From a virus, in the IMG/VR virus record IMGVR_UViG_3300005613_000272, positions 1 through 31,398 of that record: 31,398 bases of DNA; one strand, given 5' to 3'. Below the pieces are notes generated by a model, which saw nothing but the letters and a program-made list of their open reading frames with translations, was not told the DNA's origin and did not search any database. The translations under genes were made by a program, and so were the position numbers. Position 1 is the first letter of the stretch; every line of letters begins with the position of its first letter. Positions 1 to 31,398 of the stretch are shown here, in pieces.

Positions 1-35
1 CAATGGACAATCAGTTTAAGAAGGCAAGAATTTAA
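1..35 (+). CDS. Possible C-terminal end of an upstream gene (cut by window start)
   Basis: The frame starting at base 3 reads MDNQFKKARI and stops at 33-35, just before the ribosome site of the next gene, as expected for the tail of a preceding gene in a tightly packed operon. A second frame is also open from base 1 to a stop at 76-78, but it would run into the next gene. I cannot choose between them with certainty and no function can be read from so few residues. Confidence 0.3.
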   Translation, partial: MDNQFKKARI

Positions 36-55
36 CAAGAAAATAGGATTGATTT

Positions 56-250
56 ATGAAGTGCAAAAACTGCGGTAGAGACACATGGCAAGAAAGACAG
101 ACTCACGGCTGGTCTTGGGTTAGATGTCGCCGATGCGGATTTCATACAAGCAGCTATACATGTATCGAGCTTGCGGTTGCTGCTAAAGATGCCGGTGAGC
201 ATTACGTTAGCTCAGACGGAAACGATATAGTTGAATGGGGGCCACTATGA
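56..250 (+). CDS. Small zinc-ribbon-like protein (64 aa)
   Basis: This short protein begins MKCKNCGRDTW and has a second CRRCG pair about 20 residues later, giving two CxxC knuckles typical of a zinc ribbon. A further Cys follows at about residue 35. A weak ribosome site (AGGA) precedes the start, and its stop overlaps the next start as ATGA, so the two are probably translated together. Small zinc-ribbon proteins are common in phage early regions and may bind nucleic acid or a host protein, but no function is assignable from sequence alone. Confidence 0.65.
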   Translation: MKCKNCGRDTWQERQTHGWSWVRCRRCGFHTSSYTCIELAVAAKDAGEHYVSSDGNDIVEWGPL

Positions 251-651
251 CAAGACCATCACTAAAAAGCTCGGCGGTGAAAGATGAGTTCGTTTGCTTA
301 ACTTGCCCTCTCTCTGAATGTAAGGCCGGAAGTGCCCTGTGTCCGATAAACGCCAGACACGACTCACCAGAGCCAGAGACATACAAGGCAATCATGGAAT
401 CCTTTGCAGAGCGTGACAGGCTGGCACTTCTGAAGAAGAACCTGGAAAAAGAAATGCTCCGAGTTCGAATTATGAAGCAAGAAACCAACGACCCGCAGAA
501 CAAGCGAAAAGCCCTCGACGAGCTTAAGCGGTTAAAAAGAATACTCGATGATACGATATTCAAACGAAGCTTACTAACCTCTAAGCGTATAGCTGCATGT
601 TACAAGGTGCCACTACAGATTGTGATGAATTTACAACGGCAGAGGTATTAA
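247..651 (+). CDS. Cys-rich N-terminus plus helical protein, unknown function (134 aa)
   Basis: Near the N-terminus is a tight cysteine cluster (FVCLTCPLSECKAGSALC) that could bind zinc or an iron-sulphur cluster. The middle is a charged helix likely to form a coiled coil (about residues 55-105), and the last 25 residues (LTSKRIAACYKVPLQIV) look like a small DNA-binding helix-turn-helix. This combination occurs in small phage regulators, but I cannot name a family. I chose the ATG at 247 rather than the in-frame ATG at 235 because it overlaps the preceding stop (ATGA). Its own stop overlaps the next start (TAATG). Confidence 0.65.
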   Translation: MTRPSLKSSAVKDEFVCLTCPLSECKAGSALCPINARHDSPEPETYKAIMESFAERDRLALLKKNLEKEMLRVRIMKQETNDPQNKRKALDELKRLKRILDDTIFKRSLLTSKRIAACYKVPLQIVMNLQRQRY

Positions 652-959
652 TGCGAATACATAAACATAAGTATAACGCGACAAAGGTTGAGTTTGACGG
701 TATCCGGTTTGATTCAAAAAAAGAGGGTAAGTACTACAACGAATTAAAGTTAAGGGTTCAGTCTGGAGAAGTGATATTTTTTCTCAGGCAAACGCCGTTT
801 CATTTACCTGGAGGCACGACATACCGCGTAGATTTTCAGGAGTTTCATACGGATGGGACGGTGCATTTTATTGATGTAAAGGGCTTTAAAACAAAAGAAT
901 TTATTAAGGCAAAGAAGCAGGTCGAGGATTTATATCCTGTTGAGATAGAGGTCGTTTAA
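651..959 (+). CDS. DUF1064-like, PD-(D/E)XK nuclease-like protein (102 aa)
   Basis: The sequence resembles the phage family DUF1064: KYNATKVEFDGIRFDSKKEG at the N-terminus, then YRVDF and FIDVKG. These place E25, D61, D75 and K77 in the order expected for the active site of a PD-(D/E)XK nuclease, so a small endonuclease or resolvase-type role is likely. The family link is from memory and the catalytic assignment is inference. The ATG at 651 was chosen over an upstream in-frame start at 597 because it overlaps the previous stop and starts directly at the conserved region. The product would act on DNA in the cytoplasm. Confidence 0.65.
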   Translation: MRIHKHKYNATKVEFDGIRFDSKKEGKYYNELKLRVQSGEVIFFLRQTPFHLPGGTTYRVDFQEFHTDGTVHFIDVKGFKTKEFIKAKKQVEDLYPVEIEVV

Positions 960-960
960 A

Positions 961-1125
961 ATGAAAAGCATATTGCTTTATGTATTAGGTGGAATTCTAC
1001 TGGCATGCTTTATTTACGCTATGTATTGGATAGCAAAAACCGGAAGTTATTTCTTTTTCTATGAGGAAATGGTGAAAGAAACAGTTCGAGAGCTAGTTAA
1101 GCCGGAATATTTGAACAGATATTAG
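961..1125 (+). CDS. Small single-pass membrane protein (54 aa)
   Basis: The product starts MKSILLYVLGGILLACFIYAM, a hydrophobic segment of about 20 residues, followed by a short aromatic stretch and a charged tail. A GAGG ribosome site lies upstream in the end of the preceding gene, and the start follows that stop by one base. One inner-membrane pass is predicted. No family is recognised; a role in host takeover or superinfection exclusion is possible but unsupported. Confidence 0.55.
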   Translation: MKSILLYVLGGILLACFIYAMYWIAKTGSYFFFYEEMVKETVRELVKPEYLNRY

Positions 1126-1137
1126 AGGATATTGGGT

Positions 1138-1308
1138 ATGAGCAGACAATTTGACGCAAAACAACAAGCATTATCCGCTTATCCAGATGATAGAGAAGCA
1201 GCTATTGATTTATTTATAGGATATATGGGCATGGATTGCAGTGATATTGAGTATGAGTTAGGCATGTCTGTGGAAAAATACATCTTTGGTGATGAGATTG
1301 ATTACTGA
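1138..1308 (+). CDS. Small acidic protein, unknown (56 aa)
   Basis: The reading frame begins MSRQFDAKQQALSAYPDD and ends GDEIDY, behind a GAGGA ribosome site at suitable spacing. The sequence looks soluble and helical, with a net acidic C-terminal half. It overlaps the following gene by 17 bases. I do not recognise it. Confidence 0.55.
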   Translation: MSRQFDAKQQALSAYPDDREAAIDLFIGYMGMDCSDIEYELGMSVEKYIFGDEIDY

Positions 1309-1498
1309 TTGCAACCATGATATTTATCGTAAAAACCATTGCACTCTAAACAAAGCATATATCGGCATGAAGCAATCAAAGGTCTGTTGGATGAGTAAAG
1401 CTATCCATAAATGCGAGTCATGCGGCTATGAGTTTAAAGAGCCAATAGTTAGGTATAAAACGGCTGATGAATATATAAAGGGGCTGGGAAATGAGTGA
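1292..1498 (+). CDS. Small Cys/His-rich, probably zinc-binding protein (68 aa)
   Basis: This protein has a DCNHDI segment, two isolated cysteines and a CESCGYEF knuckle, so a small zinc site is plausible. The start is uncertain: TTG 1286, GTG 1289 and ATG 1292 are all in frame inside the end of the previous gene, and an internal ATG lies at 1370. I prefer 1292 because the upstream residues including DCNH look protein-like. Its stop overlaps the start of the next gene by eight bases. Function unknown. Confidence 0.5.
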   Translation: MRLITDCNHDIYRKNHCTLNKAYIGMKQSKVCWMSKAIHKCESCGYEFKEPIVRYKTADEYIKGLGNE

Positions 1499-1700
1499 TA
1501 TAAACGAGCTATTTATCTTATTAAGCGATAAACAACAAAAAGAACTATGCAAAAGAGCAGAATTAGCCGGTTATGACGATGATCTGGCGTTTCTTCAGTT
1601 AAATATCAATCAATGGCTTGAAGTACCATGTGAAACAATAGCCGACGGTTTAGCTAAAGCATTAAACGAACAAGCAAGACTGTTTCACACAGAAAAATGA
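1491..1700 (+). CDS. Small helical protein, unknown (69 aa)
   Basis: The protein (MSDINELFILLSDKQQKELC) is predicted to be mostly helical and soluble, with no recognisable motif. Its start overlaps the preceding stop, and its end overlaps the next start (ATGA), which indicates translational coupling within this early-type gene string. Confidence 0.55.
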   Translation: MSDINELFILLSDKQQKELCKRAELAGYDDDLAFLQLNINQWLEVPCETIADGLAKALNEQARLFHTEK

Positions 1701-2002
1701 CCACTCGAACCCCTCTACAAAATAAGTCCTTTCATAAATATTGCACATTGCTTGCAAAAGAATTAAATGATTCAGGGCAAGACATGAAAAAAGTCTTAAA
1801 GCCTGAAATAGATATACCGTGGACAATGGAAAGCGTTAAAAATATGATGTTTAAGCCCATCATTAAAGCAATGTTTAACGTTGACAGCACAACCGAGCTT
1901 GATACTAAGCAAATTAGCGAAGCATACGAGGTACTGAACCGCCACACCAGCGAAAAACTTGGTGTTGCAGTCCAATGGCCTCATGACGAAAATAAACCGT
2001 AA
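1697..2002 (+). CDS. Conserved phage protein, possibly NinB-like (101 aa)
   Basis: The N-terminus RTPLQNKSFHKYCTLLAKEL and the later IDIPWT and STTELDTKQI segments match a conserved small phage protein that I have seen in many tailed phages. The opening Q-N-K/R motif recalls the start of lambda NinB, a single-stranded-DNA-binding recombination mediator, although the rest diverges. A recombination or DNA-metabolism role is therefore possible but not shown. The start overlaps the preceding stop as ATGA. Confidence 0.55.
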   Translation: MTTRTPLQNKSFHKYCTLLAKELNDSGQDMKKVLKPEIDIPWTMESVKNMMFKPIIKAMFNVDSTTELDTKQISEAYEVLNRHTSEKLGVAVQWPHDENKP

Positions 2003-2012
2003 GGAGAACAAC

Positions 2013-2210
2013 ATGAAATATAAATTCAGCGATTTAGATAAAAAACTAAAATTAATCCAGCAAGCGCACAATCAGAATGTGGCTCAGTCAAACATGGACG
2101 GGGTAATTGGTTGTTATACCCCTATTTTTGATTTGCAGAGAGCGCAAAAAGCCTGCATCAAGAAACATAACAAATACTATGGGAATACGAGTAAGTATTT
2201 ACCGCATTAA
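2013..2210 (+). CDS. Small basic protein, unknown (65 aa)
   Basis: The start at 2013 is fixed by a strong AAGGAG ribosome site eight bases upstream. An in-frame start at 1959 would overlap the previous gene and lacks such a site. The product is lysine- and glutamine-rich (MKYKFSDLDKKLKLIQQAHN) and probably helical. No family is recognised. Confidence 0.55.
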   Translation: MKYKFSDLDKKLKLIQQAHNQNVAQSNMDGVIGCYTPIFDLQRAQKACIKKHNKYYGNTSKYLPH

Positions 2211-2211
2211 T

Positions 2212-2322
2212 ATGACCGCTAAAGTAATCAATCTGGCAGAATATAAGAAAAATCTAATAGATCCAGATGAACGCACGATATTTGACTTGCTAACAGAAGA
2301 ACCAATATGCGTAATGTTGTGA
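2212..2322 (+). CDS. Tiny protein MTAKVINLAEYKK-type (36 aa)
   Basis: The start follows the previous stop by one base. The opening VINLAEYKKNLIDPDERTI is of a kind seen at the N-termini of small phage proteins. There is no recognisable domain and no strong ribosome site, so expression would rely on coupling to the gene upstream. Confidence 0.4.
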   Translation: MTAKVINLAEYKKNLIDPDERTIFDLLTEEPICVML

Positions 2323-2388
2323 GAGTATCGAGAAGGCTAAACAGAATAGAGCTAAATGTGCTAAAATATAAATTATAAGGAGATTATT

Positions 2389-2436
2389 ATGGGATGCGGA
2401 AAAAAGAAAAAGCCAACTCGACCAGGTAAGAAATAA
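2389..2436 (+). CDS. Tiny lysine-rich peptide (15 aa)
   Basis: A good ribosome site (AAGGAG at 2378-2383) precedes an ATG that reads MGCGKKKKPTRPGKK and stops. Its stop overlaps the start of the next gene (TAATG). Seven of the 15 residues are Lys or Arg. It may be a real micropeptide or a translated leader that couples ribosomes into the next gene. Confidence 0.4.
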   Translation: MGCGKKKKPTRPGKK

Positions 2437-2579
2437 TGAACGGGAAAGCAGCCAAACACATGAGGCGAATAGCAAAAGCTGAAGCTAAACGCGAAAACAG
2501 GCCAGAAAAAGCCATTTATAAAGACATAAAGAAAGCATACAAGTCTATCTCTAAAGACAAGTACATAAATAATTGCTAA
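2436..2579 (+). CDS. Small highly basic protein (47 aa)
   Basis: The product (MNGKAAKHMRRIAKAEAKRE onwards) is rich in Lys, Arg and Ala and predicted helical, like other small basic phage proteins that may bind nucleic acid. It is coupled to the preceding micropeptide through a TAATG overlap. The exact role is unknown. Confidence 0.5.
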   Translation: MNGKAAKHMRRIAKAEAKRENRPEKAIYKDIKKAYKSISKDKYINNC

Positions 2580-2582
2580 TAT
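2574..2582 (+). promoter_or_regulatory. Possible extended -10 promoter (TGCTAATAT)
   Basis: TGCTAATAT matches an extended -10 box. AAGACA at 2554-2559 lies 17 bases before the hexamer and is a partial -35. A similar TGCTAAAAT lies at 2359-2367. The position, just before the terminase genes, would suit a late promoter. The same nine bases also occur inside a coding region at about 9167, so the match could be chance. Confidence 0.3.
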
Positions 2583-2602
2583 ACAGAAAAGAGGGTACTA
2601 CT

Positions 2603-2719
2603 ATGGATAAACCTAAACCTAAACCTAAACCAACTAAAACACCCGGGCAAATGGTTGAAGATATGCGAAAGAACAAAAACCGTATGCCAACTAAAGGCAC
2701 AGGTATTTTTGACTGGTAA
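2603..2719 (+). CDS. Lys-Pro-repeat small protein (38 aa)
   Basis: The protein starts MDKPKPKPKPTKTPGQ, with four consecutive Lys-Pro units encoded by a near-perfect AAACCT tandem repeat, and ends GTGIFDW. It follows a possible promoter at 2574. The Lys-Pro array probably forms an extended polyproline-like arm on a short helical body. A second Lys-Pro peptide of the same style lies in the lysis cassette at 23625. Function unknown. Confidence 0.5.
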   Translation: MDKPKPKPKPTKTPGQMVEDMRKNKNRMPTKGTGIFDW

Positions 2720-2739
2720 CAACTAACCCGATACGGGAT

Positions 2740-2749
2740 GGCGGGAGCC
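2740..2749 (+). promoter_or_regulatory. Short hairpin with ribosome site in GGGA loop
   Basis: GGC-GGGA-GCC forms a three-pair stem whose GGGA loop, continuing into GGGAG, is the ribosome site of the gene starting at 2752. A second small hairpin (CCCG-ATA-CGGG, 2727-2737) lies just upstream. It resembles, in weaker form, the Shine-Dalgarno hairpins at 10946, 15339 and 19038. Confidence 0.35.
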
Positions 2750-2751
2750 TT

Positions 2752-3051
2752 ATGAATAAATCATCCGGAAACAGTAGGGCAGCAAAAAACAAGCAGATAC
2801 GCAAAGAGGCGCTAAGAGATCAGTTATCTCAGCAAAAGCACGTCGAGCATGTCGTTGAAATCACTAATAAAATATCAGATCTCGATAATGAGCTTGATAA
2901 TCTACAAGTCCAAAGACTCAAGATAGCTGCAGAGTTAAAAATGAAGCTAGTTAATAAGTACTTGCCCGATATAAAAGCAATTGAATTAAGTGGAAAGGAT
3001 GGCGGCGACTTAGTTATAAATATTGCAAAAGACGATTCTGTTGTCTTATAA
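2752..3051 (+). CDS. Putative terminase small subunit (99 aa)
   Basis: Located directly before the large terminase, this protein has a basic N-terminus (NSRAAKNKQIRKEALRDQL), a coiled-coil middle (about residues 36-65) and the C-terminal KYLPDIKAIELSGKDGGDLV. That C-terminal form, L-P-D-(L/I)-K-x-(V/I)-E-L plus a glycine-rich end, is what I recall from small proteins preceding large terminases in gammaproteobacterial phages. Small terminases recognise packaging sites as rings. The assignment rests on position and this resemblance. Its end overlaps the large-subunit frame by 29 bases. Confidence 0.5.
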   Translation: MNKSSGNSRAAKNKQIRKEALRDQLSQQKHVEHVVEITNKISDLDNELDNLQVQRLKIAAELKMKLVNKYLPDIKAIELSGKDGGDLVINIAKDDSVVL

Positions 3052-4378
3052 AAACACCCCAAAGCAGGTAGAAGCCCTGAAAGTAATGGGGAGTGATGCG
3101 CTATACGTTATGCTATTTGGTGGTAGCCGTTCCGGTAAGACGTTTATTATTGTCAGAGCTATTGTTATCAGGGCATTAGCTGCGAAAGGTTCAAGACACG
3201 CAATCCTTCGCTTTAGATTCAACCATGTAAAAGCTTCCATCGTTCGAGACACCTTCCCAAAAGTAATGAGCCTGTGCTTTCCAGAGGTTGAGTACACGCT
3301 AGACAAGACAGACTGGTTTGCTCAATTCCCTAATGGCTCTCAAATATGGTTCGGTGGCCTTGACGACAAAGAGCGCACAGAGAAGATACTGGGTCAGGAG
3401 CACGTCAGCATCTATCTGAATGAATCAAGCCAGATTGTTTACTCGTCTGTCCTATTGGCTATCACACGACTTGCGCAAGTGGTCACTTACACGGTAGACG
3501 GCATCACTAAGACACTTAGGCCCAAGATGTATTTCGACTGTAACCCACCCTCTCAGGCTCATTGGTCATACAAACTATGGATTGCTCACCTTGACCCCGA
3601 AACAAACAAGCCCATTAAGAATATGGATGATTACGCCAGCCTTAAGATGAATCCTGTGGATAACGAAGACAATCTATCCCCTATTTACCTCAAAACCCTG
3701 CAGGGCATGCCAGCGAGAATGAAGAAACGCTTTTATGATGGAGACTTTGCCAGCACTACAGAAAACGCCTTATGGAACCTAGAAACGGTTGATAAATGGC
3801 GAGTAGATGAGGTTCCAGACCTGCAGCGTGTTGTGGTGGCAGTTGATCCTTCTGGCTCAGGGGATGAAGATAATCTTGAGAATGACGCAATAGGTATCGC
3901 CGTGGCTGGCCTCGGGGTTGACGGTAACGGTTATTTGCTTGAAGATTTAACTGTAAAAGGTGGCCCAGCTACATGGGGCAAAGTAGCAACAAACGCATAC
4001 GACAGACACGCAGCCGATAAGATTGTTGGTGAAACAAACTATGGTGGGGAAATGGTCAAGTTTGTCGTAAGAACGGCAAAGCCTGGTGTTCCTTACAAGA
4101 AAGTAACCGCGAGCCGTGGTAAAGTAGTAAGGGCAGAGCCTATTGCCTCACTTCATGAACAAGGTAAGATTAGATTTGTAGGCGATTTCCAAGACTTAGA
4201 AGATGAACTATACTCATTTACAACTATGGGCTATATTGGAGAAAGGTCGCCTAACAGGGCGGATGCTTTCATTTGGGCTATGACGGAATTATTTCCCGGT
4301 ATGGTTAAAGAAGAAAAACGCAAGAAAGAACGAGTTCCAAGAGCACACTACACAGGTGGTGGCGCGTGGATGGGTTAA
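3023..4378 (+). CDS. Terminase large subunit (packaging ATPase/nuclease)
   Basis: This is the motor that pumps DNA into the prohead and cuts the concatemer. The ATPase half has Walker A GGSRSGKT (residues 33-40), Walker B VSIYLNE ending in E134, and a coupling segment FDCNPP (171-176). The nuclease half has VVVAVDPSGSG (D275), GETNYGGE (E337) and SPNRADAFIWAMTE (D414), matching the acidic triad of the RNase H-like terminase nuclease. The 451-residue length is normal. The start is uncertain: TTG 3023 or TTG 3041 is needed to include the conserved KNTPKQVEAL stretch, because the first ATG (3086) falls inside it. Confidence 0.93.
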   Translation: MQKTILLSYKNTPKQVEALKVMGSDALYVMLFGGSRSGKTFIIVRAIVIRALAAKGSRHAILRFRFNHVKASIVRDTFPKVMSLCFPEVEYTLDKTDWFAQFPNGSQIWFGGLDDKERTEKILGQEHVSIYLNESSQIVYSSVLLAITRLAQVVTYTVDGITKTLRPKMYFDCNPPSQAHWSYKLWIAHLDPETNKPIKNMDDYASLKMNPVDNEDNLSPIYLKTLQGMPARMKKRFYDGDFASTTENALWNLETVDKWRVDEVPDLQRVVVAVDPSGSGDEDNLENDAIGIAVAGLGVDGNGYLLEDLTVKGGPATWGKVATNAYDRHAADKIVGETNYGGEMVKFVVRTAKPGVPYKKVTASRGKVVRAEPIASLHEQGKIRFVGDFQDLEDELYSFTTMGYIGERSPNRADAFIWAMTELFPGMVKEEKRKKERVPRAHYTGGGAWMG

Positions 4379-4392
4379 ACTAAGGAGAAATC

Positions 4393-4680
4393 ATGAGTTC
4401 ATATAAAACAGTAGCCGCCTCCCAAACAGGCGCATCATTAGCGGGGCCAGGTCAAGCAGGAAAGAAAGGCGATATACTGAAACGTCTTATCATTACCTCA
4501 ATCACATCAGCAACCGCAACCGTAACGCTAATTGATGGGTCAACATCCATTGTTATCACTGCGGCTAATACGCCTATCGGTGTTTATACGGTAGATGTAG
4601 ACGCCCCATCCCAAACAGGTGCGTGGACTATCACAACCGGTGCTGGTGCTTCTGTTATCGCTGTGGGTGACTTCGGGTAA
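4393..4680 (+). CDS. Small phage head-associated protein (95 aa)
   Basis: The protein starts MSSYKTVAASQTGASLAGPG and consists mainly of alternating Thr/Ile/Val segments ending WTITTGAGASVIAVGDFG, consistent with a small beta-sandwich. Proteins of this type are common between terminase and portal genes and probably decorate or stabilise the capsid, but this is not proven. A strong AAGGAG site precedes it. The SQTGA stretch occurs twice (near residues 10 and 76). Confidence 0.65.
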   Translation: MSSYKTVAASQTGASLAGPGQAGKKGDILKRLIITSITSATATVTLIDGSTSIVITAANTPIGVYTVDVDAPSQTGAWTITTGAGASVIAVGDFG

Positions 4681-4686
4681 AAGACT

Positions 4687-7050
4687 ATGCCAAATGATGC
4701 GACTGTCGAGAAGACAGACGAAAAGAAAGCGGAAGAGATCATTACGCTTGCTAAAGACTGTCTTGAGAAGTACACGGACAGGGAGCAGGATAATATAAAC
4801 CGAGCTGAAAGTGCGATTAAGTTCAGAGCCGGTGAGCAATGGCCTGATGCTATTCGCAGAGACCGTGAAGACGCCCACCAAGAAGGTGGCGCTCGTCCTT
4901 GTCCCGTACTCGATAAAACCGACCAATATGTCAGGCAAATAGTTAATGAAGAACGCCTAAACCGCGCAGCCATTAAGATACGTCCAGTAGATGATGGTGC
5001 AGATCCAGAAACCGCCGAGATATTCACAGGTATTATTAGGCATATTGAAGACGCTTCAGAGGCTTTGGTTGCTTATACCACAGCCGGAGAACATGCCATT
5101 GATGGTGGCTTTGGCTATTTCCGCCTTCTCACAGAATACGCGGATGAAATGTCCTTTAGTCAAGAAATTCGAATTAAACGTATCCATAACCGCTTCTCTG
5201 TTGCGCCAGGCTATCACACTGAGTCAGATGCAGCCGATATGAGAGAGTGCGTTATATGGGAAGACATGCTAAGAACAGATTTCAAGAAAGAATTCCCCGA
5301 TGCAAAAGAAGTACCCTTTGAACAAAACTCCGACTGGGCAGATAAAGACACGATAAAGATTGCTGAATATTTCAACATTAAGCCAGAAATCGTCAAGATT
5401 CATCAAATGGATACTGGCGAAGTCTTTACTGATGAAGACTATAATAAAATCAAGGCTCAAGCAGAAATCGAAGGCATAGATGTTCCTGAGCCAACACAAT
5501 CACGCGACACGTTAATTAACAAAGTTCATTGGTATAAAATCACATCTGAAGACATTCTTGACGAAAAGATTTTGCCCGGTCGCTTTATTCCGGTGATTAA
5601 GGTCTCAGGTAATGAATTAACTATGCCGGACGGTAAGATTCGTCTATCAGGTGCGGTTGAGTCATCAATGGATGCGCAAAGACTTCACAACTACGCTCAC
5701 GCTGGGTTTATTGAGCATGTTGCCCTTGCGCCTCGTGCGCCTTGGGTGGCTGAAGCTTCTCAGGTTGAGAACTATGAGTCTGATTATGCCGAAGCGAACC
5801 GTAGACCTATTGCGCTATTAAAATACGATGCTGTATCAGAAGATGGTCACATGATACCGCCTCCACAACGTACACCACCACCAGGCATGTCAACAGGATG
5901 GCAGCAGGTCATGCAAAACACAGAGCATGGCGTGGAAGCTGCATTTGGTATGTATGGTCCATCAGTAGGCGCAACATCACAAGAGAAGTCCGGTATTGCT
6001 CTGCAGGAGCAAAAAGCACAAGGGGCGGTGGGCCAGTTCCATTTCCCTGATAACCTTTCGCGCTCTATTCAACATTGCGGCCGGATACTGGTTGAGTGGA
6101 TACCTGTTTACTATGATACCGCGACGATTGCCCGCATATTGGGTGAAGACGGTGAACAGGAAATGATTAAGCTCAACCCCGACCAAGAAGAAGCGGTAAG
6201 ACCAGAGGTTGATGAGTTCGACCGTGAGGTGGGGAAAATCTACAATCTTACGGTTGGCCGCTATGATGTAACGGTGACAACAGGCCCGAGTTATTCAGCT
6301 AAACGTCAAGAAGCTGTCGATACTCAGACTCAAATCGTATCCGCTGCGCCTGAGTTAATGCAGGTCATCGGTGATATATTGTTCAGTAATATGGATGCGC
6401 CTGGCTCAGATAAGATTGCGGAACGATTGAAAACCTTACTGCCGCCTGAAATAAGAAAGCTTGAGGAAGACAAAGAACAAGGGCTAGACCCTAAAACGCA
6501 AGCCGCTATGCAGCAAATTGAGCAATCTGCTCAAATGTTGGAAGAAAAAGGCCAACAGCTTATGCAGTTTGAGCAAGAGGTTAAGTCTCAGGCACAAGAA
6601 GCAGGGGCAGATAAGCAAGAAGTGGATGCTGCGAGAAAAGAATTAGAAGCAGCCAAGAAACTATTTATTGCTGAAATTAAGCTGCAAGAAGCGAATATGG
6701 AGCTATACGCCAATAAATTGAAGAATGAGATCGAAGAAAGCTCTGGCGAAGACCCATCACAGTTTAAAGACTACAATATCGCGATTATTAAAGAAGAAGC
6801 AGCCAATCTGCGTCATGATAGGGAAATGCAGCTTAAAGAGTTTGAGGCGGGCATGAAAGACAAGCCCCGAGAGGACGCCATCAAGGACGCGCTAGAATCA
6901 CTTGGAAACAAGGTTCAGAATTTATCTGAGGCTTCCAGCACGCCAAAATTCCCGAATATTGAACGAGATGAAGAAGGTGAGATATTGCTGGTTAACGGCA
7001 AGAAGCCAATTCGTGACGAAAAAGGAAATATAACAGGGTTAGAGGATTAA
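4687..7050 (+). CDS. Portal protein, P22 gp1 family (787 aa)
   Basis: The portal is the dodecameric ring at the unique capsid vertex through which DNA enters and leaves. The N-terminal and central regions (RAGEQWPDAIRRDRE, ARPCPVLDKTDQYVRQIVNE, DGGFGYFRLLTEY, HNRFSVAPG) match the P22-type portal family. The C-terminal 200 residues are a long Gln/Glu/Ala-rich helical region (about 600-720), as expected for the P22-style alpha-helical barrel that extends into the capsid. Its length is close to the 725 residues of P22 gp1. It sits directly after the packaging genes. Confidence 0.92.
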   Translation: MPNDATVEKTDEKKAEEIITLAKDCLEKYTDREQDNINRAESAIKFRAGEQWPDAIRRDREDAHQEGGARPCPVLDKTDQYVRQIVNEERLNRAAIKIRPVDDGADPETAEIFTGIIRHIEDASEALVAYTTAGEHAIDGGFGYFRLLTEYADEMSFSQEIRIKRIHNRFSVAPGYHTESDAADMRECVIWEDMLRTDFKKEFPDAKEVPFEQNSDWADKDTIKIAEYFNIKPEIVKIHQMDTGEVFTDEDYNKIKAQAEIEGIDVPEPTQSRDTLINKVHWYKITSEDILDEKILPGRFIPVIKVSGNELTMPDGKIRLSGAVESSMDAQRLHNYAHAGFIEHVALAPRAPWVAEASQVENYESDYAEANRRPIALLKYDAVSEDGHMIPPPQRTPPPGMSTGWQQVMQNTEHGVEAAFGMYGPSVGATSQEKSGIALQEQKAQGAVGQFHFPDNLSRSIQHCGRILVEWIPVYYDTATIARILGEDGEQEMIKLNPDQEEAVRPEVDEFDREVGKIYNLTVGRYDVTVTTGPSYSAKRQEAVDTQTQIVSAAPELMQVIGDILFSNMDAPGSDKIAERLKTLLPPEIRKLEEDKEQGLDPKTQAAMQQIEQSAQMLEEKGQQLMQFEQEVKSQAQEAGADKQEVDAARKELEAAKKLFIAEIKLQEANMELYANKLKNEIEESSGEDPSQFKDYNIAIIKEEAANLRHDREMQLKEFEAGMKDKPREDAIKDALESLGNKVQNLSEASSTPKFPNIERDEEGEILLVNGKKPIRDEKGNITGLED

Positions 7051-7052
7051 TA

Positions 7053-7451
7053 ATGACAATATTATCGGACGAAATCACCAATGACCCATTGGCAATAGGT
7101 TATTCAACAATGACTGACGCTCAGGTTGCTTCATCATTGAATGAGACCAACAGACCGGAAGTAAAACAATTCTTATCAGGATCGGACATTTTCAACGCAA
7201 CTGATGATATTGAATATGCCGCCTTAACCGCAGCAGAAAAAGCTTCATGGGATGCTCTGTGCGCGATTGACTCAATAAATACTTCAAGCGGTGTAGCTAA
7301 ATCAAGAGAAGCTGAGTTATTTGGAGCAGGAACAGCAACCCGCTCGAACTTACAGGCGGCGAGACAATCGACAATATCACGCGCTCAGGAATTGGGTATC
7401 AGTAAAGTTAGCGATGCAGATGTAACACTCGCAAGAACAGGGGGCTATTAA
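7053..7451 (+). CDS. Conserved phage head-region protein, unknown (132 aa)
   Basis: The N-terminus ILSDEITNDPLAIGYSTMTDAQVASSLNE and a C-terminal SRAQELGISKVSDADVTLAR match a recurrent phage protein found between portal and coat genes in several phage groups, with no known function. It is mostly helical and soluble. It starts three bases after the portal stop and its stop overlaps the next start, so it belongs to the head operon. Confidence 0.65.
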   Translation: MTILSDEITNDPLAIGYSTMTDAQVASSLNETNRPEVKQFLSGSDIFNATDDIEYAALTAAEKASWDALCAIDSINTSSGVAKSREAELFGAGTATRSNLQAARQSTISRAQELGISKVSDADVTLARTGGY

Positions 7452-7930
7452 TGGCTATTTCAACAGATGACGCGGTTTGGAAGTTTGGCACACAAGACGA
7501 AGTGACAAGTGGAACACCAGCGACTATTGCGACAACTGCCTATGGAAAAGCAGATCAAGCAGGAACAGCAGCATGGACAAATTCGGACAACGCACCTTAT
7601 GGCTCGGCAGTTTTAAAAGCGCAATTTGATACGACTATGCCTACTGTTGGCACTATCGAGTTATTTGCTCATTTATTAAATGTTCAAAGTACAAACGATG
7701 TGGGCGCACCAGATGCAAATAATCCTCTCGTGCATGTGGGCGGATTTGAAATTGATTTCGGCATAGCGGCTGATACTGATTTTTATATGATATTGCCTGA
7801 GTTTGAAATGCCGCAAGCGGGTAACGCTCAAGCAATTGACTGGTATTTAAAAAATGAAGGGACAGGCCAAACTATTGGCGTATCGTGGCAGTTATGGATC
7901 ACGCCTAAAGCATTAGGCCCAGCCGCTTAA
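7451..7930 (+). CDS. Conserved phage structural protein, beta-rich (159 aa)
   Basis: The sequence (STDDAVWKFGTQDEVTSG, AQFDTTMPTVGTIELFAHLLNVQ, WYLKNEGTGQTIG) matches a beta-sandwich phage protein often encoded near portal genes. By position and composition it is likely a virion component such as a head decoration protein, but no role is established to my knowledge. Its start overlaps the stop of the preceding gene. Confidence 0.6.
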   Translation: MAISTDDAVWKFGTQDEVTSGTPATIATTAYGKADQAGTAAWTNSDNAPYGSAVLKAQFDTTMPTVGTIELFAHLLNVQSTNDVGAPDANNPLVHVGGFEIDFGIAADTDFYMILPEFEMPQAGNAQAIDWYLKNEGTGQTIGVSWQLWITPKALGPAA

Positions 7931-7931
7931 A

Positions 7932-8756
7932 ATGGCGGGTTATGTATTAAAGCGTAAGCCTACTAGAAAACCTTTAAAGCCGGTTTTCGATTCTACGCAC
8001 CCTGCCGTAAGAAAGGCTGACCATTTATTATCTTTTGATAGAGTTGACGAAAACGGCGCACCATGGGATGAAGCACAAAAAGCATTTTGGGCGACCAACA
8101 CTACAAATGGCACAACACCGTATAAAAAACAATCTGTATCTGGATCAATGCAACTTGCAAGGCAAGATATTGATGAAGCGGGTATTGCATACCAAGCGCC
8201 TGCCACAGGCTTAAACCCTAATAATGTGCCTGTTTTCGTTATAGTCGGATTCACGGTGCTGCAAGCACCAAGTGCGTCATGGCGCGGCATAATTTCTTTA
8301 GGTAATTTATTGCGTGATTCAAGTGGTTGTTGGAATATCACCTCAAACGGTACAACAGAGTTTCAATCGTGGATTGGTGGATCACGTTTTCTGGCGCCAA
8401 TTGAGGTAGGTAAAAAGCATTTTATTATTTATCGCTATGATGGTGTTGATCAACATCAGCAATATAATTCTGCATTAGGTTACTGGCAAACCCTTACTCA
8501 AGCTGCAAGTAACGGCACAACTTCAGACAGTTTATGGCTAGGTACGGCATACACAGGTGAGTTACCTGTTGCGTTTGATTTTCTTGTATCCTCGGTAGGG
8601 TCAGCACCATCAATTGCAACATGTGAATCATTAGTTAAAAACCCTTATCAGGTATTTAAGCCAAAAGCGCAATATATTGATATAAGTGTGGCGGCTGGCG
8701 GATTTCAAGCGGCATGGGCTAGAAACGCAAATCAAATTATAGGTATGAATCAATGA
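7932..8756 (+). CDS. LamG/concanavalin-like virion protein (274 aa)
   Basis: After a basic N-terminus (VLKRKPTRKPLKP) the protein contains a beta-rich domain (about residues 90-240) ending SIATCESLVKNPYQVFKPK. I recall this terminal N-P-x-Q-x-F-x-P signature from phage LamG/concanavalin-like domains. Such domains bind carbohydrate or decorate virion proteins. Here, between portal and scaffold, a decoration or glycan-binding head protein is the best inference. Its end overlaps the next gene by four bases (ATGA). Confidence 0.6.
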   Translation: MAGYVLKRKPTRKPLKPVFDSTHPAVRKADHLLSFDRVDENGAPWDEAQKAFWATNTTNGTTPYKKQSVSGSMQLARQDIDEAGIAYQAPATGLNPNNVPVFVIVGFTVLQAPSASWRGIISLGNLLRDSSGCWNITSNGTTEFQSWIGGSRFLAPIEVGKKHFIIYRYDGVDQHQQYNSALGYWQTLTQAASNGTTSDSLWLGTAYTGELPVAFDFLVSSVGSAPSIATCESLVKNPYQVFKPKAQYIDISVAAGGFQAAWARNANQIIGMNQ

Positions 8757-9649
8757 AAAAGAATGTAGCAAGCCAGGCTATTGGTGTTCAGATGATAACA
8801 GCATCAGATGGTACGGCTTTTACTGGAGCTGTAACAATCTATGTAACTGGGGATGGTGGGACTCAAGCTATTGGTTCAGTTGGTTCAGGTCTTTGTACCC
8901 ATGAGGGTAATGGCTTCCATACATATGTCCCTGCACAAGCAGAGACTAATTATGACCATATAGGGTTTACATTTATAGGTACAGGTGCCATACCTGCCAC
9001 ATTACAAGTATATACGACTTTCCCACAGTCAGTAGATCACGCATCAGCCTTAGCCACAGCGCAAGCTGATTTAGATATTATTACAGGTGCAGACGGTGCA
9101 GCCTTAGCAAGCACTCAGCAAAGCATTACTTTCCAGCCTATTGTAATTACTGCTGCTGATGGTGTTGCTAATATTACACTGGCTGGCTCTGGCGCTGCTG
9201 ATGGGTTTGCCTTCACTCGTTCGGGGGCAGGTGATTTGTTTGGCGCAAACTGGGCTGCCGCTATTGATGCATTACTTGACATTGCTCTTGCTAATTACGA
9301 CGCAGCTACCGGCACAGAATTGGCAGCTACAGAGGCGAAAATAGATATTATTGATGCTAATGTTGACGCTATTCTTACTGATACAGGAACAACACTTCCA
9401 GCTCAAATATCGGCTCTTAACGACACTTCTGTATCTGATATATTAACTACGCAGATGACAGAGGCTTATGCTGCTGATGGTGTTGCTCCAACTTTAGCGC
9501 AAGCAATATTCTTGATTCAACAGACAATTGGCGACTTTAGTATCTCGGGCACTACGCTGACCGCTAAAAAACTAGATGGAACAACAGCGGCGGCAACTTA
9601 CACGCTTGATGATGCTGTGACTCCAACGTCACGTACTAGGGCCACATAA
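8753..9649 (+). CDS. Conserved Ala/Thr-rich phage structural protein (298 aa)
   Basis: The protein begins MKKNVASQAIGVQMITASDG and ends with GTTLTAKKLDGTTAAATYTLDD, both of which I recognise from a widespread phage protein encoded near head genes. It is rich in Ala, Thr, Gly and Asp, suggesting a beta-structured, modular virion protein. AADGVA occurs twice, encoded by an identical 18-base repeat (9152-9169 and 9470-9487), and AADGFA once. Exact role unknown; head decoration is a guess. Confidence 0.6.
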   Translation: MKKNVASQAIGVQMITASDGTAFTGAVTIYVTGDGGTQAIGSVGSGLCTHEGNGFHTYVPAQAETNYDHIGFTFIGTGAIPATLQVYTTFPQSVDHASALATAQADLDIITGADGAALASTQQSITFQPIVITAADGVANITLAGSGAADGFAFTRSGAGDLFGANWAAAIDALLDIALANYDAATGTELAATEAKIDIIDANVDAILTDTGTTLPAQISALNDTSVSDILTTQMTEAYAADGVAPTLAQAIFLIQQTIGDFSISGTTLTAKKLDGTTAAATYTLDDAVTPTSRTRAT

Positions 9650-10047
9650 TGTCTATTGCTGGAATAGTTACCCAGCTTGGCACACCTCAAAACATTGTCA
9701 CAAGGGGGTTGGTTGCAGGTGCGGCGGTAGAAGTTATTGAGTCGTTCTCGGGTGGTTTTTTTGACTTTGAGGCACTAAGGCCACGATTAAAACCGAAAAA
9801 GAAAGAGGACAAAAAAGCCGTTGAGATAATTGAGAAGGTCGCTAAGAAGATAGCTAAAACCCCAATTATTGAGACAACTAAAGAAATCGACCTGGCTATA
9901 CGGTTACTATTAGAAAAAGAGAATGTTGTCTATAAAAAGATTTATCTGCAGTGGACAAAACAACAGATAAAAGCGGAAGAATTACGAATAAAACGTAAGA
10001 AAAAGCGCCAAGATGAGGAAACTATCATTTTAATGATGCTTCATTGA
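9649..10047 (+). CDS. Lys-rich hypothetical head-region protein (132 aa)
   Basis: The first 30 residues (GIVTQLGTPQNIVTRGLVAGAAVEVI) are mildly hydrophobic. The rest is strongly charged, with Lys/Glu helices (LKPKKKEDKKAVEIIEKVAKK) and a basic stretch near the end. It starts at the overlap with the previous stop and is the last gene before the scaffold promoter. No function can be assigned. Confidence 0.6.
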   Translation: MSIAGIVTQLGTPQNIVTRGLVAGAAVEVIESFSGGFFDFEALRPRLKPKKKEDKKAVEIIEKVAKKIAKTPIIETTKEIDLAIRLLLEKENVVYKKIYLQWTKQQIKAEELRIKRKKKRQDEETIILMMLH

Positions 10048-10071
10048 CGTAATATAGCTATGTGCTAATAT
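10044..10071 (+). promoter_or_regulatory. Sigma70-type promoter for scaffold/coat operon
   Basis: TTGACG (10044-10049) and TAATAT (10066-10071) are separated by 16 bases, and TG two bases before the -10 makes it extended. This is close to consensus. Transcription would start near 10078, at the head of the structured leader. It would boost the two most abundant head proteins independently of upstream transcription. Confidence 0.65.
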
Positions 10072-10077
10072 TAAACC

Positions 10078-10136
10078 ATACCGCAGCCACGTCGTGAGAC
10101 GCGCAAAGCGGATGTAAAGCCGAGAGGTTTAACTTA
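10078..10136 (+). ncRNA. Structured 5' leader of scaffold/coat mRNA (putative RNA element)
   Basis: The leader between promoter and scaffold ribosome site folds into hairpins with GNRA-type tetraloops: CGTC-GTGA-GACG (10090-10101), flanked by CCGC (10081-10084) and GCGG (10108-10111), which can pair around it, and AAGCC-GAGA-GGTTT (10117-10130). It ends just before the strong AGGAGG site. The GTCGTGAGAC core differs by one base from the GTCGGGAGAC core of the Shine-Dalgarno hairpins elsewhere. A role in mRNA stability or translational control is inference. Confidence 0.45.
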
Positions 10137-10145
10137 GGAGGCCAA

Positions 10146-10934
10146 ATGGCTGAAGAAGAAGCGGTAACAGTAACCGAAGAAGATACTGATGTTGTAGAAA
10201 CTCCCGAAGAAGCCACGATTCCAGAAACGGAAGAGGTGGAGACTGTTGAAGAGACAGATGCGGAAAGCGAACCCGTTGAGCAGGAAGAAAAACCTAAACC
10301 TGATCCAAAAGTTGCGAAAGCAAAGTACGAGGCTAGAGAGCTAAAAAGGCAAAACGCAAGATTATTGAAAATGCTTGAGCAGCAGACAGAAGTTGCTTCA
10401 AGAGCTACTCAGAAAGAAAGCGTTGTGCCGAAGATTGAAGATTTTGAGACGATGGAATCTTATCTTGATGCACGTGATGAGTATAGAGATTCATTACGCG
10501 ACACTAAGAAAGAAGAACCACGCCAAGTTGAGTACGATAACCCTCGGGATGAACTTGCCGAAGCTGGGTTAGATAAGTATGAAGACTTTGAAGAGGTTGT
10601 TTTTTCCGAAAATATCAAGGTAACACCAGAAATGGCGGCTGCTATTTTTGAAATTGATGACGTAGATCTCCAGGTCGATGTGGCTTATTACTTAGGGCAA
10701 AACCCGAAAGAAACAGCGCGAATCGCCAAGCTCCCTGAAAGACGACAAATTGCAGAGTTAGGCAAACTGGAAGTTAAGATTTCCAATAAACCGACTGCAA
10801 AAGCAAAGGCTTCCAAAGCGCCAGCGCCAATCAAGCCTGTAAGTGGTACAAAAACCGCAAGCAGCGAGATTCAACCCGTAGAGGATTTTGAAACATTCTT
10901 GAAGAAACGTTATAAGCAGCTAGGAAGAACCTAA
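10146..10934 (+). CDS. Scaffolding protein, P22 gp8-like (262 aa)
   Basis: The protein is very acidic for its first 60 residues, then helical and coiled-coil (KVAKAKYEARELKRQNARLL), and ends in a basic helix (FETFLKKRYKQLGRT). The basic C-terminal end is like the coat-binding helix-turn-helix of P22 gp8. Scaffolds guide assembly of the coat shell and then leave it. Position directly before the coat gene and length (P22 gp8 is about 303 aa) support the call, although primary sequence in this family is poorly conserved. It has an excellent AGGAGG site. Confidence 0.8.
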   Translation: MAEEEAVTVTEEDTDVVETPEEATIPETEEVETVEETDAESEPVEQEEKPKPDPKVAKAKYEARELKRQNARLLKMLEQQTEVASRATQKESVVPKIEDFETMESYLDARDEYRDSLRDTKKEEPRQVEYDNPRDELAEAGLDKYEDFEEVVFSENIKVTPEMAAAIFEIDDVDLQVDVAYYLGQNPKETARIAKLPERRQIAELGKLEVKISNKPTAKAKASKAPAPIKPVSGTKTASSEIQPVEDFETFLKKRYKQLGRT

Positions 10935-10945
10935 ACATTAATTAA

Positions 10946-10959
10946 CTGTCGGGAGACAG
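10946..10959 (+). promoter_or_regulatory. Shine-Dalgarno hairpin before coat gene
   Basis: CTGTC-GGGA-GACAG is a perfect five-pair stem with a GGGA (GNRA-type) tetraloop. The ribosome site GGGAG (10951-10955) is made from the loop and first stem base and lies seven bases before the coat ATG. It is one of three near-identical elements. Compared with the copies at 15339 and 19038, the second stem pair is T-A instead of A-T, a compensatory change. Confidence 0.65.
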
Positions 10960-10962
10960 CAA

Positions 10963-12144
10963 ATGGCAAACTCACTATTAACGATTGATCAGATCACGAA
11001 TGAGGCATTACGCCTTGCTCATGAGAAAGCATCATTCATCGGCACTATAAACCGCCAATTCGATAGCTCTTTTGGGCGTTCAGATGGCAAAATCGGTGAC
11101 ACTCTCCGTATTCGCAAACCTTCACAATATACTCGCCGTCAAGGCAGTCGTGTTATGGATGTTCAAGATGCCGAAGAACAGAACACCACTTTAGTAACAG
11201 CAACACAAGACGGCGTGGATATGCGTTTTAATTCCCGTGAATTATCACTGGATTTACAAAACTTTTCACAGCAACATCTTGAACCTGCTGTCGCAGCTAT
11301 GATTTCAGGCATCGAGTCTGATGTGTTACAAGGCTGCACTAAATTAACTTACAACCTGGCAGGCACAGCAGGGACTTCACCGGCAGATTTAGCCGCTGTA
11401 GGCGCAGCTCGTGCAAAACTTAACCAAAACCTCGCACCAAAAGACGGAAACCGCTGTATTCAGATGGGTTCTGTAACTATGGGTACATTGGTCAATGGTT
11501 TGAAAGTTCTTTTTCAAGATTCAGATCAAATCAAAGAGCAGTACCGTGAAGGTATGGTTGGCCGCACTGCAATGGCTGATTTTTATGAAAATGAGCGCGT
11601 TTGGACAATGACTAACGGTGCTGATGTAGCTGGTGCAATTGATCAGACTTCATTCACTAACGGTTTATCTACTTTGACAGTAGACGCATATACTGCGGCG
11701 GCTGCAGTTGGTTCTGTTTTCACAATCGCTGGCGTTAAACAGGTCCACCCTGAAACGAAAGCGGCTTATCAGCATGAACAGCAATTTACTGTTACTGCAG
11801 CAACTACAACTTCTATCACGTTCTCTCCTGCTATGTATTGGGAAGGTGCGCGCCAGAATGTTGACCATCAACCATCAGAAAACGATGTAATCACACACGT
11901 TGGTTCAGCTTCTACAGGCTACGAGCAAAGCATTATGTATCATAAAGATGCGTTTACTTTTGCCACGGCTGAACTACCTATGATGGCTGATGCGGCTAAA
12001 TGCTCAGTTAAAAACTATGACGGCTTAAGTGTTCGTGTATGGCAAGCCTCTGACATCCGTAATGACGAAATGTTGACTCGTATTGATATGCTGTATGGTT
12101 ATGCCGCTATCCGTCCTGAGTGGGCAAGCCGAATAACTTCATAA
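10963..12144 (+). CDS. Major coat protein, P22 gp5-like (393 aa)
   Basis: The sequence (MANSLLTIDQITNEALRLAHEK, GDTLRIRKPSQYT, HLEPAVAAMISGIESDVL, TNGLSTLTVDAYTAAAAVGS, LSVRVWQASDIRNDEMLTRIDMLYGYAAIRPEWA) matches the P22 coat protein family, which has the HK97 fold with an inserted beta-rich I-domain. The insertion here is probably about residues 225-300. Length is close to the roughly 430 residues of P22 gp5. It directly follows the scaffold and is preceded by a Shine-Dalgarno hairpin. It forms the icosahedral shell. Confidence 0.92.
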   Translation: MANSLLTIDQITNEALRLAHEKASFIGTINRQFDSSFGRSDGKIGDTLRIRKPSQYTRRQGSRVMDVQDAEEQNTTLVTATQDGVDMRFNSRELSLDLQNFSQQHLEPAVAAMISGIESDVLQGCTKLTYNLAGTAGTSPADLAAVGAARAKLNQNLAPKDGNRCIQMGSVTMGTLVNGLKVLFQDSDQIKEQYREGMVGRTAMADFYENERVWTMTNGADVAGAIDQTSFTNGLSTLTVDAYTAAAAVGSVFTIAGVKQVHPETKAAYQHEQQFTVTAATTTSITFSPAMYWEGARQNVDHQPSENDVITHVGSASTGYEQSIMYHKDAFTFATAELPMMADAAKCSVKNYDGLSVRVWQASDIRNDEMLTRIDMLYGYAAIRPEWASRITS

Positions 12145-12155
12145 GGAGAATTATC

Positions 12156-12638
12156 ATGGCATTAGAAGAACTAGGTTATAAATCTCCCGAAGGGTGTATC
12201 GCTCACGGTATTCATCGTGAAGTTATATCTGGAAAAGGCGACACTACAAACGCTTACGAGCTAACAGCGGAACAATCAGGCTCACTTTGCCTGTTTGATG
12301 CGGCTGACGGTGTTATTTACACGCTTCCAGCGCCAGTAGTCGGGTTAAAATTCGATTTCTTGGTAACGGTTGCGGGTACTAGTAATGCTTACTCAATTGA
12401 TACTGATGCAGCGACTACCTTTATTGGTGGCGGCGTTGGCTCTTTCTCTACGACTGTAGCGGAAGGTGGCGACAGCTTTGCGGCTGATATTGCGGCAACT
12501 GTATCTGTTGATCTTGATAGTGATGTGACTGGCCGTTTGGTTGGTACTCACTTAACACTTACTTGCTTAAGCGCCACTACTTGGGGCATTTCAGGCAATA
12601 TTCATGGTGTTGGTACGTTAGCGACTCCATTCGCTTAA
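12156..12638 (+). CDS. Small head-associated protein after coat (160 aa)
   Basis: The product (MALEELGYKSPEGCIAHGI, LTAEQSGSLCLFDAADGVIYTLP) is rich in Thr, Gly and Ser and predicted beta-sandwich. Genes of this type often follow the coat gene and may encode capsid decoration proteins; this is inference. A strong AAGGAG site fixes the start at 12156. A terminator directly after it closes the scaffold-coat unit. Confidence 0.65.
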   Translation: MALEELGYKSPEGCIAHGIHREVISGKGDTTNAYELTAEQSGSLCLFDAADGVIYTLPAPVVGLKFDFLVTVAGTSNAYSIDTDAATTFIGGGVGSFSTTVAEGGDSFAADIAATVSVDLDSDVTGRLVGTHLTLTCLSATTWGISGNIHGVGTLATPFA

Positions 12639-12644
12639 CAGGTT

Positions 12645-12667
12645 GACCCCTTCGGGGGTCTTCTCTT
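12645..12667 (+). terminator. Rho-independent terminator
   Basis: GACCCC-TTCG-GGGGTC (12645-12660) is a six-pair stem with a very stable TTCG tetraloop, followed by TTCTCTT. The short, interrupted T-run suggests partial termination, lowering expression of connector genes relative to coat. Confidence 0.75.
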
Positions 12668-12678
12668 AAGGAGAGATC

Positions 12679-12942
12679 ATGATCATCTATCAGATGCACC
12701 CTAATCATGGGCGTCATAAAGCATTCAGTCACAACGAAGCAAAAGAAAACAACGAAAATGGCTGGAAAACGGTCACAGAAGAAGAGTTTTACGCGGGTAT
12801 TTTAAAAAAGGCAGAGATTATTGAAGAATCAGACGAACTTTCAGATCGTGACAAGCTGGTTATTTCTTATGAAATGAAGTTTGGTAAAAAACCAAGCCAT
12901 TTAATGAAAGACGAAACAATTCAGAAAAAATTGGATGAATAA
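12679..12942 (+). CDS. Conserved small phage protein (87 aa)
   Basis: The N-terminus IIYQMHPNHGRHKAFSHNEAKENNENGW and C-terminus YEMKFGKKPSHLMKDETIQKKL match two short modules that I recall from phage proteins encoded between coat and head-completion genes. The C-terminal module resembles small HeH-type helical folds. No function is established. It has a strong AAGGAG site and its stop overlaps the next start. Confidence 0.6.
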   Translation: MIIYQMHPNHGRHKAFSHNEAKENNENGWKTVTEEEFYAGILKKAEIIEESDELSDRDKLVISYEMKFGKKPSHLMKDETIQKKLDE

Positions 12943-13685
12943 TGCCTATTATCCTAGAAACAGGCGCATTACCCGATATAACCGCTAATAACATTATTAA
13001 GCGCGCTTATAAGATACTTGGCGATCTCGGGCAAGGTGAATCACTTACATCCGCACAGGCAGATGACGGCTTAGAAGCCCTCAACGCCATGCTGGACAGC
13101 TTTTCTATAGAGAGGCTGTTGATTTATGAAGTGCGTCAAGAGTCCCTCACATGGCCTGCAAGTACAGCCTCAAGGACTATTGGGTCGGGTGGGGATTATG
13201 ATACACACAGACCTGACAGGGTAGAAAGTGGGACGTATTTCCAAGATACGAACAATATTGCTTATCCTGTTGATATATTAAGAAATCGGGAAGTTTATGA
13301 TGCTATCTATGACAAAACGGTCGAATCTTCTTATCCGGAAAAGCTCTATTATGAGCCATCTGTTACATTAGGTACGCTGTACGCCTATCCTGTTCCAAGC
13401 CAGTCTTTAACACTCAAACTAAACACATGGCAACCCTTACAAATATTTAACTCATTATCAGAAGTGCATAATCTCCCTTCTGGTTATCGACGTATGCTGT
13501 CTTATAATTTAGCCAAAGAGCTTGAGGCTGAAGTGGGACTTATGTTGCCGCCTGGAGCGCGTCAAATAGCAAACGAGTCTAAAAAGACCGTTAAACGTCA
13601 TAATGACTTGCCTATCTTATCTCAGACAGAAACAGCTTTTGTTTTAAATGGTAGAGGTAGATCTGATATTGTGGCAGGAAAATGA
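12942..13685 (+). CDS. Head completion/connector protein, P22 gp4-like (247 aa)
   Basis: The N-terminus (ANNIIKRAYKILGDLGQGE, then DDGLEALNAMLDSFSIERLLIY) is characteristic of the P22 gp4 family, which binds under the portal as a ring, the first tail accessory factor that closes the packaged head. The LPSGYRRMLSYNLAKELEAE helix is also typical. It is longer than P22 gp4 (166 aa), as is common in this family outside P22. It lies immediately before the gp10-like gene and overlaps it by four bases, the same order as in P22. Confidence 0.8.
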   Translation: MPIILETGALPDITANNIIKRAYKILGDLGQGESLTSAQADDGLEALNAMLDSFSIERLLIYEVRQESLTWPASTASRTIGSGGDYDTHRPDRVESGTYFQDTNNIAYPVDILRNREVYDAIYDKTVESSYPEKLYYEPSVTLGTLYAYPVPSQSLTLKLNTWQPLQIFNSLSEVHNLPSGYRRMLSYNLAKELEAEVGLMLPPGARQIANESKKTVKRHNDLPILSQTETAFVLNGRGRSDIVAGK

Positions 13686-15100
13686 GAATTGAAAACCCTC
13701 TATTTGGGATCGGACTACAGGGAAAAAGTCCAAATGTTACCGCTAATTCTTTAGTTAATGCCTACTATGAATTCCAACAAGAAAGAGACAGAACCCGCGT
13801 GGCTATCTATGGGACGCCAGGTCTCGAGCTTTTTATTGATAACGGTGATACGCCTTGGCGTGGGCTGCTTCCTTTTGGTTCGCTTCTTTATGGCGTACAT
13901 CGCGGTACGTTTTACGAAATAAATAACGCCGGTGTCATCACGTCACGTGGCACAATAGGCACAACACAAGGCCGCGTCGATATATGCGATGATGGCACAT
14001 TGATAACGGTTGTTGATGGCTCAGAAATATACACTTATGACACCGCGACTCCTGCAACGCCAATCGCTGCTGTGGCCGATGCTCAAAGACCAACCTCACC
14101 CAATACCTGCATATTCCAAGCGGGCCGGATACTGACTGACGAGAATGATACAGGGCAATTCAAAGGCTCCGCCCTGTACGACAACACAGCTTGGGCGGCG
14201 CTTGACTTCGCCACGGCTGAAAGCAATCCCGATAATTTAATCAGAGTAACCAACTACCGTGGAACGGTTGTTTTATTCGGTGAGTACACCACAGAATTTT
14301 GGCAGAATGTCGGTGGCTCTGGCTTCCCTTATGCGCGTATTTTGGGCGCTGATGTTGAATATGGTCTTGCAGCAAGATGGTCGTTAGGCCGATTTGCTGG
14401 CACTTATGCTTTCCTAACAAAAAATAGAGAGGGGCAAGTTATTGTCGCCGTACTCAACGGATACAGCCAGCCAACAAGAATATCTAATTTTGAATTTGAG
14501 CACTTAATTAATAATTATTCATCGGTATCTGACGCGACAGGCTTTGGGTATATGCTAGGTGGTCATCCAATGTATCAGCTTAATTTCCCGATTGAAGGTA
14601 AGTCATGGTTGTATGACGGATCGACCCAGTACTGGTCAGAATTACGTTATGGATCTGATGCAAGGCACAGGGCTGAAATAAGCGTTGATTTTATCAATGA
14701 GACTGTTGTTGCAGACTATGAAAACGGAAAGCTGTATAAATTAAAGGCCGATACTTACACGGATAACGGCGTCACAATCAACATGATATTACGCGGCAAA
14801 CATATTGCAACAGATAAGAAAAAAGTAAGACTATCAAGAATAGAATTAGGTTATGAGCCTGCGACGACCACAGACCATAACGCTAACCCCGTCGCCGCAC
14901 TTCGTTTGTCAAAAGATGGTGGCCATTCATGGGGCACGCAAGTATTTGCTAAACTAGGGAAGGTGGGGGAGTATATGAACCGCTGTATTTGGCGTATTGG
15001 TGGAAGCGGGCGCGATATTGTGCCGGAGATTGTGATTGCCGAACCTATTAAAAAGGTGATTACAGAGGCCACATTAATTATAGAGGACGGCATATCATGA
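13682..15100 (+). CDS. Packaged-DNA stabilisation protein, P22 gp10-like (472 aa)
   Basis: The protein starts MRIENPLFGIGLQGKSPNVTANSLVNAYYE and contains many short beta segments (TPGLELFID, GRILTDENDTGQFKGSALYD, GTVVLFGEYTTEFWQN), matching the P22 gp10 family. The 472-residue length equals that of P22 gp10. In P22 this hexameric plug sits below the gp4 ring and keeps the DNA inside. The gene order gp4-gp10 supports the assignment. Confidence 0.88.
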   Translation: MRIENPLFGIGLQGKSPNVTANSLVNAYYEFQQERDRTRVAIYGTPGLELFIDNGDTPWRGLLPFGSLLYGVHRGTFYEINNAGVITSRGTIGTTQGRVDICDDGTLITVVDGSEIYTYDTATPATPIAAVADAQRPTSPNTCIFQAGRILTDENDTGQFKGSALYDNTAWAALDFATAESNPDNLIRVTNYRGTVVLFGEYTTEFWQNVGGSGFPYARILGADVEYGLAARWSLGRFAGTYAFLTKNREGQVIVAVLNGYSQPTRISNFEFEHLINNYSSVSDATGFGYMLGGHPMYQLNFPIEGKSWLYDGSTQYWSELRYGSDARHRAEISVDFINETVVADYENGKLYKLKADTYTDNGVTINMILRGKHIATDKKKVRLSRIELGYEPATTTDHNANPVAALRLSKDGGHSWGTQVFAKLGKVGEYMNRCIWRIGGSGRDIVPEIVIAEPIKKVITEATLIIEDGIS

Positions 15101-15327
15101 CAGCACCAATTCAAGTCCCTTTTGATGAAAATGAAATGCCGAATAAAGCGTGGGTTGAATGGGCTTCATCTGTCGATAGACAGGATAAATACAAAGGCGC
15201 AGACACAACCGCTAATCGGCCTGTAAACGGCTTAATTGATGGTGATTATTATATGGATACTACCCTTGGAAAGCCTATCTGGTACTTGAGTGGCGGATGG
15301 GTGGACGCAACAGGGGCTTCGGTCTAA
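15097..15327 (+). CDS. Small tail/virion-associated protein, unknown (76 aa)
   Basis: The short protein (IQVPFDENEMPNKAWVEWASS, DGDYYMDTTLGKPIWYLSGGWVDATG) contains a D-T-x-L-G-K-P-I-W-Y...W-V-D-A-T-G segment often seen at the ends of phage tail or fibre proteins. It occupies the place where P22 encodes the tail needle gp26, but is far too short and lacks heptad repeats. Start overlaps the gp10-like stop. Confidence 0.6.
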   Translation: MTAPIQVPFDENEMPNKAWVEWASSVDRQDKYKGADTTANRPVNGLIDGDYYMDTTLGKPIWYLSGGWVDATGASV

Positions 15328-15338
15328 ACTAAAGAAAA

Positions 15339-15352
15339 CAGTCGGGAGACTG
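15339..15352 (+). promoter_or_regulatory. Shine-Dalgarno hairpin before first ejection protein
   Basis: CAGTC-GGGA-GACTG is a five-pair stem with the ribosome site GGGAG in and next to the GGGA loop, and the ATG at 15355 follows the hairpin by two bases. It is identical to the element at 19038 and differs from that at 10946 by one compensatory pair. Confidence 0.65.
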
Positions 15353-15354
15353 CT

Positions 15355-16146
15355 ATGACACAGATAAAACACGTAACAGAAAAGGAAATGACACGGCGTA
15401 CAGGTGTTAGAAATGCGCTTGGTTATACATATCCCGAAAAAGATTTAATACTTTTAAGAAAAGGTCTTGCTGGAAAGCAGAAGCGTGAAGTATTAGAACA
15501 TGAAATGAATCATCTTAGAAAAGGTGAGGAAGGCCCCTATGCGTGGATCCCTGCTGCTATAAGCGCAGTTTCATCCTATGTGGGCGGTAGAAAAGAGAAA
15601 AAAGCAGCCGAACAAGCCGCAGCTTTACAAAGAGAACAGTCAGGAAAGGCAGAAGGTTATTTAGAGCCTTATCGCCAGTTTGGTGAAGAGAGACTTGGCG
15701 ACCTACAAAATTGGCTTGCTGGCCCTAGCAGCGTATTTCAAAAACCCACTATGGAAGAAGTGCAGGCAACACCTGGTTATGAATCAAGGCTTGGTGCAAT
15801 AGAAAGCTCTGCTGCAGCAAGAGGCTCTTTATTCTCTGGTAATGCTTTGCGAGATATTGGTGAGTTTGGCGCAAGCGAATATGATCGAGAAATGGCACGT
15901 AGACAAAACGAATTAGCCAACAGATTACAATTAACCAATCTTGGTTACGGTGCTGCAGGTGGTCAAGCGGGTATCGCTCAAAGTCTTGGGCCTCAATTAG
16001 GCCAATACGCCATGCAAGCAGGCCAAGCATCCTCAAGAGGACTTAGCGGAGTTGGTGAAAGTATTGCGGGTGGGTATGGCGCATATCAAGGCCAGAAGAA
16101 TTGGAATGACTTTCTAAACCGAGCTTACCCGAAAGGAGAGGCATAA
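15355..16146 (+). CDS. DNA ejection-type protein with HExxH metallopeptidase motif (263 aa)
   Basis: The C-terminal two thirds (GGRKEKKAAEQAAALQREQ, PGYESRLGAIESSAAARGSLFSG, NRLQLTNLGYGAAGGQ) resembles P22 gp7-type DNA transfer proteins, carried in the capsid and injected first. The N-terminal 60 residues differ: they end KREVLEHEMNHLRKGEEGP, where H49-E50-x-x-H53 is a canonical zinc-metallopeptidase motif with nearby Glu (57-59 region) as a possible third ligand. A cell-wall or self-cleaving protease fused to an ejection protein is inferred. It has a Shine-Dalgarno hairpin. Confidence 0.7.
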   Translation: MTQIKHVTEKEMTRRTGVRNALGYTYPEKDLILLRKGLAGKQKREVLEHEMNHLRKGEEGPYAWIPAAISAVSSYVGGRKEKKAAEQAAALQREQSGKAEGYLEPYRQFGEERLGDLQNWLAGPSSVFQKPTMEEVQATPGYESRLGAIESSAAARGSLFSGNALRDIGEFGASEYDREMARRQNELANRLQLTNLGYGAAGGQAGIAQSLGPQLGQYAMQAGQASSRGLSGVGESIAGGYGAYQGQKNWNDFLNRAYPKGEA

Positions 16147-17300
16147 TGGCTAACGCGATGGATGCTTATTTTAGAGGTATGCAAGGCTCTATGCAGGCAG
16201 GGCAAAACGCCCTTGCTATGCAGCAGGCCGCCGATAAGATACGGCAAGACAGGCAATTAAGAAATATATTAGCGGGTGCTTATGAACAGCCGCAAGCGGG
16301 TATTCCTGCGATGGGCGCTGCTCCTGCTATGGGTGCGGTACAACCTGGCGCTGCTCCTTTATCTGACTACCCTGCTCAAGCGGCTATCCCTGCTCAAGCT
16401 GGAGGGTTAAATATTGAGAACGCATTAAACGCAATGTATCAAGGTGGTTTCGGGCCTGAAGCACTTGATTTGCAAATGAAAATGGAGAAACAGAAAGGCG
16501 GGTTAGGGACATATAATCCGAGAGACTATACCCCTGAATCATGGGCCGGATTTATAAAAACCCGTGACCCTGCTGCTTTGAAGCGGTACACAGAAAAAAC
16601 GGTAACTTTGGGCGGAGTTGAACATCAGTTAACGCCAGATAGGGGATACGTCCCATTAAGCACATTACAAGATGAGGCGGATGCAGCAGCTAGACTGGAA
16701 GCCAGCAAGACAGGGGCCAAGATAAAGACGCAAACAGAGTTGGCCCCGGAATTAAAGTTCAAGGAAAAGCTCGGATCAGAAGGTGCGGCGGTTTACTCAA
16801 AGCTATCAAAAGCAGCGCAAGAAGCATCAGCTTTTATCCCTCGCCTGCAATCGCTTAAAGAGTTGGCTGGCAAAGTTAGGACAGGTACGGGCGCAGAAAT
16901 TAAAATGATAGCAAAGCGCGCACTTAACGTTGATTCAGCCGATATGGAAGTACTCAATGCAAAATTAGGTGAGTTGGCGCAAGAAATATTAAACCAGCAA
17001 ACTGGCACAAAGACTGACTTTGATTTTGAAAATGCGGTAAGACAATCCGCAGCCCTGGGAAAAACACCAAAAGCAAACGCATTGTTAATTGATGCTTTAA
17101 TTAAACGACAAGAGCAAGCTGTTAATTTTGGCGACCAAGCGAAACAAGCGTATGAGAAATACGGGCCGAAAGGCGTCTTGGATATGCGATACCAACAACC
17201 AGCGCAAACATCATCTGCACCGAAAAAAGGAGCCGTTCAAGGAGGTTATATTTTCTTAGGCGGCGATCCTGCAAAACCTGAAAGCTGGAAGAAAAAATGA
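16146..17300 (+). CDS. Putative internal/DNA ejection protein (384 aa)
   Basis: The N-terminus is helical and Gln/Ala-rich (FRGMQGSMQAGQNALAMQQA), followed by a Pro/Ala linker (about residues 48-85). The central part is charged helices. The segment LNQQTGTKTDFDFENAVRQSAALGKT and the C-terminal GYIFLGGDPAKPESWKK are recurrent in phage internal proteins of this position. It stands where P22 has gp20, so ejection through the tail with the DNA is likely, by synteny rather than by clear homology. Overlaps its neighbours at both ends. Confidence 0.65.
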   Translation: MANAMDAYFRGMQGSMQAGQNALAMQQAADKIRQDRQLRNILAGAYEQPQAGIPAMGAAPAMGAVQPGAAPLSDYPAQAAIPAQAGGLNIENALNAMYQGGFGPEALDLQMKMEKQKGGLGTYNPRDYTPESWAGFIKTRDPAALKRYTEKTVTLGGVEHQLTPDRGYVPLSTLQDEADAAARLEASKTGAKIKTQTELAPELKFKEKLGSEGAAVYSKLSKAAQEASAFIPRLQSLKELAGKVRTGTGAEIKMIAKRALNVDSADMEVLNAKLGELAQEILNQQTGTKTDFDFENAVRQSAALGKTPKANALLIDALIKRQEQAVNFGDQAKQAYEKYGPKGVLDMRYQQPAQTSSAPKKGAVQGGYIFLGGDPAKPESWKKK

Positions 17301-18976
17301 AGCCTTGGGAGCAATATCAACAACCAGAAGCTGCGCCGTGGGAGAGTTATCAAGCTCAACCTGAAGAACAACCAATACTAGCCACAATGGGCGGTCAAGC
17401 GCCTGGCGGGAATACTGCTGCTGATGTCGGGTTAGCTGCTGTTGGCGGCGCTAACGTGCTCGCACCTTCTCTGCTTGGATTACCTGTTGACGTTGCTCAA
17501 AATATTGCAAACCTTGGCATTGCTGGGTACGGGGTGGCGCGTAAAGAAATTGGTGAAGCATTAGGTGAAGAAGGCTATATTCCTCCTGAAACATTGCCAC
17601 CTCAGCCTGGTGGCTCTCAATGGATGCGCGAAAAGATTGCAGAGGCTTCTCGCAAATTAGGCGGTGGCGATCCGTTTGCATTACCCGACCCATCTGATCC
17701 AACACAGCAAAAAGCAGCGTTGGCCGGAACAATACTGGCAACAGGCGCAATGGCTCCGGCTACTGGCCCTGCTGGAATGGCGGCAAATGTGGGAAAAATG
17801 GCTATTCCTGCTGCTGGCGCACTAGGTATGCAAGAAGCATTTCCTGAACAACCTTTGGCTCCTATGGTCGGCATGATGGCTGCACCAGCGGGGATAGCGG
17901 CGGCTAGTAAGGCAAAATCAGTTATTGCTCCTAAAATTGAGGCTTCAAAGGCTTTTATTAAAGCTCACAAGCTGGGCTATAAAGTGCCGCCAGCATTAGC
18001 AAAACCCACTAAAACCCAACAGTTTGCTGAGGGAACGGCTGGCCCTGTGCCAACAAAACAAAAAGCGTCTATACATAACCAGCAAGTAACGAATAAGCTA
18101 ATTAAGAAGGATATTGGCTATCCTGAAGACGTGCCTTTATCTCAAGACGGGCTTAATTTAATTAGGCAGCAAGCAGGTAAGGCGTATGACAGAACAAAAG
18201 TAATTGGTGTGTTTAAGTCAGATCCATCTTACGTCAAATCATTAAGCGGTATTGCAAAACAAGGCTCCGCGATGGCTAAAGACTTCCCGAAAGCGGTCAG
18301 GAAGGACGTCGTTGATATGGTGAAAACATACTCTAAAAAACAAATGTCAGCGGAAGGCACTGTGGAGGCTGTTAAGCAACTACGCGCAGATTCTAGCGCA
18401 GGATATAACTCACCAGACCCATCTATCTCAGCTATGGCAAGAGCAAAAGGCAAAGTTGCTGATGCTTTAGAAGGATTAATGGAAAGGCAGGCTGCGCAAA
18501 CTCATCCTGACCTTGTTCCTGCATTGAAGGCGGCAAGACAGCGAATTGCTAAAACATACACTATTGAAAAAGCCTTAAAAGGTGAAAATATTGATGCGGT
18601 TGCTTTAGGTCGTCAACTCGATAAAGGGAAGCCGTTATCTGGCGGAATACGAGACGTAGCTGAATTTGGTCAAAACTTTAAAGGTGCAGCACAAACAAAC
18701 GTGCCTCAATCAACAAACTTTAGGCCAATGGATTTAGTGGCTGGTGTTGGTGGTGCGGTTGGCACTGGAAATCCTGCATGGTTAGCGGCAATGGCAGCTA
18801 GACCAGCATTAAGAAGTGTATTGCTGTCAAAGCCATACCAAACGCTATTGGCTAAACCAAAATTCAGCATGGCAATACAAAAAGCAATGAAATTACCAGA
18901 TACAGAGGCAATAGCCGCGCTTAATGCGATAATGGCGCAAGAGGCTCAAAGGTCTGGAAATGCAGACTCAATGTAG
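17297..18976 (+). CDS. Putative internal/DNA ejection protein (559 aa)
   Basis: The protein begins with two PWExYQ repeats (KPWEQYQ, APWESYQ), a style common at the N-termini of phage ejection proteins. It then has long Ala/Gly/Met-rich hydrophobic stretches (about residues 39-85 and 138-205) suited to membrane insertion, followed by charged helices. It occupies the place of P22 gp16, which helps DNA cross the inner membrane. Assignment is by synteny and composition. It is followed by a 78-base gap before the tail fibre. Confidence 0.65.
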   Translation: MKPWEQYQQPEAAPWESYQAQPEEQPILATMGGQAPGGNTAADVGLAAVGGANVLAPSLLGLPVDVAQNIANLGIAGYGVARKEIGEALGEEGYIPPETLPPQPGGSQWMREKIAEASRKLGGGDPFALPDPSDPTQQKAALAGTILATGAMAPATGPAGMAANVGKMAIPAAGALGMQEAFPEQPLAPMVGMMAAPAGIAAASKAKSVIAPKIEASKAFIKAHKLGYKVPPALAKPTKTQQFAEGTAGPVPTKQKASIHNQQVTNKLIKKDIGYPEDVPLSQDGLNLIRQQAGKAYDRTKVIGVFKSDPSYVKSLSGIAKQGSAMAKDFPKAVRKDVVDMVKTYSKKQMSAEGTVEAVKQLRADSSAGYNSPDPSISAMARAKGKVADALEGLMERQAAQTHPDLVPALKAARQRIAKTYTIEKALKGENIDAVALGRQLDKGKPLSGGIRDVAEFGQNFKGAAQTNVPQSTNFRPMDLVAGVGGAVGTGNPAWLAAMAARPALRSVLLSKPYQTLLAKPKFSMAIQKAMKLPDTEAIAALNAIMAQEAQRSGNADSM

Positions 18977-19009
18977 TTAGCAAGCACAAAAAACAAGATT
19001 ATATATAGT
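18977..19009 (+). promoter_or_regulatory. Possible promoter for tail genes
   Basis: The 78-base gap before the tail fibre is AT-rich, unlike its surroundings. TTAGCA (18977-18982) and TATATA (19000-19005) have 17-base spacing, and TATAGT follows at 19004-19009. Each box is only a partial match, so the promoter call is weak. Confidence 0.25.
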
Positions 19010-19037
19010 ATCATTTCCATAATGTAATTATAGCAAA

Positions 19038-19051
19038 CAGTCGGGAGACTG
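19038..19051 (+). promoter_or_regulatory. Shine-Dalgarno hairpin before tail fibre gene
   Basis: CAGTC-GGGA-GACTG, identical to the element at 15339, carries the ribosome site GGGAG in its loop. The following CAAATGGCA is the same as the bases after the coat-gene copy at 10946, so the conserved unit extends from the hairpin through the start codon. Confidence 0.65.
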
Positions 19052-19054
19052 CAA

Positions 19055-20830
19055 ATGGCACAAAGACTGAGCATATTTTCAGGAAGACAATTTATTGACG
19101 CTAATGGCGATCCATACGTGGGCGCAAAGCTGTTTACTTATCTTGCTGGAAGCGCAACAAAGACAACAACAACAAAGGATTCTGCCGGATTATCAGACCA
19201 TGCCAACCCGATTATTCTTAATTCAAGGGGTGAGCCTGGTGACGGTGCTGGTGCAGCTCAAGCAATTTGGCATCCTGAAGGAACGACATTAAAGTATGTT
19301 TTAGCCCCTTCTGGTGATACCGACCCACCTGTCTCTGCTATTTCAACATGGGATAACGTGCCGGGTGTCAATGATACATCTATAACCGATCAAGGTCAGT
19401 GGGTATTAGGCCCGACCCCGACATACGTTGGCGCGACTTCATTTACCTTAATCGGAGACCAAACGTCTGATTTTCATGTTGGCCGTAGAATAAAGACCAC
19501 AAATTCAGGCGGTACAATTTACAGCTTAATCACTGTGAGTGCTTACACCTCATTAACTACAGTAACAGTGGTCAATGACTCTGGCGTATTGGATTCTGGC
19601 TTATCTGCTGTTTCTTACGGGTTATTAACTTCTGACAATCCATCTGTGCCCGGTGATTTAACAAAAATCAGAAAGCTTGATGCTTCTGGTTTGGTTAGAT
19701 TCTCAAAAGGCTCAGATATAGCCTCAGCAACAGAATTGCCTCATGTCACAGATGGGAATTATTCAGATGTAACAGGCACGACGACGATCACCTCTATTGC
19801 GACCACAGGCCAGATTGGGACGGTTATTAAGCGTCATTTTGATGGTATTTTAACACTTACCCATCATGCGACAGATTTAATTTTACCTGGTAGCGCAAAC
19901 ATCACAACAGCGGCAGGCGACGAAGCGGAATTTATTGAATACGCTTCAGGTGATTTTATCTGCACTAATTATAATAGAGCAGATGGGACGGCCGTGGTTG
20001 CTACTGGCTTAAATATTGTTGATTCGAGCTTTTCGTCAGGTCTTTGGTATCAAGGAACGGGTGATGATGGGTCTAAAACAGTCGCCGCATCTGAAAACTT
20101 AGCTCGCGGTGAATACCATTACACTGATTTAACGGTTAGCGCAGGGCAAACGTTAGGCGTATCTAATACATCAGGTGGGTTAATTATTCGCTGTACAGGT
20201 GCAGTCACTATCAATAACACAGCAATTATCAGCGTAGACGGTAAAGGTGGCCCTGGCGGTGTAGGCGTTATCAGTGTTGCTGGTGCGGCTGGCACAGATG
20301 GTATTTTAGGCGGCGCTGGCGGCTCTGGAGGCAATGATGGATTTGATAGCGGAAAGGGCGGCGATGTTACTATCCGAAGAGAAACCCTGGCGGGCGGCGC
20401 ATCCAAAACAGGGGGCGCAGGCGCAGGAAGTGGCGGCTCGTCTTTAGCTGCTGCTACGCGAATAATTAGAACTTTAACCTCTTACGGTGACGATCTATTA
20501 GGGATATATGGTGGTGGTGGCGGGGGTGCTGGGACAGGCGGAACCACCACGCCGGGTGACGGCGGCGCTGGCGGTGGCTTTGTTATTATTATCGCTGATT
20601 CAATTGACTTTCAAACAGGCGCAACCATTACAGCAGACGGTGTGAATGGCTCTAATAATGCTAATGATGGTGGTGGTGGCGGCGGCGGTGGTGGTTTTGT
20701 TTTGCTTGCTGCAAGAACAATAACCAATAACGGCACAATCACTGTTACCGGCGGAACAGGTGGGACAGGCATATCAGGATATAACGGCGGTGCTGGTGGT
20801 GCTGGTCATTCAATAGTGATAACAGGATAA
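19055..20830 (+). CDS. Tail fibre/appendage protein with glycine-rich C-terminus (591 aa)
   Basis: The N-terminal 60 residues (FSGRQFIDANGDPYVGAKLFTYLAGSATKTTTTKDSAG) match the head-binding or structural start common in podovirus tail proteins: D-A-N-G-x-P-x-V-G-A-K followed by an A-G-(S/T) segment. From about residue 395 to the end it is glycine-rich (GGAGGSGG, a run of about nine Gly near residue 540), interleaved with beta segments such as ITNNGTITVTGG. Such regions form polyglycine-II sandwiches in the receptor-binding adhesin gp38 of T-even-like phages. Host recognition is inferred. Confidence 0.75.
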   Translation: MAQRLSIFSGRQFIDANGDPYVGAKLFTYLAGSATKTTTTKDSAGLSDHANPIILNSRGEPGDGAGAAQAIWHPEGTTLKYVLAPSGDTDPPVSAISTWDNVPGVNDTSITDQGQWVLGPTPTYVGATSFTLIGDQTSDFHVGRRIKTTNSGGTIYSLITVSAYTSLTTVTVVNDSGVLDSGLSAVSYGLLTSDNPSVPGDLTKIRKLDASGLVRFSKGSDIASATELPHVTDGNYSDVTGTTTITSIATTGQIGTVIKRHFDGILTLTHHATDLILPGSANITTAAGDEAEFIEYASGDFICTNYNRADGTAVVATGLNIVDSSFSSGLWYQGTGDDGSKTVAASENLARGEYHYTDLTVSAGQTLGVSNTSGGLIIRCTGAVTINNTAIISVDGKGGPGGVGVISVAGAAGTDGILGGAGGSGGNDGFDSGKGGDVTIRRETLAGGASKTGGAGAGSGGSSLAAATRIIRTLTSYGDDLLGIYGGGGGGAGTGGTTTPGDGGAGGGFVIIIADSIDFQTGATITADGVNGSNNANDGGGGGGGGGFVLLAARTITNNGTITVTGGTGGTGISGYNGGAGGAGHSIVITG

Positions 20831-22878
20831 TGGAAAAATATCATGACATAGTGCTAGATAATGCGGGCAACGCTGTTCTAAGCGCAACAATTACAGTAAG
20901 TGATAACGGTGGCGGCGTATCAACCATTTATTCTGATAATGGCGTAACCCCTTTAGCAAACCCATTCACAGCGTCAAGCGTGGATGGTGCTTATTCGTTT
21001 TATGCCGCTAATGGCCGGTATGACGTTAATATTACCGCAACAGGCTTTACGACTGAAAACCTAACCGATATTGTTTTGTTTGACAGAAATGACGCTGCCG
21101 CTGTTGATTCTTATGCAAATATAGCCGCACTAAGAGCAATTACTTCCGCACCATCATTAACCCACGCCACAATCAAAGGCTATACCACAGATGGTGATGG
21201 TGGTGGCGGTGATTTCTACTGGGATGCAACATCTACCGAAACAGATAACGGCGGCACGATTATAAAGGCGACTGCTATCACTACGGGTAGATGGAAAAGG
21301 CTTTATTCTGGATCGATTAATGTTAGATGGTTTGGCGCTACGGGTGATGGGGTTACAGATGATACTGCTGCTATTCAGGCAGCGAGTGATTTTTGTTTCC
21401 CTCTAAGACAAGTTTTATACATCCCTAATGGGGTTTATCTTGTTACAGATACGCTAACCATATCAGAAGGTACGCAAATAAAAGGCGATACTTATTTTCA
21501 GTATAATGCTGGTTTTGGTGTATTGGTTAAAGCTACCACCATAGATTTCAATCCTGCTACCCCGTTAAGTTTATTTGAATATGCCGCAACGCCTGTACAC
21601 ACAGGGTTTAGATTCCACACCTCAATACAGGGCCTTCATATTGAAGGTAACTCGGTTGGTGGAGGGGGATCTAATAGTCTTTACGGTTTAGATTTGGACG
21701 GCATAATTTACGGCAAATTTAAAGATTTAAGTATTGACGGGTTTATGACCCCTATTCATTGTGCAGGAACCATCAATAATGAATTTACCAATGTATTTAC
21801 CTCGGGCGTAACTCAATGCGTTCTTTATGACACAACCGCAACGTCTGACGTATGGAATCATTGCAGTTATTTCGGTTCCCCTGTCGCAGTTACCTTTGCG
21901 ACAACCTGTGTCGCTATTCGGTTCACTGATGTTCTATTAGAGCAGATTGATAATTATGGCTTTGACATTGAAAGAACATGTCAAAATATCATGGTGAAGG
22001 ATGTTTATACAGAAGATGTTCCTTACACAACAGCCCAAGCTGATGCAGCCGTATTTAGAGTTGGCGCGCTTGGGGCTGGCGCAGCAAGTATAAATAATCA
22101 TCTTATTGTTAATGGTGGTCATATAACAGGTAGAAGCGCAGGTTCACATGGCTCTGTCTTTGATGTTGATTATTGTGAAGGGATTCAAATATCAAACTTT
22201 TTTGCGGCTCGTTATGTGAATGTAATAAAAACATCAGCCAACACAAGAATAGATTCCGTTACTGCAAATCCATTCACGGGCATATCGCTAACTAATATAT
22301 ACACTGATTACACTAAGATTACAGGCATACATCCCAACGGTGTTATAAATTCGGGCGCTTATAAGCAATCAGCCAGAATCGGTAACGTGTATGCTAGTGG
22401 AAGTATTGAGGCTGTTGGTCTTATGTACCCTTATTCGGGTTTGGACTTTTCATCAACTTCCCCTTCGGCAGATGTAGATGTTCTCGATTACTATAAAGAA
22501 AAGACAACATTCACACCGACGATATTATTTGGTGGTGCTGATACTGGCGCAGTTTATACTAATCAGGTCGGACGTATGACAAGAATTGGTGATATTGTAT
22601 ATTTTCGTATAACTGTTTCAACATCAACGAAAAGCTCTGCTACTGGCGCAGCCACGATTGGAGGATTACCAACAGCCGCAGCCGGTGGTGGATTGGCATC
22701 TGTAGCAATAAGGATGGACGCTATATCTTTTGCAGATTATCCGCAAGGTTATATTAGTAGCGGTGGAACAACCATTAACCTCGAAGAAACAACAAACGCA
22801 GGTGCAACCACAAATCTGGATGACACTAATTTTGCCGCAACGTCACAACTTGTCATTACTGGACATTATGAAGTATAA
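20830..22878 (+). CDS. Tailspike with pectate-lyase-like beta-helix (682 aa)
   Basis: The N-terminal 80 residues look like a small beta-sandwich module (DIVLDNAGNAVLSATITVSD). Residues 164-187 (NVRWFGATGDGVTDDTAAIQ) are the signature start of the pectate lyase superfamily beta-helix, used by phage tailspikes to bind or cleave surface polysaccharide. The right-handed helix probably runs to about residue 555. A C-terminal domain (FTPTILFGGADTGAVYTNQVG, later LVITGHYEV) matches a common trimerising or carbohydrate-binding end. Its start overlaps the tail-fibre stop. The substrate cannot be predicted. Confidence 0.85.
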   Translation: MEKYHDIVLDNAGNAVLSATITVSDNGGGVSTIYSDNGVTPLANPFTASSVDGAYSFYAANGRYDVNITATGFTTENLTDIVLFDRNDAAAVDSYANIAALRAITSAPSLTHATIKGYTTDGDGGGGDFYWDATSTETDNGGTIIKATAITTGRWKRLYSGSINVRWFGATGDGVTDDTAAIQAASDFCFPLRQVLYIPNGVYLVTDTLTISEGTQIKGDTYFQYNAGFGVLVKATTIDFNPATPLSLFEYAATPVHTGFRFHTSIQGLHIEGNSVGGGGSNSLYGLDLDGIIYGKFKDLSIDGFMTPIHCAGTINNEFTNVFTSGVTQCVLYDTTATSDVWNHCSYFGSPVAVTFATTCVAIRFTDVLLEQIDNYGFDIERTCQNIMVKDVYTEDVPYTTAQADAAVFRVGALGAGAASINNHLIVNGGHITGRSAGSHGSVFDVDYCEGIQISNFFAARYVNVIKTSANTRIDSVTANPFTGISLTNIYTDYTKITGIHPNGVINSGAYKQSARIGNVYASGSIEAVGLMYPYSGLDFSSTSPSADVDVLDYYKEKTTFTPTILFGGADTGAVYTNQVGRMTRIGDIVYFRITVSTSTKSSATGAATIGGLPTAAAGGGLASVAIRMDAISFADYPQGYISSGGTTINLEETTNAGATTNLDDTNFAATSQLVITGHYEV

Positions 22879-22881
22879 AAC

Positions 22882-23313
22882 ATGATACTTAGACGATTTA
22901 GATCTGATGAAGACGGGACTTTCGGAACACTGGAGGTTGATAACCATGTTTTCTTCACAGTCGAGAGACCTTGGAAAGATAACAAACCTTTTGTTTCCTG
23001 TATTCCAGAAGGGGATTATATATTAGTGCCTCATCAATCTAACAAGTACGGGCATGTTTTAGCGATGATTAACCACCAGATAGGGGTTACGCATCAAAAA
23101 GAACCGGACTCCACACGTTACGCCTGCTTAATTCATACTGCCAATTACCCTAAAGACGTTGAAGGCTGTATCGGACTAGGCGACAATTACATAGCGGATA
23201 AAAATATGGTGACTAACTCACGTCAGTCTATCATTGATTTTTATAATATCGTTTCACCAGAGCAGGTTCATCAATTAAAAATTGAAAATGCTGAATACTT
23301 AAAGATGGGTTAA
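22882..23313 (+). CDS. DUF5675-like protein, candidate lytic enzyme (143 aa)
   Basis: The pattern (LRRFRSDEDGTFGTLEVDNHVFFTVERPW, IPEGDYILVPHQS, CLIHTANYPKDVEGCIGLG) matches the DUF5675 family. H85 and C96 in I-H-x-x-N...E-G-C-I resemble the His/Cys pair of L,D-transpeptidase-like enzymes, suggesting peptidoglycan activity. Its place at the head of the lysis cassette and the absence of any recognisable lysozyme or amidase nearby make it the candidate endolysin. There is no signal peptide. Function is inference. Confidence 0.65.
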   Translation: MILRRFRSDEDGTFGTLEVDNHVFFTVERPWKDNKPFVSCIPEGDYILVPHQSNKYGHVLAMINHQIGVTHQKEPDSTRYACLIHTANYPKDVEGCIGLGDNYIADKNMVTNSRQSIIDFYNIVSPEQVHQLKIENAEYLKMG

Positions 23314-23317
23314 TGTA

Positions 23318-23623
23318 ATGGTTGCAGAAGTTAATGACAGCTCGCTAGGGAAAAAAGTAACTATACTTGATATTGTATCTATTATTACAATACCATTAAT
23401 CGGGTTTATCGGGTATATGATGATCACGGAAATTAGCCAAGCTAATACATCATTAAAAACAATCAAAGACACATTGATCACTATTCTTATTGAGCAGGAG
23501 AGAAATAGGGGTAAATTCGCAAATATTGAGTCTGGTATAACGAGAATTAAGTTAGATGTGAAAGAGGTTCGCGATGTTCAGACTAATTATGGTGAACGCA
23601 TCTATAAACTAGAAGGAAAGTAA
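23318..23623 (+). CDS. Membrane protein with coiled coil, lysis cassette (101 aa)
   Basis: One transmembrane helix lies at about residues 16-36 (LDIVSIITIPLIGFIGYMMI), followed by a soluble helical tail with heptad-like spacing (IESGITRIKLDVKEVRDVQ). It resembles small phage membrane proteins of the XhlA type, in which order would be reversed, or an accessory holin. Exact role unknown. The gene follows the DUF5675 gene by four bases. Confidence 0.6.
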   Translation: MVAEVNDSSLGKKVTILDIVSIITIPLIGFIGYMMITEISQANTSLKTIKDTLITILIEQERNRGKFANIESGITRIKLDVKEVRDVQTNYGERIYKLEGK

Positions 23624-23624
23624 A

Positions 23625-23699
23625 ATGGCAACTAAAAAGAAACCCTGTAACCCGAAACCTAAACCGAAACCCAAACCAAAAAAGAAGATGTACGCATGA
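23625..23699 (+). CDS. Lys-Pro cationic micropeptide in lysis cassette (24 aa)
   Basis: A ribosome site (AAGGAAAG) precedes MATKKKPCNPKPKPKPKPKK, which ends KMYA. It has one Cys and no acidic residue. The stop overlaps the next start as ATGA. It shares the tandem Lys-Pro design with the protein at 2603-2719. Cationic phage peptides that disturb the outer membrane are known, so a lysis role is possible but unproven. Confidence 0.45.
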   Translation: MATKKKPCNPKPKPKPKPKKKMYA

Positions 23700-24064
23700 A
23701 TACTTTAGAAAAGATTATCGCAGGTATCTGTATATTTGTGTTTCTCTGCGTTATTACGTACCAGGCAACAGCTAGTGAAAGACATCATATCGTGAATACG
23801 CCTGTCATTGAGACTACAGAAACCGTCATTAATAATTATAGTGTGAATGATGGTATTGCACTGGCCATTTCTAACAGCCAGATAGACTGCAACCACTCGA
23901 CTCAAAGGTGGCAGGGTGGTGTAGGAATGGGTTTCTACGACTCTAAAACAGCCATTTCAGGCGGTATTTGTAAGCGATTTAAAGATACCCTAATAAAGGC
24001 AACCTTCGGAACAGAAGAGGGTAATTTAGGGGGTGGTATGGGTATTATGTGGCAGTTTAACTAA
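23696..24064 (+). CDS. Mini YadA-like outer-membrane anchor protein (122 aa)
   Basis: An N-terminal signal or anchor segment (KIIAGICIFVFLCVITYQATASE, possible cleavage after ATA) is followed by a C-terminal half resembling the YadA membrane anchor: IALAIS, WQGGVGMGFYDSKTAISGGI, KRFKDTLIKATFG, GGGMGIMWQF. This is four amphipathic beta strands ending in Phe-Asn, the pattern of trimeric autotransporter translocator domains. In a lysis cassette this may be an outer-membrane protein acting in lysis or exclusion. Start overlaps the micropeptide stop. Confidence 0.65.
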   Translation: MNTLEKIIAGICIFVFLCVITYQATASERHHIVNTPVIETTETVINNYSVNDGIALAISNSQIDCNHSTQRWQGGVGMGFYDSKTAISGGICKRFKDTLIKATFGTEEGNLGGGMGIMWQFN

Positions 24065-24354
24065 TGGCTAAGGAATTTTATGACTGGGTGAAGCTCGCAC
24101 TTGATAACAAGTGGCTAGTGATGCTTTGTTTTACCGGCCTAAGTTCAGTCGCAACCAACGCCGCGCAATTCTTTGTTGCTCAAGAAGAGAAAGTCCTTAA
24201 AACAGCCATGACTGAGCAAATCACAATAATGGCTGAGACTTATGTTAAGCCCCAAGCCGTTAAATCCACTAAGGTCACTATCAAGCAAGACTGCAATAAA
24301 TGTGGTGGATATTTCAATAAGATAATCGAGAACCACGAAGAGAGGTTGCACTGA
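24064..24354 (+). CDS. Membrane protein with CxxC, lysis cassette (96 aa)
   Basis: A hydrophobic segment (about residues 16-40, NKWLVMLCFTGLSSVATNAAQFF) is followed by a charged tail ending DCNKCGGYFNKIIENHEERL, with a CxxC pair that could bind metal or form a disulfide. One transmembrane pass is likely. It may be a holin or anti-holin, but no family is recognised. Start and stop overlap both neighbours, so the cassette is translated as one chain. Confidence 0.55.
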   Translation: MAKEFYDWVKLALDNKWLVMLCFTGLSSVATNAAQFFVAQEEKVLKTAMTEQITIMAETYVKPQAVKSTKVTIKQDCNKCGGYFNKIIENHEERLH

Positions 24355-24536
24355 TGATTAAATCTAAAACGATGTGGTTTGCTTTTATAATTGATGCTTT
24401 AGCTATAATCCAGTTAAACGCTGAAGAATTACGCGCCGCAATACCAGCAGAATACTACGGTTATTTCTTGATAGGTGTTGGTCTTCTGATTAAGTATTTC
24501 CGTTATATCACTGTTAAGCCGTTGAGTGAAAAGTAA
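24354..24536 (+). CDS. Holin-like membrane protein (60 aa)
   Basis: Two short hydrophobic helices (about residues 6-20 and 36-52, YYGYFLIGVGLLIKYFRYIT) are joined by a polar loop, and the C-terminus is charged (VKPLSEK). This layout and the ending R-x-x-T-x-K-P-L-S are typical of a conserved phage small membrane protein found next to spanins and sometimes annotated as holin. It would form inner-membrane lesions. Confidence rests on context. Confidence 0.6.
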   Translation: MIKSKTMWFAFIIDALAIIQLNAEELRAAIPAEYYGYFLIGVGLLIKYFRYITVKPLSEK

Positions 24537-24769
24537 TGCGTTCTAAACTTAAAACCTATGCTCTCGCTGTCTTAGGTGCTCTTACAGCCGTCTTTGGGTT
24601 TATGTGGCAACTTACTAGGGCAAAGCATGAAAAAGCCCTAAAGAAAGGCATAGAGGAAGCCAGAGAGGTTGAGAATAAAGCCGCTAACGCAATGATTGAC
24701 GGACTAAACAAAGAACAAAAGGCAGAAGAAAATGCTAAAAATAATACCAATCGCACTGATTTTGAGTAG
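24536..24769 (+). CDS. Inner-membrane spanin subunit, Rz-like (77 aa)
   Basis: One N-terminal transmembrane helix (about residues 8-27, YALAVLGALTAVFGFMWQLT) is followed by a periplasmic charged helix (HEKALKKGIEEAREVENKAA). This is the design of i-spanins, which pair with an outer-membrane lipoprotein to fuse the two membranes at the end of lysis. The partner gene starts inside its 3' end. It is shorter than lambda Rz (153 aa) but the layout is clear. Confidence 0.75.
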   Translation: MRSKLKTYALAVLGALTAVFGFMWQLTRAKHEKALKKGIEEAREVENKAANAMIDGLNKEQKAEENAKNNTNRTDFE

Positions 24770-24950
24770 TTGCTGCGGTATTCCCTCGCAAGCAAAACTA
24801 AAATTACCCCCTGATGTTGTTTATCCGACAATTAAAGCGGAAGAATTACAGTGCCTAACTGATAAAACGTATGAAAAGTTAAAAATCAGGCGAATAAGAT
24901 GCGAGACAAGAGTAGAGACGTTAAAGAACATCATTAAATCTACTCATTAA
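24732..24950 (+). CDS. Outer-membrane spanin lipoprotein, Rz1-like (72 aa)
   Basis: The N-terminus MLKIIPIALILSSCCG is a lipoprotein signal with lipobox L11-S12-S13-C14, so C14 would be lipidated. The mature part contains KLKLPPDVVYP and a short charged helix. It overlaps the end of the i-spanin gene by 38 bases in another frame, the classic nested spanin arrangement. Together they disrupt the outer membrane. It is the last gene of the late operon; the convergent gene ends four bases further on, with no terminator seen. Confidence 0.8.
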   Translation: MLKIIPIALILSSCCGIPSQAKLKLPPDVVYPTIKAEELQCLTDKTYEKLKIRRIRCETRVETLKNIIKSTH

Positions 24951-24954
24951 CCGC

Positions 24955-25383
24955 CTAATCCTCACCTATAGATTTAATAAGGCCTCTGATAATATTTATT
25001 TGTTCTGTTACTTCTTTTTTGCTTGGGTTAAAAACGGCCTCGACATCTTGCCCGTCACAAAGAAGAAACCCGGCAACATCTCTTAAGCCATCAACCAACT
25101 CAGCCTTATCCTTTTGGAGTTGTTCATTCTTGGCTTTGAGTTTTCTTTCTTCACCAGCCAACCTCGTTACTTCGCCTGCATAATAATTGAGTCCATATTT
25201 TCCTTTTTCCATCAGAAGTAATGCTGCATCTTTCTCCTCAACATCCTTTTGGAGTTGTTCTATTTTGTTAGCGCAAAGAGTAAATACATCGTCAATCCCG
25301 TTCTCCTTACCATCCAAAGCCTGCCACAGCTTATCTAGTGCAGCGTGATATTGCTCTGGCGTTATATCTATTTCACTCATCAT
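24955..25383 (-). CDS. Coiled-coil protein, unknown (142 aa)
   Basis: The protein (EIDITPEQYHAALDKLWQAL) has a long coiled coil at about residues 38-95 (KIEQLQKDVEEKDAALLL, ERKLKAKNEQLQKDKAEL), then a C-terminal helical portion. An AAGGAA ribosome site lies in the end of the upstream gene. The second Met (25380) is at better spacing and may be the true start. Last gene of the minus-strand early operon. No function assignable. Confidence 0.6.
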   Translation of the reverse strand: MMSEIDITPEQYHAALDKLWQALDGKENGIDDVFTLCANKIEQLQKDVEEKDAALLLMEKGKYGLNYYAGEVTRLAGEERKLKAKNEQLQKDKAELVDGLRDVAGFLLCDGQDVEAVFNPSKKEVTEQINIIRGLIKSIGED

Positions 25384-25581
25384 CTATTCCTTAAGCTCTT
25401 TGATTGCTTCTATTAAATAATCCTCATTGATGTTCCTACAATCACAGCGGCCGTCATTACCATAGTTACTAATAGCCTTCACAGCCTCATCAAGTGCTAA
25501 ATTCTTCCCATGCTTAAATCCAAGTTGGTACGCTTCTTCAAGTATTGCTGACGCTTTCGCTATTAATTCAGGATTCATCAT
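25384..25581 (-). CDS. Small phage protein, unknown (65 aa)
   Basis: The product (MMNPELIAKASAILEEAYQL) is helical with a CDC near its C-terminal third (NDGRCDCRNINEDY). I chose 25581 because AAAGGTGA lies just upstream on the minus strand. A longer in-frame start at 25608 has no such site. It overlaps the end of the upstream gene by 14 bases and abuts the next one. Confidence 0.55.
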   Translation of the reverse strand: MMNPELIAKASAILEEAYQLGFKHGKNLALDEAVKAISNYGNDGRCDCRNINEDYLIEAIKELKE

Positions 25582-25762
25582 CTTCACCTTTGGAGTTATG
25601 TTGGACACTTAAGAAATCGTCAACAGATTTAAACTTGCAAATAAGTTTTTTATCGTCATATAGATATACCGCGCCGGGTTCAAATATAATTATATTTGCA
25701 ATAGTAAAATCATTGAGCTTCGATAGTTCTTTCAGTCTATTTATTATCTTGTCACTCATCAT
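25568..25762 (-). CDS. Small protein, unknown (64 aa)
   Basis: A strong AGGAGAAG site precedes the start. The protein (SDKIINRLKELSKLNDFTIA, then FEPGAVYLYDDKKLICKF) has an N-terminal helix and a short beta region. No motif is recognised. It is embedded in the minus-strand early operon between two short genes. Confidence 0.55.
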   Translation of the reverse strand: MMSDKIINRLKELSKLNDFTIANIIIFEPGAVYLYDDKKLICKFKSVDDFLSVQHNSKGEDDES

Positions 25763-25768
25763 CTTCTC

Positions 25769-25921
25769 CTATAAACTCTCTTTAAGTGACATAATAACAA
25801 GCCATATTGCTGAGGCTGCCTGAAAACCTATGTCCTCAATCAATAACAAACAGCCTAATATCAATGCCACGTTTCTTAATATCACAATCCCAAGCCTTTC
25901 TTCTTCGTGCTTTACTTCCAT
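25769..25921 (-). CDS. Small membrane protein (50 aa)
   Basis: The frame reads MEVKHEEERLGIVILRNVAL, then two hydrophobic segments (ALILGCLLLIEDIGF and AASAIWLVIMSL) before a short charged end. A GAGGG site precedes the ATG, and the stop lies just before the ribosome site of the following gene. One or two membrane passes are likely. Role unknown. Confidence 0.5.
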   Translation of the reverse strand: MEVKHEEERLGIVILRNVALILGCLLLIEDIGFQAASAIWLVIMSLKESL

Positions 25922-25965
25922 ATTACTGCCCTCTAATATTCGCTCTAAGCCTCGCCACAGCGTTT

Positions 25966-26172
25966 CTAAGCGGTTTTAAAATTACCTACTACGTTTGCCT
26001 CAGTAATCCAGAATCCGGCCTTATTTGTCGTCATGCCCACGGCTAACATGCTATCTGGAGATAGACATCGTCTGTTTTCTGGTTTTCCGCGTCTATGCTT
26101 GTCAAAAGCTGCGACAGAATTGAAGTATTCAGCACAAGCGCGACACTGACACCTTGAATTACCTAATTTCAT
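25966..26172 (-). CDS. FDXHR-type zinc-binding protein (68 aa)
   Basis: The protein has CRAC, then FNSVAAFDKHRRG containing the exact F-D-x-H-R motif, then RRCLSP, giving a C-x-x-C...H...C zinc site typical of the FDXHR family of small phage proteins, probably nucleic-acid-binding. The ATG at 26172 was preferred over 26184, whose ribosome site would be too close. It overlaps the end of the upstream winged-helix gene. Confidence 0.7.
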   Translation of the reverse strand: MKLGNSRCQCRACAEYFNSVAAFDKHRRGKPENRRCLSPDSMLAVGMTTNKAGFWITEANVVGNFKTA

Positions 26173-26452
26173 AAAAATATTCATTCCCGCCAGTTTCAGC
26201 AGATATGCAGGTTCTTTTTAAATAACCTCTACGCCATAAAGCATTTAATTGAGAAGACGCGTTCTGGATGCTAATACCTTTTGTGTGCGCCAATAGTGAG
26301 GCTCTAAACGTCCCCGCCCTTTTAACTAGGCCATACAACATTAATTGGTGCTTGTTCAGGAGTAGCGCACGTATAGAATCAGCATTACCTTCGAGCACCT
26401 GCGTTCTAATTATTTCGTCTAATTCCATTTTATCTGCTCGTGCGGTTAGCAT
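26159..26452 (-). CDS. Winged-helix DNA-binding protein (97 aa)
   Basis: Residues 34-97 (KHQLMLYGLVKRAGTFRASLL, then ISIQNASSQLNALWRRGYLKR, then GNEYFYEIR) have the helix, recognition helix and wing order of a MarR-like winged helix: the S-x-Q-L-x-x-L-x-x-x-G-Y-L core is typical. A phage transcriptional regulator is likely. The N-terminal 33 residues are a separate helix. Its start overlaps the preceding stop by seven bases. Confidence 0.65.
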   Translation of the reverse strand: MLTARADKMELDEIIRTQVLEGNADSIRALLLNKHQLMLYGLVKRAGTFRASLLAHTKGISIQNASSQLNALWRRGYLKRTCISAETGGNEYFYEIR

Positions 26453-26703
26453 TTAAAGGCTGCTCCAGTACCGATACCTATTACAGATATGTTATGTAGA
26501 TATGATTTTACATATAATCGCGGTTTTCCTTTCTTGCCGTGGATATAATCCCGATTGATTTCTATAGCAGAGCCATCAGATAACATTCTTATGGTTCGCC
26601 CAATCACCTCGACATCAGCGCCGAATTTAACGGTATATTGTGTTTTTCTATGTTTACATCTTACTAATCGTCTAGGGACTATCTGACCTTTTTTGTAAAT
26701 CAT
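26446..26703 (-). CDS. Basic beta-rich protein, unknown (85 aa)
   Basis: The protein starts MIYKKGQIVPRRLVRCKHRK and contains many short beta segments with a strongly basic composition (KHRK, HGKKGKPRLYVK), so RNA or DNA binding is possible. A GGTGAGG ribosome site precedes the start. It is the first gene of this minus-strand cluster, next to a divergent plus-strand promoter. No family recognised. Confidence 0.55.
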   Translation of the reverse strand: MIYKKGQIVPRRLVRCKHRKTQYTVKFGADVEVIGRTIRMLSDGSAIEINRDYIHGKKGKPRLYVKSYLHNISVIGIGTGAAFKC

Positions 26704-26727
26704 AACCGCCTCACCTTGTTATATTTC

Positions 26728-26755
26728 TTGCATTATTAAAATATACTAATATACT
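26728..26755 (+). promoter_or_regulatory. Promoter for the lone plus-strand gene
   Basis: TTGCAT (26728-26733) and TATACT (26750-26755) are 16 bases apart, with the same -35 box and spacing as the strong early promoter at 29149. Transcription would begin near 26762, which supports the ATG at 26790 over that at 26763. Confidence 0.5.
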
Positions 26756-26789
26756 CAAGTTAATGTTCACTAACCATGAGGCTAAACTC

Positions 26790-26954
26790 ATGCTGAAAAC
26801 AATCAAAGACTTAGCGCAATTCGCAAAAGACTGCGAGAACTGCGAGCAACTTATTGACCGTTTAATCGAACAACGGCAAATTGTCGCGCCTGAGTTAGCT
26901 AATCTCATTATTGCTAAAGCTCGTCAGGCTGAATCGGTCTTGAGGCTGAATTAG
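26790..26954 (+). CDS. Small helical protein, possible regulator (54 aa)
   Basis: The product (MLKTIKDLAQFAKDCENCEQ, LIDRLIEQRQIVAPELANLI) is all-helical with a CENC pair. A GAGG site (26778-26781) lies eight bases before the ATG. It is the only plus-strand gene between two minus-strand clusters and has its own promoter, a position typical for a switch or antagonist gene, but no DNA-binding motif is obvious. The opposite-strand frame looks less protein-like. Confidence 0.55.
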   Translation: MLKTIKDLAQFAKDCENCEQLIDRLIEQRQIVAPELANLIIAKARQAESVLRLN

Positions 26955-27316
26955 CTAAGATTTTGCGTGAACTCTAAAACTACAACTTCGTGCATTTCGT
27001 TAGCTTGATTATCAACATCATTAGGTAGATCGCTTTCTTTGTCCGCGCAAATACTCCATTTGCTATCAAAACCGCGTTCATCTGATACGTTAGCCTCGAT
27101 ATATTCGCCCGCCTTCACTGTACCGAAAACCATTGTTTCGTAATAGCGACCGAAGGCACCTATGCTTTCTATTCCGTCACCTTTAAGGTTCCGCATAGCG
27201 CCAACTGTACTAACAACAACGCTATCTTTTTTACCTTCAATCAAGGTGTTTCTTCTAAACAAACACCTGCCAGCGCAAATAAAATGCCCAGCCCACCCTC
27301 TTTCTGTTATTTTCAT
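26951..27316 (-). CDS. Conserved prophage protein, unknown (121 aa)
   Basis: The opening KITERGWAGHFICAGRCLFRRNTLI and closing NQANEMHEVVVLEF are strongly typical of a protein found in many gammaproteobacterial phages and prophages, with no function known to me. It has two conserved Cys and a beta-rich core. A strong AGGAGAG ribosome site precedes the start. Its end overlaps the converging plus-strand gene by four bases. Confidence 0.75.
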   Translation of the reverse strand: MKITERGWAGHFICAGRCLFRRNTLIEGKKDSVVVSTVGAMRNLKGDGIESIGAFGRYYETMVFGTVKAGEYIEANVSDERGFDSKWSICADKESDLPNDVDNQANEMHEVVVLEFTQNLS

Positions 27317-27348
27317 TCTTATCTCTCCTGATTAACCCTTTGTTAAAA

Positions 27349-27558
27349 TTAAAAATCAACGGTTTCGCTAATTGATCTCACTGTTAGGCTAATCATCTTT
27401 TTAGCAATATCGAAATCTTTTAGTGCCTTTATCAGTTCGGGAAACTCTTCCTCAACCATGGGTTTCTTTTCTTCCCAAGAACACCATCTAGTTAAATCGC
27501 CTTTTTCTTCCCAAAAATAGACAATCATTGCCTTATCTTGGTCTGATAATTTTTCCAT
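27349..27558 (-). CDS. Small acidic protein, unknown (69 aa)
   Basis: The protein (MEKLSDQDKAMIVYFWEEKG) is helical with several Trp and Cys residues in the middle (RWCSWEEKK). A GAGAGG site and a close-to-consensus promoter at 27601-27628 lie upstream. No family recognised. Confidence 0.55.
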   Translation of the reverse strand: MEKLSDQDKAMIVYFWEEKGDLTRWCSWEEKKPMVEEEFPELIKALKDFDIAKKMISLTVRSISETVDF

Positions 27559-27595
27559 AATTAACCTCTCATTCCACCAATCAACCCTTTGTTCC

Positions 27596-27606
27596 TATAC
27601 AGTATA
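27596..27606. promoter_or_regulatory. Palindromic operator candidate
   Basis: TATACAGTATA is a perfect 5-1-5 inverted repeat overlapping the -10 box and start region of the minus-strand promoter at 27601-27628, a place where a bound dimer would block transcription. Confidence 0.4.
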
Positions 27607-27628
27607 ACTATCCATTGCAGTAATACAA
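27601..27628 (-). promoter_or_regulatory. Minus-strand sigma70-type promoter
   Basis: Read on the minus strand, TTGTAT (27628-27623) and TATACT (27606-27601) are separated by 16 bases. It would drive the gene at 27558 and probably the next one downstream, giving that pair expression independent of the replication genes. Confidence 0.55.
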
Positions 27629-27631
27629 GGG

Positions 27632-27826
27632 TTATTTATAAAACTTATATTCTTCTTCACTTAAATACTTGCTGTACACAAAATGTTTAATATCATCTTT
27701 CTTATATTCTCGAATGTCGTTATAGCTTCTAACATAAACATCATGCGTACCATTAGCCCATGATTTAACAATAACGCCTATTTGATCGCCATCAACTACA
27801 ACCACATTTCCAAATTGAAAACTCAT
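27632..27826 (-). CDS. Small conserved phage protein (64 aa)
   Basis: The N-terminal part (FQFGNVVVVDGDQIGVIVKSW, THDVYVRSYNDIREY) reads as a small SH3-like beta barrel, and the tail (DDIKHFVYSKYLSEEEYKF) is helical. Similar short proteins recur in phage early regions. A GGGGTGAG site precedes it. No function known. It follows the loader gene by three bases. Confidence 0.6.
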   Translation of the reverse strand: MSFQFGNVVVVDGDQIGVIVKSWANGTHDVYVRSYNDIREYKKDDIKHFVYSKYLSEEEYKFYK

Positions 27827-27829
27827 ATC

Positions 27830-28291
27830 TCACCCCTTAATTATATTCCTTAATTCGGCCATGCCTTTTTTACCCATTTCTTTTCTGTGCGCTTTTAGGC
27901 TGTCAGATTCCAGTAACCTTTCTGGATTTCGCTCCCTGTAGCATTCGGGTACATAGTCCAGACCAAAACCATTAACGCCTTTACCGAGGCATGATGCTCT
28001 AAACTCTGGCAAACTAGGTGGCCATTCGTCTTGCATGTTATCAAGGCCGGTTTTTATCTGTTCGCCTGATAACCCCGCTAATCCTTGACTCCATTCAGTT
28101 ACAGCAAATTCTTCTATCCCCTCAATCGCTGTGCTCCATTTATGGGTGAACCTAGCCTGGAATTTCTTAAATAACGCACTAATCCAGCTCAGAGGTAAAC
28201 CCGTTTCGTTCAATGTCTTTTCTTGCGATTTCGTCGAGTTTGTCGCTAACCCGTTTAGCACGGCTTCTGTTGTCTTGTTGATTTTGTCCAT
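27830..28291 (-). CDS. Lambda P-like helicase loader (153 aa)
   Basis: The segment LFKKFQARFTHKWSTAI, then WSQGLAGLSGEQIKTGLDNM and EWPPSLPEFRASCLGK (W90-C101) follow the conserved core of lambda P-type replication proteins, which bring the host DnaB helicase to the phage origin. It is shorter than lambda P (233 aa). A GGGAG site eight bases before the ATG supports the start, although it lies 113 bases inside the upstream replication gene. Gene order initiator-loader matches lambda O-P. Confidence 0.75.
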   Translation of the reverse strand: MDKINKTTEAVLNGLATNSTKSQEKTLNETGLPLSWISALFKKFQARFTHKWSTAIEGIEEFAVTEWSQGLAGLSGEQIKTGLDNMQDEWPPSLPEFRASCLGKGVNGFGLDYVPECYRERNPERLLESDSLKAHRKEMGKKGMAELRNIIKG

Positions 28292-28895
28292 TGTTGTTAC
28301 TCCCGTTTCGTTTTGACCAGTTACGTACTGCTGCCTTCCAATCTTTCATTTTGTTTTTTCCGACCATCCAGCCCTTTGATTCGTAAAAGTCTACAAATGA
28401 TTCAGAGTCGATACTGTTGATTGATTTCTCAAGGCAATATGAGTGAACTTCATTTGCAGAGGGAGGGGTAAATTTATTTACCCCCTTCTTTTTGGGTAGT
28501 GTGTCTTGTGTATTGGGTAATGTGTCTTGTGTAGCATTGCTTTCGCTTTCCGTTCGCAATGCGTTCGCATCAGAAGAAACCTTATCCCACCTAGCTTTTG
28601 CTGACTCACGCGCTTTCGATGATTTTTTGTTGGCCTTTTCTATTTCGAGAAATACACGCTTATGGATAAATTCACCGCCAGAATTAACCGTAAAAAATTC
28701 CCGCAATACGACCGCTATGCACTCGGTATGCGTTCGCATACGTACCATACGAGCAATATCTTTTATATCTTTTGGTAAAGGTTTTTCATGTAAGTAGCAC
28801 CAATCAAGCATACGTCTATATGCTAAATCTTCTAGCGGTTCAAGATGCTCAGTGTGGCTCTTGTAGTCGCTTATATTAAATTGATAGTAATGCAC
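28179..28895 (-). CDS. DUF1376-type replication initiator (238 aa)
   Basis: The N-terminal 90 residues (MHYYQFNISDYKSHTEHLEP, YRRMLDWCYLHEKPLP) are DUF1376, a winged-helix domain of phage replication proteins of the YdaU/lambda O type. A low-complexity Ser/Lys/Asn linker follows, then a C-terminal module (FVDFYESKGWMVGKNKMKDW, AAVRNWSKR) common in such initiators. The start codon is GTG at 28895. The product should bind the origin and recruit the loader encoded next. Its ribosome site is inside a hairpin and downstream of a C4-like RNA. Confidence 0.82.
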   Translation of the reverse strand: MHYYQFNISDYKSHTEHLEPLEDLAYRRMLDWCYLHEKPLPKDIKDIARMVRMRTHTECIAVVLREFFTVNSGGEFIHKRVFLEIEKANKKSSKARESAKARWDKVSSDANALRTESESNATQDTLPNTQDTLPKKKGVNKFTPPSANEVHSYCLEKSINSIDSESFVDFYESKGWMVGKNKMKDWKAAVRNWSKRNGSNNNGQNQQDNRSRAKRVSDKLDEIARKDIERNGFTSELD

Positions 28896-28903
28896 AATAA
28901 ATT

Positions 28904-28920
28904 CCTCTTTGTTTAAGAGG
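28904..28920 (-). promoter_or_regulatory. Hairpin sequestering ribosome site of initiator gene
   Basis: On the minus strand CCTCTT-AAACA-AAGAGG forms a six-pair stem. Its 3' arm AAGAGG plus the next A is the ribosome site for the GTG start at 28895. Folding would hide it and limit initiator synthesis; opening by another RNA or a ribosome would relieve this. Confidence 0.55.
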
Positions 28921-28948
28921 GCTTAATGCAGGTTTGTAAATATAGATA

Positions 28949-29068
28949 GGTTGTGTATAATTCTTCCTATCGGGTTCCCGCAAAAGCTCCCGATACATTG
29001 ATTTAGCCACAACCGCACGAATAATGCAACTAAATTGATGGCCATAGCCCCCTTGGTCAAATGGGGGC
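28949..29068 (-). ncRNA. C4-like antisense RNA in replication leader
   Basis: On the minus strand this folds as GCCCCC/GGGGGC (palindromic, 29047-29052 with 29063-29068), then an outer stem GGTTGTG/CACAACC (29008-29014 with 28949-28955) enclosing a perfect seven-pair stem TATCGGG/CCCGATA (28989-28995 with 28968-28974). The layout and the TTTTGCGGGAACCCGATAGG segment match what I recall of the C4 RNA of phages P1 and P7, which is made upstream of, and represses translation of, the gene that follows on the same strand. Here that gene is the replication initiator. Family membership is from memory. Confidence 0.6.
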
Positions 29069-29084
29069 ACACTTATCGACCTTT

Positions 29085-29110
29085 AGCCCTTCTCCGGAAG
29101 GGCTTTTTTT
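29085..29110 (+). terminator. Rho-independent terminator (plus strand)
   Basis: AGCCCTTC-TCCG-GAAGGGCT (29085-29104) is an eight-pair stem followed by seven T. It would end plus-strand transcripts coming from the left, for example from the promoter at 26728, before they enter the early promoter at 29149. Confidence 0.75.
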
Positions 29111-29148
29111 ATGCTCTGAAAATAACCCATCTTTTTTTAATTATCCTC

Positions 29149-29162
29149 TTGCATTTATGCAA
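29149..29162. promoter_or_regulatory. Palindromic operator candidate over -35 box
   Basis: TTGCAT-TT-ATGCAA is a perfect inverted repeat with six-base arms. Its left arm is the -35 hexamer of the plus-strand promoter, so a dimeric regulator bound here would control early transcription. Confidence 0.5.
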
Positions 29163-29176
29163 ATGATGTATATAAT
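29149..29176 (+). promoter_or_regulatory. Strong early promoter
   Basis: TTGCAT (29149-29154) and the consensus TATAAT (29171-29176) are 16 bases apart. The start site would fall near 29183, giving a short leader before the gene at 29220. Confidence 0.75.
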
Positions 29177-29219
29177 CAATACATAACTAAGAGAAATTAA
29201 TCAAATAGAGGTCGGTAAA

Positions 29220-29384
29220 ATGGAAAATATTAATAAAGAAGTTTACGAGGAATTAGTTGCAATGAAGCAGGTGGGAATTACTGTAAAAAAGGCAACTTTA
29301 GAAGCGGCAAAATCTGACGATTTATCAGAGTATGACAATATGAGCATTTCTGATATTGCTGATTTATTGATTGATTTAGCATAA
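29220..29384 (+). CDS. Small early protein, unknown (54 aa)
   Basis: The first gene after the strong early promoter has a good AGAGGTCGG ribosome site. The product (MENINKEVYEELVAMKQVGI, ending ISDIADLLIDLA) is acidic and helical. First genes behind strong phage promoters often encode host-takeover factors; no function is recognised here. Confidence 0.55.
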   Translation: MENINKEVYEELVAMKQVGITVKKATLEAAKSDDLSEYDNMSISDIADLLIDLA

Positions 29385-29396
29385 GGAACTAGATTG

Positions 29397-29549
29397 ATGA
29401 AAAAAAGCACCGAACAGATTATTAGAGAAGCATTCAAAGCGGGTGAGTTCTGGGCTGTCACTTATTCTGGCTGGTTCACTCCATCAAAAGAAGATACCGA
29501 GCGAAAGATTAAAGAAGCAATCGCGGAAATTATGGAGGGTGAAAAATGA
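29397..29549 (+). CDS. Small early protein, unknown (50 aa)
   Basis: The product (MKKSTEQIIREAFKAGEFWA, VTYSGWFTPSKEDTERKIKE) is a short helical protein with aromatic residues in the middle. An AAGGA site precedes it. The F-K-A-G-x-x-W and P-S-x-E-D pattern recurs in short phage proteins, without known role. Its stop overlaps the next start (ATGA). Confidence 0.5.
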   Translation: MKKSTEQIIREAFKAGEFWAVTYSGWFTPSKEDTERKIKEAIAEIMEGEK

Positions 29550-29665
29550 TAAACCCTGAAGAAACAGAACAGGAACGAAACGAACGGTTAGACGAAAAAC
29601 GCCGTGAAGATTTGGAATATATTGATGATATGAAAGAAGAAAATGACTCTGATGCTTGGTATATG
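29546..29665 (+). CDS. Tiny highly charged protein (39 aa)
   Basis: The frame reads MINPEETEQERNERLDEKRR and continues to DDMKEEMTLMLGI. It is almost entirely charged helix. A GGAGGG site precedes the start, which overlaps the previous stop. Function unknown. Confidence 0.45.
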
Positions 29666-29697
29666 AATGAAAATGATTATTTATAGGAGAATATCAA

Positions 29698-30015
29698 ATG
29701 AAGTTTTATACAGAAGAAGAAATTGAGAAAAAAGTAAAAGAAATATGGACTTGTCCAGAAGATGATGATTGGAATGAGCCAGAAAAAATTAATGTTTCTA
29801 TAGGTAAAGATAATATAAAGATAGAAGTATCATCTATGTATGAGTCGCCACCGTTGAACCTGCCTATATTAATGCAGCTTGCAGATTTTTTTGAAACTAA
29901 AAATATTAATGATGATGACAGATTTGGTTACGGGGGGTGTGAAACTTGTGACTATGGTTCTAGCTACGGCTTTACTTTAACGGTTCGACCTGAACCTTAT
30001 AAAGGAGAATATTAA
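29698..30015 (+). CDS. Conserved early protein, unknown (105 aa)
   Basis: The acidic protein (MKFYTEEEIEKKVKEIWTCP, later FGYGGCETCDYGSSYGFTL) has an N-terminal helix and a Gly/Cys segment with C-x-x-C followed by a beta region. The CETCDYGSSYG motif may bind metal. A strong AGGAG site precedes it. No family name is known to me. Confidence 0.55.
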   Translation: MKFYTEEEIEKKVKEIWTCPEDDDWNEPEKINVSIGKDNIKIEVSSMYESPPLNLPILMQLADFFETKNINDDDRFGYGGCETCDYGSSYGFTLTVRPEPYKGEY

Positions 30016-30090
30016 ATGTTATTTATCGTCTGGTTATGTTTAGTGGGTTTAATACTTTTATTTAATCATGGAGCGCATAGAAATGGATAA
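30016..30090 (+). CDS. Membrane micropeptide (24 aa)
   Basis: A strong AAAGGAG site lies nine bases before an ATG reading MLFIVWLCLVGLILLFNHGA and then HRNG. The first 17 residues form one hydrophobic helix. It could insert in the inner membrane. Its end overlaps the next start by eight bases. Confidence 0.45.
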   Translation: MLFIVWLCLVGLILLFNHGAHRNG

Positions 30091-30349
30091 GCATTCGGAT
30101 TTACCTTGGTATTCAGAAGATTGCCCAAGCAGCGAAATTAAAGATTTTGAAATTATTAAAAGCGGAAAAAAATATATTGCAAGCTCATGGGGAGGGCCGC
30201 AACCGGAAAACGCCGCCTTTATCGTGAAGGCTGTTAATAACCATTACAAGTTACTGAATGCTTGCAAATTAGCATTAGGCGCGTTTGAAAATAACTGGAA
30301 TATTGATTGGAATGAGCTTGAAAGAGCAATCAAGGAGGCAGAAAAATGA
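30083..30349 (+). CDS. Conserved phage early protein (88 aa)
   Basis: The product (MDKHSDLPWYSEDCPSSEIK, then AAFIVKAVNNHYKLLNACKLALGA, WNELERAIKEAE) matches a recurrent phage protein in which an A-x-F-I-V-x-A-x-N-x-H-Y-x-L-L helix is conserved; function unknown. The ATG at 30083 is favoured by a GGAG site; an upstream in-frame ATG at 30068 lies within the micropeptide gene. Confidence 0.65.
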   Translation: MDKHSDLPWYSEDCPSSEIKDFEIIKSGKKYIASSWGGPQPENAAFIVKAVNNHYKLLNACKLALGAFENNWNIDWNELERAIKEAEK

Positions 30350-30504
30350 GCAAGCCAATACAAACAGCTTTATTCTATCTGGCTTTTATTTCGCTGTTAG
30401 TCTTTATCGCTGATATTGCGCTAGAAGTTGAGCCACAGAAGAAATGTTTTAAGCAAACAATACCCTATTTTAAGATGACCCATCGAGCGAGGTGTGACAA
30501 ATGA
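30346..30504 (+). CDS. Small membrane protein (52 aa)
   Basis: A hydrophobic helix spans about residues 6-26 (QTALFYLAFISLLVFIADIA), followed by a basic tail with two Cys (KKCFKQT, ARCDK). An AAGGAGG site precedes it. ATGA overlaps link it to both neighbours. Role unknown. Confidence 0.5.
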   Translation: MSKPIQTALFYLAFISLLVFIADIALEVEPQKKCFKQTIPYFKMTHRARCDK

Positions 30505-30701
30505 TAGAAGAATTTATAGATGCGCTGGCTGAGTGTTATGAGGCCAAGGATGACTTTACGTCATGTAAAAAATGTTTCGGTGATGATTGGCCTGCACAAT
30601 GTTGGGAATACGAGCAAAAGCATACCGACTCGGTGCAAAAAGCAGAAGAAATCATGCGTCAAGTTATCAGGACTGAATTAAAGGTGGTGAGTGATGAATA
30701 A
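30501..30701 (+). CDS. Small Cys-containing early protein (66 aa)
   Basis: The acidic protein (MIEEFIDALAECYEAKDDFT) has four Cys in its first 35 residues (C-x10-C-x2-C-x8-C), a possible metal site, then a charged helix. Coupled to the previous gene by ATGA. No family recognised. Confidence 0.5.
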   Translation: MIEEFIDALAECYEAKDDFTSCKKCFGDDWPAQCWEYEQKHTDSVQKAEEIMRQVIRTELKVVSDE

Positions 30702-30894
30702 ATATTATCTAAAAGCTGATTTTCAAAAAGAATACCAAGAAGTTACAAAAGAGGAGTTTATTCAAGCTGAAAGATGCGCAGGATTCCGTCCTAAATATGG
30801 TGATGGGCTTGCAACAGGCGGCTTTTCAGGCGGAGGCGTTAGTGGAAGCATAAGGCGCACTCAAGAAACGCAAGAGGACAAAGCCAATGATTAA
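30694..30894 (+). CDS. Small early protein with Gly-rich C-terminus (66 aa)
   Basis: The helical start (MNKYYLKADFQKEYQEVTKE, EFIQAERCAGFRP) is followed by GDGLATGGFSGGGVSGSI, a short glycine-rich tail seen in several small phage proteins of this type. The ATG at 30694 is chosen over the GTG at 30691. It overlaps both neighbours by eight bases. Function unknown. Confidence 0.55.
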   Translation: MNKYYLKADFQKEYQEVTKEEFIQAERCAGFRPKYGDGLATGGFSGGGVSGSIRRTQETQEDKAND

Positions 30895-31078
30895 CATACA
30901 GTCCATATTAAATGAAGACAAGGAATCAAGATGGAATCCTCAAGCGGAACGACCTGAACTTGTAAAGCTAATCTACACCCACGGCAACGAAGCAGTACAG
31001 GCCATAAGAGAGCATTGGCAAAATGTCGATTCAGGCTTAACCGATGAATATAAGCAATTGGAGGCAGCAGATGAATAA
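30887..31078 (+). CDS. Small early protein, unknown (63 aa)
   Basis: The product (MINIQSILNEDKESRWNPQA, ERPELVKLIYTHGNEAVQAI) is helical and acidic. It overlaps the next gene by eight bases. No function can be assigned. Confidence 0.5.
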   Translation: MINIQSILNEDKESRWNPQAERPELVKLIYTHGNEAVQAIREHWQNVDSGLTDEYKQLEAADE

Positions 31079-31301
31079 CGGCTTAATACTAGGTAAAGAT
31101 TTGCGCATGACTAACTTGGTCAATCTAACAGAGGAAAAAGTAAAAGATTTAAAAATGGAAGACTTGGAGCAGGTTTTCAAGAAAGCGAACGATATGGAAA
31201 AAGAGCTCATCGTTAAAGCCATTAAAAGCGGAAACAATGAACGAATCGCGGAATCATTAAAAATCGCGGTTTATCGGGTAATGCAGGATAGTGTGTTATG
31301 A
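31071..31301 (+). CDS. Small Lys/Glu-rich helical protein (76 aa)
   Basis: The product (MTNLVNLTEEKVKDLKMEDL within its first 35 residues) is charged and all-helical. The ATG at 31071 is favoured over an in-frame start at 31044 by a GGAG site seven bases upstream. Its stop overlaps the methyltransferase start by four bases, so the two are probably co-translated. Confidence 0.55.
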   Translation: MNNGLILGKDLRMTNLVNLTEEKVKDLKMEDLEQVFKKANDMEKELIVKAIKSGNNERIAESLKIAVYRVMQDSVL

Positions 31302-31398
31302 ACAATAAAAAAGTGCTTAATTTATATGCTGGTGTTGGTGGAAATCGCAAAAAGTGGAATGACTGCCAGGTTACAGCCATTGAGAGCAACGAGAAGAT
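31298..31398 (+). CDS. DNA methyltransferase, N-terminal fragment (cut by window end)
   Basis: Only 33 residues are present: VLNLYAGVGGNRKKWNDCQV followed by AIESNEK. The L-Y-A-G-x-G-G-x-x segment is the S-adenosylmethionine-binding motif I and I-E-x-x-x is motif II of phage DNA methyltransferases of the site-specific type. It would modify phage DNA, often to evade host restriction. Target base and full length cannot be judged here. Confidence 0.75.
   Translation, partial: MNNKKVLNLYAGVGGNRKKWNDCQVTAIESNEK

Follow-up and report, generated by a model that had tools for sequence, protein, structure and literature searches.

A GGGA-tetraloop hairpin before virion genes as a candidate translational operator in tailed phages and other viruses

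The locus raises the question of why one small hairpin should recur immediately before three separate genes of a virus, and whether it is maintained as RNA. The window, by which we mean the whole 31,398-nt stretch of DNA analysed, corresponds to positions 1-31,398 of IMG/VR virus record IMGVR_UViG_3300005613_000272.

Hairpin copies and their genes in the window

Each of the three copies has a five-base-pair stem closed by a GGGA tetraloop and, as originally predicted, can be read directly from the plus strand just before an ATG (Table 1). Copies 2 and 3 (15339 and 19038) share the arms CAGTC/GACTG and are identical across 14 bases, whereas copy 1 has CTGTC/GACAG; the second pair is thus flipped while pairing is kept. 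The sequence CAAATGGCA lies directly after copies 1 (coat) and 3 (tail fibre); the prediction had also mentioned a downstream sequence shared by two copies. There are three occurrences of the core GTCGGGAGAC in the window, all of them on the plus strand, and none in the reversed control. In 200 order-1 Markov simulations of sequence of window size, the stem5-GGGA-stem5 pattern was expected 0.18 times, and the same pattern followed by an ATG 0.03 times, compared with three occurrences of each in the window.

Table 1. Hairpins and associated genes in the window
Feature	Position	Strand	Remarks
Hairpin CTGTC.GGGA.GACAG (copy 1)	10946..10959	+	Precedes P22-like coat gene (ATG 10963); GGAG is the Shine-Dalgarno; orthologues with compensatory changes
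Hairpin CAGTC.GGGA.GACTG (copy 2)	15339..15352	+	Precedes DNA-ejection protein gene (ATG 15355, phrog_598)
Hairpin CAGTC.GGGA.GACTG (copy 3)	19038..19051	+	Precedes putative tail-fibre gene (ATG 19055); equivalent place in L004 18264-18283
Weak relative GGC.GGGA.GCC, 3 bp	2740..2749	+	Precedes ORF at 2752; conservation gives no confirmation
Distinct related hairpin AAGCC.GAGA.GGTTT	10117..10130	+	Lies before the Shine-Dalgarno that belongs to the scaffold gene
Major coat protein gene	10963..12144	+	PF11651 P22 coat protein, phrog_283
DNA-ejection protein gene	15355..16146	+	phrog_598
Putative tail-fibre gene, 591 aa	19055..20830	+	Name from position

The putative tail-fibre gene gave no Pfam or PHROG match, and side-by-side comparison of the translations shows that its N-terminus resembles that of the gene at 18284 in the related record L004. 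The weaker relative that had been noted does exist, with its shorter stem, and its ORF lies directly upstream of a putative large-terminase ORF (3023-4378). The distinct hairpin before the scaffold gene has a GNRA loop (GUGA or GAGA) in relatives, and its stem covaries there. Two other identities for the repeated element were considered and rejected: a LexA-like box (CTGT...ACAG), because the spacing differs and the arms vary, and a T7-type promoter (GGGAGA), because the upstream half is not conserved.

Covariation of the stem in related and unrelated viruses

Relatives were picked by their coat protein alone, and the hairpin before the coat gene is kept in eight of them. Its outer pairs read UA/UA in L004, AU/AU in L007, UU/AA in L013 and CU/AG in L005, L008, L014 and L072; in L009 (CU/AU) the outermost pair is mismatched. 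The orthologous sites of the ejection gene in L004, L014 and L547 have CTGTC/GACAG, compared with CAGTC/GACTG in the window. L004 carries hairpins before the same three genes as the window (coat, ejection and tail), L014 carries two, and L009 has one before its portal gene and one before its coat gene. In portal orthologues from another podovirus group the stem is mostly AUGUC/GACAU, with UUGCC/GGCAA in L366 and L494.

An alignment of 15 distinct protein-anchored rows, drawn from the coat, ejection, portal and scaffold sets, has 96% of its cells paired and contains 10 double-change cells. Covariation scores 0.377 in this alignment, compared with 0.097 after shuffling (0/500) and no more than 0.065 after sliding. 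Variation is concentrated in the two lower pairs, with very little in the upper ones, and the ten bases GUC-GGGA-GAC are nearly fixed; beyond the protein-anchored sets this invariance is partly by construction, as the IMG/VR scans required the core. Wobble variants are also found, with CTGTC.GGGA.GGCAG in L479 and L499 and CTGCC.GGGA.GGCGG in L504. These U-G pairs preserve the RNA stem and break the DNA dyad, and so speak against a site read at the level of DNA.

The collection scans of IMG/VR point the same way. The paired patterns CTGTCGGGAGACAG-N(1-7)-ATG and ATGTCGGGAGACAT-N(1-7)-ATG gave 57 and 77 matches, compared with three for the single stem-broken control pattern, CTGTCGGGAGACTC-N(1-7)-ATG; a minority of the matches are due to chance or lie within coding repeats. 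Position is essential to this comparison: without a position filter the 14-mer CAGTCGGGAGACTG has 92 IMG/VR matches, mostly not before genes, so that the sequence without its position is not evidence. When the core was held fixed and the arms left free, both outer pairs were Watson-Crick in 17 of the 66 sites before ORFs of at least 100 aa, against 5.6 with the 3' flanks permuted (maximum 15 in 2000 permutations), among the matches listed. For ORFs of less than 40 aa the figures among the matches listed were 11 of 89, 6.4 permuted and a permuted maximum of 17.

The original prediction that the stem is under selection as RNA structure is thus strongly supported by comparative evidence, namely the compensatory changes in orthologues, the G-U wobbles and the excess of paired over broken arms across IMG/VR. 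Related late genes do not show unpaired or randomly varying bases at these positions; the stem is kept wherever the hairpin is present, and otherwise the whole element is missing.

Genes, genomes and position of the hairpin

Among 79 proteins behind paired copies, the commonest of the top 25 families are portal, scaffold, head-tail adaptor, tail-fibre assembly, DNA ejection, virion structural and major coat proteins. The 71 proteins behind unpaired cores are a mixture that includes DNA polymerase, methyltransferase and ParB (again from the top 25 families). Four cores in MW202691 lie inside a coding repeat and are unrelated.

The bearers extend beyond tailed phages. L257 is a corticovirus-like element in which the hairpin-associated protein has a match in phrog_8536 and shares 24-35% identity with Vibrio and Pseudoalteromonas double-jelly-roll capsids, and L515 and L571 are inoviruses with a Gp8-type major coat, L571 having a Zot/protein-I gene as well. 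The bearers cover three viral realms, represented by tailed phages, corticovirus-like viruses (one record) and inoviruses (two records). BLASTP found no protein common to all of ten bearer records, and no member of the CsrA family was matched in 13. No named phage closely matches the DNA of the window, L257, L316 or L532, and none distantly matches L569; nine named-phage records (PAE2 incomplete, the others whole) lack a stem-5 GGGA hairpin before a start, as does PM2, and two genome scans of bacterial chromosomes for relatives found none.

Within genomes the hairpin tends to be present repeatedly or not at all. Bearers with multiple copies, which are the longer records, have two to five, in one orientation in almost all cases, while 37 viral records that have a related coat and lack the hairpin there contain no core anywhere. 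Such an all-or-none pattern is what a cis element read by a factor acting in trans should give, and not what gene-by-gene tuning should give, although the support that it gives is limited, the numbers being small and many records fragments.

The loop had been taken to be the ribosome site, displaying the Shine-Dalgarno sequence. This holds for most copies, with the refinement that the motif is GGAG, formed by the GGA of the loop and the first G of the 3' arm, and in these copies it lies at a normal distance from the ATG. Some copies, however, sit upstream of a separate Shine-Dalgarno and yet retain GGGA, so that display alone is insufficient. In the G023 group the distance from the hairpin to the next large ORF downstream is about 60 nt for one copy and about 15 nt for another, and both copies have a separate purine-rich site nearer the start and retain GGGA. 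The leader in this group is a putative capsid leader. L169 and L504 likewise have two hairpins before a P22-like coat gene, with GGGA retained and a separate AAGGA, and L520 and L563 have tandem hairpins with differing stems, 26 and 30 nt apart, before portal genes. Tandem pairs number only four in all; their members are separated by 26-51 nt and stand before coat and portal genes.

A candidate translational operator and its rivals

We tentatively favour, at a little short of an even chance, the view that the hairpin is a translational operator for a trans-acting and probably host-encoded RNA-binding protein, for which CsrA/Rsm or a similar protein is a candidate. The five-base-pair hairpin with its GGGA tetraloop would serve as a cis-acting element in late mRNA; an RNA-binding protein acting in trans would recognise its top, and this reader may compete with or help the 30S subunit, with consequences for the timing and coordination of virion-gene translation. 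The combination of a fixed top on a covarying base, retention of GGGA in distal copies, tandem arrangement and all-or-none distribution favours a sequence-specific RNA-binding protein. The reader would be encoded by the host because the bearers come from three realms and have no common protein, and a Csr/Rsm-type dimer or functional equivalent is the leading candidate. The wider proposal is that a single RNA address, GUC-GGGA-GAC, was taken up separately by viruses of three realms or passed between them, and that a conserved host RNA-binding protein reads it to control virion-gene translation; this is possible but appreciably more doubtful.

With its conserved top on a covarying hairpin at the ribosome site, the element has the structural features of a phage translational operator. 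In the MS2 coat/replicase type of operator, the coat protein of the phage itself binds the hairpin and one gene is repressed. The present element resembles that type as a small hairpin at the ribosome site that would control phage translation, but has a different sequence. The closest phage parallel for a fixed top over a variable lower part is the RNA operator of T4 gp43 (DNA polymerase), in which T4 and RB69 have the same top 10 bases, loop included, on hairpins of different length (PMC3014915). That operator, however, has a UAAC loop, belongs to one gene, some 40 nt before its start, and serves a phage-encoded autoregulator, whereas the present hairpin has a GGGA loop, stands at many virion genes and has no shared phage protein found with it.

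Comparison with CsrA/Rsm targets bears on the suggestion, made with the original prediction, that CsrA-like proteins might bind here. As in targets of CsrA, RsmA and RsmE such as the glgC and hcnA leaders, an unpaired GGA lies in a hairpin loop, often over the Shine-Dalgarno. The closing pairs match those of RsmZ stem-loops, C-G then U-A (PMC4005645), the C-G being fixed and the next pair U-A in 14 of the 15 distinct rows and C-G in one. The spacing of the four tandem pairs falls within the 10-63 nt that a CsrA dimer bridges in some leaders (PMC7652899), although the majority of copies have no other core close by. Known sites, on the other hand, have an A(N)GGAX loop with a conserved A, usually of 5-6 nt (PMC4005645, PMC7652899), whereas every copy here has a loop of strictly four nucleotides, GGGA, lacking both the conserved A and the X, and the targets are phage virion genes. 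Enrichment before starts in bearer genomes is confined to GGGA (24 against at most 2 for others; among GGA-containing loops, 58 against at most 2), and the CsrA consensus loops ANGGAN and AGGGA show none. Since the conserved A is absent and the canonical loops are not enriched, we do not class the hairpin as a CsrA site.

The element had been thought undescribed, and the searches agree: Rfam gave no credible match up to E = 10 in the window, nor any in the G023-group leader, and neither GUCGGGAGAC nor a description of the hairpin was found in the part of the literature covered. We place it among the translational operator hairpins, a known class, as a new family whose distribution across viruses is unusual. 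A phage translational operator usually belongs with a single phage protein and one gene or a few; the 14-nt hairpin here is spread over viruses that have no common protein. Its place before particle-protein genes suggests a switch not described before, probably with a host factor as its reader, that may time particle building. If a host factor does read it, host post-transcriptional regulation would be linked directly to virus assembly, and the hairpin could offer both a route to host assignment for uncultured viruses and a compact part for translation control.

The main rival, and a serious one although we judge it unlikely, is a ribosome site that works without any protein, in which a GNRA-like hairpin presents GGAG and its marginal stem sets the initiation rate and keeps the leader from other folds. 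In most copies the loop is indeed the Shine-Dalgarno, so part of the loop conservation has this simpler cause, and GGAG stands at the usual distance from the ATG. The predicted stability of the 14-mer is confined to about -4 to -5.5 kcal/mol, the outer pairs are A/U-rich, and a sixth Watson-Crick pair occurs in only 7 of 100 non-redundant sites; with a stem so marginal and a sixth pair avoided, it would seem that the ribosome has to be able to open the hairpin. What such a site leaves unexplained is the near-fixity of the upper three pairs beside two variable lower ones, as well as GGGA in distal copies, tandem arrangement and the all-or-none pattern by genome, which the operator reading would accommodate.

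A role in mRNA processing or stability is improbable. The hairpin might guard a 5' end made by cleavage in the A/U-rich sequence just upstream, or might itself be cut, as GGAG is by RegB. The 5' flank is A/U-rich, an A adjoins the stem in 72 of the 100 sites, copies are nearly all intergenic and soon follow the preceding stop codon, and there are covarying GNRA hairpins before the scaffold gene as well. A/U-rich leaders are, however, ordinary ribosome-binding context too, and a protective hairpin needs no fixed top sequence. RegB cuts an unpaired GGA with a constrained fourth G without S1, and it does not act on T4 late transcripts (PMC3014915). Although GGAG in a translation initiation region is common to RegB/S1 sites and the present element, RegB inactivates early mRNAs, and its strong sites share GGAGRAYARAA and not a conserved hairpin; here AC and the stem arm follow GGAG, at virion genes. 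Cutting its own coat mRNA would, moreover, bring the virus no gain.

We consider it very improbable that the arms form a DNA dyad, as an operator or part of a promoter. Compensatory arm changes would preserve a dyad as well, and GGGAGA recalls the start of T7-type promoters, but the distance to the start codon is fixed in most copies, orientation is single within almost all multi-copy records, a conserved upstream promoter sequence is absent, and the wobbles of L479, L499 and L504 retain the RNA stem while destroying the dyad. Hardly any weight attaches to chance, or to a single leader recently duplicated by recombination, despite the identity of copies 2 and 3 in the window, given three copies against 0.03 expected, compensatory differences between arms, differing flanks, the presence of the hairpin at the same genes in L004, and its occurrence in unrelated viruses.

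Hairpins in the scaffold-gene leader

In the P22-like bearers, the records that combine the GGGA hairpin with a P22-like coat gene, the leader of the scaffold gene has a covarying hairpin of its own, which carries a GUGA or GAGA tetraloop and is followed downstream by a separate Shine-Dalgarno sequence. Its covariation comprises nine double-change cells, in which both sides of a stem pair have changed (0/500 shuffles).

Hairpins and other features, with their locations
Feature	Record	Position
Scaffold-gene leader region holding both hairpins	window	10076-10145
Scaffold-leader hairpin CGTC.GTGA.GACG	window	10090-10101
Scaffold-leader hairpin AAGCC.GAGA.GGTTT	window	10117-10130
GGGA hairpin and two further hairpins in leader before large ORF	L480	8546
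Same	L483	4745
Same	L490	9325
Hairpin TCTCT.TAAGG.AGAGA	window	12662-12678
CTGTC.GAGAA.GACAG	window	4703-4717
Hairpin ACGTC.GCGA.GACGT	L009 (G005)	about 16843, minus strand
122-aa phage protein	window	23696-24064

The G023-group leader

In the G023 group of bearers, the GGGA hairpin is followed by two more hairpins and then by a large ORF, which is probably a capsid gene. These two additional hairpins look compensated between variants.

Other hairpins and repeats

A further window hairpin, TCTCT.TAAGG.AGAGA, 2 nt before the ATG at 12679, likewise holds a Shine-Dalgarno sequence in its loop and differs in sequence from the GGGA hairpin. The element CTGTC.GAGAA.GACAG within the putative portal reading frame, just past its start at 4687, may be a relic or chance, since a GGGA hairpin precedes the portal gene of L009, a coat-selected relative of the window. 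L009 also has ACGTC.GCGA.GACGT a short distance ahead of an ATG; this is another GNRA hairpin with GTC/GAC at its top.

The minisatellite in L463 (MW202691), with a unit of about 27 bp that includes GTCGGGAGAC, is located inside coding sequence on the minus strand and is unrelated to the GGGA hairpin. At the end of the 122-aa phage protein of the window is a YadA-like membrane anchor domain (PF03895, E 4.4e-06).
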